Assembly: GCA_020344215.1 (NCBI GenBank)
Contig: CP070815.1
Span: 1,955,132-2,019,131 of the forward strand
DNA: 64,000 bases
Reading direction: 5' to 3'
Source: Gemmatimonadota bacterium
Lineage (GTDB): Bacteria; Gemmatimonadota; Gemmatimonadetes; Palauibacterales; KS3-K002
Shown here in pieces: positions 1 to 64,000 of this stretch. Every line of letters starts with the position of its first letter. Position 1 is the first letter of the stretch. The notes beneath the pieces are model-generated. The model had not been told where the DNA came from, made no database searches, and was given only the letters and a program-made list of their open reading frames with translations. The position numbers and the translations under genes were made by a program.

Positions 1-67
1 GTCGCCGGCCCGGCCTGAGCAGGTTGAGCCGCAGCGGGCTGGCGCCGGCGGTGGGCGGGAGGCGGCC

Positions 68-490
68 TTGGCCGCGGTGATCGCTGAGACGGCGGCCCTG
101 TTCAGGCGGCTGAGGGCGGCGGCCGAGGAGCTCTACGGGCAAGTTGCGCTGTCGGGTGCGCGACGTGACGTGCTGAGCGATCTGGCGGCTCACGGGCCCC
201 AGACGGTTCCGCAGCTGGCTCGCGCCCGGTCGGTGACTCGGCAACATGTGCAGGCGCTGGTGAACCCGCTGGTCGAGGCCGGCTACGTGGAGCTGCTCGA
301 CAACCCAGCCCACAGGCGCTCGCGGCTCGTGAGCTTGACGCCGCGCGGCGAGGGCTTGGTGGATGAGATGAACCGTCGTGAGACCGAGGTGCTGCGCGTT
401 CTAGAGGTCGCAGCGCGCGATGATGACTTGGAGCGGGCGGTGGATGCACTGCGGGCGGTAAGGGAGGCGTTTGAGACTCGCGACGGCTAA
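68..490 (+). CDS. MarR-type winged-helix regulator (possibly 5' partial)
   Basis: Probable DNA-binding repressor of the MarR family. The 140 residues contain a recognisable winged-helix core: a helix ending in SDLAAHGPQTVPQLA, a recognition helix around SVTRQHVQALV, and a wing with RRSRLVSLTPRGEGL, as in MarR proteins. The marked start is a TTG with no strong ribosome site. The frame stays open to the left edge of the window, so the true start may lie outside. It is convergent with the lipoprotein gene that follows, so the window gives no target. Family assignment is good; ligand and regulon are unknown. Confidence 0.75.
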   Translation: MAAVIAETAALFRRLRAAAEELYGQVALSGARRDVLSDLAAHGPQTVPQLARARSVTRQHVQALVNPLVEAGYVELLDNPAHRRSRLVSLTPRGEGLVDEMNRRETEVLRVLEVAARDDDLERAVDALRAVREAFETRDG

Positions 491-530
491 CTGCCGGTGG
501 CCATCGCTTGTAGGCTCGGGACGCGGCTGG

Positions 531-1103
531 CTAACCCTCCGAAACCTCGTAGACCCGCTCGAAATCGATCGAGCGGCCCGGGGCGCTCAGCTTGAACTTC
601 ACGAAGAGCTGGCGGCCGTCTTCCGATAGCTCGTAGGTCGTGGTGAGTCTCGGGGTGCCACCTTCCAGCTTCCGCTCGACCTCGAACTTGTCACCCTTCC
701 AGCGCGCCTTCGTGGTCGTGTTCCCCAATCCTTCGATCCGGCTTTCGACTTCACGTCCGTCGGTGTGGAACAAGAATTCCGTACCGTCCTGCAGCACGAT
801 GTTGACGGTGGAGTCACTCTGGGTGAGTCTGAAGACGCGTGCTGCCGCCAGGATGCTGCTCGCCTGCACTCCAACGCGCTGGCGGTTGCCTCCTGGCAAC
901 GACGGGTCGGCGGGATTACGCGCTGCCTGCCCGAACAGCTCACTTGGATCGTCGCTGGCTAGGTCGTTGAGCAGCCAGGTACCGGACATATCGGGGTGCT
1001 GGGGCGCGATTGCTGAAGCGCTGCTACTCGAGCAGGCGGCCAGAGCGGCCGTCAACGTCAGGGCCGCCACGGCGGGCAGCAGAGGAAAGGCCGGGATTCT
1101 CAT
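531..1103 (-). CDS. Lipoprotein of unknown function, last gene of the ECF operon
   Basis: Secreted lipoprotein of about 190 residues. The N-terminus is a hydrophobic signal ending in a lipobox (LAAC) followed by a serine-rich linker. The mature part holds SGTWLLND, then a beta-rich region with DSTVNIVLQDG and YELSEDGRQLFV. It is a clear paralogue of the protein at 2586-3188, with the same order of blocks (SGxWxLN, DSTVxIV, YELSxDGxQL, RVY near the C-terminus). The start is ATG at 1103 or GTG three bases earlier. It begins about 11 bases after the Spy-like gene, so it is probably co-transcribed with the sigma/anti-sigma genes. No enzymatic motif is visible; a role in envelope sensing is inferred from context only. 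Confidence 0.7.
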   Translation of the reverse strand: MRIPAFPLLPAVAALTLTAALAACSSSSASAIAPQHPDMSGTWLLNDLASDDPSELFGQAARNPADPSLPGGNRQRVGVQASSILAAARVFRLTQSDSTVNIVLQDGTEFLFHTDGREVESRIEGLGNTTTKARWKGDKFEVERKLEGGTPRLTTTYELSEDGRQLFVKFKLSAPGRSIDFERVYEVSEG

Positions 1104-1114
1104 CACATCTCTAC

Positions 1115-1585
1115 TCAGGGCATCGGTGGTGGAGGCCCGCCGCGTCCGGTCCGTCGACCGGGCCTAGCCGGCCGCAAGGGTCCGCGCCTCACCTGCATCT
1201 GGGCCATCAGGCTGTCCCAAGCAGCCGCCTGCTCCGGCGTTAGTACCGCACGAACCTCCTGGCGGATCGAGTCGGTGACGGCACGCAGGCGCGGCAGCAT
1301 CTCGTCCATCACCGCGTCGCTGCGCGGCCGCCCGTTCTCCATGATAACGGCGATCTGCTCACGTTGTTCCGGAGTCAAGCCCAACTCGCGGAAGATATTC
1401 GGCAACTGGCCCTGGCGAAACTGCCCGATAACGTCCGGACCGGGCTTGAACGGAACCGGAGCGCGCCGTGCGCTGCGGACGCGCTCGGCCGCGAATCCGA
1501 CGAGCACGCCCACGGCGAAGGTGAGCAGGAGGAGCGCCACCCCCTGAGTGCGGATCCGGCCGAGCGATTCGACTCCGTTCTTCAT
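1115..1585 (-). CDS. Membrane-anchored Spy/CpxP/CnrX-like periplasmic sensor
   Basis: A 156-residue protein with one N-terminal membrane segment (about residues 14-34, rich in VALLLL and VGVLVGF) and a periplasmic helical part. That part carries GLTPEQREQI and a second LTPEQAAAWD, the paired LTPEQ signature of Spy/CpxP and CnrX/ZraP-like heavy-metal or envelope-stress sensors. The C-terminus is a proline/glycine/arginine-rich tail. ATG at 1585 is chosen because GGAGGAGTGACG precedes it; the frame further upstream is a shadow of the anti-sigma gene. It lies 2 bases after the anti-sigma gene, so the trio resembles CnrH-CnrY-CnrX. The signal it senses is unknown. Confidence 0.72.
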   Translation of the reverse strand: MKNGVESLGRIRTQGVALLLLTFAVGVLVGFAAERVRSARRAPVPFKPGPDVIGQFRQGQLPNIFRELGLTPEQREQIAVIMENGRPRSDAVMDEMLPRLRAVTDSIRQEVRAVLTPEQAAAWDSLMAQMQVRRGPLRPARPGRRTGRGGPPPPMP

Positions 1586-1587
1586 CG

Positions 1588-1941
1588 TCACTCCTCCAGC
1601 GCTATGAGCAGCTCGGACGGGTCGGGCGACTCGTCGCTTCTTAACCACTGGGCGATCTGCTGAGGCACCCCGATGACCTCTGCCAGGCCTATCTCCGCCT
1701 CGTTCTCCGGCGCCGGGCTCTGCACCAGCGCCAGGGTAGCGGCCGAGATGACTCCGGCGATAGCAGCGGCGGCAAGCAGCGGGCGCCACAATCCCGCGAC
1801 CTGCCCGAACACGGTCGCCCCGGCGCGGCGTGCTGCCATCGCTGGGGCGACGGCCGCATTGATCCGGCCGACGACTTCCTCGAACCGTTCGGCGTCGGTC
1901 GTCGGATCGAGTGCCGAGAGATCGATCCGCTCGTCAGTCAT
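1588..1941 (-). CDS. Probable membrane anti-sigma factor
   Basis: A 117-residue protein with a cytoplasmic N-terminal half, one transmembrane helix near residues 51-73 (WRPLLAAAAIAGVISAATL) and a short periplasmic tail. It starts inside the sigma gene, with an 8-base overlap, and ends 2 bases before the Spy-like gene, so translation is coupled. Size, topology and position are those of CnrY/RsiW-like anti-sigma factors. The zinc-binding HxxxCxxC motif of ZAS proteins is absent. Function is inferred from gene order more than from sequence. Confidence 0.65.
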   Translation of the reverse strand: MTDERIDLSALDPTTDAERFEEVVGRINAAVAPAMAARRAGATVFGQVAGLWRPLLAAAAIAGVISAATLALVQSPAPENEAEIGLAEVIGVPQQIAQWLRSDESPDPSELLIALEE

Positions 1942-2509
1942 TTGAGTACTCCTTGAGAAACTTCGCGCCGAGCCGCTCCCGCAACGCGCGGCGAGCTGCC
2001 ATCAAATGCTGGCGCGACATGCCTTCCGATATCGCCATCGATTCGGCGATCTCCCTATGCTTCCAACCCTCCAGATCGTGCAGCAAGACTACCTGACGCT
2101 GGATCGCGTTCAACTCCGTCAGCGCCGACTCAAGCGCCTCGCGCAACTGCGCCCGCTCCGTGTCGGCCCCCGGGTTCACGTCGCTCGCCGCCGCTACGCT
2201 CTCGATCGGCCGTGTGGCTCGTACCTTCCTGTACCCTCGATAGTTGCGCGCCCGGTTGCGGACGATCTGGAGCAGCCAAGCCGCGAACCGCTCCGGCTGC
2301 CGCACATCGTCTAGGCGCTCGACCGCCCGGACGAAGGCGTCCTGGGTCACATCCTCGGCGTCCATCCCGTTCCCGAGCACGGCGAGCGCCACCGCGTACG
2401 CCGCCCGGTAGTGGCGGCGCACAAGCGCCTCAAACGCCGCCGCGTCGCCGCGGCGAGCTCGCTGGACCAGTATCGCATCGCTCAAGTCGGGACCCCTAGC
2501 CACAGCCAA
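1934..2509 (-). CDS. ECF-type RNA polymerase sigma factor
   Basis: Sigma-70 family extracytoplasmic-function factor of 191 residues. Region 2 contains DAAAFEALVRRHYRAAY, DAEDVTQDAFVRA and FAAWLLQIVRNRARN. Region 4 contains LNAIQRQVVLLHDLEGWKHREIA followed by the recognition helix AISEGMSRQHLMAARRAL. The start is TTG at 2509; a GTG two codons downstream is an alternative. It heads the operon sigma/anti-sigma/Spy-like sensor/lipoprotein. The paralogous lipoprotein gene ends 76 bases upstream on the same strand. No classical GGAAC -35 element is obvious in the short spacer. Confidence 0.9.
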   Translation of the reverse strand: MAVARGPDLSDAILVQRARRGDAAAFEALVRRHYRAAYAVALAVLGNGMDAEDVTQDAFVRAVERLDDVRQPERFAAWLLQIVRNRARNYRGYRKVRATRPIESVAAASDVNPGADTERAQLREALESALTELNAIQRQVVLLHDLEGWKHREIAESMAISEGMSRQHLMAARRALRERLGAKFLKEYSND

Positions 2510-2585
2510 GACTTGCGACGTCCTACTCTATAAGACAGCTGGCGATCGGCTGCTGTTAGACCCGCTAGCGGGCGGCTGGGCGGAC

Positions 2586-3188
2586 CTAGGCGGCGTCGTC
2601 GGACGGGTCGTACACCCGTCGGAACTCGATCGGCCTGGGCATTTGCGGGTGCTCGATACGTACCCTGACGACCAGCTGCCCCCCGTCGTCGGAGAGCTCG
2701 TAGCTCTGAGTTGCCTCGGGGCCGGAGTCCGACTTCCGTGCCACCACGAGCTTGCCGCCTTGCCAGTCGGCCGTCAACTTGGTCGCCCCCAGGCCCTCGA
2801 CCAGATCCTCCCGCTCCTGGCCGTCCGGAAAGAGCACGAGCCTCATCCCATCTTCGGTCACGATCGTGACGGTTGAGTCATCCTGGAGAATCTTGAATGC
2901 GTGCGGTCCCTCCATCAACCTGCGCATCTGCTCGCGGTCACCACGCGGATCGCCGCCGGGCGGTCGACCTCTCATGCCGCCGCCCTGGCGACCCTGCATC
3001 CCGGAGCCACTTGCGGGCCGCATTTGCTCGCGCGGATTGTCGCTTTCCTCCTCGTTGAGTACCCAAGAACCGCTGAGATTCGGCCGGTCGACTTGGACGG
3101 CCGAAGCGGGTAGCACCTGCAGGGCGAGCAACATTAGCGCTAAGGGAAGGGCGGAGCCGATCCCTAGGACAGAAGATTCGCTGGTCAC
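2586..3188 (-). CDS. Secreted protein, paralogue of the lipoprotein at 531-1103
   Basis: About 200 residues with a Sec signal peptide (LPLALMLLALQVLPASA) but no lipobox cysteine. After SGSWVLNEEESDNP comes a Gly/Arg/Met-rich linker (about residues 55-90, repeated GRP and GGM), then the beta-rich domain shared with 531-1103: DSTVTIVTEDG, YELSDDGGQLVV and FRRVYDPSDD. GTG at 3188 is chosen because CGGGAGGTCAAG precedes it and the signal peptide then starts correctly; a longer frame reaches 3251. It probably belongs to the same regulatory unit as the ECF genes. Function unknown. Confidence 0.7.
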   Translation of the reverse strand: MTSESSVLGIGSALPLALMLLALQVLPASAVQVDRPNLSGSWVLNEEESDNPREQMRPASGSGMQGRQGGGMRGRPPGGDPRGDREQMRRLMEGPHAFKILQDDSTVTIVTEDGMRLVLFPDGQEREDLVEGLGATKLTADWQGGKLVVARKSDSGPEATQSYELSDDGGQLVVRVRIEHPQMPRPIEFRRVYDPSDDAA

Positions 3189-3523
3189 CTTGACCTCCCG
3201 AACGAGTGGATTCTTGAGGTTGCTACCCTTCCAGACAGGCACCCCCCGCACGGTGTTAGGGACGGTGAGATCAAAGGCGCCTGCTGGCAGCCGCCTTGCG
3301 GCGGCCGACCTTCAATGCCAATGTGCAGCGCGCCGCTCTCGCCGAGGCCCGTAGGCGCCCGGTCCGAGCGAGAACACACCGCCGATTCGGGTGTACGACA
3401 CGTGGGTCATGCAGTATCCGCGCTCGCCCGCCCAGGGAATCTAGTCATACAAGGAAGGGCCGGACCTCGCGGATGTCGCGGCGGTTGCACGTGCGGCTCG
3501 GCCTATCCTGATGGGGGCATTCC
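3189..3523. other. 335-base region without a recognised gene
   Basis: Divergent spacer between the secreted-protein gene (minus) and rho (plus). Short open frames here have no start signals or recognisable composition. The only structure seen is a small GCCGCC-TTGC-GGCGGC hairpin near 3289-3304, inside what would be the leader of the minus-strand gene. Promoters for both flanking genes should lie here, but I could not place them. Confidence 0.4.
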
Positions 3524-4663
3524 GTGGAAGAATCGTTGGGGATTCTGCAGCTCAAGGACAAGGGTAGCGGTTTCGTCCGCTGTCGGGATGCTAGTTACCT
3601 GCCGTCCGACTGCGATGTCCACGTGGGCCGCAAGCTGATCCAGCGGTACGACCTGCGCACCGGCGACGAGATCGCGGGCGTGGTCGGCAAGGCGCCCGGC
3701 AAGGGCAAGAGCCCGCCGCTGACGGAGGTCACAGCGGTCAACGGCAGGCCTCCCGAGCACCTGGGAGGACGTCCCCAATTCAGCCGCCTAGGCGCCGTCC
3801 ACCCCGATGAACAGCTCGTCCTCGACTGTGGCCGCACGATGCTCGGCAGCTCCGACTACACCAATCGCGTGATCGATCTCCTCTGTCCCTTCGGCAAGGG
3901 CCAGCGCGCGCTCATCGTGTCGCCGGCGAAGGCGGGTAAGACCACCGTGCTGCAGTCGGTGGCCGAGGGGATAGTGAAGAACAATCCCGATGCCACGCTC
4001 CTCATCTTGCTGGTCGACGAGCGGCCGGAGGAAGTCACCGAGATGGAGATGTGCGGCTTCGGCGAGGTGGTGTCGTCGAGCTTCGACTTCCCGGCCGACC
4101 GTCACGTGGCGGTGGCCGAGCTCACTCTGGAGCGGGCGCGGCGGCGCGTCGAGTTAGGTGGGGATGTCGTGATCATACTCGATTCCATCACTCGCTTGGC
4201 CCGCGCCTACAACGCGGTGGAGCGGGGAAGCGGTCGCACGCTCACGGGAGGCATAGACGCGTCGTCGTTGGAGGGCCCCAAACGCTTCCTCGGCAGTGCC
4301 CGTAAGATCGATCCGGCGAAGGGCGGCGGCTCTCTAACCATCATCGCTACGGCGCTCGTCGACACCGGGTCACGGATGGACGACGTGATCTTCGAGGAGT
4401 TCAAGGGTACCGGTAACAGCGAGTTGGCGTTGAGCCGTGAGCTCGCCGACCGACGCGTATTCCCAGCCATCGATCTGAACGCCAGCAGCACACGCCGTGA
4501 GGAGCTCCTTCTCGACCCGCAGTCGCTGGCCGTATCGCAGGCGATCCGCCGACGGCTCGCTCAGACCTCACCTGTAGAAGCCATGACAGAACTGCTCGGC
4601 GTGATGAGGAAGACGAGGACGAACGCCGACCTCGTGAAGCAGGCCGCCGCGGCGGGTCTGTAA
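3524..4663 (+). CDS. rho: Transcription termination factor Rho, short form
   Basis: Hexameric RNA-dependent ATPase that ends transcription. The 379 residues start directly at the cold-shock-like RNA-binding domain (GSGFVR, YLPSDCDVHV, LRTGDEI). Then follow the Walker A (SPAKAGKTT), the Walker B region (DVVIILDSITRLARAYN), the Q-loop (TLTGGIDASSLEGPKRFLG) and the R-loop/C-terminal block (FKGTGNSELALSRELADRR). Usual Rho is about 420 residues; the N-terminal helix bundle of roughly 45-50 residues is missing. A TGA lies 12 bases before the GTG start, so it was not overlooked. GGGGG precedes the GTG. A few extra residues occur after ARK (DPAKGG). It may be a second Rho paralogue rather than the sole one. 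Confidence 0.93.
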   Translation: MEESLGILQLKDKGSGFVRCRDASYLPSDCDVHVGRKLIQRYDLRTGDEIAGVVGKAPGKGKSPPLTEVTAVNGRPPEHLGGRPQFSRLGAVHPDEQLVLDCGRTMLGSSDYTNRVIDLLCPFGKGQRALIVSPAKAGKTTVLQSVAEGIVKNNPDATLLILLVDERPEEVTEMEMCGFGEVVSSSFDFPADRHVAVAELTLERARRRVELGGDVVIILDSITRLARAYNAVERGSGRTLTGGIDASSLEGPKRFLGSARKIDPAKGGGSLTIIATALVDTGSRMDDVIFEEFKGTGNSELALSRELADRRVFPAIDLNASSTRREELLLDPQSLAVSQAIRRRLAQTSPVEAMTELLGVMRKTRTNADLVKQAAAAGL

Positions 4664-4743
4664 GCAACTAGCGTCCCACAACGCAGCATCCATATCATAC
4701 ATAGCGCAGGGCACCCCGTACAGAAACTGGGGGCCTCGGGATC

Positions 4744-5138
4744 ATGCTAGGCTACCAGAGCGGCCTCGCCATCCAGGCCAGCGGGATGGTGACGGACTTC
4801 ACTCCCGGCTTCCCGGTGAGGGCTCGCCTGAGCATTGGCGGCATTTCGGGAGAGGCAGGCAATCCGCTGGATGCCCGGCGCGTCTTCATCAACGACGCCA
4901 CCCACGGGACTCCCCAGCAGAGCGGACGGACCTCCTTTCGATGAGCCGGCGAATCGACCTGGTGATGAACGGCGGTTTCGACTACTACCTCTCAAGCCGT
5001 TGGACCGGTCACGATATGTCGTATAGCCCTGACGGGGCCGATGTGAGTCCACGCCAGGAGTACGCTTAGGACGATGAAGCCGATGACGCCGTTGGACAGG
5101 CGAAGCTCGAACCGCGCGTGCTGGTCGGATTCAACTAG
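4744..5138 (+). pseudogene. Broken outer-membrane beta-barrel protein gene
   Basis: Remnant in two reading frames. Frame 1 (4744-4941) encodes a barrel-like start: SGLAIQASGMVTDFTPGFPV, RLSIGG, ARRVFINDATHGTPQQSGR. Frame 3 (from about 4941) continues with LVMNGGFDYYLSSRWTGHD and SYSPDGADV, hits an in-frame TAG at 5067-5069, and resumes DDEADDAVGQAKLEPRVLVGFN to a TAG at 5136. The pieces read as beginning and end of one outer-membrane protein, with the middle deleted, a frameshift and a stop. No signal peptide or start with a ribosome site is present, so the 5' end is lost too. The parent family is recognised by texture only. Confidence 0.6.
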
Positions 5139-5245
5139 AGCTCCTAGGCTGCGGTTCGCTTCGGGTGGGAACTCGACCGGGCTCTACAGTGCTAATCTCG
5201 GCCGGGCTGGGCATCCTGGCAACCGCGTGGGCCACGAAACAAGGA

Positions 5246-5274
5246 TTGACAGTCGCGCGTAGTTGTCCTATGAA
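5246..5274 (+). promoter_or_regulatory. Sigma-70-type promoter
   Basis: TTGACA at 5246-5251, a 17-base spacer, then TATGAA at 5269-5274. This is close to the housekeeping consensus and lies about 97 bases upstream of the barrel gene at 5371, in the same orientation. The implied start of transcription is near 5281. Confidence 0.6.
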
Positions 5275-5370
5275 ATCGCACGCCTCAGCTACGTACGAGT
5301 ATCGCTCACGTCGCACGGGCACGCCTCCGCCCGGGGAGGCGTCGGACGCGTATCCCAAGGAGGGGCAACC

Positions 5371-5925
5371 ATGAAGCGGCTGCTCACCATCGCGATCCTA
5401 CTCGCCGTCGCCTCGCCGGCGCTGGCGCAGGAGGAGACCCTGATCCGCGGGGGGTTTGAATCCGGCGGGTTCGGTGCCCCCGTCGTCAAGTTCAGTGAGG
5501 TCGACGGGGATTTCGCCCTGTTCGTCGGTGGGCGCGGCGGTTGGATCATCAACCACACATTAGTCCTCGGCGCCGGGGGCTACGGGCTCACCAACGACCT
5601 TGACACGAACGATGACGGGGTGCGGGATTTCGAATTGGGTTACGGCGGCTTCGAGCTCGAGTACATCAACAGCTCCGATAACCTCATCCACTTCACTGTC
5701 TACCTGCTGGTCGGTGGAGGTGGCCTGAGCGGCACGGGAGTGAACGAGGAGTCGGTTTTCGTGCTCGAGCCTGCCGTCAACGGCGAGCTCAACGTCACGG
5801 ACTATTTCCGTTTCCACGCAGGCGTCGGCTATCGCTGGGTGAGTGGAGTCGACCAAGACAACCTGGCGAGCGGCGACTTGAGCTCGTTCTACGGCCAGAT
5901 CACTCTGAAGTTCGGCACGTTCTAG
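5371..5925 (+). CDS. Small outer-membrane beta-barrel-like protein
   Basis: A 184-residue protein with a clean Sec signal (MKRLLTIAILLAVASPALAQ) and a mature part made of alternating glycine-rich and aromatic strands (FVGGRGGWIINH, LGAGGYGL, YLLVGGGGL, FHAGVGYRWVSG). It ends in the strand FYGQITLKFGTF, with a C-terminal aromatic residue typical of barrel proteins. ATG at 5371 has the ribosome site AAGGAGGGG; the frame upstream to 5263 is non-coding in texture. A TTGACA-N17-TATGAA promoter lies upstream. Its last 366 bases are antisense to the 3' part of the phosphodiesterase frame. Function unknown. Confidence 0.8.
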   Translation: MKRLLTIAILLAVASPALAQEETLIRGGFESGGFGAPVVKFSEVDGDFALFVGGRGGWIINHTLVLGAGGYGLTNDLDTNDDGVRDFELGYGGFELEYINSSDNLIHFTVYLLVGGGGLSGTGVNEESVFVLEPAVNGELNVTDYFRFHAGVGYRWVSGVDQDNLASGDLSSFYGQITLKFGTF

Positions 5926-8283
5926 CCAAGCCCGCCGCTGCCGATGAAAGGCCTCCCCGAGGGGCCTCGGAGGACCCTGATAGCCCAGCTCGTCGATGGG
6001 CACCACTCGCACGTTGTCCACCCACACCTCTCCTCCAGCGACCCTGGGCTCGACGCCGGCCATCCCCGAATCCAGCTCGAAGAAGTCGAAAGTCACCTTC
6101 GGGGTCTCCATGTCTCCCACATAGAAATGGCACACGTTGCCCTTCACCTCCGCGGCCACGCGTACCCACTCACCGATGTGGACGCTGTCCTCCCCAGCCA
6201 CGGGCACCCGACGTTCCTCGTACAGCGCCCGGGCGGGATTCCAATCCCTGCGCGGGTTCACCCGGACGTAGCTCCCGTTGCCCTTCAGGTAGACGCTCCC
6301 GAAGTCGATACGTTCCTCCGTTTCCCTGTAGTTGTAGATGAATCCGAAATAGCTGTGCGCGTTCTCCGGAAAGAGGACGTCCGCCTCCATGCGGTAGCTC
6401 TCCCACCCGTCTGAACCCGGGATCAGAGCGTGAACCCCCTCTCCGGCCGGGACCATCCTCAGCACGGTTCCGTGATTCGCCTGGTGCGATTCGATAATGG
6501 AGATCGCGTCGGAGCCGTAGACCTTCCACCCGGCAAGATCCCTTTCGAAATCATCGAAGAAGAGGTCAGATCCTTGCTGCGTGGGGGCAGGTCGGGGATG
6601 AAGCACTGCCATCGCCAGCACCCTCCCGTCCACGGACTCCCGAATGGTCAGACCGGCGAGGCTCGCCAAAGTCGGCGCGACATCGATGGTGCGGGCGGAT
6701 TCCGTGGCGATTCCAGGCACAACACCCGGCCCCATGAAGAGGAGAGGGACCTCTCGGTCATAAAGATACGAGCCTCCGTGTGTGGACCGGGCCGTCCAGA
6801 TCTGTGCCCCTTCTATGAGCTCTGCGACTACACCGAAGGCTGCAGGATGGTTTGGGCCGATGTTCCCCCTGAGCACATCGACGATCCACAATGGGTACGT
6901 GGTTCGATGCCCGGGGACGTGAGAGTTCCGGTAGAGCCGAAGGATCTCGTCCGCAGGACCTTCTCCTTCGAGTTCACCCGGTGTCATGGCCCGGGCCACG
7001 AAATCCGCCTTCTCTAGTTCTCGCGCCACCAGTGCCGGAAGCTCGGCTTCGGGCCCGTCGTATTCGCGAACGAACCGATCCACCGCCTCGAGGAGGGCGC
7101 GGATCTCACCTTCGCCGACGCGCCGGCCCGGCCGTCCCTGTTCAAGCTCGTACTCCACTATGTTCGGTGCCCCGTGGTCGGCCGCGAGGTTCACGAGCCA
7201 CCGTCCTTCCCCGACGGTCTCGTCGAGGAACTCGAAGAACTCACCTAGTTGCGCGTCGATCCGGAGGATGTTGTCGAGCTGTTCGAGACTTCGGGGGCCG
7301 AAGTCATGTCCCACCCTGTCTGTTGACTTGACCGCAATGGCGAGGTAGTCGGTGGCGTCATCCATCCCGAGGGCGAGAGCCTGAACCGCCACCTCGGCCA
7401 AGGCGAAGAGGGCCCGATTCGCGCCCGGACTGTAGTCGGAGAACCATCGGTTGAAGACGGGCCCATCGGTGGGCGGGTCCATGGCCTGATCTGGAGGGAG
7501 GTTCTCCCCGTATCGATGGGGAAACGTCGTGTGGACGCCATCGGCTTCGTACGGCGTGTCATCCCGGCGTGCAAGATCCCGGAGCGACTCTGGTACGGTC
7601 AGGCTCCACTCTCGCTCCTCTCTGAACTCCGGCATCCGGTCTCTGTTGAAGTCGCTGAGCCAGTCGGGATAGCTGTCCCTGTAGTAAGTGGATGTCACGA
7701 ATTCCCCCGAGGTGCCCGAGAGCCAGTAGACGTGGTTCTTGGTCTTGTCCGGGCTGGGGTGACCACCATAGTCCACCGCCAATGCAGGGCCCGTGCTTAG
7801 GGCCACGGCCTGGGCCCTGTCGCTTGCTGACCGGATCCAATCCGATAGCGCTGTCACTCGGATCCTCTTGGATGACGCCGCCCTTTCTCCCGGATGTCCC
7901 ACGATGCCCTCATGCGGATCGTCCGTGAGGATGCGCCTCAACAACCGCCCGTCCTCCAGTGTCTCCAGCGATTCGTTGGTGGAAACTCCGTGCGTGGAAG
8001 GATAGGCACCGGTTGCCAGGGTCGTGTGGCCCGGGTGAGAGAGAGTCCTCCCGTGATCGACGATGGCCCTCGGGTACCAGAGACCCTTTTCCTTGAGCCG
8101 CTTCAGCCCTCCGACGAAGGCTTCGTCATATCGTTCCAGGTAGTCGGAACGGAACTGGTCGAGGCTTATCTGTACGACCAGCCTCGGTGGCGGTACGGTG
8201 TCACGTGTCCGGCACGAAAGGACGACGGTGAGGATCGTGAGGGTGGGACAGCACAATCTCCGCCAAAGAAACCGGCTGTGCAC
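5560..8283 (-). CDS. Secreted alkaline-phosphatase-superfamily phosphodiesterase with jelly-roll domain
   Basis: Metal-dependent phosphoesterase of the nucleotide pyrophosphatase/PafA type. An N-terminal membrane or lipoprotein-like signal (LTILTVVLSC) leads to the catalytic domain: QISLDQFRSDYL, the nucleophile region SHPGHTTLATGAYPSTHG, metal-binding DRVGHDFGP and AADHGAP, and THGGSYLYDREVPLLFMGPG. After about residue 565 comes a concanavalin/LamG-like domain (FFDDFERDLAGWKVYG, WVDNVRVVPID), probably carbohydrate-binding. GTG at 8283 is chosen for its AGGAGG; a longer frame exists. The recognisable protein ends near base 5930, yet no stop occurs until 5560, so the last ~120 codons run antisense through the barrel gene and look non-functional. 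The natural stop may have been lost. Confidence 0.82.
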   Translation of the reverse strand: MHSRFLWRRLCCPTLTILTVVLSCRTRDTVPPPRLVVQISLDQFRSDYLERYDEAFVGGLKRLKEKGLWYPRAIVDHGRTLSHPGHTTLATGAYPSTHGVSTNESLETLEDGRLLRRILTDDPHEGIVGHPGERAASSKRIRVTALSDWIRSASDRAQAVALSTGPALAVDYGGHPSPDKTKNHVYWLSGTSGEFVTSTYYRDSYPDWLSDFNRDRMPEFREEREWSLTVPESLRDLARRDDTPYEADGVHTTFPHRYGENLPPDQAMDPPTDGPVFNRWFSDYSPGANRALFALAEVAVQALALGMDDATDYLAIAVKSTDRVGHDFGPRSLEQLDNILRIDAQLGEFFEFLDETVGEGRWLVNLAADHGAPNIVEYELEQGRPGRRVGEGEIRALLEAVDRFVREYDGPEAELPALVARELEKADFVARAMTPGELEGEGPADEILRLYRNSHVPGHRTTYPLWIVDVLRGNIGPNHPAAFGVVAELIEGAQIWTARSTHGGSYLYDREVPLLFMGPGVVPGIATESARTIDVAPTLASLAGLTIRESVDGRVLAMAVLHPRPAPTQQGSDLFFDDFERDLAGWKVYGSDAISIIESHQANHGTVLRMVPAGEGVHALIPGSDGWESYRMEADVLFPENAHSYFGFIYNYRETEERIDFGSVYLKGNGSYVRVNPRRDWNPARALYEERRVPVAGEDSVHIGEWVRVAAEVKGNVCHFYVGDMETPKVTFDFFELDSGMAGVEPRVAGGEVWVDNVRVVPIDELGYQGPPRPLGEAFHRQRRAWLERAELQSDLAVERAQVAARQVVLVDSTHPAIADACVETEIVRDVELAVDGRLEHENRLLVHSRAAQATSTDQQVDSEVDEVIGAVDVLELEAAVTQFEIPHPVIVRVKVVGEPVAPGAED

Positions 8284-8374
8284 GATGAGTCCTCCTGGGT
8301 TAGCTACGACCTCTCTTGACAACTGATTCTTCTCGCGGTTGCGCGTCGCGACTCGGAGGAATGCCACAGGATCT

Positions 8375-8558
8375 CTACCTGCCCGCGGCGCACCCCTTGT
8401 CGAACACCACTCGCCAGCGACCGTCGGACTCGACACGCGAAAGCGCGCTCAGCTTCCCGCACCTGTTCCTCCAAATCGGTTCGGCTCTGGGGTACGGCAG
8501 AGGCGATGAGCACGAGCGCTCCAAGTGTGGCTGGGTTGCCTAACCGTCTAAGTATCAT
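8375..8558 (-). pseudogene. Collapsed DUF4440 (SnoaL-like) gene with internal deletion
   Basis: The 5' part encodes a signal peptide and the first helix of a DUF4440 protein (MILRRLGNPATLGALVLIAS, then DLEEQVREAERAFA). In the next frame, the 3' part encodes the usual C-terminal end (LSRVESDGRWRVVFDKGC) to a TAG at 8375. The roughly 80-100 residues normally between these blocks are missing, and the join is out of frame. It ends about 90 bases before the phosphodiesterase start. The reading is direct from sequence; the family name rests on pattern recognition. Confidence 0.65.
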
Positions 8559-8866
8559 TCCCTTAGGCTCCTTTGCGTTGCCCACGCATCACAGGGATGT
8601 CACCCGCGAAGACGTTGGAGAATCGTCGAGCTCTCCACGAGGCCAGCCTTCCAGGACTTGCCCTTTCAGATTAGAGGTAGTATGCCGATAATCACCTATT
8701 ATCACAAGGCCCTATTATCTAATCACCTTTGTTGATGGGGATGCATCGGCCCAGGGGTGGCGAACTGCGCAGGGACGCTCTTCTGGACTGGCTTCTGGGC
8801 GGTGATTTCGCTGTACCTCGGTCGGCGTGTGGTCCGGCACGCGCGAAATCACACTCGTCGGACGCG
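8559..8866. other. Intergenic region with an AT-rich repeat patch and a hairpin
   Basis: No gene seen in about 310 bases. An AT-rich patch holds two short words in mirrored order: TAATCACC (8690-8697) running into CCTATTATC (696-704), then CCTATTATC (8712-8720) followed by TAATCACC (8721-8728). It is probably a promoter/operator area for the minus-strand gene remnant. A perfect 10-base inverted repeat GTGATTTCGC/GCGAAATCAC (8802-8811 and 8843-8852) sits just beyond the permease stop. Confidence 0.4.
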
Positions 8867-10189
8867 TTAGCGTTCCTGCCGCAGCGCCTCCACCGGCGAT
8901 ACCCATGTCGCCCGTGTCGCTGGCACATAGCTCGAGGCGAACCCCACCGCGACAAGCACCAGCGGTACCACGCTGAAGGTCAGCGGGTCCGCCGGTCGAA
9001 CCCCGAAGAGAAATCCACTCAAGAGGCGCGCGAGAGGGAGCGCTAGGGCGAGACCGGCGACCGTGCCCATTACCGTGAGTCGCACCGACTGGCCGAGTAT
9101 GAGCCGCATGACGTCACTTCGCTGCGCACCCAGCGCGCTGCGAATTCCCATCTCACGCCGCCGTTGGCCCACCGCATACGACATGACGCCGTAGATGCCG
9201 ACGGCTGCCAACGCCAGGGCGAGCAACGAGAATACCGCCGCGAGTGTCAGAACGATGCGATCATCAGCCACGGAAGCGGCCACCAGGTCGTCCATCCCGC
9301 GGAATCGGGTCACCGATACCTCGCCCTCCAGCGCCTCAGCCTCGCGCCGAATCACCCGCGCGAGCGCGGCCGGTTCAACGCTGGCTCGCAACACCACGGT
9401 CGTCCGTCGAGAGGGGCGGTGGAAGAACGGTTCGTAGAACCGAGGCTCGGCCTCGCTATCGAGTCCGTCATCCAGAATGCCCGCTACGACCCCGATCACC
9501 CTTGCCGGCGCGGCAAAATCTCCGACCTGGAATCGTTGGCCCAAAACCTCCTGGTCCGGCCAGTACCGCGCCACCATCCTCTCGTTGACGATCACCGGTA
9601 CCTCGTCGCCGCCGCGGCCGTCTTCGGGCCGGAAGTCGCGACCGGAGAAGAAATCGATACCCATCGTCCGGAAGTAGCCCGGCCCCACCCTCCGATGCTC
9701 GACGAGGGACCGGTCTTCGTCCGTTAGAGCATCGCCGTGCAGGCTGATCCACTGAAAGCGGTCCTCCGTCCCGAAAGGGGGATCGCTCACCAGTGCCGCG
9801 TTCTGCATACCAGGCAGACCCGCGATCCTGTCGAGCAGTTGGTCGTGATAGGCCGTGATCCGTTCGCCGTTGTCGTAGCGTGGCGGCAAGGTTAGTGAGA
9901 ACGTGAGCACTCGTTCAGTTTCGAAGCCCGTGCTGACGTTGACGAGTGTCACGAAGCTCCTTGCCGCCAGGCCGGCTCCCACCGCCAAAACGGTCGCGAG
10001 CACAATTTCCACCACGACCAGCCCGCTGCGAATTTGCCGTGCTCGCCCGCTGGCACCAGTGCGGGCGCTATCCTCGTTGAGCACCGACCTGAGATCGGTG
10101 CGAGATGCTTGCAGCACCGGGAGCAGACCGAAGACGATGCCCGTCGTCACGGCTAGTGCCATCGTGAACGCGACCACGGTCGAGTCCAC
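8867..10189 (-). pseudogene. 5'-truncated MacB/FtsX-type (ADOP) ABC permease
   Basis: C-terminal half of a permease that is normally about 800 residues. The remaining 440 residues comprise the last helices of the first FtsX domain (VAFTMALAVTTGIVFGLLPVLQASR), the second MacB periplasmic core (ALVSDPPFG, VGPGYFRTMGIDFFSGRDF, VIVNERMVARYWPD) and the second FtsX domain (LAAVGIYGVMSYAVGQRRREMGIRSALGA) ending in PVEALRQER. In-frame homology-like sequence continues slightly upstream (ISGVADIRVDS), then stops near 10235, beside the hairpin at 10259-10294. No partner ATPase lies nearby. Probably non-functional, though the frame itself is intact. Confidence 0.75.
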
Positions 10190-10258
10190 ACGTATGTCGG
10201 CGACGCCGGAGATGTACTGGCTTTGAACGGCAAGTAGGAAGCGCCAGCAGCACGGGCT

Positions 10259-10304
10259 GGGCGCCAGCGGGTTTAGGAGGGCCTGCTGGCGCCCGTTTTC
10301 TTGC
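10259..10304 (+). terminator. Strong hairpin with T-rich tail
   Basis: Perfect 10-base inverted repeat GGGCGCCAGC (10259-10268) and GCTGGCGCCC (10285-10294), followed by GTTTTCTTG. A third GCGCCAGC lies at 10241. It looks like a rho-independent terminator on the plus strand, but no plus-strand gene precedes it. It sits where homology of the truncated permease ends, so it may mark a rearrangement junction. Confidence 0.45.
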
Positions 10305-10408
10305 GCATAATCGGCCCCTACTGGGCGTTTGCAGGGCGGGGCGGGGCAAGGGTAGGGGCCCTAAATTGGCAGGGGAATTCCTACGGTGAACTGACGCAGG
10401 AGGTACCG

Positions 10409-10603
10409 ATGAGCAACCCATTCCAAGCCGAGCTTGATAGCCTCTGGGAACAGGTCGAACAGATCCGGAAGGACTTCTCAGTAGCCTATCTCGCTGGCGA
10501 CAAGGAGCTAGCCGCAGAGATCGAGCGAGCCTTCTATGACGCCCTAGCTGCTATCCATCGAGTGCGGGAGCTGATGGCCAAGTTGGATATCCCGGAGCGC
10601 TAG
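10409..10603 (+). CDS. Small helical protein of unknown function
   Basis: A 64-residue, charged, wholly helical-looking protein (ELDSLWEQVEQIRKDFSVAYL, AAEIERAFYDALAAIHRVRELM). ATG at 10409 has a good ribosome site (GCAGGAGGTACCG). It is followed 28 bases later by a DNA-ligase C-terminal fragment on the same strand. I do not recognise a family; the good translation signals argue it is, or recently was, expressed. Confidence 0.5.
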   Translation: MSNPFQAELDSLWEQVEQIRKDFSVAYLAGDKELAAEIERAFYDALAAIHRVRELMAKLDIPER

Positions 10604-10631
10604 GCCAGCGGGATCTTCAGGCTGAAGGGCA

Positions 10632-10919
10632 GTGAGGCATTATGGGTTGGGCAAGACCTTCAAAGGATTCCGAGACCAAAATCTCGAATGGCAAACCAAG
10701 CGCCTGCAGGAGTTGGAGATCAGTAGGGATGCCTACACGGTGTACGTGAAGCCAGAACTGGTGGTAGAGATCGCGTTTGACGGGGTACAAGCCAGCCCGA
10801 GATACCCTGCCGGGCTGACGCTCCGGTTCGCGAGATTCAAGCGGTACCGGCCGGACAAGCGCGCCGCGGAAGCCGATACCATCGACGCTGTGCGTGCCTT
10901 ACACGAGATGCGCGCTTAG
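10632..10919 (+). pseudogene. C-terminal fragment of an ATP-dependent DNA ligase (copy 1)
   Basis: About 95 codons matching the OB-fold end of bacterial ATP-dependent DNA ligases: [18 protein letters not shown], then [40 protein letters not shown]. The nucleotidyltransferase domain with the active-site lysine is absent, and an in-frame TGA lies just upstream (10623). A second, diverged copy of the same segment is at 12741-13001. It cannot be an active ligase. Confidence 0.72.
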
Positions 10920-11042
10920 GTCTTCTGAGAGTTTCGTGGCCGATATGGCGGCGGAGGGCGTGAGCGCCAAGGTCGAGTGCCCGTCCGTACGAGGGCAGCG
11001 GTACGTCGTGGAGAAGGGTGATGGCGGCGGTGAATCGGACTA

Positions 11043-12656
11043 CTAGCTGTCTCGACCCCGGCCGGTAGATGACGGAGGTGGTCCGGGCAAAGCCGGCGCA
11101 TCGTAGTCGCGAACGATTGTGGCGAGGCGATCGAGAAGCCGTGTCAAGGCCCTTTCCTTTTGCCGCATGCGGGCACGAAACCAGGCGCGGGTGGTGCCGT
11201 ACACCGCGCCCAACGTCCCCAAGCCGAACAGGAGGCCGAGGCCTACGGCGTCGTTCTCGGCGCCCGCAACAAGGATGGAGATGCCTATCAGGACGCCCGT
11301 GGTGATCACGGACGTGGTCAGTATTCTGCGACCGATGCTGGGGAACTTGGTGATCTTGATACGAGTCTTCCCTTTTCTCGGGCTGATGTGAACCTTGACC
11401 TGCCCCTTCTTCTTGAAGAGCCCGAGCCTGGATTCCCAAGACAGGAATTGACTCAGAGTCTCGTTGATCTGCCCGGAATGGTCGATGTCGTCGCGCACCT
11501 CCTCCAACAGGATCCCGTAGGTTTCGGGGGACACTTCCACGTCGATGGTGCGCTCGAGGTTCACCTTGCCCGTGTAGCCAAACAGGCCGCCCTTCTCGAT
11601 GCCGCTCTGCGGACCGGCGGGAGGCGGCGCGACTATCACGTCCGGGCGTGCGGCTTCCCGCACTAGCTCCGGCGCGATCCCGATCTCGGCGGCCATCCGC
11701 TCGACGCCGGCCAGCGACATCGCTGCCTCCTCATGCCGGCTCTGCTTTGCCTCCAGCTCGGCGGCCCGCTGCACTATTCGTTGAGCCTCCGCCTCGTCGT
11801 AGAGCTTGGGAGTGCTGAGCGACGCTTTGAGCGCTTCGGCAAACTCGCCCGCCGTCACGTAGCGCTCGTCGGGACGCAGACGCATGGCATGCACCAGAGT
11901 GCTCTCCAATGAGCCGGGCAACCCATCCAGCTTGAGGCGCTGCTTGGGCGGGGCGTCGACGAAACGGCCCAGACGGCCCGCCTCCTCGGTTATCCACATG
12001 CCCGGCGGCTCGCCGATCAGCATCTCGAAGGCAACGCAGGCGAGACTGTAGATGTCGGTCGCCTCGTTCAGATCCGAGCGCCCCGCCGCCTGCTCGGGGC
12101 TCATGTACCCGAGTGTGCCAACGGGGTACCCGGTCCGCGTGAACCTGTCTCCGCCGGCCGTGGAGATCGCCTTGGCGACACCGAAGTCGGCGACGACGGC
12201 ATGTCCATCCGACAGCAGGATGTTCTCCGGCTTGATGTCCCGGTGCACGATCCCGCGCCGGTGGGAATAGCTCAACGCGTCCGCTACCTCGTAGGTCAGC
12301 TCCAGCGCCTGCTGCGGGGGAAGGCTGCCCTTGCGCTCTAGCAGCGCTCGCAGCGAGTCACCCACGTACGGCATAACGTAATAGAGAAAGCCATTCGCAT
12401 CGCCGGAGTCGATGAGCATGAGCACGTGGGGGTGGGTCAGTTGGGCGGACAAGCCGATCTCATTCAGGAACCGTCCGCCCGCGATAGACGCGGTGAGCTC
12501 GGGGTGCAATACCTTGACGGCTACCTGACGGTCGTGGCGCACGTCGTGGGCCAGGTAGACTGTCGCCATGCCGCCGCGTCCCACGATCCGGTCGAGCTCA
12601 TATCGCTTGGGCAGGGCCGCGCTTAAGGCTTCGGGAATCTCGTTCGTAGACCTCAT
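11043..12656 (-). CDS. Transmembrane Ser/Thr protein kinase
   Basis: PknB-like Hanks-type kinase of 537 residues. The catalytic domain (about residues 19-280) has the glycine loop GRGGMATVYLA, VAVKVL, catalytic loop HRDIKPEN, DFGVAKA, and GTLGYMSPEQA with TDIYSLA. All key residues are present. A charged helical linker follows (EAEAQRIVQRAAELEAKQSR). The C-terminal third holds two membrane segments (about 440-485: ILTTSVITTGVLIGISILV, GLGLLFGLGTLGAVYG) and a basic tail ending in a proline-rich stretch. No PASTA or similar sensor domain is seen; the region after the linker is unrecognised. It lies between two ligase tails; its targets are unknown. Confidence 0.9.
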   Translation of the reverse strand: MRSTNEIPEALSAALPKRYELDRIVGRGGMATVYLAHDVRHDRQVAVKVLHPELTASIAGGRFLNEIGLSAQLTHPHVLMLIDSGDANGFLYYVMPYVGDSLRALLERKGSLPPQQALELTYEVADALSYSHRRGIVHRDIKPENILLSDGHAVVADFGVAKAISTAGGDRFTRTGYPVGTLGYMSPEQAAGRSDLNEATDIYSLACVAFEMLIGEPPGMWITEEAGRLGRFVDAPPKQRLKLDGLPGSLESTLVHAMRLRPDERYVTAGEFAEALKASLSTPKLYDEAEAQRIVQRAAELEAKQSRHEEAAMSLAGVERMAAEIGIAPELVREAARPDVIVAPPPAGPQSGIEKGGLFGYTGKVNLERTIDVEVSPETYGILLEEVRDDIDHSGQINETLSQFLSWESRLGLFKKKGQVKVHISPRKGKTRIKITKFPSIGRRILTTSVITTGVLIGISILVAGAENDAVGLGLLFGLGTLGAVYGTTRAWFRARMRQKERALTRLLDRLATIVRDYDAPALPGPPPSSTGRGRDS

Positions 12657-12740
12657 TTGAGGGCCAAAGGTACCTAACGGGGGACGATCACGGTAGGTGG
12701 ATGCACACCGTGCCGACCCTCCTTACGGAAGAGCGGCCCG

Positions 12741-13001
12741 GTGTGTGTCGATCGACATGGCCTGCAGGAGTTAGAGATCAGCCGCGATGCCTATACCGTC
12801 TACGTTCGTCCCGAGCTTGTTGCAGAGATAGCGTTTGACGCTGTACAGACGAGCCCGAAGTACCCCGGTGGTGTCACGCTGCGCTTTGCGAGGCTGAAGC
12901 GATATCGGCCTGACAAGAGGGCAGCGGAAGCGGACACGATTGAAACGGTGCGGGCGATTTGCGATCCCCCCGACCTCAGCTCTCCGCGCCGGCGAGCTTG
13001 A
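12741..13001 (+). pseudogene. C-terminal fragment of an ATP-dependent DNA ligase (copy 2)
   Basis: Same ligase OB-fold tail as 10632-10919 but shorter at the 5' side. From [20 protein letters not shown] to DTIETVRA I count 10 differences in 65 aligned residues against copy 1, with many more silent changes, so the copies are old. The 3' end overlaps the aspartic-protease gene of the other strand by 26 bases. No catalytic domain remains. Confidence 0.7.
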
Positions 13002-13437
13002 GGAAGAGCGTAGCGTGCTCGAACTCGACCACGGCATCGGCCTCCCCCAAGACGTCGACGCCAAGCACTCCGTCGACGGGGGACAGACCAGCGCTCTCGA
13101 GTCTCGCGTTGACGCCGCCGAGATCGATGACCGGAACCGTCCTCGGGCCAAGCGAGATCTCGTCCAGCCGGAATTCCCTCAGCGAGGCGGTTGCCGTCTC
13201 GCTGGAGCCTCCCGCGCCCGTTGCCTCGCACGATGATGCGTGGCGCTCGACGCCGATACGTTTGGCCGCCTCTCGGTGGAGTAACGTGTGAGATGCGCCG
13301 GTATCGAGGATCATGTTCATCGGCTGCCCGTTGACCCGTGCCTGAACGAGGAGTTGCCCTATGCTGGTTCGCTCCAGCAGCACGCGAATATAGCCGTTCG
13401 ACTCCAAATGCTCTGCGAGCGCACTAGCCCTCTTCAT
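12976..13437 (-). CDS. Retropepsin-like (clan AA) aspartic protease
   Basis: A 153-residue single-domain protease. The catalytic motif is [10 protein letters not shown] (about residues 43-52), preceded by [13 protein letters not shown] and followed by the second hallmark [11 protein letters not shown] (ILG-type motif) near residue 130. This matches the bacterial gag-asp/retropepsin-like family, which acts as dimers. ATG at 13437 overlaps the end of the ribbon-helix-helix gene by 14 bases, so the two are translationally coupled. No signal peptide, so probably cytoplasmic. The substrate is unknown. Confidence 0.75.
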
Positions 13438-13849
13438 TGTTGGCCTCGCCTTCCGTCCCCAGGACCCTGCGCGCCGCCTCCCGCAGCCTTCGCTTCGCCT
13501 GGTCCACATCCCGCAGCACGCCCTCCAAATCGCTCAACTCCTTCGCGCGCAGTCGAAGGCCCTCGCCAATAAACAGCGCGGCCGCCTCCGATCGGCTCTT
13601 CACGGCGCCCGTCTGCACCCAGGAATCGAGCGATTTCATCGTCTCCTCGTCCACTCGGACCATCACCACCTGGTCGCGGGGAGAGCGCCCCAGCTCTTCC
13701 AGGCTCTCTCCCAGCTTCGCGCTCATGCAGACCACCTTGACGCCCCCCTCGCAGGGTTCGTCACACCCCAGCGTCTCAAGGGCGATGCCCTTGTCGGCGA
13801 GGTGCTGGCGGATCAGGGGCCAGAGATCGCTGAGATCGTGAGTTCCCAC
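13424..13849 (-). CDS. Ribbon-helix-helix (CopG-type) regulator-like protein
   Basis: A 141-residue protein. The first ~60 residues have two or three cysteines (LGCDEPCEGG, VVCMS). The middle has a CopG-like core: VVMVRVDEETMKSLDSWV, then KSRSEAAALFIGEGL. The C-terminus is a helical arm (DLEGVLRDVDQAKRRLREAARRVLG). The start is GTG at 13849. It precedes and overlaps the aspartic protease gene. An AT-rich spacer with a GTAAT-ACA-ATTAC palindrome lies about 25 bases upstream and could be its own operator. It resembles antitoxin-type autoregulators, but the partner here is a protease, not a known toxin. Confidence 0.65.
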   Translation of the reverse strand: MGTHDLSDLWPLIRQHLADKGIALETLGCDEPCEGGVKVVCMSAKLGESLEELGRSPRDQVVMVRVDEETMKSLDSWVQTGAVKSRSEAAALFIGEGLRLRAKELSDLEGVLRDVDQAKRRLREAARRVLGTEGEANNEEG

Positions 13850-13857
13850 GGGTTATG

Positions 13858-13910
13858 TATCTCCGATATGCGTAATACAATTACACAATACAGCACATAA
13901 CTGCCACTGT
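13858..13910. promoter_or_regulatory. AT-rich divergent promoter region with palindrome
   Basis: In a GC-rich setting this stretch is strikingly AT-rich. It contains the inverted repeat GTAAT-ACA-ATTAC (13872-13884) and a direct repeat AATACA at 13874 and 13887. It separates the minus-strand RHH/protease pair from the plus-strand membrane-protein gene at 14001. A role as operator for the RHH protein is inferred from position and symmetry. Confidence 0.45.
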
Positions 13911-14000
13911 CAAGCTTGTCGCCGAAACAGCCTTCAGTGATATTCAGGCCGGCTCGAGGTACCCGAACGGTTTGACGATCCGTTCCCACCCACGGTTGAG

Positions 14001-15095
14001 ATGACAAGGCTTCTCCCCACGGCTTACTCGGATAAGAACAACTCCACGTTCTTCGACGTCGGAGGGACGCTGATCACGGTCGGCTACGAGGTGATCGAGC
14101 GGAAAAGGTGGTTCCTGATTCCCGGTCCATCGCTGGCGCGGGTAGAGATCAACGTCGGCGACGGCGAGTCCGTGATGTCCTACGAGTATTCGGTGCCGAG
14201 GAACCGCCGGGTCGGCCCAGAGATAGCCGCCGTCGAGCGGGGTCTCTACAGCCTCCTGGATAATGCTGTTCGCACGACTATGCAGATGAAGGTGCTGGAA
14301 GCTTCTGAGCGGGAAGTCGAGGCGCTGGAGCTGGAGCACCTGTTCGAAGGCGGGAGCGCTGCTCGGGACTCGACACACGATGCCGCGGGCGCCCGCCGAG
14401 CCCGTGAGCAGGAGCTGTTGAGCGAGGTCGTCGATAGGCTCGTCACGGCGATCCGGCACGTGACCAGAGTGACGTCGCTGACAGCTGACGGACTCGAGGC
14501 GCACCAGCGTGACCGTACCCACGCGCTGGAGAGGGTCGTTGAGTCGACCAGTCTCACCTCCGTTCTGGAAGCTCAGGGCGTCCTCGGTGCCGTGGAAGCG
14601 TTTCTGGCCCACGAGGTGGAGACGGCGACGGATGTGAACACGTTAAGGGAGCGGACGCTGGGGTATCTGGATCGGCTTCGTGAGACGAGCGGAGACGCTA
14701 TACCCGCGATCGGCTACGAGCAGGCGCACATCATCACGAATGAGTTCGTGCCTGCTTATGTGGTGATGAAGAGGAAATATGACGCGGCAGCCGCGGTACC
14801 GTCCGACGTTCTCGGCCATGCCTTCGGTAGCTTCTTCGGCGGCGGGATCACCGGATGGCTGACGCTCTCTGTCTTCGGCGAGGCCGTGATTAGAAACCTG
14901 ACTGGTGTGTACTTGGATATACCGGGCTGGTATATCGGTGCGGCAGTCGCGTTCATCTGGCCGTACATCAAGGCTGCGATAGGCATGCTGACGCGCGACA
15001 AGAAGTACGAGAAAAGGCGTCAGCTGCTGCTTCGGAGACTCACCAAACGGCTGGAGCTCGTGTGGCCGGAAGGTGGCAGGCCTTTGCCCGGCTGA
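14001..15095 (+). CDS. Membrane protein of unknown function
   Basis: A 364-residue protein I do not recognise. Residues 1-75 are beta-rich (FFDVGGTLITVGYEVIERKR, WFLIPGPS). A long charged helical region follows (about 85-235; SEREVEALELEHLF, ARRAREQELLSEVVDRL), probably coiled coil. Two hydrophobic segments lie near 275-330 (SFFGGGITGWLTLSVFG, WYIGAAVAFIWPYIKAAIG), then a strongly basic C-terminal tail. The ATG is supported only by a weak GGTTGAG. It is divergent from the RHH/protease operon across the AT-rich spacer, so co-regulation is possible. Gene reality is good on length and codon texture. Confidence 0.6.
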   Translation: MTRLLPTAYSDKNNSTFFDVGGTLITVGYEVIERKRWFLIPGPSLARVEINVGDGESVMSYEYSVPRNRRVGPEIAAVERGLYSLLDNAVRTTMQMKVLEASEREVEALELEHLFEGGSAARDSTHDAAGARRAREQELLSEVVDRLVTAIRHVTRVTSLTADGLEAHQRDRTHALERVVESTSLTSVLEAQGVLGAVEAFLAHEVETATDVNTLRERTLGYLDRLRETSGDAIPAIGYEQAHIITNEFVPAYVVMKRKYDAAAAVPSDVLGHAFGSFFGGGITGWLTLSVFGEAVIRNLTGVYLDIPGWYIGAAVAFIWPYIKAAIGMLTRDKKYEKRRQLLLRRLTKRLELVWPEGGRPLPG

Positions 15096-15104
15096 GGCGA
15101 ACCG

Positions 15105-15374
15105 CTAGGGCATCACGGCGCGCTGCCGGATATACGCCAGCAGGTCCGGCGTCGACCGGAACCACTCACCGCGTATGTGGGCGTCCGAAAACGTCGTGTG
15201 CAGCTCGCGTTGCAGTTCGCCTGCATTCCTCGCCGGGATCACGCCCAGCAATTTCAGCTCCGATGGGTTGCCGAGCTGCAGCTTACCCACCCGCCTCCGG
15301 AGCTGACGCTTCCGTGCGACACCGATCTTGATCTCGCCGCCACCGGTGTCCTGAATGAAGTAGACGATTCTCAC
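15105..15374 (-). CDS. T5orf172/MUG113-type GIY-YIG domain protein
   Basis: A short 89-residue protein consisting of a GIY-YIG-like fold: IVYFIQDTGGGEIKIGVA as the GIY-like strand pair, LRRRVGKLQLGNPSELKLLG as the RLxxLQ..P helix, then ELQRELHTTFSDAHIRGEWF. The order IKIG...LQ.GNP..L.LL.VI...E..LH..F....GEWF is that of the T5orf172 and Mug113 group, found in phage and mobile genes. The start is GTG at 15374. It converges on the membrane-protein gene with 9 bases between the stops. Confidence 0.7.
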   Translation of the reverse strand: MRIVYFIQDTGGGEIKIGVARKRQLRRRVGKLQLGNPSELKLLGVIPARNAGELQRELHTTFSDAHIRGEWFRSTPDLLAYIRQRAVMP

Positions 15375-15482
15375 GAAGCACCACCACCCTGGAAGACGTT
15401 GACCGCGAGCCAGGTCGCCGGCCGGACCTAACCTGCTCGCTCCGACACATACTGCGCGTCACTATCGCTCATATCAAGCGGC

Positions 15483-15677
15483 AGGCGGAACGCGGTTGAG
15501 CGTTGCTCGAGCACCATCTCTTTCTGGTCAATCCCAGCCAGAGCGAACCCCAACCCGACGTGGAGCTACGTCATGTCACCTGATGGCCGCCATATCGCGT
15601 ACAGCAGTCGAAGGGAGCGTGGTAGCTCGCTGTGGCTGGTGGACCTTAGCGAGGCGTTGCAGGTCGGCGGCAACTGA
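15483..15677 (+). pseudogene. C-terminal remnant of a WD40-like (PD40/TolB-type) propeller protein
   Basis: The frame ending at the TGA at 15675 contains WSYVMSPDGRHIAYSSRRER and GSSLWLVDL, the typical final blade of PD40/TolB propellers (SPDGRxIAYxS...LWxVDL). No start codon with a ribosome site precedes it, and the frame is unrelated-looking before about 15510. It is followed by a hairpin at 15704-15735 that may be the old terminator. Confidence 0.45.
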
Positions 15678-15703
15678 CGACGACTGGAACACCGAGCCGG
15701 GCC

Positions 15704-15735
15704 GGGGTGGCGCCGACAATCCTCGGTGCCACCCC
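15704..15735 (+). terminator. Hairpin after the propeller remnant
   Basis: GGGTGGCGCCGA (15705-15716) pairs with TCGGTGCCACCC (15723-15734), with one G-T wobble and a 6-base loop; flanking G and C extend it. There is no T tract, so factor-independent function is uncertain. It lies 27 bases after the remnant's stop. The rest of 15736-15895 shows nothing else. Confidence 0.35.
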
Positions 15736-15895
15736 GTCGCCATCCGCTGACTGGGAACCCGGCTCCCAGGACGCCGTCGATCCGCGGGCCTCGAGCAGTC
15801 AGCGACCGCGCCCGGACAATTTCTTGCGCTCGCATCCCCGTGGCCTTTACTTGAAGGTGTAGACTCTGCGCTGTCGAGCTGCCCAGGAGGTTGCC

Positions 15896-16360
15896 ATGTC
15901 CATCGAGGTCACGAGCTCTGCCTTCGAGGACGGCGGGTTTATACCGACCCGCCACACCTGTCAGGGTGAGGACGTCTCGCCGCCGATCAAGTGGTCGAAC
16001 GTACCGGCGGAGGCGAAGAGTCTCGCCCTCGTCTGCGACGATCCGGACGCGCCTGTCGGGACGTGGGTCCACTGGGTGCTCTACGACATCCCGCCCGCGT
16101 TCTCGGAATTGCCCGAGGGGATACCGCCCACCGAGATCACGCCCGACGGTGCGAAGCAGGGGCTCAACGATTTCCGGCGGCTCGGCTACGGCGGCCCGTG
16201 CCCGCCACCCGGCGGCCCGCACCGCTACTTCTTCCAGCTATACGCGTTGGACATCGAACCCGGGCTGCCGGCGGGCGCGACGAAGGCCGACTTACTGCGG
16301 GCGATCGAGGGTCACGTGCTAGCCGAGGGCCAGCTCGTTGGGAAGTACGAGCGGGGCTAG
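15896..16360 (+). CDS. YbhB/YbcL-family PEBP-like protein
   Basis: A 154-residue homologue of phosphatidylethanolamine-binding/Raf-kinase-inhibitor proteins. Visible signatures are FEDGGFIPTRHTCQGEDVSPP, LALVCDDPDAP, WVHWVLYDIP and GYGGPCPPPGGPHRYFFQLYAL, which form the anion-binding pocket. Length is normal for the bacterial family and there is no signal peptide. ATG at 15896 has AGGAGG 6 bases upstream. The physiological role of bacterial members is unclear. It is convergent with the DinB-like gene, the stops overlapping by 4 bases. Confidence 0.92.
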   Translation: MSIEVTSSAFEDGGFIPTRHTCQGEDVSPPIKWSNVPAEAKSLALVCDDPDAPVGTWVHWVLYDIPPAFSELPEGIPPTEITPDGAKQGLNDFRRLGYGGPCPPPGGPHRYFFQLYALDIEPGLPAGATKADLLRAIEGHVLAEGQLVGKYERG

Positions 16361-16887
16361 CTCCGGTCCTTCAAAACCGACAGGTAGGCGCCCCAAGGCC
16401 CAACATCGTCCGCGTACCCCTTCGCCATGACACGTGCCATCTGGGCGATGTGACCCAGGTCGTGCACCACCCAGGTGGCCAACAGTTGCCGCAGCGTGAC
16501 TCGCCCTAACGCGGGATGCGCTCCCGTCAGCTCGAGTTGCGTGGGCTGGATGTTGAGCTCGTCCAGCGTCCGCAGGTTGCTTTCCCGCAGCGTCTCGAAC
16601 GTGTCGAGCAACTCGCCCAGCGTCTTCCCACGGCTCTCCTCGAACTGGGCGGACCGGTCGAACGGTGTGAAGGTCCGCAACTCGCCCGCTTCGAGGATGA
16701 TGCGGATGCGCGCGATCCAATCGGTCTGCTCACCGTGGATCAGGTGCCCGACGATGTCGAACGGGCTCCAGGTATCGGGTCCTTCGTTGCAACGGATCCA
16801 TTCGTCGGACAGCCCGGCCAGCAAGGCGCGCAACGTGCCGGACGTGGACCTGAGGATCTCCAGGGTTCGGTCCAACTGAAATTCCAT
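16357..16887 (-). CDS. DinB-like four-helix-bundle protein
   Basis: A 176-residue protein of the DinB/YfiT superfamily. It shows WSPFDIVGHLIHGEQTDWIAR, with the first metal-ligand histidine in GHLIHGE, and LLATWVVHDLGHIAQMARVM with the other histidines, a typical triad for a metal site. Members act as thiol transferases or have unknown roles. ATG at 16887 is preferred over the TTG at 16896 because GAGG sits 9 bases before it. Confidence 0.85.
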   Translation of the reverse strand: MEFQLDRTLEILRSTSGTLRALLAGLSDEWIRCNEGPDTWSPFDIVGHLIHGEQTDWIARIRIILEAGELRTFTPFDRSAQFEESRGKTLGELLDTFETLRESNLRTLDELNIQPTQLELTGAHPALGRVTLRQLLATWVVHDLGHIAQMARVMAKGYADDVGPWGAYLSVLKDRS

Positions 16888-16903
16888 CGATAACAACCTC
16901 TGG

Positions 16904-17131
16904 TTAGTGTCTCGAGTGCGAGCTTTCCCGCCCGGGCATGAGCCGCGGCACGATGTTTCGTTGGCGCCCCGTTCGGAGGCGGGCTACCACCACAATAACG
17001 CAAAGCGCCGCGACAGCGAGAGTCACGGTGAGCGGAGGAACGGGGAACCCGCCGGGCGCGTGATTCGTTCGTAGAGGTGAGCGGGCGATGACTGAGTGGC
17101 CTGCAACCCTGCAGCGGGTCGTGGCGTCCAA
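16904..17131 (-). CDS. Doubtful small membrane protein
   Basis: A 75-codon frame with one hydrophobic stretch (PPLTVTLAVAALCVIVVVARL) and a basic C-terminus, ending 16 bases before the DinB-like start on the same strand. No family is recognised and no good ribosome site is seen. It may be a small inner-membrane protein or the tail of a lost gene. Of the rest of 16888-17361, only the hairpins at 17245-17337 stand out. Confidence 0.22.
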   Translation of the reverse strand: MDATTRCRVAGHSVIARSPLRTNHAPGGFPVPPLTVTLAVAALCVIVVVARLRTGRQRNIVPRLMPGRESSHSRH

Positions 17132-17210
17132 TAGGGTGAGAGGGGCGTTGAAACCGGGCGCCGGCCAACGACGTAGGGTAACAAGAGGAAACTCGCGTAC
17201 AGGAGTCGTA

Positions 17211-17345
17211 CTTGACGGATATACGAGATAAATAGAGATCCTTCCTGTCCAGGTGGCTCTGGACAGCTATCCCACTACAAACTCCTACCACTAACTCCGC
17301 AACGTGATGGGGCCGGTCGCTCGATTGCACCGGCCCCGTTTCTTG
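17211..17345 (+). ncRNA. Candidate small RNA with two hairpins and terminator
   Basis: An 8-base perfect stem CTGTCCAG/CTGGACAG (17245-17252, 17259-17266; 6-base loop) is followed by a 9-base stem GGGGCCGGT/ACCGGCCCC (17309-17317, 17329-17337) with GTTTCTTG behind it, a standard intrinsic terminator on the plus strand. No plus-strand gene lies within 900 bases upstream. A TTGACG at 17212 could be a -35, but no -10 sits at the right spacing. It could instead serve as a weak terminator for the minus-strand S4 gene. Confidence 0.35.
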
Positions 17346-17361
17346 TACGCCTCGTGCATGC

Positions 17362-17769
17362 TCAGTCCGGCGGGCTGCGCTTCAAGCGCCGTAGCTGCCG
17401 CCGTTCCCTCTTGCTGGGTTTGCCTCTATCGCGGAACGAGAAGCTGGGCGCGGCCTTTCGCTGTGCCTTGAGTCGCTCCCGGGCCTGCACGCTCTCGGCC
17501 GTCTCTTCGTAGAGGGTCACCGCTTCCTTGGCCGGTCCGCGGTGCTCCGACAGCCGCTGGACGACGAGCTGGTACTCGTACGGGCCCTTGCGTAGGCGCA
17601 CCCGGTCGCCCACGTGCAGGTTGGAGGCGCGCTTCGCGCGCCGGCCGTTGACCTGCACCTTGCCGCCGCTGATGGCCTTGGCGGCTAGGGAGCGCGTCTT
17701 GAAGAGGCGCGCGGCCCACAGCCATTTGTCCAAGCGTACGGCCTCGCCGCTCTTCGATATGGTGCCCAT
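17362..17769 (-). CDS. S4-domain RNA-binding protein (Hsp15-like)
   Basis: Ribosome-associated heat-shock-type protein with one S4 RNA-binding domain: VRLDKWLWAARLFKTRSLAAKAI, GGKVQVNGRRAKRASNLHVGDRVRL. A basic C-terminal tail follows (KAQRKAAPSFSFRDRGKPSKRERRQLRRLKR). In E. coli, Hsp15 rescues stalled 50S subunits carrying nascent chains; the same role is likely here. ATG at 17769 has CGGAG upstream; an in-frame GTG at 17796 is the alternative. The hairpin at 17309-17337 lies after its stop. Confidence 0.88.
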   Translation of the reverse strand: MGTISKSGEAVRLDKWLWAARLFKTRSLAAKAISGGKVQVNGRRAKRASNLHVGDRVRLRKGPYEYQLVVQRLSEHRGPAKEAVTLYEETAESVQARERLKAQRKAAPSFSFRDRGKPSKRERRQLRRLKRSPPD

Positions 17770-18024
17770 GCTCGCTCCGCTGTCCCATCGTCGCACACCG
17801 GTCTCGTCAGCGCAACGGACGGGCCTCTGGGGTGGGGGGGTTCCTCACAGACCCCCACCTTTCCATCTTTGTAGACTTTCGCCAGCACGCAATCGACTGG
17901 GCCGGGGCAGCGCACGCCCGGCTCAGGGCCGGAAGCGGAGGATGTTAACGCCTGCGGACCCGTGAAACGTGTGCGCAGCGACCGGCGTTAGCGGATCGAC
18001 ACTCTTCAACCCGGTGAGGTCGAC

Positions 18025-21000
18025 TTGAAGCTCTCTGACACCGCGATTCGACGGCCCGTACTCGCCTCGATGATGAGTCTCGCGCTGGTCCTCTTCGGGG
18101 GGATCGGCTACTTCCGGCTACCCGTGCGGGAGTTCCCCGACGTGGATGCGCCGATCGTCTCGGTCAGGACGATCCTGCGGGGCGCCAACCCGCGGGTGAT
18201 CGAGTCGACGGTCACCGACATCCTGGAGGAGGAGCTGAGCACGATCCCCGGCCTGCGCACGCTGACCAGCTCGAGCGCCGAGCAGGTGAGCAACATCACG
18301 CTGGAGTTCACCTTGGATCGGGACATCGAGGCGTCGGCGCAGGACGTGCGGGACAAGGTCTCACGCGTGCGCGGGCGCTTGCCCCAGGAGATCGAGGAAC
18401 CGGTCGTCACCAAGCAGGATGCCGACGCGCAGCCCTTCTTCTGGCTGGCGCTGACCGGCGAGAATTACGACCTGTTGCAGCTGTCAGATATCGGCGACCG
18501 CATCGTGAAGTCGCGACTGCAGACACTGCCGGGTGTCGGCCGCGCCCAAGTGTTCGGCGAGCGGCGCTATTCGATGCGTATCTGGCTGGATCCGGCGGAG
18601 CTCTCGGCCCGCGGGCTCACGGTGCAGGACGTGGAGGCGGGAATCCGCAGTCGCAACGTCGAGATCCCGGCTGGTCGCATCGAGTCGGAGCGGCGCGAGT
18701 TCACCGTCCGCTCACTGGGCCAGCTGAAGACGCCCGACGAGTTCGCCAATCTGACGGTGGCCAACCAGGGCGGCCGACTGGTGAAGCTGCGTGACCTGGC
18801 GCGGGTCGAGCTGGGACCCGAGGACGAGCGTAGCGCGCTGCGCTTCAACGGTAGGTCGGCGGTGGCGGTCGGCGTAGTCCGCCAGTCGAAGGCCAACCTG
18901 ATCGAGGTGTCGAATGGGATCCGTGAAGAGCTGCCGGCGATCAACGCGGCGTTGCCACCGGGCGTGAGCCTGGAGGTCGGGTTCGACAGTTCGATCTTCA
19001 TTCGGCGTTCCATCCAAGAAGCCCAGGGGGCGTTGCTCCTCGCCGCCGCACTGGTCGTGCTGATCATCTTCTTCGCGCTGCGCAACCTGAAGGCCACGAT
19101 CATCCCGGCGCTGGCCATCCCCACATCGATCGTGGCCGCGTTCGGACTCATGTATTTCCTCGGCTTCACGATCAATACGCTGACGTTGCTGGCGCTGATC
19201 CTCTCGATCGGGATCGTTGTGGACGACGCCATCATCGTGATGGAGAACGCCTACCGGCATCAGGAGGAACTGGGCGAAGATCCGGAGGCGGCGGCGATCA
19301 AGGGGACGCGGGAGATCGCCTTCGCGGTGATCGCGACCACCATCGCCCTAGTGGCCGTATTCTCGCCGCTGGCGTTTCTCCGTGGAACCACCGGTCGGCT
19401 ATTCAACGAGTTCGGCATCGCGATGGCCGGCGCGGTAGTGATCTCCAGCTTCACCGCGCTGACGCTCACCGCCATGGTGTCCGCCAAGATTCTCCGCGTG
19501 CCGAAGAGCCACGGCCGCATCTTCATGGCGTTCGAGAAGGGCTTCGTGGGTATTGCCCGCGCCTACTCGCGCACTCTGGGCTCCGCCATCCGGCGACGTG
19601 GGTTCGTCATCGGTGGCGCTGTCGCCGCCGTACTGCTCGCCGTCTTCGTCTTCCGGGCGCTGGAGCGCGAGTTCGTGCCGCCCGAGGATCGCGGTGTCAT
19701 CATCGTATTCTCGATCGGACCGGAGGGCGCGACGCTGGCCTACACCGACTCCTATCAGCAACGGCTGGAGCAGATACTCGCGCGGACCGACGGAGTCGAG
19801 GGGTACTTCAGTATCGTGGGCTTCGGCGGTCGGGTGAGCAACGGGATCATGTTCGTACGGCTGACCGACTGGTCGGAGCGGGATCGCTCGGTACAGGAGA
19901 TCATCGGCGAGATCCAGCCCCAATTCTTCGCGATACCCGGTGTGCTCGCCTTCGCCAACGCCCCGCCCGCCTTCGGGTTCGGTAGCCCGGTCCAGTTCGT
20001 GGTTCGGCACCCGGACTTCGACTCGCTGGCCGTCGGGATGGACAGGCTGATGGTACGGGCCCGTGCGATCAACGGGCTGATCAACATTGACACGAACCTT
20101 CGAGTCAACAAGCCCGAACTCACGGTAACCTACGACCGCGACCGGGCCGAAGACCTCGGCGTGCAGATCCGCGATGTCTCCGGCACTTTGCAGACTCTGC
20201 TGGGTGGGCGGCGCGTTAGCACCTTCACCCGCGCCAACAAGCTGTACGACGTCATGGTCCAGCTCGACCCGCAGGAGCGAGCCACGCCCGGCCAGATGGC
20301 CGGACTGTATGTGCGCGGCCGCGACGGCGCGTTGGTGAAGCTCGACGCGGTGACCCGGGTCGAAGAAGGCGTCGGCCCACGCCAGCTCAACCACTTCAAC
20401 CGGGTTCGCTCGTTCACCATGACCGGGAACTTGACGCCCGGGTTCACGCTGGGCGAAGCGCTCGATTCGTTGAGCGTGGCGGCGGCAGAGGTCCTGCCGC
20501 CGGGCAGCAGCGTCGCGCTGGCCGGTGAGTCGCGCGAGTTGGAGGAGAGCGGCAATGCGCTGTATTTCGCCTTCGTCCTGGCTCTCGTGGTCGTCTACAT
20601 GGTTCTGGCGGCGCAGTTCGAGTCGCTGATCCACCCGTTCACCGTGTTGCTCTCGGTGCCTTTGGCGGTAACGGGCGCTCTTCTGACACTGCTGCTGGCC
20701 GGCTCGACGCTCAATCTTTACAGCCAGATCGGCATGATCCTGCTCATCGGCTTGGTGAGCAAGAATGCGATTCTGCTGGTCGAATACGCCAATCAGCTCA
20801 AAGCCAAGGGTCTGAGTTCGGTGGAAGCGATGCTTGAATCGGGAAGGATCCGCCTGCGGCCGATCCTGATGACGGCGACGGCCACTGTCTTCGGCGCCAT
20901 GCCGATCGCTCTGGGGTTGGGCGCCGGCTCGGCCAGCCGGCGGCCGCTGGGCTACGCTATCCTGGGGGGGCTTGTCTTCTCCACGGTTCTGACCCTGTAC

Positions 21001-21090
21001 CTCGTGCCGGTCGTGTATGTGCTCCTGGACGCGCTCAAGCAGCGCTTCGCGCGGCGTGCACCGAAGCTTGAGACGGTTGAAGCACGATGA
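18025..21090 (+). CDS. RND multidrug-efflux inner-membrane pump (HAE1 type)
   Basis: Proton-driven trimeric exporter of the AcrB/MdtB type, 1021 residues, full length. The N-terminus (LSDTAIRRPVLASMMSLALVLFGGIGY) is typical. Twelve membrane segments fall in two blocks around the porter loops. The TM4 proton-relay pair is present in SIGIVVDDAIIVMENAYRH, and the TM10-11 region reads GLVSKNAILLVEYANQL and RLRPILMTATATVFGAMP. The start is TTG at 18025 with GTGAGG upstream. It is first in an operon with a TolC-like channel (overlap ATGA) and a periplasmic adaptor. No regulator is adjacent. Confidence 0.96.
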   Translation: MKLSDTAIRRPVLASMMSLALVLFGGIGYFRLPVREFPDVDAPIVSVRTILRGANPRVIESTVTDILEEELSTIPGLRTLTSSSAEQVSNITLEFTLDRDIEASAQDVRDKVSRVRGRLPQEIEEPVVTKQDADAQPFFWLALTGENYDLLQLSDIGDRIVKSRLQTLPGVGRAQVFGERRYSMRIWLDPAELSARGLTVQDVEAGIRSRNVEIPAGRIESERREFTVRSLGQLKTPDEFANLTVANQGGRLVKLRDLARVELGPEDERSALRFNGRSAVAVGVVRQSKANLIEVSNGIREELPAINAALPPGVSLEVGFDSSIFIRRSIQEAQGALLLAAALVVLIIFFALRNLKATIIPALAIPTSIVAAFGLMYFLGFTINTLTLLALILSIGIVVDDAIIVMENAYRHQEELGEDPEAAAIKGTREIAFAVIATTIALVAVFSPLAFLRGTTGRLFNEFGIAMAGAVVISSFTALTLTAMVSAKILRVPKSHGRIFMAFEKGFVGIARAYSRTLGSAIRRRGFVIGGAVAAVLLAVFVFRALEREFVPPEDRGVIIVFSIGPEGATLAYTDSYQQRLEQILARTDGVEGYFSIVGFGGRVSNGIMFVRLTDWSERDRSVQEIIGEIQPQFFAIPGVLAFANAPPAFGFGSPVQFVVRHPDFDSLAVGMDRLMVRARAINGLINIDTNLRVNKPELTVTYDRDRAEDLGVQIRDVSGTLQTLLGGRRVSTFTRANKLYDVMVQLDPQERATPGQMAGLYVRGRDGALVKLDAVTRVEEGVGPRQLNHFNRVRSFTMTGNLTPGFTLGEALDSLSVAAAEVLPPGSSVALAGESRELEESGNALYFAFVLALVVVYMVLAAQFESLIHPFTVLLSVPLAVTGALLTLLLAGSTLNLYSQIGMILLIGLVSKNAILLVEYANQLKAKGLSSVEAMLESGRIRLRPILMTATATVFGAMPIALGLGAGSASRRPLGYAILGGLVFSTVLTLYLVPVVYVLLDALKQRFARRAPKLETVEAR

Positions 21091-22418
21091 ACCTTGCGCT
21101 CTTCGCCCTAGTTCAGCTTGCCGCCGCGCACTACGCGCCGCCGGCCGACCCGGCTGTGGTGGTCAGACCTGCTGCCGAGTCCGATACGATACCGCAGATC
21201 ACACTTGTCGAGGCGTTAAGTGCCGCGGCGCAACTCGACCCTAACTACGTCGCCGCCCTGGGCGGGATCGGGAACGCGCTTTGGGTTAGACGTTCGGCCT
21301 ATGCCGTCTTCGTCCTGCCCTCGGTATCCATATCGTCGTCGCTGACCAAGGCGTCCGAGGAGTTCTTCAACCTCGGAACCGGGGGCCTGACGGACCAGAT
21401 CGTCGATGCAAGGGTCGAGGCGCGCTACAATCTGTTCCGCGGTGGTGCCAAGTACTTCGAGATGAAGCGGGCGCGCGCCGAGATGGAGAGCGCCGAAGCG
21501 ACTGAGGTGCAGGCGCGCTTCAACACTGCGCTGCTCACCGAATCAGACTTTTACAATGTGATCGCCGAACGCGAGCTCGTTCGTGTGGCTGCCGAGCGCG
21601 TGCGCCGCGCGGATGAACAGCTGGCCGTCGCCCGGGCACGCGTCGTCTCCGGCGCGGCGGTGCAGACCGACTCGTTGCAGCTCCTGCTCGAGCTCACCCG
21701 CGCTAGGGTGGATCTCTTGCGCCAGCGGGCGAGCCTGCGGGTCGCGCAGGTACAGCTGGGCCGGCGCGTTGGCATAGCCGGTCCGGTGGATGCGGTCGCG
21801 CTCGACACGCTACCGGCGCTGGAGCTGCCGATCAGCGAGGACAGCGCGGTTGTCGAAGCCCTGGCGCAAGGGCCGGAGTACCGGATCGCGATTGCCGAGG
21901 AGCGGGCGTCAGACGCGGCGGCCAAGGCCGCCTATGGCACCTACCTGCCCCAGATCGACCTGTTCGCCTCGTGGCAGGGGTTCGACGACGGATTCTTTCC
22001 CGACGCGACGTCGCGAACGGTGTGGGGCTTTCAGATCAGGCTTCCGCTGTGGAACGATGGGCAACGCGAGATCGCGCTTTCCAGAGCGAAGGCCAACCGA
22101 GACGTCGCCCGGGCGGTTCGTCGTGACGCCGAGCTTGCCGTGCGGCGCGACGCTATCGAGGCGTATCAGGCCTACGTAACGGCGCGGGCCAGCGCCGAAC
22201 TGGCCCAGCAGGCGGTGATCGTCGCGCAAGAGAACCTGGATGTGCAGGAGACGCGCTACCGGGCCGGGGCCACGACCATCTTGGACCTGCTGTCGGCTCA
22301 GGTGTCGCTCTCTGAGGCGGAGGCCGGGTTGGTGCAGGCGCGCTATGCCGCGCGTCTGGCGCTGGCGGGATTAGAGGCGATCTTGGGGCGGAGACTGTTC
22401 ACGGATAGAGGATACTGA
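21087..22418 (+). CDS. TolC-family outer-membrane efflux channel
   Basis: A 443-residue outer-membrane factor. The N-terminal hydrophobic segment is a short signal. The long alternating helical repeats typical of TolC are visible twice (RAEMESAEATEVQARFNTALLTES; RASAELAQQAVIVAQENLDVQETRYRAGATTILDLLSAQVSL). The start ATG overlaps the pump's stop by 4 bases and the adaptor gene starts 2 bases after the stop, so all three subunits of one tripartite exporter are co-translated. Confidence 0.93.
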   Translation: MNLALFALVQLAAAHYAPPADPAVVVRPAAESDTIPQITLVEALSAAAQLDPNYVAALGGIGNALWVRRSAYAVFVLPSVSISSSLTKASEEFFNLGTGGLTDQIVDARVEARYNLFRGGAKYFEMKRARAEMESAEATEVQARFNTALLTESDFYNVIAERELVRVAAERVRRADEQLAVARARVVSGAAVQTDSLQLLLELTRARVDLLRQRASLRVAQVQLGRRVGIAGPVDAVALDTLPALELPISEDSAVVEALAQGPEYRIAIAEERASDAAAKAAYGTYLPQIDLFASWQGFDDGFFPDATSRTVWGFQIRLPLWNDGQREIALSRAKANRDVARAVRRDAELAVRRDAIEAYQAYVTARASAELAQQAVIVAQENLDVQETRYRAGATTILDLLSAQVSLSEAEAGLVQARYAARLALAGLEAILGRRLFTDRGY

Positions 22419-22420
22419 CG

Positions 22421-23470
22421 GTGAGATCTATACGCCTGTGCCTGATGGCGGCGGCCGCGCTGGCGGCCTGTTCGAGTGCGGAGTCGAACAGCGACGGCGG
22501 CCCCGGAGGCGGCGGCCAACCGCTCGGTATGCCGGTCGAGGTAGCGCTGGCCCGCCAGGACACGGTGGTCGATGCGATCGTCGCCACCGGACAGATCGAG
22601 GCAGTCCAATCGATCGAGTTGCGGCCCGAGGTGGATGGCCGGCTCGAGCAGATCCTGATCCGCGAGGGTGCCGAGGTGGTTAGGGGAACTCCGCTCTTCA
22701 AGATCGACGACGCGGAGCTTAGGGCCCAGGTCGCGCGGCTGGAAGCGGAGCACGATCTTACCCTCCAGGCTTTGGCGCGGACCCGTGGGCTGCTGGAACA
22801 GAACGCCTCCTCGGAGGCGGACCTCGAGCTGGCGGAAGCGAACGCGAGAAGCTCGCAGGCCCAGCTCGAGCTGCAGCAGGTGCGGCTCGACAGGACGTTG
22901 GTGCGGGCGCCGTTCTCCGGAGTGGTGGGTGCGCGGTTCGTCAGCTTGGGCGACTACGTCACTTCGTCGACACGACTCGTCACATTGCAGACCGTTGACC
23001 CGCAGCGCGCTTCCTTCCAGATACCGGAGCGCTACGCCCAGCGCCTGCACGTAGGTCAGGAGGTGAGCTTCCGAGTGGCGGCGTTCCCCGAAGTCGAGTT
23101 CACCGGAGTCGTTGACTTCGTCGATCCCGTCGTCGCGCTTCCCGCCCGCACGATCACGGTAAAGGCGGAAGTGCCGAATCCGAGTCGCGACCTCAAGGCC
23201 GGGATGTTCATCGAGGCCCGGCTCGCTACCGACGTGCGGCCGGACGCGGTCGTCGTTCCGGAGGATGCCGTCTTGCCGCTGGCGGGAGCGAACTTCGTTT
23301 GGGTGGTCAGCGAGGGAACGGCCTCACGTCGCCAGGTCGAGCTCGGGGTCCGCATCCCCGGGCTCGTAGAGGTCTTGACCGGCATCCAAGCCGGTGAGCA
23401 AGTGGTCGTGGGTGGGATCGAACGGCTCTCGGAAGGGGCGCCGGTGATGGCCACCGCGGTAGAGCGTTGA
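22421..23470 (+). CDS. RND efflux periplasmic adaptor (membrane-fusion lipoprotein)
   Basis: A 349-residue adaptor linking pump and channel. It is a lipoprotein (lipobox ALAAC at residues ~14-18). The barrel-sandwich half-motifs IELRPEVDGRLEQILIREG and RTLVRAPFSGVVGARFVSLGDYV flank a coiled-coil hairpin (HDLTLQALARTRGLLEQNASSEADLELAEA). Beta-barrel and membrane-proximal domains follow, ending VVVGGIERLSEGAPV. The start is GTG at 22421. The order pump-channel-adaptor is less usual than adaptor-first. Confidence 0.94.
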   Translation: MRSIRLCLMAAAALAACSSAESNSDGGPGGGGQPLGMPVEVALARQDTVVDAIVATGQIEAVQSIELRPEVDGRLEQILIREGAEVVRGTPLFKIDDAELRAQVARLEAEHDLTLQALARTRGLLEQNASSEADLELAEANARSSQAQLELQQVRLDRTLVRAPFSGVVGARFVSLGDYVTSSTRLVTLQTVDPQRASFQIPERYAQRLHVGQEVSFRVAAFPEVEFTGVVDFVDPVVALPARTITVKAEVPNPSRDLKAGMFIEARLATDVRPDAVVVPEDAVLPLAGANFVWVVSEGTASRRQVELGVRIPGLVEVLTGIQAGEQVVVGGIERLSEGAPVMATAVER

Positions 23471-23912
23471 GTCGGCGAAGGTTGTGTGGCGGCTGACCTG
23501 GTGCCGGGAGTGGGTCCACCAAGCCGGAGTGGAGGGATTGACCTACCTGCTGCCCAGGCAGGCGCCGCCACACATGGGTCTCTCGCTCAACACTGACACC
23601 ACCTTCCGCCTAAGCGACGGAGAGGGAGCAGCGCAAGGGGTCTGAACTGCCCTCTCTCCGTCGCCGCCGGGCGGGAGCCTCTCACCGAACTGGCCCCTCT
23701 TCCTCGTCGTCTCGGCAATACGCAAGGGGCGCGTGTTGTCCTCGGACCCGGCGCCGGGCACGCTGGCGCGCGCCCAGACTACTTTACGGCCAGTCCGGGC
23801 CCGGCCTGTACGGTTTGTCGACAAACTGGAGGGTCGGCCGGACGAATAGTCATGGACCGGGGATGAACGGGTGCGACCTGCCGGGCCCTAGCCGCGGGAA
23901 TTGTGTGGTCGG
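23471..23912. other. 440-base region without a supported gene
   Basis: After the efflux operon. An imperfect long hairpin pairs CGACGGAGAG (23615-23624) with CTCTCCGTCG (23654-23663) and may end the operon transcript, though it lacks a T tract. A 54-codon plus-strand frame from GTG 23484 (GVEGLTYLLPRQAPPHMG) has no family I recognise. Nothing else is seen. Confidence 0.4.
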
Positions 23913-24497
23913 TCACTCGTCGAGTGAGTGTCGCGCGAGGAACTCGATGATCTCCGCGTTCCCGATTTCCTGGCTGATCGCGCCGGCCCCGTCGGGGTAC
24001 GGCCCTGGAGAGCTGGGCCAGGTATGACCACCGTGTGCGATAGCGTAGAGTTTCACCTCGGCGCCGCCGGCGCAGCCCGGATAGTCTTCGAGCCACACCT
24101 CTGTGCCGTCATCCTCGTTGTCAGGGAGCCACTCCACGTCCGGTTCGGCGGAGCACCCATTGAGCTCCGCCCAAACCTCCATGGTCAGCCGCATCGACAA
24201 GAGCTGATACGACCCGTTATACCCCCTCCAGGGAAACGCCAAGTCCTCGGTGCCCTGCACCAGGAGGATGGGTATCGGGCGGGAGGGGTTGCACGCAGCG
24301 GCGGCCCCGGGACTCAGCGTCGCTCCTACTGTGGCAACTGCGGCCAGATCGGATGCGAGCTGGCAAGCGAGCGCGAAAGTGAGGACCGCTCCCCGGGAGA
24401 ATCCGGCGGCGTAGATGCGGCGATCGTCCACCGCTAGGCCGTCTTTGAGGTGTGCTATCAGCGTGCCATCCGAGAATGATTCAGCGGCTACTTCCGC
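23913..24497 (-). pseudogene. 5'-truncated PHB-depolymerase/feruloyl-esterase-type hydrolase (LpqC-like)
   Basis: C-terminal two thirds of a secreted alpha/beta-hydrolase. Retained are the nucleophile elbow (DDRRIYAAGFSRGAVLTFALACQL), the aspartate region (PILLVQGTEDLAFPWRGY), a cysteine-paired insertion (NGCSAEP, YPGCAGG) and the histidine (AIAHGGHTWPSSPGPYP). The signal peptide, first strands and oxyanion-hole segment are missing. Recognisable sequence stops near 24497, 44 bases from the end of the response-regulator gene. No start with a ribosome site is present. It looks like a deletion that brought the two genes together. Confidence 0.65.
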
Positions 24498-24540
24498 GGT
24501 AGATCCTGTCGGCGAGCTGCGTGTACGGGTCGATGAACGG

Positions 24541-25340
<800 letters not shown>

Positions 25341-25344
<4 letters not shown>

Positions 25345-26600
25345 GCTGAGCCTCCCAGCTCTTCGACGGCGAGCTGGAAGGGCAGGTCGAGGACGGCAGC
25401 GACGCCACCATCCTTGGCGTTCTCTACTACGAAGCCGTGGTCATCGCCGTAAAGCTGCTCGAGCCGCTCTTTTGTCGTCGAGAGGCCCAAGCCATCACCC
25501 GTCGCGCTCTCCAGCGTCTCCGGTAGGCCGGGACCGTCGTCCCAGACCGAGAGGTGCAGGCGGTCACCGTCGCGCCAGGCTGCGATCCGCAGGGTGCCGG
25601 CGGAAGCGCGCGGTGCGATGCCGTGCTGGATAGCGTTCTCGACCAGCGGCTGAAGGATCAGGTAGGGAACCTGAGCCTCCTGCGATCCGGGCTCGATACG
25701 CATCTCGACGTTCAGTCGATCGCCGAAGCGGATCTGCTCGATCTCCAGGTAGCGCCTGATAAACTCGATCTCCTGCTTCAAAGGCACGAGCTGAGCGCCG
25801 GCACCGTCCAGCACGCGGCGCAACAGCTCGCCGAGCCCGGTCACCACACGGACGGCCTGCGCGTTCCTGTCGGTTCTCACCAGTACGGCGATTGTATGGA
25901 GGGCGTTGAACAAGAAATGAGGGTGGAGCTGCATCTCCAGCGCCTGCAGGCGGGCCTGGGTGAGCTGGGTCTCGAGTTGAGCGGCCTTGATCTGGCGCTC
26001 GCGACTCTCGCGGTAGTACTGGGCGGAGTAGGCCAGGCCGATGATGAGCCAGTAGAGGAACGGGTCGAGGTGGAGCCAGGTGGCGAAGAACAGCGACCCT
26101 TTCTGCAGGGTGAACGCGACTCCCGGAGGGTAGTAGCCCAGCAACTGGCCAGCCACTACGAAGTTCATACCGCCGATGAACGCCATCACCAGACTGACGG
26201 GGATGTGCAGCCAAAGGTTGCTCTGCCAGCGCCCTTCGTCGAGAGGGAACCGCCGGCGTAGCCAGAGGATCACACCGGTGAACAGCATCCAGGTCACGCC
26301 CCAGCCCAGGTGCCACAGCTCGGCCGTCAGAAGCGAGATCTCGTTGCCCTTGACCCGCTCGCCGATATACAAGTCGACGGTGAACAGCGTGCTCCAGAAG
26401 GTCCAGAGCCCGACGACCAGAGCCCACCTGACACAGCGCCGGCTCAGCGCCTGCTTGGGATCGAATCCGCTCAATTCCTGTACGGTCTGGCTCCGTGGCG
26501 GGGGTATCTGCCCACGCCGCCATACTAAGAGCGGGGCGCTCGATGCGGCAACCGCCGTGCGGTGAAGCGCGGCATTCCGGCGACGAGCCGGGAAGGGCAC
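25341..26600 (-). CDS. LytS/YehU-type sensor histidine kinase
   Basis: A 419-residue membrane kinase of the His_kinase (PF06580) family. Four membrane segments (residues ~57-195) give a simple membrane sensor without an extracellular domain. A short coiled coil leads to the phospho-acceptor box MQLHPHFLFNALHTI. The ATPase has LILQPLVENAIQHGIAP and the G boxes WDDGPGLPE and GDGLGLSTTKERL. The start is a GTG at 26600, but the first ~45 residues look unstructured, so an internal start is possible. It overlaps the LytTR gene by 4 bases. Confidence 0.93.
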
Positions 26601-26718
26601 GCGCCGAACGACCGTTGCACCGCCGCCCCGCTAAAGGCTTGACGGCGGGCCCCAGCGCACGAAACGTTTAAGCCTCTCGAAGCACCTCGTTTCTTGCCTG
26701 CCCAGAGAGGACCGGTCC

Positions 26719-27612
26719 ATGTACGTCGTAACGGGAGCTACCGGGAACACCGGGCGCGTGGTGGCCGAGTCGCTGCTCGCCGTCGGTAAGGATGTGCAGG
26801 TAGTCGGACGTAGCGAGAAGCGGCTTGACCTGCTGGTGGCGAAGGGGGCCAGGCCGTTCGTGGGCTCGATCGCCGACGCCCAGGCGATGAGCATCGCCTT
26901 CTCGGGTGCGGTCGGCGCCTACTGTATGATACCGCCGCGCTTCGAGGTCCCGGACTTCCGCGCCTGGCAGCGAGCGGTCGGTGAATCGCTCGCCGCGGCG
27001 GTGCATGGGGCTGGCGTCGAGTACGTCGTCTTCCTGAGCAGCGTGGGGGCGCAGCATACGGAAGGGGTCGGGCCGATCGTCGGTTTGCGCAAGGAGGAGG
27101 ACCGGCTCAACGCCCTGGAGGGTGTGAGCGTACTCAACCTCCGCGCCGGGTTCTTCATGGAGAACTTCTTCATGCAGATCGGCGCGATCCGCGGCACGGG
27201 AATCATGGGACTGCCGGCGCGGGGCGATATCGCGTTCCCGCTCATCGCCACGAAGGACATCGGAGAGTACGCGGCCGAGCGCCTGCTCAACATGGACTTC
27301 ACCGGCAAGTCGACCCGGGAGCTTCTTGGCCCGCGCGACGTGACTTTGGACGAGGCCGCAGGCGTTCTGGGTGCGGCCATCGGAAAGGACGACCTCAAGT
27401 ACGTTCAGTTTCCGTTCGAGGATGCGGAACAGGCGCTGCTCGGGCTGGGCTTCAGCTCGAGCAGCGTCTCCGGTCTGCTGGAGATGTACCGGGGCCTCAA
27501 TGACGGGTTGGTCGTCGCCGCCGAGGAGCGGTCGGCGGAGAACACCACACCGACTACGCTGGAGGAATTCGCGCACGTCTTCGCCCGGGTGTACGGGGGC
27601 GGGGCGCAGTAG
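26719..27612 (+). CDS. NmrA-like atypical SDR, NAD(P)-binding
   Basis: A 297-residue protein of the NmrA/HSCARG group. The N-terminal Rossmann motif is VTGATGNTGRVV, followed by VVGRSEKRLDLLVAKGARPFVGSIADA and VEYVVFLSSVGAQH. The tyrosine-lysine pair of classic SDRs is absent, as usual in this group, which senses redox state or acts as a quinone/NADPH-dependent reductase. It is a stand-alone gene with GAGAGGACC before the ATG; it converges on sodA across the heptamer inverted repeat. Confidence 0.88.
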   Translation: MYVVTGATGNTGRVVAESLLAVGKDVQVVGRSEKRLDLLVAKGARPFVGSIADAQAMSIAFSGAVGAYCMIPPRFEVPDFRAWQRAVGESLAAAVHGAGVEYVVFLSSVGAQHTEGVGPIVGLRKEEDRLNALEGVSVLNLRAGFFMENFFMQIGAIRGTGIMGLPARGDIAFPLIATKDIGEYAAERLLNMDFTGKSTRELLGPRDVTLDEAAGVLGAAIGKDDLKYVQFPFEDAEQALLGLGFSSSSVSGLLEMYRGLNDGLVVAAEERSAENTTPTTLEEFAHVFARVYGGGAQ

Positions 27613-27613
27613 T

Positions 27614-27758
27614 CGGTAAACGGTGATCGGTTATCGGTAATCAGTAATCAGTGACCGGTGACCCGAAGGACCACCACCGTGGCCGTAGCGAGGCGACGAC
27701 CGATTACCGATTACTGATCACTGACTACTGATCACCGATCACCGATCACTCATAACCG
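27614..27758. repeat. Inverted pair of heptamer tandem repeats
   Basis: The left arm (27614-27662) is seven consecutive 7-base units of the form CRGTNAN: CGGTAAA, CGGTGAT, CGGTTAT, CGGTAAT, CAGTAAT, CAGTGAC, CGGTGAC. The right arm (about 27698-27758) read on the other strand is eight such units (CGGTTAT, GAGTGAT, CGGTGAT twice, CAGTAGT, CAGTGAT, CAGTAAT, CGGTAAT). A 35-base non-repeat spacer separates the arms. The arms can pair into a very long imperfect stem between the convergent NmrA and sodA genes and may act as a two-way terminator. Confidence 0.8.
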
Positions 27759-27759
27759 C

Positions 27760-28374
<615 letters not shown>

Positions 28375-28461
28375 TGTGATCCTCCTAATCTCGAATAATT
28401 CGCCCAATGTCGTATTGCGAGCGAGTGTGGAAGCTAAACAGGAAGGATAAGGGGGCGCAAT

Positions 28462-28480
28462 GGTATTGATAATCAATCTC
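28462..28480. promoter_or_regulatory. Fur-box-like palindrome
   Basis: ATTGATAATCAAT, a 6-1-6 palindrome, lies in an AT-rich island of the sodA/VOC divergent spacer. Extended to 19 bases it matches the classical Fur consensus at 15 positions by my count. sodA is a known Fur target in several bacteria. It could equally be bound by another FUR-family protein or a DtxR/MntR type. Confidence 0.5.
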
Positions 28481-28613
28481 AACACAACCCCGCCTTGACA
28501 GCCACCCGCCGGCGGTGCTCTCGTAGGACCCAGATCGACTCTCACTGGTTGGGCCGTCGGCCGCCGAGATCGGCCGTGGCCGGCCGTCTTGTCTCGAGCT
28601 GGGAGAGGTCTCT

Positions 28614-29120
28614 GTGAACTTGAAGCGGAGTCGGGTAGCCGCGTGCGCCGCGTTGTTGGCAGCGACGTGGGTCGCGTGCGGCGAGCGAGCGAATGGCGAG
28701 AGAGGGGTGGAGCTAGCGGCTGTGCAGGTGGCCGCAGATTCGGAGAGAGAGGGCACCATGTTTCTTGGACTGAGAACGGTGGTTTACGAGGTCGATGATC
28801 TGGAGCAGGCGAAGGAGTGGTACAGCCAGGTCCTGGGGTTCGAGCCGTACTTCGACGAGCCGTTCTATGTCGGGTTCAACGTGGGCGGTTTCGAGCTCGG
28901 ACTGCACCCGGTGGAGGCGGAGTTGCCACTCGGCGCCGGGGGAACCCTAGCCTACTGGGGCGTCGAAGACATCGAAGCGGTCATGGCCAGGCTGGAGGAG
29001 CTTGGCGCTCCAGTGCACAGCGAGATCCAGGATGTCGGCGAGGGCATTCTGGTGGCTTCGGTGATCGATCCGTTCGGCAACTTGCTGGGGATCATCCAGA
29101 ACCCGCACTTCGGGAAATAG
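28614..29120 (+). CDS. Glyoxalase/VOC-domain protein, possibly exported
   Basis: The VOC (glyoxalase/bleomycin resistance) fold is clear from residue ~50: [78 protein letters not shown]. There are two credible starts. GTG at 28614 (GGGAGAGG) adds a signal-like segment ([19 protein letters not shown]) with a poor lipobox. ATG at 28758 (GAGAGAGG) gives the bare cytoplasmic 120-residue domain. Metal ligands are only partly conserved, so the activity is open. Confidence 0.8.
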
Positions 29121-29129
29121 GGGAACGCC

Positions 29130-29810
29130 CTAGGGCATCCACGCCCAATATCCCGGCCCGATTCGCAGGTTGTGCAGCCATTCGGCGGGCCAGGAGTAAC
29201 GGAGCAGTACGGCCAGCCACCCGTGGGAGAGTGCCAGCGTGAACAGGTTCGGGTGACGCTCGAACAGTCGACACCACACGTAGCCCCCCACGAGGGTCAC
29301 CAGCGCGAGCGGCCAGTTGGGCCAATGGACGGAGGCGAAGAGGAGCGCGGTGGCAGCGGCCGCGAGGCCCGGCTGGGCGATACCCTCGCGCAGTCGGCGG
29401 TAGGTGAACGACTGCATCGCGTACTGCTGAGCCAGCCCCCAGAGCGGGTAGACTAAGAACGACTCGAGCATGCGGCTGCGGAAGTAGGGGCCGCCCGTGA
29501 GCGTGCCGCCCGCCAAGATCAGGACTGCTCCAATCAGAGTCGCGATCCCAACCTCGCGGGCCGATCCCCGGAGATTGTCGAGCCGCAGGCCGAGATCACG
29601 CGCCCGGTCCCGGTGCAGGAAGTTGGAGGCGAATGGGATCACAACGATGACCGCGAGGAAAGGGATCCTCAACCAGTCGATTCGGGTGGGCCGGACGATC
29701 CAGACGTACAGGAGCGCGAGAGCCACGAAGAGCAGGGGCTCGAGAACAGGCCGAGCGGTCAATCTTGCATGCAGCGAGCCGGGTTGTCTTTTCGTCTTGA
29801 CCCCGTCCAT
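29130..29810 (-). CDS. CPBP-family intramembrane protease-like protein, atypical motif
   Basis: A 226-residue membrane protein with about six to seven hydrophobic segments. The CPBP/Abi layout is visible: LWGLAQQYAMQSFTYRRL in place of the EExxxR motif, LLFASVHWPNWPLAL as the FxxxH motif, and LALSHGWLAVLL as the last histidine motif. The catalytic glutamate pair is replaced by QQ, so it may be inactive or belong to a variant subgroup. It is convergent with the VOC gene, 9 bases between stops. Confidence 0.75.
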   Translation of the reverse strand: MDGVKTKRQPGSLHARLTARPVLEPLLFVALALLYVWIVRPTRIDWLRIPFLAVIVVIPFASNFLHRDRARDLGLRLDNLRGSAREVGIATLIGAVLILAGGTLTGGPYFRSRMLESFLVYPLWGLAQQYAMQSFTYRRLREGIAQPGLAAAATALLFASVHWPNWPLALVTLVGGYVWCRLFERHPNLFTLALSHGWLAVLLRYSWPAEWLHNLRIGPGYWAWMP

Positions 29811-30057
29811 CGGTTCTCTTTGGCTGGTTTCCGTGGCTCACGAAGGCCGCCCGCCGCCGCATCGCCGGAGCCGTCCGGGGGTACGCGCCGGCCGGGCCCA
29901 ACCCTCCAAGGTGCCCACCATTACAGCCTTACGGCAGGCGGCGCAACCGCCGCCCCGGGGCCTCGGTTGGGGAGAATTTGCGGTCGTCCCGCTTCTGCGC
30001 TATAGATGGGGGTGCTCAGAAATCGCTTGATCCCCGGTTCCCAGGAGGTACTCGGCT

Positions 30058-30594
30058 ATGCAGCGACGTGAGGTGGGCAGTGCAGGTGCTCATCCGCAGG
30101 CATTCCCAGTCCAGGCAGCGCCCCGCCCGCTGCGTTTCCGTACGGAAGCAGAGCCCGGTGGGGACCCTATGCGTCGCCGCTGGCAGGCTATCTACTCCTA
30201 CGGTGAAGGCTGGTCCCGCTTCCAGTTCGTGGTCAACCTGAGCCGTAACACCCTGACATTCCATCGCTCTCTCGACGCGGACTACACCGCGATGATCCGG
30301 GCGCTGGCCGGTAGGCCCCCGGGCTCGCTGACCCCGCTCCCCGTGCCGACTGGCAAGGTCGAGTCTATCACCTTGGAGACGGAAATCGTCGGGCTGAAGA
30401 TGTCGCGGGTGGATGCCGGGGCGTTTCAGGCGGGTCCATCGGGCGACTGGCTGGTCGTGCAGGCCTTCGTACCGCGTAGCTCCGAGTCGTTCCTGCTCGG
30501 CGTCAACGACCGACTCAATGCCGGCGAGATCGTGATCGCCCGGCCCGAGGCCGTGCCCGCGGTGATCCACGCTCTCTCACAGGTCTTCGGCTAG
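30058..30594 (+). CDS. Hypothetical protein
   Basis: A 178-residue protein with no family I recognise. The first ~37 residues look disordered and basic; the rest appears to be one alpha/beta domain (YSYGEGWSRFQFVVNLSR, VESITLETEIVGLKMSRVD, GEIVIARPEAVPAVIHALSQVF). AGGAGG before ATG 30058 supports that start; ATG 30169 would trim the basic leader. No signal peptide. It stands alone between the CPBP-like gene and the TPR gene. Confidence 0.55.
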   Translation: MQRREVGSAGAHPQAFPVQAAPRPLRFRTEAEPGGDPMRRRWQAIYSYGEGWSRFQFVVNLSRNTLTFHRSLDADYTAMIRALAGRPPGSLTPLPVPTGKVESITLETEIVGLKMSRVDAGAFQAGPSGDWLVVQAFVPRSSESFLLGVNDRLNAGEIVIARPEAVPAVIHALSQVFG

Positions 30595-30727
30595 CCCGAC
30601 GCTCAGGTCCGGGGTCTAGCGAGGGTGCCGCCGACGCTTATTATGTAGTCACCCCGCCAACAACTGAGGTCGCAATCGGCTCCCGCCATCGCAACGGCGT
30701 GTGTGGCCGGAGGGGAGTAGGACGCTC

Positions 30728-32290
30728 ATGATTCAGCCCGAAGTCCAGGAGGTCGCAAGCGTCTTCCGAGGCGAATTGCGCTGGATGTTCGGGCCCTATC
30801 CGGCGCTGATCCCCGATAGCGGTTGGCCCTCTGTAGGAATCCTCGACGCGCTCCTCCGGGGCATGCGAAGCCGCGCCGACTGGTCGGAAAGCGAGAGGCT
30901 GTTCGTGTCCGGCGCGGCAGCCCACCTGGGCGAGCTGATACACACCTGCTGGCAGGCCTTCGCCGACGAAGTACGCGTGGTGCACGAGGACGGTATAGTG
31001 TGCACTGCGACCGGTCCTGACGGCTCCAGGTATCGGTTGCCGCTCGAGAACGCGATACTCGCCACGCTGCGCGATCCGAGGCTCCCCCAACAGCTACCGC
31101 CACACCTGCCGTACTGCCCGGCCGACGAACGACACGCGCTCGAGCTCCTTGGGTTGGCCGCCTGCTTGGGCGTCAGCGCGTTTGGCGACGGTCCGTGGGC
31201 CGAGCTGCCAGGAGACGGCCTGGACGATCGCGTCGATCGGGTAGTGCCCCTGCTCGCGGAGCAGTGCGCAGCGCACTACAAGCGTCTCCACCCGGAGGAG
31301 CACCTGGGTCAGAGGTCGGACCTCTACCAGCGGCTGATCTGGCCGCTCACACTGTGCGACGGGGTGCGCGCCTACGAGGAGGCGGGTGCCAACCTCCTCG
31401 CCTATCTCGATGGGGCGCTGGCCGTGATCCGGGGTGCTCTGCCCCTGCTCAGAAACCTGGCGAGCTTCCCGAGCGGCACGGTCAGAGGCGCGGCCCTGAC
31501 GTGTCTGGTTCTGGACGAGCGAGTGCCCGTATCGGGCGAGTTTCTTGAGATCGCTGCCGATCACTTCCTGGGTCGGGCACCAGCTTTCCGAGAGGCTGCC
31601 ATCGCTTTGGCAGCGGAGCGCGGTCGCAACATTGACTGGCTACACGCCGGCGCCAACCCGGAGGCGCGCTTCCGGTACGAGCGGCAGCTCTCCCTCCTGC
31701 CGCTCGTCCATCTCCCGTTCGAGATGTGCGTCGACCCTGCCAACCGAGAGTTGGCGAGCGCGCTTGTCACGATGGACGCGGGCGAGGCGGCGTCGACCCT
31801 CGACCGGCGCCTCGCCGGTGGTGACCGGCATCCGAAGCTCCTCTTCCAGCAAGCGATCCTGAAACGCTGGCTGGGCGATCTGGAGGCGGCGGAGGCGCTC
31901 CTGGAAGAGATTATCCGCTTTGCTCCGGAATGGCTGGACGCCGATTTCTACCTGGAGGCGGGATTGGGTGCGCTGGCACTCGGCCGGCTCGACGACGCCA
32001 TCACGCGGCTGGAGCGGGCGCTGGCCCTCGGCGAGAAGCGCTTCCAGGTCGCCTCGATTCTAGGCCACGCGTATGCCCAAGCCGGGCGACGCGAGGAGGC
32101 CGTCGCCGCTTTCGGCGAAGCGATTGCCCGGGGACACCTCCCGTCCGACGTGCTGGTGAGCCGTGCCGACGTGCAGCGTGAGATGGGTCAGCAGGAGGGG
32201 TATTCCCGCGATCTGGCTGCAGCGGCGGCGCTTTACCCGTTCAACCCACGTGTAGTTGAGCGGGTGATGGCGGGATACGTAGAGGCCTGA
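30728..32290 (+). CDS. Large TPR-repeat protein of unknown function
   Basis: A 520-residue cytoplasmic, largely helical protein. The last ~160 residues form TPR-like repeats: LFQQAILKRWLGDLEAAEALLEEII, ADFYLEAGLGALALGRLDDAITRLERAL, VASILGHAYAQAGRREEAVAAFGEAI. The first 350 residues have no recognised domain. ATG at 30728 follows GGAGGGGAGTAGG; a GTG at 30701 is in frame. TPRs suggest a protein-binding scaffold; no operon partner is visible. Confidence 0.75.
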   Translation: MIQPEVQEVASVFRGELRWMFGPYPALIPDSGWPSVGILDALLRGMRSRADWSESERLFVSGAAAHLGELIHTCWQAFADEVRVVHEDGIVCTATGPDGSRYRLPLENAILATLRDPRLPQQLPPHLPYCPADERHALELLGLAACLGVSAFGDGPWAELPGDGLDDRVDRVVPLLAEQCAAHYKRLHPEEHLGQRSDLYQRLIWPLTLCDGVRAYEEAGANLLAYLDGALAVIRGALPLLRNLASFPSGTVRGAALTCLVLDERVPVSGEFLEIAADHFLGRAPAFREAAIALAAERGRNIDWLHAGANPEARFRYERQLSLLPLVHLPFEMCVDPANRELASALVTMDAGEAASTLDRRLAGGDRHPKLLFQQAILKRWLGDLEAAEALLEEIIRFAPEWLDADFYLEAGLGALALGRLDDAITRLERALALGEKRFQVASILGHAYAQAGRREEAVAAFGEAIARGHLPSDVLVSRADVQREMGQQEGYSRDLAAAAALYPFNPRVVERVMAGYVEA

Positions 32291-32300
32291 CGCTGATACC

Positions 32301-32528
32301 TCAGGGCCGCCAGCGACCGCTGTTGCTGCCCGCCTCTGTCGCTCGCGTCACGACATCCCCGAATCCAGGTCCGAACACCTCGACTGCCTCTGCCAGGTTG
32401 GCGAACGAGAACTCCCGCTGAACGGAGCCGCCGCCTTGGTCGTAGGTAGCGGCGACTTCGACGCTCCCATCGTCACGGACTCTCCACCCGGCCCAGATCG
32501 GCTTCCCTGTTCTACCGGTCTCCACCAT
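32301..32528 (-). CDS. Small hypothetical protein
   Basis: A 75-residue protein with sensible composition (GKPIWAGWRVRDDGSVEVAATYD, REFSFANLAEAVEVFGPGFGDVV), suggesting a small beta-beta-alpha domain. ATG at 32528 has GGGAG/GGAGG just upstream. A longer frame extending to 33197 runs antisense through the next gene and is not credible. It is convergent with the TPR gene (10 bases). I know no family for it. Confidence 0.45.
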   Translation of the reverse strand: MVETGRTGKPIWAGWRVRDDGSVEVAATYDQGGGSVQREFSFANLAEAVEVFGPGFGDVVTRATEAGSNSGRWRP

Positions 32529-32711
32529 CTGCCTCCGCTCCCTGACCTGTAGAGCGAACAGGGTACGGTGCGAGACACGGTCCGTCCAGATGCCACCGTT
32601 GCCCTCCCGAGGTCGGATCGCTATCGTGAAGACAGCCCGAAATCCCGACTCACAGGCCGACCGGAGAGCACGAGCAGTACTTAGTAGCTCACATTCAGCA
32701 GGAGGGGCGTC

Positions 32712-33227
32712 ATGAGGCTCACAAAACTCGCCCTGGTTCTGGTCCTCGCTCCATGCCTGGCCCTCAGCTCCTGTGCCGAGCAGGCAGGGGAACAGGAAGC
32801 TCAGGTGGAGATGGCGATGACCGTCGACCTGGAGGCGCTCGGCGAGTCGTTCGCGGCGGTGCGAGCGGAGTACAAGCAGGCGTGGGAAGCCGGCGATGCC
32901 ACAGCGCTCGCCGCCTTGTATACCGAGGACGCGACGCGCTTCCCGCCGGACGCCGAGGTGATCAGCGGCAGTGCGGCGATCGAGCAGGAGTTCGCCGAGT
33001 CCTTCGTCGCGACAACCGGCAGGGAGATCACGATCACCCAGACCGACATGGGGGCCAGCGGCAACCTGGCCTACAGCGCCGGCACCTACAGCTACAGCTA
33101 CCAGGTTGAGGGTGAAGCCGAGCCGTTGACCGCCGCGGGCAACTATCTCGTGGTTTCGAAGATGGCTGAAGACGGCTCTTGGAAGATGTGCGCGCACATG
33201 TGGACCAGCGCCGCGCCTGAAGAGTAG
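32712..33227 (+). CDS. DUF4440/SnoaL-like lipoprotein
   Basis: A 171-residue exported protein with signal and lipobox (LALSSC near residue 21). The NTF2-like domain shows AVRAEYKQAWEAGDATALAALYTEDATRFPPDAEVISG, then YSYSYQVEGE and AEDGSWKMCAHMWTS. Such domains often bind small ligands, and many secreted members have no known activity. GCAGGAGGGGCGTC precedes the ATG. A strong hairpin follows. The same fold occurs as a broken gene at 8375-8558. Confidence 0.85.
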   Translation: MRLTKLALVLVLAPCLALSSCAEQAGEQEAQVEMAMTVDLEALGESFAAVRAEYKQAWEAGDATALAALYTEDATRFPPDAEVISGSAAIEQEFAESFVATTGREITITQTDMGASGNLAYSAGTYSYSYQVEGEAEPLTAAGNYLVVSKMAEDGSWKMCAHMWTSAAPEE

Positions 33228-33251
33228 TAGTAAGGCTGTTTCCGGACTGAA

Positions 33252-33297
33252 CGAGCCCCGCGGTGAGCTGCTCGCGCCGCGGGGCTCGCTATATCTG
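33252..33297 (+). terminator. Strong hairpin after the DUF4440 lipoprotein gene
   Basis: A 12-base perfect stem CGAGCCCCGCGG (33252-33263) and CCGCGGGGCTCG (33277-33288) with a 13-base loop, followed by CTATATCTG. It lies 25 bases after the stop codon. The tail is only moderately T-rich. Confidence 0.6.
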
Positions 33298-33341
33298 CCC
33301 GATCAGGCGAGGCAACGGGTAGCGGGAAGGCGGGCAGCGGG

Positions 33342-34061
33342 CTAAATGGCGCGGCCCGCTTCGATGGCCTCCCCCAACGCGAGCATCCCGCCATACAGAG
33401 CAGTTCCGATGATGCAGCCGGCGGCTCCCGCCCGGCGGATCGTGGCCACGTCGTCCACCGTCGCCACGCCGCCGCCGATGATCACCAGGAAACCGGCCGA
33501 GGTGATCCGCCTGGTCAGGTCCAAATCGGGGCCGATCAGTGTGCCGTCCCGCGTCACATCCGTGCAGACGACCCAGCGCAGACCGATCTCGCCGAGGTTG
33601 GTGAGCACGTCGTCAAGGTCCGGTGCGGCCTCTGTGCCCCGACCCTGAATCACCACGCGCCCGTCCCGCAGGTCGAGGGCGGCTGCGATCTGATCCGGGC
33701 CGTAGCGATCTAGGAGCTTGTACAGCAATCGTGGGTCCTCGATCGCTGCGGTACCGAATACTAGCCGGTCGATTCCAGCTTCGTAGAGACGGCTCGCGAC
33801 CGAGAACGTTCGCACGCCGCCGCCCACCTCGATCCGCACATCCACGCGCTCCCGAATGCGGTAGATCCACTCCAGGTTCTTCGCCTTACCCAGCCGCGCA
33901 CCGTCCAGGTCTACGATGTGCAGCGCCTCGGCGCCCTGATCGACCCAACCCCGTGCCACCGCCAGCGGGTCGTCGGAATGGACGACCGCCTCGTCGAAGC
34001 GACCCTGCCGCAGGAGAACGCAGCGACCGTCAAGTAAATCGATAGCGGGATAGATCAGCAT
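33342..34061 (-). CDS. hisA: HisA, phosphoribosylformimino-AICAR ribotide isomerase
   Basis: A 239-residue TIM barrel that catalyses the Amadori rearrangement in histidine synthesis. MLIYPAIDLLDGRCVLLRQG carries the first catalytic aspartate, then ALHIVDLDGARLG, IEVGGGVRT, VCTDVTRDGTLIGPD with the second aspartate, and VIIGGGVAT. Length is normal. ATG at 34061 is chosen from the family start; the frame continues 23 codons upstream across a hairpin leader. No other his genes are present, so the pathway is dispersed here. Confidence 0.93.
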   Translation of the reverse strand: MLIYPAIDLLDGRCVLLRQGRFDEAVVHSDDPLAVARGWVDQGAEALHIVDLDGARLGKAKNLEWIYRIRERVDVRIEVGGGVRTFSVASRLYEAGIDRLVFGTAAIEDPRLLYKLLDRYGPDQIAAALDLRDGRVVIQGRGTEAAPDLDDVLTNLGEIGLRWVVCTDVTRDGTLIGPDLDLTRRITSAGFLVIIGGGVATVDDVATIRRAGAAGCIIGTALYGGMLALGEAIEAGRAI

Positions 34062-34080
34062 CTCCGGCTGCCAACCTCCG

Positions 34081-34114
34081 ACAAGAAACCGTCCATCCCG
34101 GGGGAATGGACGGT
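34081..34114 (-). promoter_or_regulatory. Leader hairpin with T-rich tail upstream of hisA
   Basis: On the minus strand a perfect 9-base stem ACCGTCCAT/ATGGACGGT (34106-34114 and 34088-34096, 9-base loop) is followed at once by TTTCTTGT. It ends 20 bases before the hisA ATG and has the form of an intrinsic terminator, hence a possible attenuator. A His-rich leader peptide is not evident. Confidence 0.5.
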
Positions 34115-34260
34115 GTGGCTTCTCCTCCACTCGCGCCTATCATACCTGGGGACGGTGAACTGTCAAGCAGCCGAGAGCGATGGGTGATACGTTTCGACCT
34201 ACTCCTCGCCACCCGTGGTTTCGCACCGGATAATGGTACCCAAGGGGATGACACTGCGCT

Positions 34261-34932
34261 ATGAGCGATGAAGTCGAGCGGCTGGACGCACCTGTCCTGC
34301 GCGGAGAGGGGTTGACCCGCGTAGTCGAGGGGCGGGCGCTGGTCAATCACGTCTCGATCGAGGTCCAGCGCGGCGAAGTCGTTGCCATCACAGGACCTAG
34401 CGGGGCGGGGAAGTCCTCGCTGCTACGCCTGCTCAACCGGCTCGACGAGCCGACGAGCGGGGCCGTCTACCTGGACGGCCGGGACTACCGGGAGATCGCG
34501 CCTCGGGAACTGCGTCGCCGGCTCGGGATGCTGTTGCAGCAGCCCTATCTGTTCCCGGGCACTGTGTCCGGGAACCTGCAGTTCGGTCCGGCCGCGCACG
34601 ACGAGGAGCTGGCAAAAGAGACGATCGCCGAGCTGCTGGAGAGCGTCGGCCTCGCCGGCTACGCGGAGCGCGATGTGAGCCGGCTTTCCGGTGGTGAGGC
34701 ACAGCGCGTGTCGCTGGCGCGCACGCTGGCCAACCGCCCGGAAGTTCTGCTCCTCGATGAGCCGACGTCGGCGTTGGACGAGGCCGCCCAGCACGGAGTG
34801 GAAGAGTTGATCTGCGGCATCATAGAAGCGCAGGGGCTCACCTGTGTGATCGTGACCCACGATCGCGATCAAGCAACGCGGATGGCGGAGCGAACGGTTG
34901 CGATGGAGGCCGGCCGGGTGGTGAACAGCTAA
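34261..34932 (+). CDS. FetA/YbbL-like ABC transporter ATPase
   Basis: A 223-residue ATPase with Walker A GPSGAGKSSLLRLL, Q-loop MLLQQPYLFPGTV, signature LSGGEAQRVSLARTLA, Walker B VLLLDEPTSALDE and H-loop VIVTHDRDQA. The short QQPYLFPGTV motif and the downstream UPF0014 permease identify a FetAB-type system. In E. coli, FetAB is linked to iron export and peroxide resistance. The permease starts 20 bases downstream. Confidence 0.9.
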   Translation: MSDEVERLDAPVLRGEGLTRVVEGRALVNHVSIEVQRGEVVAITGPSGAGKSSLLRLLNRLDEPTSGAVYLDGRDYREIAPRELRRRLGMLLQQPYLFPGTVSGNLQFGPAAHDEELAKETIAELLESVGLAGYAERDVSRLSGGEAQRVSLARTLANRPEVLLLDEPTSALDEAAQHGVEELICGIIEAQGLTCVIVTHDRDQATRMAERTVAMEAGRVVNS

Positions 34933-34952
34933 CTGATCTCCGGAGATCTCGA

Positions 34953-35735
34953 ATGCTCTCAGGATTCTTCAGCGACACGCTGCAGCTAGGGATTGCCCAG
35001 GCGGTCATCGGTGCGCTGCTGGCGCTGGCCGTCGTCTACGTCGCGCGCCGCAGCCAGATTCACCTGGAGCGCGAGACCATCGTCGCGCTTATACGAGGGT
35101 TCGTTCAAATCGTCGCGGTGGGATCGATACTGGTCTTGATCTTCCAGGGTCCGTCCTGGGCTAGCGTCTTCGTCTTGCTCTTCATGATGCTCGCCGCCGC
35201 GGCCACGTCGGCGCGCCGGGCGCAGGGCATACGCGGAGCGTTCAGCGCTTCGTTTTACGGGATTGCCGTCGGCGCCGGCTTTGTTATCGCTCTGATGACC
35301 GCCTTGGGCGTCATCGACTCGCGCATGGCATCGCTGATCCCGGTGGGCAGCATGGTCATCGCGAGCGCGATGAATTCCGTGGCGCTCACGCTGGAACGCT
35401 TCCGCGCCGAGCTGGGGGCGAACGTAGGCTTCATCGAGGCAGGCCTGGCGCTCGGCGCGGCCCCGAACCGGGTGGTCGCTCGGCATGTCGAGGCCGCGGT
35501 TCGAGCGGCTATGATCCCGCGAATCGATACGCTCAGAGCATTGGGCATCGTGTGGATTCCTGGGTTGATGGCCGGGATGCTCCTGGCAGGCAGCGATCCT
35601 ATCTACGCCGCCATCTACCAGTTCGTCGTGGTGGCGATGATCGTTGCAGCGTCCGGGCTCTCGTCGGTGATCGTTATCCTGCTCGTTCGGGGGCGTGCCT
35701 TTTCGCCGGCAGAGCAGCTGACGGTGGTCGCCTAG
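34953..35735 (+). CDS. FetB/UPF0014-family ABC permease
   Basis: A 260-residue inner-membrane permease with seven hydrophobic segments. Family landmarks are ARRAQGIRGAF, IPVGSMVIASAMNSVALTLERF, GAAPNRVVARHVEAAVRAAMIPRIDTLRALGIVWIPGLMAGMLLAGSDP and FSPAEQL. It pairs with the preceding ATPase. Substrate is probably iron or another metal by analogy with FetB. Confidence 0.9.
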   Translation: MLSGFFSDTLQLGIAQAVIGALLALAVVYVARRSQIHLERETIVALIRGFVQIVAVGSILVLIFQGPSWASVFVLLFMMLAAAATSARRAQGIRGAFSASFYGIAVGAGFVIALMTALGVIDSRMASLIPVGSMVIASAMNSVALTLERFRAELGANVGFIEAGLALGAAPNRVVARHVEAAVRAAMIPRIDTLRALGIVWIPGLMAGMLLAGSDPIYAAIYQFVVVAMIVAASGLSSVIVILLVRGRAFSPAEQLTVVA

Positions 35736-35865
35736 ATCCAGCGGTCGATGGGTTTCCGGAGTCTACCCGGCTGCCGAGGACGTGCCTATTATCCTCCGGT
35801 TCAGTGCCAGCCGACCGGCCCGATAACGGTGCGCTAGCGGACCGACCTGCATGGAGGTCGCCCCG

Positions 35866-37398
35866 ATGTTGGAGATCGACGGTCACAGCTTGACCCTGGA
35901 GGATGTGGGACGCGTCGCCCAAGGACTCGAATCGGAGGTCGCCCTTTCGACCGGCGCCTGCCGCGCCATCGACGCGTCTCGCGAGGTCGTCGAGCGTGCG
36001 CTGGGTGAGGAGGAGCCCGTCTACGGTGTGACGACCGGCTTTGGCCGGCTCGCGGAGGTTCTCATTCCGCCAGCGCAGCGCCTCGAGTTGCAGGAGAATC
36101 TGATTCGCAGTCACGCGAGCGGCCTGGGCAACGCGCTGAGCCGTGAGGTGAGTCGCGCCGTCATGCTACTGCGTGCCAACTCCCTGGCTCGCGGCAACTC
36201 GGGGGTCCGGCGGGTGGTGGTGGATACCCTGCTGGCGATGTTGCAGGGCGGGATCGAGCCCGTGATCCCCGAGTTCGGATCCGTCGGTGCGAGCGGTGAC
36301 CTGGCCCCGCTGGCCCACGTGGCGCTGTGCCTCATGGGTGAGGGCTTCGTCCACGGCGAGCCCGGTCCGCTGCTGGCCGCGGAAGCGCTTCAGCGGGCCG
36401 AGTTGAAGCCCGTGCAGCTACGTGAGAAAGAAGGGCTGGCGCTGATCAACGGGACGCAGGCCACGACCTCGCAGGGCGTGCTGGCGCTACTACGCGCCGA
36501 GACCGCGGTCGAGACGTCCGAGCTGGCCGGGGCCATGTCGTTGGAAGGGCTGTGCGGGACGCCCACCCCGTTCGATGAGCGGGTGCACTCCAACCGCCCG
36601 CACCCGGGTCAGATGACCAGTGCCGCGCGGCTGAGAGCACTGTTGGCCGACAGCGAGATTCGTGAGTCGCATCGCTACGGCGACCCGCGCGTCCACGACG
36701 CCTACTCTCTGCGCTGCATGCCCCAAGTGCACGGCGCCGCCCGCGACGTTCTTGGCTTCGTGCGCCGTGTACTGGAGATCGAGATCAACAGCTCCACCGA
36801 CAATCCGCTGGTCTTCTCTGACCCGGACGAGATCGTGAGCGCGGGCAACTTCCACGCCCAACTCATCGCAGAGGCGCTCGACTTCCTGAGCATTGCCTGC
36901 ACCGACCTGGCCTCGATCAGCCAGCAGCGGATCGAGCGCTTGCTCAACCCCGACCTCTCCGGGCTACCTCCGTTTCTCGCCCAGGACCCCGGCGTCGAGT
37001 CGGGGTTCATGACCGCCCAGGTCGCCGTGGTCGATATGCTGTCGGAGATGAGAATCCTTTCGCACCCAGCGAGCGTCGATTCTGTGACGACGAGCGCGAA
37101 CAAGGAAGACCACGTCTCGATGGGGATGGCCGCGGCGCGAAAGGCCACGCGGGCGGTCGGATGCTTGGATTACGTGCTGGCCGTCGAGCTGATGTGCGCC
37201 GCCCAGGCGCTCGAGTTTCTGAAACCGCTCGTACCGGGTGTAGGTGTTGCCGAGGGTTATGAGCGCATCAGGCAACATGTATCACCGCTGGCCGGTGATC
37301 GCGTGCTTGGCGATGACATCGAGCGGCTGAGGGACCTCGTGCGGACAGCCGCGTTCAGCGATCTCGTCTTCAAGTACGCGGGCACCTCCTCCGCGTGA
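35866..37398 (+). CDS. hutH: Histidine ammonia-lyase
   Basis: A 510-residue lyase that deaminates histidine to urocanate. The Ala-Ser-Gly triad that cyclises to the MIO cofactor is in SVGASGDLAPLAHVAL. Other family marks are YGVTTGFGRLAEV, NGTQATTSQGVLAL, SSTDNPLVF, GNFHAQ and TSANKEDHVSMGM. ATG at 35866 is chosen because GGAGG lies 8 bases before it; an in-frame ATG at 35851 overlaps that site. The rest of the hut pathway is not in the window. Confidence 0.93.
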   Translation: MLEIDGHSLTLEDVGRVAQGLESEVALSTGACRAIDASREVVERALGEEEPVYGVTTGFGRLAEVLIPPAQRLELQENLIRSHASGLGNALSREVSRAVMLLRANSLARGNSGVRRVVVDTLLAMLQGGIEPVIPEFGSVGASGDLAPLAHVALCLMGEGFVHGEPGPLLAAEALQRAELKPVQLREKEGLALINGTQATTSQGVLALLRAETAVETSELAGAMSLEGLCGTPTPFDERVHSNRPHPGQMTSAARLRALLADSEIRESHRYGDPRVHDAYSLRCMPQVHGAARDVLGFVRRVLEIEINSSTDNPLVFSDPDEIVSAGNFHAQLIAEALDFLSIACTDLASISQQRIERLLNPDLSGLPPFLAQDPGVESGFMTAQVAVVDMLSEMRILSHPASVDSVTTSANKEDHVSMGMAAARKATRAVGCLDYVLAVELMCAAQALEFLKPLVPGVGVAEGYERIRQHVSPLAGDRVLGDDIERLRDLVRTAAFSDLVFKYAGTSSA

Positions 37399-37496
37399 GA
37401 CCGGGAACCGGCGCGTCTGAAACTACCCGTCGTGGCCCGGCGTAGGGAAGACTGAACTAACCAGTCAGGACGAGCCGCTTCGGAGTGTGCGCGCCC

Positions 37497-37754
37497 ATGG
37501 GTATTATTTCCTGGATCATCTTCGGGCTCGTCGCCGGGACCATCGCCAGGCTGATTCACCCGGGTCGCGATCCCGGCGGCTGCTTGATCACGATCCTGCT
37601 CGGCATCGGCGGCGCACTCGTCGGGGGCTATGTCGGGACCTTGTTCGGCTGGGGCCGGGTGCACGGGTTCGACCTGCGCTCGTTGGGTCTGGCCGTGATG
37701 GGCGCCCTCATCCTGCTCATCGTCTACCGGATGCTGTTCGGCAAGAAGCGCTGA
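37497..37754 (+). CDS. GlsB/YeaQ/YmgE-family small membrane protein
   Basis: An 85-residue protein with three hydrophobic segments. The opening IISWIIFGLVAGTIARLIHPGRDPGGCLITILLGIGGALVGGYVG is the transglycosylase-associated/YeaQ signature. The group is stress-induced in enterobacteria, with unknown function. ATG at 37497 is preferred to the GTG at 37485 since it gives the standard start. Confidence 0.88.
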   Translation: MGIISWIIFGLVAGTIARLIHPGRDPGGCLITILLGIGGALVGGYVGTLFGWGRVHGFDLRSLGLAVMGALILLIVYRMLFGKKR

Positions 37755-37857
37755 AGCACGCTGCAACGGCCCTGAGACTCCCCTCTTGCTGTCGCGCGCT
37801 TCACAGCGGATCTTGCCATCCGACGCACCGAATCCTTAGGCCGCAAGAAGGGAGCGG

Positions 37858-40212
37858 TTGTTCCCCGTGCCCGATAATCAAAAGGACCGCCTGCTAGAGC
37901 GCCTCGAAGCGCTGGAGCGCCAGTCGGAGCAGCTCGATGTGGAGCTGCGACGTCTGAGACGCGACCTCCTTCGTTATGAGATCGAGGTTCGCGAAGCACG
38001 GGCCGCTGTGGCGCCCGAGGAGGAGCGTGCTCCGGAGGCCGCTCCAGAAGAGCCCGCGCTCTCCGATGCGGCTGAGTCGGTTGCGCCCCCGGTGGCGGAA
38101 CCCGCGGTTGAGGTTAGTAGAAAGAAGGAGGCTGTCGACCTCGAGTTCTGGCTGGGCGGTCGCGGCCTGCTCCTGCTCGGTGTCTTCGCCCTCGTCTTCG
38201 CGGTCGGCTTCTTCGTGAAAGAAGCGATCGAGCGGGGTTGGATCGGTCCCACCCTGCGTGTGCTTCTCGGTAGCGGTGTAGGCGTAGTCGCGATCGTGGT
38301 GGGGGAGCGGGTCCGTGCCGCTGGGTACCGGACCTACGGGCTCTGGCTGGCCGCCGGCGGCTTCGGCGCTGTCTATCTGAGCATCTGGGCGGCCGCCGCG
38401 CTCTACGCGCTCGTGCCGGCCTCGTTGGGCTTCCTCCTCATGGTTGCGGTCGTCGCCGCCGCCGCGGCCCTTGGCCTCATCCGCGACTCCGAGTCGTTCG
38501 TGGCGCTGGCCGCGGTCGGTGGCTATCTGGCGCCCCTACTCCTGCGGATAGACACGGCGTCGAACCTCTTCGGCTTGGGTTATCTCGGCCTGCTCTCGGG
38601 CACCGGCCTCTGGCTCGCCTACCGCGCGCGCTGGGCCTACCTGGCCGCCGTAGCCGTGGTCGGCGGAACCGCTCTGGCGCTACTCGGCCGGGGCGATCCA
38701 CACCTGCACGGGGTCTATCTCTCGGCACTGGTCGCCGGCGCCTTGCTGACGGCAGAGCGGAGGGGATGGACCGAGCTGGCGCTTCTGACGGCGGTTCTCG
38801 GTTGGCTTACGCTGTTGGTGGGCAGCACCCCCTGGGAAATCACTGCCGTCGGCTTCTGTGCTTACGCGGCCTTCCTGGCTGCTGCGGGATTGGGGATCGC
38901 CGCGCGCGCCGAGTGGGCCGGCCTGGCGGCGGTTACTGTAGTAGCCGGCACTCTGGTCCTCCTCTCCAGTGACGGTGTGCCCGATGCACACGGTGTCTAC
39001 TTGCTGGCTCTGGCCGGAGCCGCGCTGACGGTGGCGCGCCGCAAGCGGTGGGTCGAAGTCGCACTCCTGACGATCGTCTTGGCGTGGGCCACGCTTTGGC
39101 TGGGTAGGAACGGTTGGGGCATCCTGGGCCTCAGGTTCTCCCTTTACGCCGGCGGAATGTGGCTCGCCAGCTTGATCGCATCCTTCGGTGTGGGCGCCGA
39201 GCTTGTTGGGGACGAGCGATCACCGCATCGCGCCGACGGGGCTCGCGGGGGCGAGGAAGCTGCGACGAGGGAAGGGGCGCTGATAGAGACCCTGCGCACC
39301 GCCCTCGACCCAGCGGTCAGCAGCATGATCGTCGCCGCCCTGCCACCCTGGCTCTTTTACCTCTTCGCGATGGTGGGCTTGGAGGATTCCGCCTACGCTG
39401 CGTGGCGCGGCGAAATCGGTTTCGTTTTGGGTCTCGTTATCGGTTCCGTCTATCTGGCTCAGACGGTCTGGGGAACACTGGGTGTGGGCGCGAAAAGGCT
39501 CGGCTGGCTGGCCGCGCTGGGCTTTGCGCTCTGGTTGGTGGCGCCTTGGGTACTGTGGGATGGGGTCGCGCTGGCCAGAGCTTGGCTCCTCGAAGGTCTC
39601 GCACTCGTAGTGGCCGGTGCCCTGCTGAGGAGCGTCGAAGCTCGGGCTGCGGGTCTGGCCGCGCTCACCCTAGCGACGATGACCTACTTCTCGGTCGCGG
39701 TGATGGATCGCCCCGATCTCGACCCGGCGTTCGTCAGCGGCTGGGCGCTCACGAGCCTCGGACTGGTCGTCGGACTCGCGGCTTGGGGATTGGCAATTGA
39801 GCGCGTCGCAGAGCCGGCGTCCTGGGAGTTGGGGATCCGGCCTATCGTGCTCCTCATCGCAGCGGTTCTGTTCTTGGACTGGGGGACGGTGGAGATCGAG
39901 CGGTTCTTCGACTTGCTCGGCGATAGCCGTCGCTGGGATCTGTGGCGCGACCTCTCGATCAGCGGCTTCTGGATGGCCTACGCCGCCGCTCTGCTCGCGA
40001 CCGGCTTCAAACTCAAACGGCCGCCGGTTCGCTGGGTGGGTCTCGGCATGGCGCTCATCGCCGCCGGCAAGGTCTTCCTCTACGACCTCTCACAACTCTC
40101 CCAGCTCTATCGGATCGTCAGCTTCGTCCTGCTGGCGATCGTCCTCCTGGCCCTCTCCTTCCGCTACCAGAAACTGCGGAGCGAAGACCGGAAACCCGCC
40201 TCGAAGGTGTGA
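37858..40212 (+). CDS. DUF2339-family giant membrane protein
   Basis: A 784-residue protein. An N-terminal coiled coil (LLERLEALERQSEQLDVELRRLRRD) and acidic linker lead to LEFWLGGRGLLLLGVFALVFAVGFFVKEAIERGWIGP, the DUF2339 start. About twenty further hydrophobic helices fill the rest, interrupted by a charged loop near residue 450 (GDERSPHRADGARGGEEA). The start is TTG 37858 or GTG 37867; neither has an ideal ribosome site spacing. Function unknown, perhaps transport or envelope. It precedes the pilus cluster, separated by 260 bases. Confidence 0.85.
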   Translation: MFPVPDNQKDRLLERLEALERQSEQLDVELRRLRRDLLRYEIEVREARAAVAPEEERAPEAAPEEPALSDAAESVAPPVAEPAVEVSRKKEAVDLEFWLGGRGLLLLGVFALVFAVGFFVKEAIERGWIGPTLRVLLGSGVGVVAIVVGERVRAAGYRTYGLWLAAGGFGAVYLSIWAAAALYALVPASLGFLLMVAVVAAAAALGLIRDSESFVALAAVGGYLAPLLLRIDTASNLFGLGYLGLLSGTGLWLAYRARWAYLAAVAVVGGTALALLGRGDPHLHGVYLSALVAGALLTAERRGWTELALLTAVLGWLTLLVGSTPWEITAVGFCAYAAFLAAAGLGIAARAEWAGLAAVTVVAGTLVLLSSDGVPDAHGVYLLALAGAALTVARRKRWVEVALLTIVLAWATLWLGRNGWGILGLRFSLYAGGMWLASLIASFGVGAELVGDERSPHRADGARGGEEAATREGALIETLRTALDPAVSSMIVAALPPWLFYLFAMVGLEDSAYAAWRGEIGFVLGLVIGSVYLAQTVWGTLGVGAKRLGWLAALGFALWLVAPWVLWDGVALARAWLLEGLALVVAGALLRSVEARAAGLAALTLATMTYFSVAVMDRPDLDPAFVSGWALTSLGLVVGLAAWGLAIERVAEPASWELGIRPIVLLIAAVLFLDWGTVEIERFFDLLGDSRRWDLWRDLSISGFWMAYAAALLATGFKLKRPPVRWVGLGMALIAAGKVFLYDLSQLSQLYRIVSFVLLAIVLLALSFRYQKLRSEDRKPASKV

Positions 40213-40324
40213 ACGGTCGCCGGGTCGCTCCTGGCCGCCGCCTGTCGGTCTAATCCGTTAACAGGCAAATGGTTACTCACTCGAGCGCCTCCTGCCCCCG
40301 CAATCTGCAAGACGTTAAACATTT

Positions 40325-40363
40325 GCGGACAGAATGAAAACTATGATCGGTCAGTTTGTCCGC
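40325..40363. promoter_or_regulatory. Inverted repeat upstream of the sigma-54 promoter
   Basis: GCGGACA (40325-40331) and TGTCCGC (40357-40363) form a 7-base inverted repeat about 65-105 bases before the predicted transcription start. Activators of sigma-54 promoters bind upstream at such distances, and PilR sites in Pseudomonas are described as TGTC-containing. Treat it as a candidate activator site. Confidence 0.4.
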
Positions 40364-40401
40364 GCCGATCGTAAGTCGTTGTCGTGTCGTCCGCTCGTTT
40401 C

Positions 40402-40416
40402 TGGCACAAAGATGGC
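40402..40416 (+). promoter_or_regulatory. Sigma-54 (-24/-12) promoter for the prepilin cluster
   Basis: TGGCACAAAGATGGC has GG and GC spaced by the obligatory 10 bases and matches the TGGCAC half perfectly; the -12 half is TGGC instead of TTGC. Predicted start of RNA near 40428, 46 bases before the FimT-like ATG at 40474. The orientation matches the operon. Confidence 0.6.
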
Positions 40417-40473
40417 GTTCTGGCGGTAACCCAAGGCCCGCTTACGAAGGACAGACGAAACGCAGAGGGGACG

Positions 40474-40899
40474 ATGGTATCGCTTACATGTAAGCGCGGG
40501 TACACGATGGTCGACATGGCGGTCGTTCTGCTGTTGATCGGGGCCGCCATGGGAACCAGCGGGCCATTGAGCCGGCGGGTCATCGCTATGTACCAGCTGA
40601 ACACGGCGGCTCAGACACTGGCAGCGGATCTATCGCAGGCGAAGATACGGGCGATTCAGTCGAACGCGCTGGCGACGGTCGTGCGGGAGTCGAACCGGGA
40701 CTACCGCGTGGAGGGGTATCCGCGGCGGTTGCCCGGCATGGTGAGGTTCGACGTGGCCAGCACCGATTCGGTGGTATACAACGGCTTGGGCGCTATGGGC
40801 GATGGGGCCAGCCACCGATTCGTGCTGGTCAACCTATTCGGAGAGTCGCGAGAGATTGTCGTGTATGCGGCGGGCGGCCACGAGGTTCGTAAGCTGTGA
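40474..40899 (+). CDS. FimT/GspH-like minor prepilin
   Basis: A 141-residue type IV prepilin. The leader ends KRG, then YTMVDMAVVLLLIGAAMG, a class III signal cut after glycine by PilD. Position +5 is Asp instead of the usual Glu. The next helix (TLAADLSQAKIRAIQSNALATVV) and C-terminal beta domain are FimT/GspH-like. ATG at 40474 with GAGGGGACG upstream is preferred to the longer frame from 40384, which would run through the sigma-54 site. It overlaps the next gene by 4 bases (GTGA). Confidence 0.8.
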   Translation: MVSLTCKRGYTMVDMAVVLLLIGAAMGTSGPLSRRVIAMYQLNTAAQTLAADLSQAKIRAIQSNALATVVRESNRDYRVEGYPRRLPGMVRFDVASTDSVVYNGLGAMGDGASHRFVLVNLFGESREIVVYAAGGHEVRKL

Positions 40900-41303
40900 G
40901 AGAAGCCGGCGGATTCAGTCTGGTTGAGCTGATGGTCGCGCTAGTGATCTTCGCCTTTGGAGTGCTGGCCGGTGTGGCGCTTCTAGGTTCCGGCTACCGC
41001 TGGGAGGGGCAAGCCGAGCTTGAGACGCAGATGACGGTTGCTGCGGAGATGAAGGTTGAGGAGTTGAAGGCGGTAGCCGGAACCGAACTGGCGGACACGG
41101 TGCAGTTGATGCCGGGTGGGGACCTCGATTCGAACATGAGCGGATACTGGGACACGGCCGAGCTGGACGGGCGCGTGTTCACTCGACGCTGGCGGGTCCA
41201 GGCAGGGCCGGCGGGGACAAGGCAAGTGACGGTAAGGGTACTGCCTTTGGATCCGCCCGCGGCGGGTTACGCAGACCTCTGGACGCATGTGCTCCACGAC
41301 TAG
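40896..41303 (+). CDS. PilV-like minor prepilin
   Basis: A 135-residue prepilin with a short leader (MREAGG) and the classical FSLVELMVALVIFAFGVLAGVALL, including Glu at +5. The rest is a small globular domain with RRWRVQAGPAGTRQVTVRVLP, as in PilV/GspI types. GTG start coupled to the FimT stop; its end overlaps the next gene by 17 bases. Part of the pilus-priming minor pilins. Confidence 0.85.
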   Translation: MREAGGFSLVELMVALVIFAFGVLAGVALLGSGYRWEGQAELETQMTVAAEMKVEELKAVAGTELADTVQLMPGGDLDSNMSGYWDTAELDGRVFTRRWRVQAGPAGTRQVTVRVLPLDPPAAGYADLWTHVLHD

Positions 41304-41898
41304 GCAGGTTGCAGGCGTCTCCGGCTGCACGGCCGGCTTCAGCACGATCGGGATGATCGTCGCCTTCGTGCTGCTGGGGCTCTTGCTGTCCCCGATGCTG
41401 GGCACGATCCTCAGCGCCCAGCGCGGGTTCGTGGAGAGCCGGGACCGCGCCCGCGCTGCCGGCAGCGTGCGCTACGCGCATCTGGCGCTGACGCGCTTCA
41501 TGCGCCTCGCCGGTAGCAGCCCGGTCGGTCTGCCCCTACCAGGGATCGACCCGGACCCGGACGGCGATGGGGTCTTCAACGACATCCGCCTGCGCTCCGA
41601 CTACAATCCGCCGGATGGCGACACCAACGACGCGGGCGAGGACCTGACGTTCTTCCTTCGAGCCGACACGATGTACGTGAGGTACGGGACCGGTGGGACA
41701 GAGGAGCCGTACCTGATAGGAGTGGACTCGCTGGCGTTCACGTACTTCGACCGCGCGGGCGAAGTCATCGCCGACCCGGATCGCATTGGCCCGCGCGCGA
41801 TATCCGCCGACGTGACGATCCGTGCCCGCGGCGATCGGCACGCCGATCCGGCGGAGCGCACGCTCTCCGGTCGAGTCCGGCTGCGAAACGGGAAGTGA
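41287..41898 (+). CDS. PilW-like minor prepilin lacking Glu5
   Basis: A 203-residue prepilin. The segment AGFSTIGMIVAFVLLGLLLSPMLG sits after an 18-residue leader; by position and operon order it is PilW/GspJ-like. Residue +5 is glycine, not glutamate, as in GspK-type tip subunits. An acidic DPDPDGDGVFND loop near residue 90 looks calcium-binding. Overlaps both neighbours (17 and 4 bases). Confidence 0.78.
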   Translation: MCSTTRQVAGVSGCTAGFSTIGMIVAFVLLGLLLSPMLGTILSAQRGFVESRDRARAAGSVRYAHLALTRFMRLAGSSPVGLPLPGIDPDPDGDGVFNDIRLRSDYNPPDGDTNDAGEDLTFFLRADTMYVRYGTGGTEEPYLIGVDSLAFTYFDRAGEVIADPDRIGPRAISADVTIRARGDRHADPAERTLSGRVRLRNGK

Positions 41899-43211
41899 TG
41901 AGCATGTGGTTCAAGCTGCGTTCTAACGAGTCGGGGATGGCGCTGTTGGCGGTGCTGCTGGCGATGGCACTGCTGACGGCTATTGGCGCGGCCCTCACCG
42001 CGGTCGGGATCGTCGAGTTCCGCGCGGCGAAGAACCACCGCTCGGCTTCACGAGCGTTGCTGCTGGCCGATGCCGGCGCGACTCACGCGCTGGCGCTGAT
42101 GCGCGGCCCCTTGTCGGGCTACACCTACAGCGAGGTGCTGGTGGGATCGGACGGGATCCCCGATACCGAGGACGATGGGGTGTTCACAGGTTTCGAGCTC
42201 GCCGGCGACGAAGCTTTACCTGACACGGGAATCATGCTGGGCGAGGGTCGCTACTACGTGCGGATTGTCAACGACGACGGAGACCCGAGCGGCGACCCGT
42301 ACAGCGACACCAACAACCGGTTCGTAGCGCTCTGCCGTGGCGAGTTGCCCGACGGCGGGGCGGCGGAAGTAAGGGTCATGCTGGCGGCACCCAGCTTCCC
42401 GGCGATCGCGACCAACGGCACGCTCTACCTGCCGGGTAACCCCGGCATCGTAGGTGGATGCGCTGGCGTTCACGCCAATCGGATCATGACGGTGAGCGGG
42501 CATCCGACGGTGGCCGGCGACGTCACGTACTACGAGGACGCCGTCGTCAGCGGCACGATCTACGGTACCTCCGGGGAGGAGAAAGAGCCGAAGCCGGGGC
42601 CGTGGGTCGACATCCCGGAGTACGAGCCGTTCGACTACTGCGACGACGCCGAGTACTTCCTCAAGAACAACAAGCTGATCACGGTGGGGCCGCCGGAGAG
42701 CGAGATCACCCTCGGCAAGGCCCTCGGCTGGCAGTTCAACGCCTCGACCTGGACCTACGAACTCAACGGCAAGGAGGCGGTGGGTGGCAAGTACTGCGTC
42801 CGCGGCAACGCCAGGGTCGTCGGCAATCTCGGTGAGCCGGGAAACCCGCTCGAGATCACGATCATCGCCACAGGCTCGATTCAGATCGGCGGCGTGCCGA
42901 TCATCGAGCCGGCCAACAGCGACGACATACTCCTGCTGGCCGGCGGCGACGTGCAGATCGGCGGCACCACGACGGGATTGAGGTCACCCTACTACGCCGG
43001 GCTGATCTACGCCGGCAGCCAGTGCCAGGTAGGTGGCACGCCGTACGTGGACGGCCACATCATGTGCTACGACGACCCGGACCCGGTCGGTGCCGTCGAC
43101 CTGTTCGATGAGAACAAGATCAACGGAACTCCCACGGTCAGCTATGACTGCTCAGGGGAACAGCGACGCACGCTAATGGCGTCTTGGTGGGAATCGCGGA
43201 CGACTTCATAG
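41895..43211 (+). CDS. PilX-like prepilin with solenoid-like C-terminal domain, copy 1
   Basis: A 438-residue prepilin-like protein. After SNESG comes MALLAVLLAMALLTAIGAALTAVG, then FRAAKNHRSASRALLLADAGATHALAL, the PilX/GspK-type helix. The C-terminal ~270 residues carry irregular short repeats of the form VxGxPxVxG (LPGNPGIVGG, VSGHPTVAGDV, NARVVGN, IQIGGVPII, VQIGGTTTG, VGGTPYVDG), suggesting a beta-solenoid. The end is YDCSGEQRRTLMASWWE. No Glu5. It starts by ATGA overlap. Much longer than usual PilX, and duplicated next door. Confidence 0.82.
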   Translation: MMSMWFKLRSNESGMALLAVLLAMALLTAIGAALTAVGIVEFRAAKNHRSASRALLLADAGATHALALMRGPLSGYTYSEVLVGSDGIPDTEDDGVFTGFELAGDEALPDTGIMLGEGRYYVRIVNDDGDPSGDPYSDTNNRFVALCRGELPDGGAAEVRVMLAAPSFPAIATNGTLYLPGNPGIVGGCAGVHANRIMTVSGHPTVAGDVTYYEDAVVSGTIYGTSGEEKEPKPGPWVDIPEYEPFDYCDDAEYFLKNNKLITVGPPESEITLGKALGWQFNASTWTYELNGKEAVGGKYCVRGNARVVGNLGEPGNPLEITIIATGSIQIGGVPIIEPANSDDILLLAGGDVQIGGTTTGLRSPYYAGLIYAGSQCQVGGTPYVDGHIMCYDDPDPVGAVDLFDENKINGTPTVSYDCSGEQRRTLMASWWESRTTS

Positions 43212-43295
43212 TCTCTACATATAAATGTCCAGCGACCTCGGGCGCAGGTTCGCGACCGGGGAGGCCGGAGGCACGCGAGCGAGGGGTGAGGAGCG

Positions 43296-44603
43296 ATGAT
43301 GGGGCGCGTACGCAGCAGCGAGTCGGGCATAGCATTGATCGCGGTGCTGCTGGGTATGGCGTTGCTGACCGTGATCGGCGCTGCGCTCACCGCCATCGGG
43401 ATCGTCGAGTTCCGGACCGCCATCAACCATCGCTCGGCGACCCGCGCTTTGCTCCTCGCAGATGCCGGCGCCAACCATGCACTGGCGCTGATGCGCGGCC
43501 CCCTCAGCACGCTCACATACACCGACGTTATTCGTGGAGCCGACGGTTCGGTCGCTACGCTGGATGATGGCGTGCTGTCCGGCTTCGGCCTCGACGCCTT
43601 CGACGAGGTGCCGGATACCGGAGTGGTCCTCGGCAAAGGCCGCTACTTCGTCAGGCTGGAGAACGATCCCGCCGACCCCAGCGGCGACCCGTACACCGAC
43701 TCCAACCATCGGCTGGTCGCGACCTGCCGGGGCGAGACTCGCGACGGCGGTGCGGCGGAGGTCGGGATCGTGCTCGCCGCTCCCAGCTTCCCGGCCATCG
43801 TCAGCAACGGTGATCTCACGCTGCCCGGTAACCCCGAGGTCCTGGGACCCTGTGCCGGTGTTCATGCGAACGGAACCTTGAGTGTGAGTGGGCACCCAAC
43901 CGTAGACGGCCCGGCGACGTACTCGGATGCCGTAGTGCTAAACGGCACGATCTACAACACGAACGGTAGTATCGTAGTCCCGGCCTATGCAGGGCAGGTA
44001 GAGGTCCCCTACCACGATCCGGACGAATACCGCGACCAGGCCGACTACGAGCTCCGCGACGGCTGGGTGATCAACGTGGGGCAGCCGCGTGACAGCACGT
44101 TTGCCACAGGGTCCGGTGTGCACGGCTGGAATTGGAACGCGGGGCAGGGAACGTGGAGCCTGGCCGGCAACAAGGCGGCAGGCGGTACGTACTTCGTGAA
44201 CGGCAACGTCGAGGTCACGGGAAACGCCGGCAGCGATGGCGATCCGCTCAAGCTCACCATAATCGCCACCGGCTCGGTCAAGGTCGCCGGCAACCCGAAG
44301 ATCGAGGCGGACCATCCGGATGGCATCCTGATCCTCGCCGGCGGCGACGTCGACATCGCCGGCAACGCTTCCGGTATCACGTTGTCGTACGCCGGACTGG
44401 TCTACGCCGGTGGGCAATGCCAGGTGAACGGGACGCCCAGTGTCGGCGGCCACATACTGTGCTACGACGGTCCCGACCCGCTCGGCGCCGCCGATCTGGT
44501 GAGTGACAACAAGGTCAACGGAACGCCCACCGTCACCTACGACTGCACGGGTGAGCGGCGGCGCACCATGGTGGCGTCGTGGTGGGAGAACAGGGCCCGA
44601 TAG
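43296..44603 (+). CDS. PilX-like prepilin with solenoid-like C-terminal domain, copy 2
   Basis: A 435-residue paralogue of the preceding gene with the same architecture: IALIAVLLGMALLTVIGAALT, FRTAINHRSATRALLLADAGANHALALMRGPLS, DPSGDPYTDSNHRLVA, then solenoid-like repeats (LPGNPEVLGP, VSGHPTVDG, VEVTGNAG, VKVAGNPKIE, VDIAGNAS, VNGTPSVGG) and YDCTGERRRTMVASWWE. GGGGTGAGGAGCG before the ATG is a good ribosome site. It is 84 bases after copy 1 and ends at a strong terminator. Confidence 0.82.
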   Translation: MMGRVRSSESGIALIAVLLGMALLTVIGAALTAIGIVEFRTAINHRSATRALLLADAGANHALALMRGPLSTLTYTDVIRGADGSVATLDDGVLSGFGLDAFDEVPDTGVVLGKGRYFVRLENDPADPSGDPYTDSNHRLVATCRGETRDGGAAEVGIVLAAPSFPAIVSNGDLTLPGNPEVLGPCAGVHANGTLSVSGHPTVDGPATYSDAVVLNGTIYNTNGSIVVPAYAGQVEVPYHDPDEYRDQADYELRDGWVINVGQPRDSTFATGSGVHGWNWNAGQGTWSLAGNKAAGGTYFVNGNVEVTGNAGSDGDPLKLTIIATGSVKVAGNPKIEADHPDGILILAGGDVDIAGNASGITLSYAGLVYAGGQCQVNGTPSVGGHILCYDGPDPLGAADLVSDNKVNGTPTVTYDCTGERRRTMVASWWENRAR

Positions 44604-44646
44604 ACCCCGCCAAGTGTTCGATCAAGCACCACTAACCTCAAACGAG

Positions 44647-44685
44647 TGGGCGGACACCGCCGATCGGTGTCCGCCCATTCAAACG
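44647..44685 (+). terminator. Terminator of the prepilin operon
   Basis: Perfect 13-base stem TGGGCGGACACCG (44647-44659) and CGGTGTCCGCCCA (44665-44677) with a 5-base loop, then TTCAAACG. It lies 44 bases after the last PilX-like gene and 25 bases before the convergent GGDEF gene stop, so it may serve both. Confidence 0.7.
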
Positions 44686-44701
44686 TAAGCTCGCCGCCGG
44701 G

Positions 44702-46159
44702 CTAGCTGCCGATAAAGTCGGGCCAGCGGAGTTTCCGGCCTTCGGCGAATCTGAGGCCGTAGTGCTGTGCCCGGTACATGGCAGCGTCAGCCTCTGACAC
44801 CAGCTGTTCTACCACCTGGGCGAAATCGGGTATACCGAGGTCCATCGGCGATGCGTCGCCCGGCTCGAGGGCCGCCAAGCCCACGGTCGTCGTCAGCTGT
44901 GGCATACCGGGGGGCCAGGAGCTCTCCCACTGGCTGGCGAGTGCCGAGTGGAGACGCTCCGCCACTATGACGCCGCCCTCCTGATTGGCATCTATGAGGA
45001 TCAGAAGAAACTCGTCACCGCCGAAACGGCCAACCACGTCGGAATCGCGCACGTTCATCTTCAACAGGTTGCCCAGGTGTCGGAGCGCTCGGTCCCCGAC
45101 GACGTGGCCGTACTTATCGTTCAGGTCCTTGAACCGATCGATGTCCAGCATGAGCACGGTCACGGGGAACGCTTTGCGCCAGGCGAGCTTGACCGTCTCA
45201 CGCAGCCGTTCCAAGATGAACGACTTCTGAAAGACACGCGTCGTTGAGTCAACGGTGGCCAGCTCGTAGAGCGCGGCGTTGCGAATCGCCGCGGCGGCCT
45301 GGCTGGCGAATAGCTGCAGAAGATCGATATCCCGCTCAGCGTGGCCAGGCCGGCTGATGTACGCCAGCCCCAGCACGTGTCTTTCTAGGACGAGCGGAAG
45401 AACACCATGCCGGTCGTCTATGATGTTGCAGCGCTCCTCCACCGCCCGGCGGAAGAGATGGTTGGGCACCGATCGCAGCTTCTCGACGGTCGATCCTTTC
45501 GGGTAGACGTCGCTACTGGCAGCGCTCACCACGAAATCGTCTATCGACTGGGGAGAATAGATGAACCCTTCTATGGGAGGTTTTCCCACGAGATCGGTCG
45601 AACGAGCTGCCACGAAAGCGCTATCGCCGCCCATCAGCCCGCTCACCACGTCGAGGATCGTCTCCATCAGCTCGTCGACATTCTGGATCTCGTGCAACTC
45701 CGGGGCTGTCTCCAGCAACCGCCTCAGCCCCTGCCGGGTACGGCGGATCGCATCTAGCTGCCGCGCCGTTGCCAGCGCCGCGTTCACCCACAGACGTAGA
45801 CCGTCCTCGCCGTGCCGCTTATCGTGGAACCCGAAGACGTTGTGCAGCTGGTTGAGCTTCCGGAAAGGGGCGCCCGGCGCGCCCGGCCCCATGAGAATTA
45901 TCGGCGCCGCAGGCGCGCACTCGCGCAGGTCGGCCAACGGATCTGCTCCGTCCATCTCCAGCAAGGCCACTTCCACCAAAAGGACGTCCGGCAGCTGGTC
46001 GGCGAGGAAGCTCGCCGCGGCGATGAGATCCTCCGCCCCCCAGACATTGTGGCCGTCCTCGGCAATCAGCTTGCAGCTTCGGCTCAGGAATCCCGGGTCG
46101 CTATCGACCAGCAGTACGCTGAGTCCTTGCTTCGCCTGACTGCGCCGTAGCAGCGTCAT
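44702..46159 (-). CDS. Receiver-GAF-GGDEF protein, probable diguanylate cyclase
   Basis: A 485-residue signalling protein that should make c-di-GMP. An N-terminal receiver-like domain (13-130; VLLVDSDPGF) has Glu where the phospho-Asp should be (DVLLVEVALLEMDG), so it is probably not phosphorylated normally. A GAF-like domain occupies about 150-305 (ILDVVSGLMGGDSAFVAA, ASQAAAAIRNAALYE). The GGDEF domain has LMLDIDRFKDLNDKYGHVVGD, VVGRFGGDEFLL intact and an RxxD inhibitory site (RDSD) five residues before it. It sits beside the pilus genes, which c-di-GMP often controls. Confidence 0.9.
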   Translation of the reverse strand: MTLLRRSQAKQGLSVLLVDSDPGFLSRSCKLIAEDGHNVWGAEDLIAAASFLADQLPDVLLVEVALLEMDGADPLADLRECAPAAPIILMGPGAPGAPFRKLNQLHNVFGFHDKRHGEDGLRLWVNAALATARQLDAIRRTRQGLRRLLETAPELHEIQNVDELMETILDVVSGLMGGDSAFVAARSTDLVGKPPIEGFIYSPQSIDDFVVSAASSDVYPKGSTVEKLRSVPNHLFRRAVEERCNIIDDRHGVLPLVLERHVLGLAYISRPGHAERDIDLLQLFASQAAAAIRNAALYELATVDSTTRVFQKSFILERLRETVKLAWRKAFPVTVLMLDIDRFKDLNDKYGHVVGDRALRHLGNLLKMNVRDSDVVGRFGGDEFLLILIDANQEGGVIVAERLHSALASQWESSWPPGMPQLTTTVGLAALEPGDASPMDLGIPDFAQVVEQLVSEADAAMYRAQHYGLRFAEGRKLRWPDFIGS

Positions 46160-46340
46160 TGGCTCCGTTCACACCCCGGCCTGTCGGCGAGGAAGTATTT
46201 CGAGTTTCGGGCTATCTTGAAGCGGGGGAGTTGAAGTGGCGGTGGGAGGGAGTGTAAGACTATACACCGTGTGAGGCCGCAAGGTTCACCCGTGAGGGAA
46301 CCCTGCCGGCCGCTCGGCGACTGCGGTCTGGAGTAGGGCC

Positions 46341-47339
46341 ATGCAGAAGATGCGCGCGGTAGTCGTAAGAGAGGCCGGGGGACCGGAAGTTCTTGATGTG
46401 CAAAGGGTTAGGGCCATCCGCCGGCCCGGGCGCGGCGAGATCCGGGTCAGGGTCAGGGCCGCGGGGGTGAACCGGGCCGACCTGCTCCAGCGGCGCGGCC
46501 TCTACCCGCCGCCGCCCGGCTGGCCGGCCGAGATCCCGGGGCTCGAATATGCCGGCGAGGTGGAGGCGGTAGGCGAGGCCGTCGAATTGTGGCAGGCGGG
46601 CGACCGCGTGATGGGGCTGGTGGGAGGGGGTGGCTACGCCGAGTATGTGGTCGTCCAGGAGCGTGAGGCGCTGGCGATCCCGCCGCTGCTCTCGTTCGAA
46701 GAAGCTGCGGCCGTCCCTGAGGTGTTCATCACGGCCCATGACGCCCTCTTCACCCAGATACATTTGGAGCTGGGCGAGCGACTTCTGATCCACGCCGTGG
46801 GCAGCGGCGTAGGTACCGCCGCCTTGCAGCTGGCGAAGGCGGCGGGTGCCACCGTGATCGGGACGTCGCGCTCGGAGTGGAAGCTGGAGCGCGCTACCGA
46901 TTTCGGCCTGGACGTTCTGATCAACACTTCCGAGCACGACTTCCCTGAGATGGTGCTGCAGGCGACGAGTGGCGAGGGGGTGCACGCCGTTCTCGACCTG
47001 GTGGGTGCTCCTTACCTGGCGGGCAATCTAAAGTGCCTGTCGGAGAAGGGACGCGTGATCGTCGTGGGGCTGACGGCCGGCCGCACGGCGGAGATCGACC
47101 TCGGTGCCTTACTGCGGAAACGTCTTCGCCTCATCGGAACGTCTCTCCGCTTTCGTCCGCTGGAGGAGAAGATCGAGGCAGTCCGGGCCTTCGAGCGCGA
47201 TGTGGGGTCTCTCCTGGCGACCGGCCAAGTTCGCCCGGTGATCGATCGCGTCTTTTCATTCGAGGGAGTCGTCGAAGCGCACCGGCACATGGAGTCCAAC
47301 CTGAGCTTCGGAAAGATCATCCTCCGCTGGAACGGCTAG
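46341..47339 (+). CDS. NAD(P)H:quinone oxidoreductase, zinc-less MDR family
   Basis: A 332-residue medium-chain reductase of the QOR/TP53I3 (PIG3) type. VRVRAAGVNRADLLQRRGLYPPPPG is the N-terminal PIG3-like block; the NADPH-binding motif is HAVGSGVGTAALQLAKAAGATVIGTSRS. The zinc-ligand cysteines of alcohol dehydrogenases are absent. It ends HRHMESNLSFGKIILRW. Stand-alone gene; GGAGTAGGG precedes the ATG. Likely handles quinones or reactive carbonyls. Confidence 0.92.
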   Translation: MQKMRAVVVREAGGPEVLDVQRVRAIRRPGRGEIRVRVRAAGVNRADLLQRRGLYPPPPGWPAEIPGLEYAGEVEAVGEAVELWQAGDRVMGLVGGGGYAEYVVVQEREALAIPPLLSFEEAAAVPEVFITAHDALFTQIHLELGERLLIHAVGSGVGTAALQLAKAAGATVIGTSRSEWKLERATDFGLDVLINTSEHDFPEMVLQATSGEGVHAVLDLVGAPYLAGNLKCLSEKGRVIVVGLTAGRTAEIDLGALLRKRLRLIGTSLRFRPLEEKIEAVRAFERDVGSLLATGQVRPVIDRVFSFEGVVEAHRHMESNLSFGKIILRWNG

Positions 47340-47608
47340 AACTCCGCCGCGAGTCACACTCACCTATCGATGCTTGACCACGTGCCAGCCGGCCGCCGCT
47401 GTGCGCCCGAGGCACGGGTGTGTATCCAACCGACACGGTCCCCACGACGGCCCCGGCGCGCTTGGCGCAAGATCACTGGGTTGTCACCCGGCACCGCCCG
47501 GCACTCCCCTTGCCAACAACTGATAGTGTGGTGTCGTCATTCGAGAGACTTGACGCGGGTATGACCCGCTCGGCGCCACCTTGGGGCAAACCTGGGCAGG
47601 AGGTGACA

Positions 47609-48415
47609 ATGGGCCGGGATCCCCGCTACTCAGCCGAACTTGGGGCGCTGCTGCCGGCGCTTCTCATAGCCCTCACCGCGGCGGGCGCTGCCGCCCAGGA
47701 GGTCCGGGAAACTGGGCACGAGGATCAGTCCGGTCTGGGCCTCGCCTTGTTGTTCGCGATGCCGCGAGGCGAGTTCGCGAACTACATCGACCCGAGCCTG
47801 GGGCTCGGCGCGTACCTGCACGTCGATTTCAGCGAGCATACCCCTCTCGGCCTGCGGTTCGACGGCTCGATGGTCTATTACGGCAGTCAGACTCGTCATC
47901 GGCCACTCTACGCGACCGGGCCGCGAGGCTTCACTGCGATGAGCCAGGTCGATGTCACGACCAGGAACAGGATCGGCTCGTTCTTCGTCGGGCCGCAGCT
48001 CACTTTCCAGTCGGGTGCTGTTCGGCCGTTTGTTCACGCCGGTGTGGGCTTCTCGTACTTCTGGACCGGTACGGACTGGGAGCACCCCTACTACGATGAT
48101 GACTGCGACTGCGACGAGTGGGATGAGGAGGATTGCGGTGACGACCTCTACGATACGCTAGACCTCGATCTGTTCTTCGAGGGTGGCACGGAGTACGATG
48201 ACTGGACCGCTGCGTGGACCCTTGGGGGCGGTGTCTCAATCGCTCTGGGAAGGAGCGCCTCGCTCTACCTCGCTCTCCAATACATGGACAACGGCCGCGT
48301 CTCCTACTTGCGGGAGGGGAGCATCATAGACGGCCCGGACGGCTACTACTCATTCACCCCAATCGAGAGCGAAGCGGACTTGTTCGTGCTGCAATTCGGA
48401 TTCTCGCTCCACTGA
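47609..48415 (+). CDS. Outer-membrane beta-barrel protein with acidic Cys loop
   Basis: A 268-residue exported protein. Signal: ELGALLPALLIALTAAGAAAQ. The mature chain is an OmpW/OprB-like short-strand barrel (LGLGAYLHVDFSEHTPLGLRFDGSMVYYG, FFVGPQLTFQSGAVRPFVHAGVGFSYFW, AWTLGGGVSIALGRSASLYLALQYM) ending in LFVLQFGFSLH. One loop, near residue 165-185, is very acidic with cysteines (DDDCDCDEWDEEDCGDD), a possible metal-binding site. ATG at 47609 has AGGAGG; the frame from 47420 is leader. No neighbour hints at a role. Confidence 0.78.
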   Translation: MGRDPRYSAELGALLPALLIALTAAGAAAQEVRETGHEDQSGLGLALLFAMPRGEFANYIDPSLGLGAYLHVDFSEHTPLGLRFDGSMVYYGSQTRHRPLYATGPRGFTAMSQVDVTTRNRIGSFFVGPQLTFQSGAVRPFVHAGVGFSYFWTGTDWEHPYYDDDCDCDEWDEEDCGDDLYDTLDLDLFFEGGTEYDDWTAAWTLGGGVSIALGRSASLYLALQYMDNGRVSYLREGSIIDGPDGYYSFTPIESEADLFVLQFGFSLH

Positions 48416-48547
48416 GCGAGGTCGGCGAACCAGAACTGACGAGCTTGGGGCCGGTGTTCCGGGCTGGCAACGGGAAGGCTGCAACGTGCTGGCCGCGGAG
48501 AGATAACCGGCACGTCCGTGTCCTTTAGCTGAGTTCGATCACTTCAT

Positions 48548-48994
48548 CTACTTGTCCTTCTTCTTCTTCCCTTTCGGTTCGCAGGCGATGACACCCTCTT
48601 CCTCGGCGGGGCTAAAGGGCTCAACTTCGCCGATGTATACGGCGCAGAAGAATCTTTCAGGACTAAGGTTCTCATGCTCGGCCCGGGCCGACCACCCTCT
48701 ACGGTTGGCACGGATCTTCACAACTACGTTCTCGCTGGGGGTGAAGTCGAGCTTTTCGGTCGACTTCGTGTAAGTGGCCCCTCCGTCTGCGTTGGGGTCA
48801 TCCGCGAAGTACCCGCCGGTCGATGCGTTGTATTCCTCCTGCGCGTGGATCAGATTTCGCAGATCCGATTCCATCGCCGCCATGTAGGCTGCGTTCTTGG
48901 CCCGGTAAAGCGTCGCCGAGCCCATGGCCGTGAGGATGGCGATCACGACGATGGCGGTAAGCAGCTCGAGGAGAGTGAATCCCCGCGCTTTCAT
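48548..48994 (-). CDS. Type IV pilin / GspG-like prepilin
   Basis: A 148-residue prepilin with leader MKARG and FTLLELLTAIVVIAILTAMGSATLYRAKNAAYMAAMESDLRNL, including Glu5 and the long N-terminal helix. The globular part has QEEYNASTGGYFADD and a single cysteine pair near the end (RFFCAVY, VIACEP); the C-terminus is lysine-rich (PKGKKKKDK). CCAGGAGG precedes the ATG. Similar in plan to the pilin at 52013-52456 (QEAYW...YADD), so the two are paralogues. An AT-rich patch at 49041-49080 is its likely promoter area, not sigma-54 type. Confidence 0.88.
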   Translation of the reverse strand: MKARGFTLLELLTAIVVIAILTAMGSATLYRAKNAAYMAAMESDLRNLIHAQEEYNASTGGYFADDPNADGGATYTKSTEKLDFTPSENVVVKIRANRRGWSARAEHENLSPERFFCAVYIGEVEPFSPAEEEGVIACEPKGKKKKDK

Positions 48995-49193
48995 GGAATC
49001 GTTGGCCTCCTGGCGGGAAAGTTGCTGGCGGGGAGTGGCGCGCAGCTAGCTATATAATCGTAAGTCGCGAATGATTTTACAAGCCGGAGCGGCCGCGCAC
49101 GCCAGCGGAGCCTCGTTCGATGCACTCCGCTGCGCGCGATGCTTCTCGTATCTCCTCGTGCCCGAGTCAGTTGGCCGGCTCGCCTCCCAGCGC

Positions 49194-49925
49194 TCAGCGG
49201 ATTGCCGTGCACAGGGTGTCGCGGTGCCACTGGATCAGCGTCCGCATGTACGACCCGATGTAGTCGGCGCCCTCGAACCCGGCGGCCCGTGCCGCCGCTT
49301 CCTTCCGCTCGTCCGACACGTCGGCACTGCCGGCGAAGTGCTTGATGTCCCTGTAGAAGCCGAGCGTGTACAGGTCCCACGCCGCGCCGGCCACGCGGGT
49401 GAAGATCAGGTTCAAAGGACGATCGATCCCGGCCAGGTAGGCGTTCTCCATGTGCCGCTCTTCGAGGAGCGCCTCGCGCTTGCCCGGCAGGGCGATGAAC
49501 GCCTCGATGTGGTAGTAGGAGCCGGCGGAAAACGCGCTATCCACCACCTGCAGCGCCGGGCCCACGACGTACACTTCCTCGCGCCAGGCGATCCGTGAGT
49601 CTAGCTCTCTCTCAAAGTCCGCCTCTGACATTCCCGACTCTTGGGCCGCCCGCTCGCGCCGGGTCATCCGCTCCGCCGAGTAGTAGTCGGCGAAGCTGCC
49701 CATCGGGAAGAGCAGCAGCAGGTCCCATTGGTCGCCTTGGGTATGGCGCATCCAGAAGGGCCTGGCGCCGCCCGCTTCGTAGACAGGCATCCTCTGCTTA
49801 TAGAGGTCGATCAGCTCGAGTAGCTCACCGGGCGCTGCCCGGACGAGCAGGGTCTTGAACAGGTAACCATCACCGGGGTCCGGCGATCCCGTGACGAGTA
49901 GTGCGGCGAGTAGCAGGGCGACCAT
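49194..49925 (-). CDS. Hypothetical exported protein, NIPSNAP-like texture
   Basis: A 243-residue protein with a short N-terminal hydrophobic segment (VALLLAALLVTGSP) that could be a signal. The rest alternates strands and helices, with two similar halves (LFKTLLVRAAPGELLELIDLYKQRMP / YHIEAFIALPGKREALLEERHMEN), suggesting tandem ferredoxin-like alpha-beta barrels as in NIPSNAP or dimeric barrel proteins. No catalytic motif seen. It lies between a pilin and yqeC; no operon link is evident. Confidence 0.65.
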   Translation of the reverse strand: MVALLLAALLVTGSPDPGDGYLFKTLLVRAAPGELLELIDLYKQRMPVYEAGGARPFWMRHTQGDQWDLLLLFPMGSFADYYSAERMTRRERAAQESGMSEADFERELDSRIAWREEVYVVGPALQVVDSAFSAGSYYHIEAFIALPGKREALLEERHMENAYLAGIDRPLNLIFTRVAGAAWDLYTLGFYRDIKHFAGSADVSDERKEAAARAAGFEGADYIGSYMRTLIQWHRDTLCTAIR

Positions 49926-49986
49926 TGTCCGCTCGCAGGTTATATCTCGAATTCCGTGCGTGCCCGGCCGAGGCCCGGCAGCGGTT

Positions 49987-50754
49987 TCAGCGGGAGACTA
50001 CGTCGACCAATCGGGCCGGTTGAAGGTGCGATGTCAAGACGACGCGCTCGAAGCGACCCGTAAGCTCGAGGGCAACCTGGGCGGCCTCCCTGGCTTGAGC
50101 TTCCAGGTCCGAGTTATCGACCATGTTGATGATGGGGACGACCGCGGCGTCGCCCGTACTCTTCAGCGCGCCATCTTCGTGGGTCAGGAGGCGCGCGACG
50201 TGCTCGGTAGTGAGTATGTCGCCGTACTCCGCCCCGCTGAGGGCCTCAACGCGTGACAGGCGGTGGGCGACGGACTCGGTCAGAGGTGCCCCGAAGGCTT
50301 TGGCCGATACAACTGGGAGGACCGTAGTCGATCCCTCGGGAATCACCGGCTCTTGCGCCTCGGGCGCCTTGATCCAACGCATTCGGGCTCCGTCGCACTT
50401 GACAAGCGTCAGGTCGAAGTCAGCGGCCTGGCGGATCTCGGCCACGAGATCGGGAGCGACGCCTCCGAAGCGGCCCGGCTTATCCGAGGGGTGGGCGAAG
50501 GCGACGAGCCGGTGGGCCGTGGCCGCTTCCACGACGTGCGACCGGAGCTCGGTCGCTTCGGCGATCACAACGTGGGCACCGAGAGAACACGGGAAGTGCG
50601 CATTGGGTACCGTGCAGGTGAGTCCGACCCGGCCGGGGTGTAACACCGCCAGATGGTAGAGCGTCGTCTTCTTGCCGCCGGCGCCGACGGCACAGACGGT
50701 GCCCGAGCGGGCGCAGAGCAGGTCGAGCAGCTCGCTCAACCTCTCAACCCCCAA
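49987..50754 (-). CDS. yqeC: YqeC-like selenium-dependent hydroxylase accessory protein
   Basis: A 255-residue P-loop protein. Walker A-like motif: VCAVGAGGKKTTLYHLA. Further YqeC-type marks are FDLTLVKCDGARMRWIKAPEAQEPVIP, VLPVVSAKAFG and VPIINMVDNSD. In the family these are linked to maturation of selenium-dependent molybdenum hydroxylases. Its start overlaps the end of the propeller gene by 11 bases. No molybdenum hydroxylase or selenium gene is in the window, so the client enzyme is elsewhere. Confidence 0.82.
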   Translation of the reverse strand: MGVERLSELLDLLCARSGTVCAVGAGGKKTTLYHLAVLHPGRVGLTCTVPNAHFPCSLGAHVVIAEATELRSHVVEAATAHRLVAFAHPSDKPGRFGGVAPDLVAEIRQAADFDLTLVKCDGARMRWIKAPEAQEPVIPEGSTTVLPVVSAKAFGAPLTESVAHRLSRVEALSGAEYGDILTTEHVARLLTHEDGALKSTGDAAVVPIINMVDNSDLEAQAREAAQVALELTGRFERVVLTSHLQPARLVDVVSR

Positions 50755-51853
50755 TCACGGCAGCTTCCACGCAGAGGATGCGCGGCAGGAACCCGGCGAT
50801 GATCTTCCAGGACTCGCCGCCGTCGCGGCTCGCGAAAAGGTGGCCGCTCGAGGTCCCGAAGTAGACGCCGCAGGGGTCGAGCCCATCGGTGTCGATCGCC
50901 TCGCGTAGGACAGTCACGTAAGCGTTCTCGCGCGGGAGGCCGCGAGTTAGCGGCTGCCAATCGCCCCCGGCGTTGCGGCTCCGGTAGACGGTGATGGCGC
51001 CGCCCACAGTAGTGCGGATGTGGCTGCTCTCCTCCGGTACAATGAACACGGTATCGGCGTCGTTGGGATCTGTGGCCACCGCATAGCCGAAGTCGCTGGG
51101 CAGCCCATCGGTAATCTCGATCCAGTTCTCCCCCCGATCGTCGGTCCGGTACGTGCCGGTGTGGCTTTGCTGGTAGAGCCGGTCCGGGCGCGCCGGGTGC
51201 AGCACTATACGGTGCACGCAGTGCCCCGATTCCGGACTCGGGTCGGGGAGGTAATCGGCCCGTATGCCACGGTTCACAGGTTTCCAGCTCGCGCAGCCGT
51301 CGTCGCTGCGATAGACGCCGCCCGCCGACACGGCGGCGTAAACACGCCGTGCGTCGCGGGGGTCGATGTAGATCGAGTGAAGAGCCAGTCCGCCCTTGGC
51401 CGGTTGCCAGGTATGCCGCGTCGGATGCCGGTTCAGCCCGGCGACCGACTGCCAGCTCGCCCCGCGGTTGCGGCTCACGAAGAGACCGGCCGGCTCGATT
51501 CCAGCGTAGAGCATCTCGGGCGCGCTTGCGTGGCCCGGCGCCAGATACCAGATCGCCTTCAGGCTTGGGGCATCCTCCGCCGGTGGGTAGTGCGGCGCGC
51601 CGGGCAACAGTTCCCAAGTGCGGCCGCCGTCGGTGCTCCGGTGCACGTGCACGCCCCAGACCGCGTGGTTGGCGGCCGCGTATGCCGTTGTAACGTCTCG
51701 CCGGTCGAAGCACGCGTGGTACAACTCGTAACCGGCCAAGTAGGGACGATCCAGCCGCCACTCACGGCGCCCCAGGCCGGACGTCGCGCGGAAGAGACCC
51801 TTACGGGTCCCCACCAACAGGACAACGCGTGACTTCTCCGAGTCGTGGATCAA
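50744..51853 (-). CDS. BNR/VPS10-type beta-propeller protein
   Basis: A 369-residue propeller with six Asp-box-like blades: HRSTDGGRTW, FVSRNRGASW, YRSDDGCASW, YRTDDRGENW, YRSRNAGGDW and FASRDGGESW. This fits the sialidase/sortilin-like (VPS10, exo-alpha-sialidase) group. There is no signal peptide and no sialidase arginine triad was identified, so catalytic activity is doubtful. ATG at 51853; co-transcribed with yqeC by overlap. Confidence 0.85.
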   Translation of the reverse strand: MIHDSEKSRVVLLVGTRKGLFRATSGLGRREWRLDRPYLAGYELYHACFDRRDVTTAYAAANHAVWGVHVHRSTDGGRTWELLPGAPHYPPAEDAPSLKAIWYLAPGHASAPEMLYAGIEPAGLFVSRNRGASWQSVAGLNRHPTRHTWQPAKGGLALHSIYIDPRDARRVYAAVSAGGVYRSDDGCASWKPVNRGIRADYLPDPSPESGHCVHRIVLHPARPDRLYQQSHTGTYRTDDRGENWIEITDGLPSDFGYAVATDPNDADTVFIVPEESSHIRTTVGGAITVYRSRNAGGDWQPLTRGLPRENAYVTVLREAIDTDGLDPCGVYFGTSSGHLFASRDGGESWKIIAGFLPRILCVEAAVIGG

Positions 51854-52012
51854 TTGCCTCCCAGCCCGTTTCCTCAGGGATAAGCGGTCCTCTGAATCTC
51901 AGGGATTTCGCGGGGGGCACAAGATCCGCTGGGGGCGGGCGCGTCTGCTAGGCTATGCTGGCGTGTGACGATGAGGCTGGATACGGGAGCGTAATCGGCG
52001 GCCCGGCGCAGA

Positions 52013-52456
52013 CTAATTGCTGCACTCGACCCTACCCTCCTGGATCCCCGGGATACCGGGAGGCGTCACCGGGCCGGTGTAAAAGCCGCACTCGATGGTG
52101 TCGTCGCTGTCGTGTGTCGCCTTGGCGCTCCAGCCGTTGCCTGCCGTCTCCAATATCGTGATGACCACGTTCGGGGTCTGGTTGAAATCATCGAGCAGGG
52201 CGACGTCGTCAGCGTAACTCTTCGTGTTGTCCCAATAGGCTTCCTGGGCGGTGATCAGCGAGCGCAAGTCGGTAAGGGCCTGTGATCGATACGCCTTCTG
52301 ACGCGCACCGGTGAAGCGCGGCAAGGCTATGAGCGTGATGAGGCCGATGAGGGTGACGACGACGAGCAGCTCGATCAGCGTGAACCCCTTGAGACTGGCA
52401 GCCCCAGTTCTCACGGTCGCCGCGAAAAGAGCATCTATCCGACGAGACAACTGCAT
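52013..52456 (-). CDS. Major-type IV pilin (PilA-like)
   Basis: A 147-residue prepilin. The class III signal ends ASLKG, followed by FTLIELLVVVTLIGLITLIALPRFTGARQKAYRSQALTDLRSL with Glu5. The globular part has QEAYWDNTKSYADDVALL and two cysteines near the end (ECGFYTG, RVECSN). The leader from ATG 52456 is 24 residues, longer than usual; an in-frame GTG at 52414 would shorten it but lacks a ribosome site. A strong sigma-54 promoter lies 65-78 bases upstream, typical of pilA genes driven by PilR. Confidence 0.88.
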   Translation of the reverse strand: MQLSRRIDALFAATVRTGAASLKGFTLIELLVVVTLIGLITLIALPRFTGARQKAYRSQALTDLRSLITAQEAYWDNTKSYADDVALLDDFNQTPNVVITILETAGNGWSAKATHDSDDTIECGFYTGPVTPPGIPGIQEGRVECSN

Positions 52457-52519
52457 TCTACCGGCCCCCTATCGACCGCCGGAGCTGGCAAATGGTCCGA
52501 CGGTGCGGTCTCCAGAATG

Positions 52520-52535
52520 GGCAAGGTCTGTGCCT
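52520..52535 (-). promoter_or_regulatory. Sigma-54 (-24/-12) promoter of the pilin gene
   Basis: Read on the minus strand: AGGCACAGACCTTGCC. GG (52534-52533) and GC (52522-52521) are 10 bases apart, and GGCACA-N4-TTGC matches the RpoN consensus except at the first and last bases. Predicted RNA start near 52509, about 53 bases before the pilin ATG. Confidence 0.72.
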
Positions 52536-52885
52536 GGCAGGCCTCGGAAGCTAAGATGTTACAATACAAAAGCTTATGCGTGTCGTTCCCCGGCCGCCCT
52601 CGGTCCCGGTTGCGGTCGGCCAGCCGCATATTGCAAGGCGTGGGGCGGAGTGCGGGAGTCATTCTGACCGGGCCCTAGGTGGGCCCGGAACCCAGTCCTG
52701 GGGTCGAGATCCGGGCGCGGCGATCGACGCTCTCTGCGGCTGTAAACGGTTGTTGCGTATTGTATTAGGGACGGGACTGCCGGCCGGCCTGAAGAGCGGA
52801 CTGAGCCGGGAGGGGAGTCGTGTGGGGATGGCTCCTAGCGGTTGCGCCTGCGGGGGAGGAGGTGCAGTGAGGCAGCCCTCCAGCG

Positions 52886-52914
52886 TTGACACCGACCAGA
52901 GATCGGCATAGTCT
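52886..52914 (+). promoter_or_regulatory. Sigma-70-type promoter for rpsU
   Basis: TTGACA at 52886-52891, 17-base spacer, TAGTCT at 52909-52914. The -35 is perfect and the -10 moderate. Predicted start near 52921, about 60 bases before the S21 ATG. Confidence 0.45.
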
Positions 52915-52982
52915 ACGACGCTACAATAGACCACGACGGCTGGCGGGTTGACCGCCGCGCGGAGGAGGTGAACAGAGAACCA

Positions 52983-53174
52983 ATGGTACAGGTAGTCGTC
53001 AACGAAGGTGACGATCTCGAGCGAGTGCTGCGCCGCTTCAAGCGCCAGGTCCAGAAAGCCGGCATCTTCACCGACTTGAAGCGGAAGAAGCACTACGAGA
53101 AGCCGAGCGAGATGCGGAAGCGTAAGCGAAACGCGGCTCGGCGCCGCAGCCGGCGCACTCGGCACCGCAGGTAA
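52983..53174 (+). CDS. rpsU: 30S ribosomal protein S21
   Basis: A 63-residue small-subunit protein: [28 protein letters not shown], then [26 protein letters not shown], a typical basic S21 tail. ATG at 52983 gives the family's normal start; a GTG at 52968 is in frame next to GGAGGAG. An intrinsic terminator follows, separating it from tilS. Affects mRNA selection during initiation. Confidence 0.95.
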
Positions 53175-53208
53175 CGCACCTCTCCGTGTGAGCTTTGCTG
53201 GAGTCTTG

Positions 53209-53246
53209 TAGCCCGCCTGCTTCGTGCATGCGGGCTATTCCTTTTC
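53209..53246 (+). terminator. Terminator after rpsU
   Basis: 8-base perfect stem TAGCCCGC (53209-53216) and GCGGGCTA (53230-53237), followed by TTCCTTTTC. Confidence 0.75.
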
Positions 53247-53294
53247 AGGCCGGTCTCGTTACGCCTAGTCGTCCCCTCGTGTATCTTTCCCAAC

Positions 53295-54698
53295 ATGGGC
53301 GGAACTGATACTCCGCAGACGTCGCTAGCGGTGTGCGATGAGCTGGTCGCGCGGGTCGACGGCCACCTCAGCGCCAGTGGCCTGCTCCCCCAGGCGGCGG
53401 CGGTCACCGTCGCCCTCTCCGGCGGGCTCGATTCCGTGACCCTCCTCGACCTCCTGCTGACCCTTAGGGAACGGTGGGACTGGACGGTCTCGGCAGCCCA
53501 TTTCGACCACCGCATGCGGGAGGAGAGTGCGGCGGAGGCGACGTGGGTGAAGGAGCTGTGCCGTCGCTGGGGGGTGCCGTGCCAGGTCGGGCGAGCCCCG
53601 ATCGTGCCGCGCGGCGAGGCAGAGGCGCGGGAACTGCGCTATGAGTTCCTCTTCGAGGCGCGCGCAGCGCTCGGCTCCCGCTTTCTGGCCACGGCCCACC
53701 AGGCCGACGATCAGGCGGAGACTGTCTTCTTCCGGCTCTGCAGGGGTAGCGGCTTGGCAGGGCTTGCCGGCATCCCGGCCCGTCGCGTGCCAGGCATCGT
53801 GCGGCCGCTACTTCCGTTCTGGCGCTCCGAGATCGAAGCGTATGCCCGCGCCGGGGGGCTGAGCTACCTGGAGGATCCCAGCAATCTGGACCTGAGGATC
53901 GCCCGCAACCGCATCCGCCACCGGCTGATCCCGGAACTCGAAGCGAAGGGTGCGCCGCACCTCCGGCGTGACTTGCATCGGCTGGCTGAGCTGGCCGGGC
54001 GAGGCGCTCATGTGGTCAGTCGAATCACGGAAAAGGCGGCCAAACAGCTGGTTCTGGAGGCCACGGAAGCCCGCATAGTAGTTGCACGTACGGGATTACT
54101 GGCCTATGATACAAATGCGCGGGCACACCTCTTGCGCACGCTCGTCGCGCGCGTGGGCCCGCGCCCGGGTCGGATCGGAACGCGCATCGCACTCAAGTTC
54201 ATTAGCACGAGCTCAAGCGGGCGTGCTGTCGATCTCGCCGGCGGCGTCGTGATTCGCCGTGAGTTCGATCGCGTGATCATCGAGCGACCTGCGGCAGAAG
54301 AGGTGGCTCCTGATGAGGGGCTGAGGATCGGCGAGCCTGGCGCCGGGCACGGGCTGGCCACGGTCGGCGGAGTCGGCTGGCGGGTGGATTGGGGTCTGGG
54401 CGCCTTGCCAGGTACGACGCCGAGTGAAGGGACCGCGCAGTTCCGCATCGCGGAGCTCGCTTTCCCGTTGACGGTCCGCAGCTGGAGACCAGGTGATCGT
54501 ATCCGGACGAAGGCTGGGAGACGGAAGCTGAAGCGAGTGTTCGCGGATCGGAAGATAGGGCGTTCGGCACGGGACGCGTACCCGCTGCTTGTGGATCGTA
54601 CCGGAGTGCTGTGGATCGTCGGCTTGGTTCGAGGAACGCCGGCGGTGGCGGCTGGCGAAGGTGAGGTGTTCGCGGTCCGGTTCCGGCGGACGGAATGA
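53295..54698 (+). CDS. tilS: tRNA(Ile)-lysidine synthase TilS
   Basis: A 467-residue ATP-dependent enzyme that turns C34 of tRNA-Ile(CAU) into lysidine. The PP-loop is ALSGGLDSVTLLDLL (residues ~38-52), followed by AAHFDHRMREESAAEATWVKELC and FLATAHQADDQAETVFFRLCRGSGLAGLAG. The C-terminal TilS_C domain shows VRSWRPGDRIRTKAGRRKLKRVF. Its stop overlaps the hpt start (ATGA). First gene of a long housekeeping operon. Confidence 0.95.
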   Translation: MGGTDTPQTSLAVCDELVARVDGHLSASGLLPQAAAVTVALSGGLDSVTLLDLLLTLRERWDWTVSAAHFDHRMREESAAEATWVKELCRRWGVPCQVGRAPIVPRGEAEARELRYEFLFEARAALGSRFLATAHQADDQAETVFFRLCRGSGLAGLAGIPARRVPGIVRPLLPFWRSEIEAYARAGGLSYLEDPSNLDLRIARNRIRHRLIPELEAKGAPHLRRDLHRLAELAGRGAHVVSRITEKAAKQLVLEATEARIVVARTGLLAYDTNARAHLLRTLVARVGPRPGRIGTRIALKFISTSSSGRAVDLAGGVVIRREFDRVIIERPAAEEVAPDEGLRIGEPGAGHGLATVGGVGWRVDWGLGALPGTTPSEGTAQFRIAELAFPLTVRSWRPGDRIRTKAGRRKLKRVFADRKIGRSARDAYPLLVDRTGVLWIVGLVRGTPAVAAGEGEVFAVRFRRTE

Positions 54699-55261
54699 GC
54701 GAAGTCGCTACGCGCTATCCCGGGCTGACACGGATCGTCTTCTCTGAGGAGGAGATCGCGGCGCGGGTCCGGGAACTCGGGCGCGAGATCGACGCGTCCT
54801 ACCCGCCCGATGAGGAGCTGCTGATGATCGGGCTGCTCAAGGGCGCGTTCGTCTTCCTGAGCGACTTGGCGCGCGCGGTGAAGCGAGCCTCGTTGACGGT
54901 CGATTTCTTGGTGGCCGCCTTGTACGGGGAGGGGATGGATCCCAGCCGTGAGGTGCGCCTATTATATGATATGGGGACGCCCATCGAGGGTCGTCATGTG
55001 CTGCTGGTGGAGGACATCGTCGACAGCGGCAAGACGCTGAATCGAATCGGCGATGAGTTGAAGCGCAGGGCACCTCGCTCGCTCGAGGTCTGCGCCCTTC
55101 TCCACAAGCGACTCGCTAGGGAGTTGCGATACGAGCCCCGCTGGGTCGGATTCGAGGCACCCCCCGACTGGCTTGTGGGCTATGGGTTGGACCTCGGGGA
55201 GCAGTACCGCCACCTCCCATTTGTCGCGGCGATCGACCCTGAGGACAAGAGAGGTTTCTAG
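54695..55261 (+). CDS. hpt: Hypoxanthine(-guanine) phosphoribosyltransferase
   Basis: A 188-residue purine-salvage enzyme. The PRPP-binding motif is HVLLVEDIVDSGKTL; YPPDEELLMIGLLKGAFVFLSDLAR and the C-terminal WVGFEAPPDWLVGYGLDLGEQYRHLPFVA are typical. The tilS-hpt-ftsH order is common in bacteria. It starts inside tilS (4-base overlap) and ends 2 bases before ftsH. Confidence 0.95.
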   Translation: MSEVATRYPGLTRIVFSEEEIAARVRELGREIDASYPPDEELLMIGLLKGAFVFLSDLARAVKRASLTVDFLVAALYGEGMDPSREVRLLYDMGTPIEGRHVLLVEDIVDSGKTLNRIGDELKRRAPRSLEVCALLHKRLARELRYEPRWVGFEAPPDWLVGYGLDLGEQYRHLPFVAAIDPEDKRGF

Positions 55262-55263
55262 AC

Positions 55264-57293
<2,030 letters not shown>

Positions 57294-57297
<4 letters not shown>

Positions 57298-58205
57298 GCG
57301 AGGAGCGGATGGCGGATAGCGAGTTCGCCATTCCTCGTGACACAGAGGTCGGCGGCGTCTGGCGCACCTCGCGCCGGACGCTCGGCCTCGAGAAGCCGGT
57401 GTTGATGGGCGTACTGAACATCACGCCGGATTCTTTTTCCGATGGCGGGCGCTTCTTCAGCCGGGACGCGGCGCTGCGGCGGCTGGAGGAGATGCAGGCC
57501 GAAGGCGCCGACATCGTGGATGTCGGCGGGGAGTCCACCCGACCGGGTTCTGCGCCGGTGAGCGATGAGGAGGAGCTCCGTCGGGTGATGCCGGTCATCG
57601 AAGCGGCGGCGCTACAGGTCGATGTGCCGGTCTCGATCGATACCACGAAGGCGAGCGTCGCCCGAGCGGCGCTCGCTGCCGGTGCGGAGATCGTCAATGA
57701 TATCTCGGGCCTCCGCTTCGATAGCGAGCTTGCCGAACTGGCTGCGGAGTCTGGTGCAGGCATGGTGTTGATGCATATCCGTGGGAAGCCGCGGACAATG
57801 CAGGAGAGGATCCACTACGACGATCTGCTGGGCGAGATCGTCGAGGGATTGCGTGAGTCGACGGAGCGGGCGCTGGCGCGAGGATGCCGGCGCGACCAGC
57901 TGGTGGTCGATCCCGGGATCGGCTTCGGCAAGACGGCCGAGCATAACCTCGTGATCATCAACGAGCTTGGCCGGGTGTGTGGCTTGGGGTTCCCCGTCAT
58001 GGTCGGGCCGTCGCGGAAGTCGTTCATCGGTAAGACGCTGGGACTCGAGGTCGAGGACCGACTCGAGGCGTCGATGGCGGCCTGTGTGGTCGCCTTGCTG
58101 CGCGGCGCGCGCATCTTCCGTGTCCATGACGTGGTCCAGGCACGGCGCGCCCTGGACATGGCCGAGGCGATAGTGAGAGGTTCGAGCGGTGCAGAGCCTG
58201 CTTGA
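57294..58205 (+). CDS. folP: Dihydropteroate synthase
   Basis: A 303-residue TIM-barrel folate enzyme, target of sulfonamides. Motifs: MGVLNITPDSFSDGGRFF, DIVDVGGESTRPGSAPVSDEEE, VSIDTTKASVARAAL, DPGIGFGKTAEHNL, GPSRKSFIG. The first ~30 residues are an extra N-terminal segment. It overlaps ftsH by 4 and cdaA by 17 bases. Confidence 0.95.
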
Positions 58206-59058
58206 GCGAATCAGCTTTCTGAGCCCGGGCTTCTGGGACCTGGTGCAGATCGTAGTAGTGGCGTACCTGTTCTACCGCCTGCTGCTGCTCTGGGCCGGCA
58301 CGCGCGCCATCCAAATGCTGCTCGGCCTCATCGTGCTGTTCGCAGTCTACGCCCTTGCCGAGATTCTCCAGCTCGAGCTGATCCGCTATCTGCTGCAGGC
58401 CGTCTTCATCTATGGTCCGCTCGCCGCCATCGTCATCTTCCAGCCGGAGCTACGCAGCGCGCTGAGCAGGCTGGGTCAGAGCCGGTTCTGGCGCTACCTG
58501 TCGCGGCCGCAGGCCAGCTCGGAGGTCATCCAGGTGGTGGCTAACGCCGCGGAGGTCCTGTCGCGGAAGCGAATCGGAGCGATCATCGCGGTAGAACGAG
58601 AGGTGGGGCTCGACGAATACGCCCGGAGGGGCTCGCCCATCCACGCGCCGGTGAACGCCGAGATCCTGGAAGCCATCTTCACTCGCTACGGGCCCCTGCA
58701 CGACGGTGCGGTGATCATTCGGGGCCAGGCCATCCTCGCCGCCCGCTGCATCCTCCCGCTCACCCAGTTCCCGGTCACCGACCGCAGCCTCGGCACCCGC
58801 CATCGCGCCGCCATAGGGCTCTCGGAGGAGACCGACGCCGTTGTGATCGTCGTCTCCGAGGAGTCGGGAGCCATCTCGCTGGCCCAGCGCGGACGACTGG
58901 AGCGCAACGTGGCGGGCGAGCGGCTGCGGGAGGCGCTGGGGGCGAAGCCGGCGGGCCGAGCCCAGCTGGCCCCCGCGCAGGCCGGGACCGCCAGCCAGCC
59001 GGGGCAGCCCGGGACGGGGGAGCTCAGTCTCGTTGACAGAAGCTCCCAGGGAGCGTAG
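58189..59058 (+). CDS. cdaA: Membrane diadenylate cyclase CdaA
   Basis: A 289-residue enzyme making c-di-AMP from two ATP. Three N-terminal membrane helices (about 15-90: LVQIVVVAYLFYRLLLLW, MLLGLIVLFAVYALAEILQL, QAVFIYGPLAAIVIFQP). The DAC domain has IGAIIAVEREVGLDEY, GPLHDGAVII (DGA motif) and LGTRHRAAIGLSEETDAVVIVVSEESG (RHR motif). The C-terminal ~45 residues are Ala/Pro/Gly-rich. GTG start within folP. The usual regulator gene cdaR is not adjacent. Confidence 0.94.
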   Translation: MQSLLERISFLSPGFWDLVQIVVVAYLFYRLLLLWAGTRAIQMLLGLIVLFAVYALAEILQLELIRYLLQAVFIYGPLAAIVIFQPELRSALSRLGQSRFWRYLSRPQASSEVIQVVANAAEVLSRKRIGAIIAVEREVGLDEYARRGSPIHAPVNAEILEAIFTRYGPLHDGAVIIRGQAILAARCILPLTQFPVTDRSLGTRHRAAIGLSEETDAVVIVVSEESGAISLAQRGRLERNVAGERLREALGAKPAGRAQLAPAQAGTASQPGQPGTGELSLVDRSSQGA

Positions 59059-59088
59059 TCTTTCTACCCGTAGATTCAATCACCTACA

Positions 59089-59838
59089 GTGGGAGTCCTA
59101 GGACCGGCAACAGCGAGGTTCGCTTTGCAATCCGAAGCCCAATATGCTCTCCTGGAGCTGTTTAGGGACGGCGGCTTCATGATGTACTTCCTGGTGCTGG
59201 CTTCGTTGCTGGCGCTGGGCGTCATCATCGCCAAGGCCTATATCCTCTTCGTCGCTCACCGGGACAGTCGGAGGCTGCTGGAACAGGTCTCCGCCGGGCA
59301 TAGAGGTCTGGACGGCACTATCGAGGTGGCCGAGGAGACCCAGGGACCCGTCGCGGCTATCCTCGCCTCGGGGCTTCGCCGTGTGCGGGGACGCGGCCAC
59401 AGCGACGCGGACATCGAGAAGGCAGTCTCGACGACGGGCGCCATCGAGCTCGGCTTCCTCGAGCGTGGCCTGGTGGTCCTGGCGACCGTCGCCAACGTGG
59501 CGCCGATGATGGGCTTCCTCGGAACGGTGGTGGGCATGATCGCGGCGTTCGGCGCCGTGGCCGAGGCGGGCCAGATCGAGGCCTCGCTGGTCGCCGGCGG
59601 TATCAAGGTGGCTCTGATCACCACCGCAACGGGTCTGACGATCGCGATCCCGGTGAACATCGCCTACAACTTCTTCGTGACCCGGATCGACCGGCTGATC
59701 ATCGACATGGAGCAAGGCGCGGAGGTGGTGATGGACATGACGCCGGCTCTGCGGGCGGCGGCCTCGGCGTACGGCTCGATAGACCCGAAAGACCCGCGCC
59801 TTCATCGCGAAGGCCCCCCGGGTGGGAAAGTTGGGTGA
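59089..59838 (+). CDS. ExbB/TolQ-type proton-channel subunit
   Basis: A 249-residue inner-membrane protein with three helices. Family marks are GGFMMYFLVLASLLALGVIIAKAYILF, LERGLVVLATVANVAPMMGFLGTVVGMIAAF and GIKVALITTATGLTIAIPVNIAYNFF. With the two ExbD-like genes and TonB downstream it should form the energising complex for outer-membrane uptake. GTG at 59089 is the only frame start; an internal start is possible. It begins 30 bases after cdaA. Confidence 0.93.
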   Translation: MGVLGPATARFALQSEAQYALLELFRDGGFMMYFLVLASLLALGVIIAKAYILFVAHRDSRRLLEQVSAGHRGLDGTIEVAEETQGPVAAILASGLRRVRGRGHSDADIEKAVSTTGAIELGFLERGLVVLATVANVAPMMGFLGTVVGMIAAFGAVAEAGQIEASLVAGGIKVALITTATGLTIAIPVNIAYNFFVTRIDRLIIDMEQGAEVVMDMTPALRAAASAYGSIDPKDPRLHREGPPGGKVG

Positions 59839-60269
59839 GTGACATGGCTCTACTGAACAGGAAAAGCAAGGTAAGCGACGAGATCCCCACCGCCTCGATG
59901 GCGGATATCGCCTTCTTGCTCCTCATCTTCTTCTTGACCACTACGGTGTTCGAGGAAGAGAAGGGTCTGCCCATTGTGTTGCCCGAAGCGTCGGCGATCG
60001 AGCAGGCGGTGTCGCAGAAAAACATCATACACTTCCTGGTGCAGCAGGATGGAGCGGTGGTGATCCGCCGCGGTGAAAGCCAGGCCGAGCAGGTGGTCGC
60101 CTACAGCGAGATCGAGGGGATCATGCGGCAGGAGATCGCCAACAACCCCAGCATCATCGCGGCCGTGAAGACTGACCCGGACTCGCCGTACCGGCACATG
60201 ATCAACGTCCTCGATGAGCTGCAGAAGGCGAACGCTGAACGCATCTCGCTGCAGCTGTGGGAGAGGTAA
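59835..60269 (+). CDS. ExbD/TolR-type subunit, first copy
   Basis: A 144-residue protein with one N-terminal helix: SDEIPTASMADIAFLLLIFFLTTTVFEEEKG; the conserved membrane Asp is in SMADIAF. The periplasmic domain ends MINVLDELQKANAERISLQLWER. GTG at 59835 overlaps the ExbB stop (GTGA); ATG at 59844 is an alternative. Confidence 0.93.
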   Translation: MSDMALLNRKSKVSDEIPTASMADIAFLLLIFFLTTTVFEEEKGLPIVLPEASAIEQAVSQKNIIHFLVQQDGAVVIRRGESQAEQVVAYSEIEGIMRQEIANNPSIIAAVKTDPDSPYRHMINVLDELQKANAERISLQLWER

Positions 60270-60274
60270 CGACG

Positions 60275-60724
60275 ATGGCGAAGAAGCGCGGCGGATTCGA
60301 GAAGAAATCGAAGGCGGCGAGCGAGATCCCCACCGCCTCGATGGCGGATATCGCTTTCCTGCTCCTCATCTTCTTTATGGTATCAACGACGTTCAGGCGC
60401 GAGCAGCCGCGTCACCTGTCATTCCCCAGGGCGCAGGCAACCCAGAAGATCGATGAGAGGCGAAGGAACATCTTGCACGTCTGGATCGAACCCAGCGGTG
60501 ACGTGTATATTAATGATGCTAGGATACCGATGGAGCAGGTAGGCGAGGTAGTACTGCCACTCTACCGGGAGAGCGATCGGAGGCTACTCGTATCGCTCCG
60601 AGGCGACAGGGATGTCCCATACCGCTTCATCAACTCCGTCACCGAAGAACTACGTTCGGCCAATGCCGTGCGCGTGTTCTTCCATACGGACCTCGAGAGT
60701 CGATTGACCCGCGAGAGGAGGTAG
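60275..60724 (+). CDS. ExbD/TolR-type subunit, second copy
   Basis: A 149-residue paralogue of the preceding gene: SEIPTASMADIAFLLLIFFMVSTTFRRE, again with the membrane Asp, and a periplasmic part ending PYRFINSVTEELRSANAVRVFFHTD. ATG at 60275 has GGGAGAGG 9 bases upstream. Paired ExbD genes are usual in Bacteroidota-like and related systems and may form a heteromeric plug. Confidence 0.93.
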   Translation: MAKKRGGFEKKSKAASEIPTASMADIAFLLLIFFMVSTTFRREQPRHLSFPRAQATQKIDERRRNILHVWIEPSGDVYINDARIPMEQVGEVVLPLYRESDRRLLVSLRGDRDVPYRFINSVTEELRSANAVRVFFHTDLESRLTRERR

Positions 60725-60731
60725 CGCGGCC

Positions 60732-61415
60732 ATGGCAATCGAGACGAGTGCGGGCGAAAAGCACGTCTATCAGGAGACCGCGAACGACCGGTTCAAGAAG
60801 TCGTCGAACCAGTGGTTCTTCGGCAGCATCATGCTGGCTACGGTGCTCCACTTCGGGCTCTTCCAGTTCTTCCCCGAGCTGACGGCGTCCGACGTGAGCT
60901 TCGGGGTCAACGAGTTCGAGGCGATCGAGTTGCCGCCGGAAGTGGAGATCCCGCCGCCTCCGGAGCAGATCACGCGACCTGCTGTGCCGGTAGTCGCCGC
61001 TACCGAGCTGGAAGAGGACATCACGATCGCGCCGACGACCTTCGAGGAGAACCCTGTCGAGAACCTACCGCCGCCGCCCGCCGACGCGAGCCGTCTGGGT
61101 GACCGGCCGGTCTTCACCCCCTACACGGTGAAACCGGAGATCAAGAACCGCCAGCGGGCAGCAGCAATCATCCTTCGGAACTACCCGAAGATGCTGCAGG
61201 ATGCCGGCGTCCAGGGCACGGTGCACCTCTGGGTGTTCATCGACACGGAGGGCCGCGTCCAGAACGCCCAGGTGCAGAGAGGCTCGGGCAACTCGCAACT
61301 TGACGAGGCTGCCCTTAAGTCGGTTCACGAGTTCGAGTTCACACCGGCGCTCAACATGGACAAGAGGGTGCCGGTGTGGGTGGCGTTCCCGATTAGGTTC
61401 GAAGTGCTGCAGTAG
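60732..61415 (+). CDS. tonB: TonB energy transducer
   Basis: A 227-residue TonB. An N-terminal cytoplasmic stretch leads to the helix WFFGSIMLATVLHFGLFQFFP, a proline/glutamate-rich spacer (PPEVEIPPPPEQITRP, PPPPADASRLGD) and the C-terminal domain AAAIILRNYPKMLQDAGVQGTVHLWVFIDTEGRVQNAQV with YP and GTV marks, ending FTPALNMDKRVPVWVAFPIRFEV. GAGAGGAGG precedes the ATG. A strong terminator follows. Confidence 0.94.
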   Translation: MAIETSAGEKHVYQETANDRFKKSSNQWFFGSIMLATVLHFGLFQFFPELTASDVSFGVNEFEAIELPPEVEIPPPPEQITRPAVPVVAATELEEDITIAPTTFEENPVENLPPPPADASRLGDRPVFTPYTVKPEIKNRQRAAAIILRNYPKMLQDAGVQGTVHLWVFIDTEGRVQNAQVQRGSGNSQLDEAALKSVHEFEFTPALNMDKRVPVWVAFPIRFEVLQ

Positions 61416-61437
61416 CGCTCGGTTCGGCGCGCTAGCG

Positions 61438-61474
61438 AGCCCGGCATCGCGACGGCGGTGCCGGGCTTTTTGTC
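61438..61474 (+). terminator. Intrinsic terminator after tonB
   Basis: 9-base perfect stem AGCCCGGCA (61438-61446) and TGCCGGGCT (61459-61467) with TTTTTGTC behind it. A textbook rho-independent site ending the tilS-tonB operon. Confidence 0.88.
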
Positions 61475-61512
61475 TTGATTCGGGTTGGCAGGGGGGGTAA
61501 GTTTGCTTGATT

Positions 61513-62214
61513 ATGTATCTTGAGCGGCTTGAACGCGCACTGCCCGACGTACAGCGGCGGATCGAGCGGGCGTGCGAACGCGCCGGTCGCTCTGATGACG
61601 AGTCGGTCACCGTCGTCGCCGTGACCAAGGGCCACCCAGTCGAAGCTACCCTCGCGGCGCGGGAAGCGGGCTTACAGGTGATCGGCGAGAGCCGCGTGCA
61701 GGAGGCGCGCGCGAAGTGGGAGGCGACAGGCGATCTCGGCCTGAGCTGGCACTTGGTCGGTCATCTCCAGCGCAACAAGGTACAGCGGGCGCTCCAGATG
61801 TTCGAGCTCATCCACTCTGTCGACTCACTTCGCCTCGCAGCGGCTATCGACCAGGAGGCAGCACGGCTCGGTCGCTCGGTCTCGATCCTCGTTCAGGTCA
61901 ACGCGTCCAGTGAGGAGTCCAAGTTCGGGTTCACAGTCGATGACGCGTTCGACCCGATTCGTGACATCTGCGACCTGGTGCACGTCAGGGTCAGGGGTCT
62001 CATGACTATGGCGCCGTTCGTGGACGACCGGAGCGTGTTGCGTGAGACCTTCCGCCGCACTTGCGTGCTCTTTGAACGGTGTCGAGATGAGCTCAGGAGA
62101 TTCGACGCCGCGCACCTGTCGATGGGGATGACCAATGACTTCGAGATCGCGGTTGAAGAGGGCAGCACCATGGTCCGGCTGGGCACCGTGCTGTTTGGGG
62201 AGCGGTTACGATGA
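61513..62214 (+). CDS. yggS: YggS-type PLP homeostasis protein
   Basis: A 233-residue single-domain PLP-binding protein. PLP lysine in VTVVAVTKGHPVEA; GESRVQEARAKWE, WHLVGHLQRNKVQRAL, VNASSEESKFGF and LSMGMTNDFEIAVEEGSTMVRLG are the family blocks. It buffers pyridoxal phosphate and affects amino-acid balance. ATG at 61513 is used, with a TTG at 61507 in frame. Its end overlaps divIVA (ATGA), a pairing common near cell-division genes. Confidence 0.94.
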   Translation: MYLERLERALPDVQRRIERACERAGRSDDESVTVVAVTKGHPVEATLAAREAGLQVIGESRVQEARAKWEATGDLGLSWHLVGHLQRNKVQRALQMFELIHSVDSLRLAAAIDQEAARLGRSVSILVQVNASSEESKFGFTVDDAFDPIRDICDLVHVRVRGLMTMAPFVDDRSVLRETFRRTCVLFERCRDELRRFDAAHLSMGMTNDFEIAVEEGSTMVRLGTVLFGERLR

Positions 62215-62858
62215 TTGACCTAACACCACTCGACGTGCGCAAGAAGAAGGGCGACTTTCGGCGCGCTGTCAGAGGATACGATACCGAGCTGGTCGACGAT
62301 TTCCTCGATATGGTCGCCGAGCGCCTCGAGGAACTCGTCAAGCAGAACGTCGCCTTGTCCGAGCGGGCAGAGCATCTGCAGGAGCAGGTGGCTTCGTACC
62401 GGGAGCGTGAAAAGGCGCTCAACGAGGCGCTCGTCACCGCGCAGCAGCTTCGCTCCGAGGCGCAGGCGCAGGCCGATCGCGAAGCCGAGCTGATGCGCCG
62501 CGAGGCGCAAGGGCAGGCGGAGCGCATCATCGACGAAGGGCAGCGGTCGTACCGGGAAATCGCCCGCGAGATCGATGCCGTCCAGACTCGGAGACGTCAG
62601 TTCGTCCGGGCCTTCCGCACCCTTCTCGAGCGCTATCTCTCGGAGCTCGAGGTCGAAGAGGTGCGGCTGAGCGAGTCAGCGGCCGAGGCACCGGTCGAGC
62701 CACGCAGCGTGGCCAGCCCACAAGCGTCGAGCACTCAGGCGCCCGCCGAGGCTGAGACCGCTGAAGAGCCGGCGGAAACCGCCGGGCCGGCGCCGCCTGC
62801 CGAGGGTGAATGGCTATCCTCGCTCGTGACGGACAGCGACAAAGAGGAACAGACTTGA
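62211..62858 (+). CDS. divIVA: DivIVA-domain protein
   Basis: A 215-residue coiled-coil polarity/septum protein. LTPLDVRKKKGDFRRAVRGYDTELVDDFLDMVAERLEEL is the DivIVA membrane-targeting and dimer segment; a long coiled coil follows to residue ~150 (LSERAEHLQEQVASYREREKAL). The C-terminal third is Ala/Pro/Glu-rich and disordered. It overlaps yggS by 4 bases and the PNP gene by 1. Confidence 0.92.
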   Translation: MIDLTPLDVRKKKGDFRRAVRGYDTELVDDFLDMVAERLEELVKQNVALSERAEHLQEQVASYREREKALNEALVTAQQLRSEAQAQADREAELMRREAQGQAERIIDEGQRSYREIAREIDAVQTRRRQFVRAFRTLLERYLSELEVEEVRLSESAAEAPVEPRSVASPQASSTQAPAEAETAEEPAETAGPAPPAEGEWLSSLVTDSDKEEQT

Positions 62859-63697
62859 TGGACCGTCCAAGCGCCCGCGACCTGCTGGGACGGGTCCGTG
62901 CTGCCTCCCAGCTCATCCGAGGTCGAACGAGCATCGAGCCGCGGGTGGCGATCATTCTGGGGACGGGCCTGGGTGCGCTGGCGGAGGAGATCGAAACGGA
63001 GACGACCATCCCCTACGGGGAGATCCCCGATTTCCCCGTCTCGACCGTCGAGAGCCACAGCGGCCGGCTACTTCTGGGCCAGCTGTCCGGGCAACAGGTG
63101 GTCGCCATGCAGGGCCGGTTCCACCGCTATGAGGGGTACACGTTGCAACAGGTGGCGTTTCCCGTTCGTGTGATGCGCGACCTGGGCGCGCAGGTTCTCG
63201 TCGTGTCGAACGCCTGTGGCGGGATGAACCCGATGTGGGACCTCGGGGACCTTATGCTGATCGCCGACCACATCAACCTGCTGGGCGACAACCCCCTCAT
63301 CGGGCCGAACCCGGACGAGCTGGGTCCGCGGTTTCCCGACATGTCGGAACCTTATGATCTGGGCCTGCAACGCCTGGCGCTCGACGTGGCGCGGGACGAG
63401 AAGATCACGCTGCGGCGCGGCGTTTACGTCGCGGTCTCCGGGCCGAACCTGGAGACGCGTGCCGAATACCGTTTCCTGCGTCGGATAGGCGCCGACGTCG
63501 TTGGGATGTCCACGGTGCCGGAGGTGATCGTCGCCCTGCACGGCGGGATGAGAGTACTGGGCATCTCGATCATCACCGACAGCTGCCTACCGGATGCCCT
63601 CAAGCCGGCCAGCGTCGAGGAGATCATCAAGGTCGCCGGCGAGGCGGAACCCAGACTGACTCTGTTGATCAAGAACGTCGTGGCCCGTCTGGACTGA
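62858..63697 (+). CDS. Purine-nucleoside phosphorylase
   Basis: A 279-residue trimeric-type PNP that splits purine nucleosides with phosphate. Motifs: VAIILGTGLGALAEEI, FPVSTVESHSGRLLLG (phosphate), MQGRFHRYEGY, VSNACGGMNPMWDLGDLMLIADHINL, VYVAVSGPNLETRAEYRFLRRIGADVVGMSTVPEVIVA. ATG at 62858 shares a base with the divIVA stop (TGATG). With hpt it completes a purine-salvage route. Confidence 0.95.
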   Translation: MDRPSARDLLGRVRAASQLIRGRTSIEPRVAIILGTGLGALAEEIETETTIPYGEIPDFPVSTVESHSGRLLLGQLSGQQVVAMQGRFHRYEGYTLQQVAFPVRVMRDLGAQVLVVSNACGGMNPMWDLGDLMLIADHINLLGDNPLIGPNPDELGPRFPDMSEPYDLGLQRLALDVARDEKITLRRGVYVAVSGPNLETRAEYRFLRRIGADVVGMSTVPEVIVALHGGMRVLGISIITDSCLPDALKPASVEEIIKVAGEAEPRLTLLIKNVVARLD

Positions 63698-63706
63698 CCC
63701 ATCAAT

Positions 63707-64000
63707 ATGAGCGAGAAGCGCTACCGCGAGATTCCCGAGAACCCAACCGAGCTCGAGGAGGACGTCCTGAAGACCTGGGAAGGCGAGGACACCTACGGGC
63801 GTACGCTCGAGCGCACCAAAGACGGCGAGCCGTTCGTCTTCTACGAAGGGCCGCCGACGGCGAACGGTCGTCCCGGCATCCACCACGTCATCTCACGGAC
63901 GCTCAAGGACACCTTCTGCCGCTATAAGGCGATGCAAGGACGCTCCGTCACCCGCATCGCTGGCTGGGACACACACGGCCTTCCGGTGGAGGTTGAGGCG
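63707..64000 (+). CDS. ileS: Isoleucyl-tRNA synthetase, N-terminal part (runs off window)
   Basis: The first 98 codons of a class I synthetase. REIPENPTELEEDVLKTWEG and FVFYEGPPTANGRPGIHHV, with the HIGH-type motif in PGIHH, then RTLKDTFCRYKAMQG and GWDTHGLPVEVEA. This form of the N-terminus is that of the IleS2/eukaryote-like type. The gene continues beyond base 64000. It starts 9 bases after the PNP gene. Confidence 0.93.
   Translation, partial: MSEKRYREIPENPTELEEDVLKTWEGEDTYGRTLERTKDGEPFVFYEGPPTANGRPGIHHVISRTLKDTFCRYKAMQGRSVTRIAGWDTHGLPVEVEA

Follow-up and report, generated by a model that had tools for sequence, protein, structure and literature searches.

A palindromic site recurring before pilin genes and an undescribed RNA gene points to one two-component switch for much of the pilus programme in a Gemmatimonadota bacterium

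The window, that is, the whole stretch of 64,000 nucleotides analyzed here, comprises bases 1955132-2019131 of the single-contig 4.74-Mb genome of an uncultured Gemmatimonadota bacterium. It carries two pilus gene sets 12 kb apart and a third pilin-type gene, as follows (positions are those of the window unless genome coordinates are stated).

40474..40899, + strand: FimT/GspH-like minor pilin, with weak GspH matches and a prepilin-like N-terminus; orthologues in five family genomes
40896..41303, + strand: PilV-like minor pilin, with TIGR02523 and N_methyl matches
41287..41898, + strand: PilW-like minor pilin by position and N-terminus, with a weak XpsI match only; conserved synteny
41895..43211, + strand: PilX/GspK-like minor pilin, first of a tandem pair, with a weak GspK match; conserved synteny
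43296..44603, + strand: PilX-like minor pilin, second of the tandem pair, with a PilX_N match just under the cut-off
48548..48994, - strand: third pilin-type gene, without a sigma-54 site upstream
52013..52456, - strand: pilin-type gene, a PilA/GspG-like paralogue, with partial N_methyl, PilA_Myxo and GspG matches

Convergent with the minor-pilin operon lies a gene (44702-46159) whose product reads, from its sequence, as a receiver-like protein with a GGDEF-type C-terminal part. It is syntenic in the relatives checked, and a c-di-GMP link to the pili is possible.

Upstream of the first gene of the minor-pilin operon (fimT) and of the gene at 52013..52456 (the 52456 pilin) are two GG-N10-GC elements, both at the positions and in the orientations claimed for them in the original prediction.

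40402..40417, + strand: sigma-54 -24/-12 element TGGCACAAAGATGGCG, before the minor-pilin operon, recognized by conservation
52520..52535, - strand: sigma-54 -24/-12 element AGGCACAGACCTTGCC, before the 52456 pilin, recognized by conservation

The GC of the element stands 57 bp (fimT) and 64 bp (52456 pilin) from the ATG, and transcription is predicted to start 12 bp past the GC, near 40428 (+) and 52509 (-). The 46-53 bases to the start codons that had been claimed hold as the lengths of the 5' leaders counted from these predicted starts, not as the distance of the GC itself.

Counted in single sequences, the elements do not stand out. Consensus matches with at most two mismatches number 28 in the window versus 20.8 +- 5.0 expected, which is not above chance. 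The genome-wide RpoN motif scan proposed with the original prediction likewise shows no excess, with 95 matches at up to one mismatch versus 212 for the reversed control, and such counting was dropped as uninformative, the control pattern being the commoner. We used instead the orthologous promoters of a family set of eight genomes, the source genome (G000) and seven same-family comparison genomes (G001-G007), in which the gene order around both promoters is largely kept. The fimT site has 13 of 16 positions invariant in six orthologues, where the mean of all windows of that size is 3.7, and it ranks first of 205 as the most conserved 16-bp stretch in the 220-bp upstream region; the orthologous element reads TGGCAyrAAGATGGC. 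At the 52456 pilin, whose orthologues read GGCAC-N5-TTGC, 10 of 16 positions are invariant in five orthologues (mean 2.8), and the site ranks fourth of 225, outranked only by windows of a conserved upstream box. The rpoN gene was looked for in the same genome and found (Sigma54_DBD, E 9.5e-65). Because the sites are conserved in orthologous promoters, we judge both to be genuine sigma-54 promoters despite the chance-level single-sequence counts. Those counts, which do not surpass expectation, would suit the alternative that both elements are chance matches and the genes are under ordinary promoters. That reading is very improbable, being already strongly disfavoured by the conservation of the sites in six and five genomes and by the conserved boxes linked to them upstream. 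The third pilin gene had been said to lack such a site, and this is borne out: no GG-N10-GC site scoring at least 7/11 lies upstream of it or of the G001 gene, its only close syntenic orthologue.

Both promoters are preceded by a palindrome, CGGTCAnnnTGACCG, which we call box B, and the 52456 pilin has in addition a different site, box A. The boxes are arranged as follows.

40327..40341, + strand: second, degenerate copy of box B (GGACAGAATGAAAAC), 22 bp before the first and weaker than it; most orthologues have an GTCAGAATG-like sequence here
40348..40362, + strand: box B CGGTCAGTTTGTCCG, 54 bp upstream of the fimT -24 element and a putative activator site; conserved in six orthologues
52624..52636, - strand: box A TTGCAATATGCGG, before the 52456 pilin; conserved in five orthologues
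52645..52655, - strand: conserved CCGCACTCCGC, the most conserved block of the 52456-pilin upstream region, possibly a degenerate first box A
52656..52670, - strand: box B CGGTCAGAATGACTC, 135 bp before the 52456-pilin -24 element

The box B of the 52456 pilin is present in the G001, G002 and G004 orthologues, as a perfect palindrome in G004, and is degenerate in G005. A box-A-like site before fimT (40298-40310) was set aside, as it is not conserved even in G001.

Control of pilA by PilR and RpoN is classical. A search for pilR in the source genome found it in a canonical pilA-pilS-pilR locus at 460 kb, where pilA lies immediately upstream of pilS and pilR; the 52456 pilin is not this canonical, pilSR-linked PilA. 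The pilA promoter has a conserved sigma-54 element, TGGyCCC-N4-TTGC, and box A stands twice before the gene, about 20 bp apart, with no box B. The genome contains five exact copies of box A (TTGCANNATGCNG), two of them at pilA and at the 52456 pilin. The 52456 pilin has box A in common with pilA, and fimT has box B with no conserved box A. PilR probably uses box A, a palindrome other than box B, and the 52456 promoter, since it carries both boxes, may integrate both systems. With rpoN and pilA-pilS-pilR present, the sites conserved and one palindrome shared by both promoters, the proposal that the minor-pilin cluster and the 52456 pilin are activated in common is well founded.

Every CGGTCANNNTGACC site in the family set was listed, and 87 unique sites were examined for a linked sigma-54-like site, defined as one scoring at least 9/11 and located 40-180 bp downstream of box B. 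Such a site accompanies 25 of the 87, versus 3.2 from random positions (binomial 6e-16, an upper estimate of strength because sites that are orthologous between genomes do not count as independent). At the stricter score of 10/11 there are 12 linked sites versus 0.6 expected. In an outgroup set of five genomes from other families of the same class, 1 of 61 box-B sites has a linked sigma-54 site (Fisher 5e-6 versus the family). Some of the 87 sites, namely those of a pilin at 2365 kb and its relatives and of the G004 pilin, had contributed to the definition of the motif, in which the hits at 419, 1297, 2732, 2813 and 2815 kb in the source genome took no part. Box-B counts alone are uninformative, because they surpass their control in several outgroups too, and only the sigma-54 linkage discriminates. 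When the composite box-B/sigma-54 pattern was sought in 394 genomes of the class, the eight family genomes gave 20 hits and the remaining 386 gave seven; with the pattern reversed as a control, the whole set of 394 yielded three. The seven outgroup hits were discounted, six being inside ORFs, and one of the 20 family hits, at window position 3182 and mostly inside a predicted ORF, was rejected as chance.

Most genes next to box-B/sigma-54 pairs encode pilins or minor pilins of GspH/FimT- or PilX-like type, and one target cluster has a T2SSF (PilC/GspF-type) gene at its end. The spacing from box B to the -24 element is mostly 99-112 bp, with a further 76-bp class, and the spacer contains a recurring A/T-rich tract (about 60% A+T versus 20-35% on either side), as expected if the DNA must bend there. 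These pairings support a co-regulation wider than the two gene sets to which it had been limited, one that would take in several further pilin loci and an RNA gene. Tandem paralogous PilX-like genes are found at genome 2813774-2818343, the first two each with its own box-B/sigma-54 promoter, and G001 has five such promoters in a row at tandem PilX-like genes. At genome 419515-420087, the gene of a conserved 136-aa protein with no Pfam family is preceded by a sigma-54 site and, 76 bp before that site, by a box B; G001 and G002 show this arrangement too, and G004 has the box/promoter pair.

About 16 NtrC-type activators are encoded in the source genome. The best candidate for the box-B protein, and the likeliest judging from its leader, is a two-component pair that is not linked to pilus genes.

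genome 1297131-1298711: PAS-HisKA histidine kinase, partner of the response regulator
genome 1298730-1300103: NtrC-family response regulator (REC/AAA+/Fis-HTH), with PF00072, PF00158 and PF02954 all above cut-off

The leader of this operon contains two box Bs, 23 bp apart, in G000, G001, G002, G003 and G005, and one in G006; the G007 leader was left out of the comparison, as the start of the match was off and the leader could not be placed. Because two box Bs stand in the regulator's own leader, we infer that the system would be autoregulated. Seven of the eight family genomes each have one clear orthologue of the response regulator, at 65-91% identity to the query, and none of the matches listed in 60 relatives outside these orthologues exceeds 49%; in that comparison the regulator is confined to the family. 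No orthologue was found in the 86% complete G004 assembly, which nevertheless has box-B/sigma-54 pilin promoters.

Divergent from the two-component operon, at genome about 1296604-1296930 on the minus strand, is a strongly conserved stretch of about 300 nt that appears to be an RNA gene. In its promoter, a box B lies 102 bp upstream of a conserved sigma-54 site that reads GGCACnCnGCTTGCC in most genomes; the stretch itself has no conserved reading frame and ends in a GC hairpin and T-run. G000, G001, G002, G003 and G007 have it, G005 has two copies, and there are partial matches in G006 and elsewhere in G005; among the 60 genomes searched, none from outside the family has it. Against Rfam there was no match, the best scores being far below the gathering scores. 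The consensus fold has 79 pairs, of which nine show compensatory change versus 3.0 in shuffles, and none of 500 shuffles reaches nine; this covariation support is moderate, because many pairs never vary. Since a terminator ends the RNA and the genes after it differ between genomes, a free-standing RNA is more likely than a leader of the next gene, a reading that we judge unlikely. The 3' hairpin (GACTTGGCGGGAGTCGGCGCC...) also occurs alone, at G005:C1:1041173-1041225 (98% identity over 53 bp) and G006:C116:36803-36871, as if it were a separable module.

We consider it probable that these promoters, the two in the window included, form one pilin regulon, commanded by the pair at 1297131-1300103 through box B and sigma-54. 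The proposed mechanism is that an NtrC-family response regulator, most likely that of this pair, binds box B 50-135 bp upstream of the -24 element and, through looping of the DNA over the A/T-rich spacer, contacts sigma-54 RNA polymerase, triggering transcription of the minor-pilin operons and several pilin genes. The pair would be autoregulated through the box Bs of its own leader and would divergently drive the structured RNA, whose expression and role we propose from its promoter and conservation. PilR would act separately through box A, with the 52456 promoter taking input from both. Counting against this explanation are the G004 box-B promoters without an orthologue of the proposed regulator, the confounding of the co-occurrence of regulator and box B by phylogeny, and the box-B spacings in the window (54 and 135 bp), which are off the main class.

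The original prediction suggested that one RpoN/PilR-type activator serves major and minor pilins. A shared activator stands; the 52456 gene is not the major pilin, and PilR is probably not the common activator, because pilA carries box A and it is the leader of another NtrC-type regulator that carries paired box Bs. PilR might still be the box-B activator, with the other two-component system only one of its targets, a possibility that we regard as unlikely. PilR is encoded in all the family genomes, G004 included, and box B is similar in kind to the GTC/GAC-rich half-sites reported for Pseudomonas PilR (GTCT elements are mentioned in PMC6058289). However, the pilA promoter next to pilSR contains two copies of box A and lacks box B, no box-B/sigma-54 linkage is seen in outgroups whose pilins have PilR-like neighbours, and the paired box Bs suggest autoregulation of the other system. 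Somewhat less likely again is that box B is bound by another of the NtrC-type activators, one also present in G004; the box-B promoters retained there would then be accounted for, but that assembly is incomplete and, among the activator leaders reached by the box-B search, only that of the 1297131-1300103 pair has paired conserved boxes.

The regulon commanded by the 1297131-1300103 pair invites a broader proposal, namely that a family-specific two-component system controls a sigma-54 pilin regulon through CGGTCAnnnTGACCG independently of PilR, with the RNA as a post-transcriptional arm, a CbrAB-CrcZ-like circuit for pili. We offer this tentatively, finding it almost as easy to accept as to doubt. 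If true, the structured RNA would add a post-transcriptional layer to pilus control. The open literature searched contained no paper that connects sigma-54 with type IV pili in Gemmatimonadetes. From the present data come predictions of a specific activator, of the site and targets of that activator and of a new RNA; the data also suggest that coordination of minor and extra pilins may lie with an activator distinct from PilR, the two inputs being integrated at one pilin promoter.

Several known systems resemble the one proposed. In the PilSR/RpoN-pilA systems of Pseudomonas aeruginosa and Geobacter sulfurreducens, as here, a pilin has a sigma-54 promoter and an NtrC-type activator, and in Geobacter the predicted PilR sites extend beyond pilA to further pilus genes (PMC6058289, PMC2725144). 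Unlike those systems, the shared box here differs from that of the pilSR-linked pilA, and the likeliest activator is a separate system, not PilR. The fimU minor-pilin operon of P. aeruginosa is activated by AlgR and Vfr (PMC8787478) and is likewise under a regulator other than PilR; RpoN is unmentioned in that report, whereas the sigma-54 element of the promoters here is conserved and a palindromic box lies upstream of it. In the CbrAB-CrcZ system of Pseudomonas, the targets of an NtrC-type regulator include both protein genes and sigma-54-dependent small RNAs (PMC6296734), a likeness that we infer here from sequence. The CbrB sites are non-palindromic (PMC6296734), whereas box B is a palindrome, and the RNA here is without an Rfam match and divergent from its presumed regulator. 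It resembles CrcZ and the Qrr RNAs in arrangement, lying beside an NtrC-type system with a sigma-54 promoter, a terminator and no coding capacity, and this is a likeness of arrangement, not of membership. What appears distinct here is one palindromic box uniting minor-pilin operons, paralogous pilins, the leader of a regulator and a new RNA.
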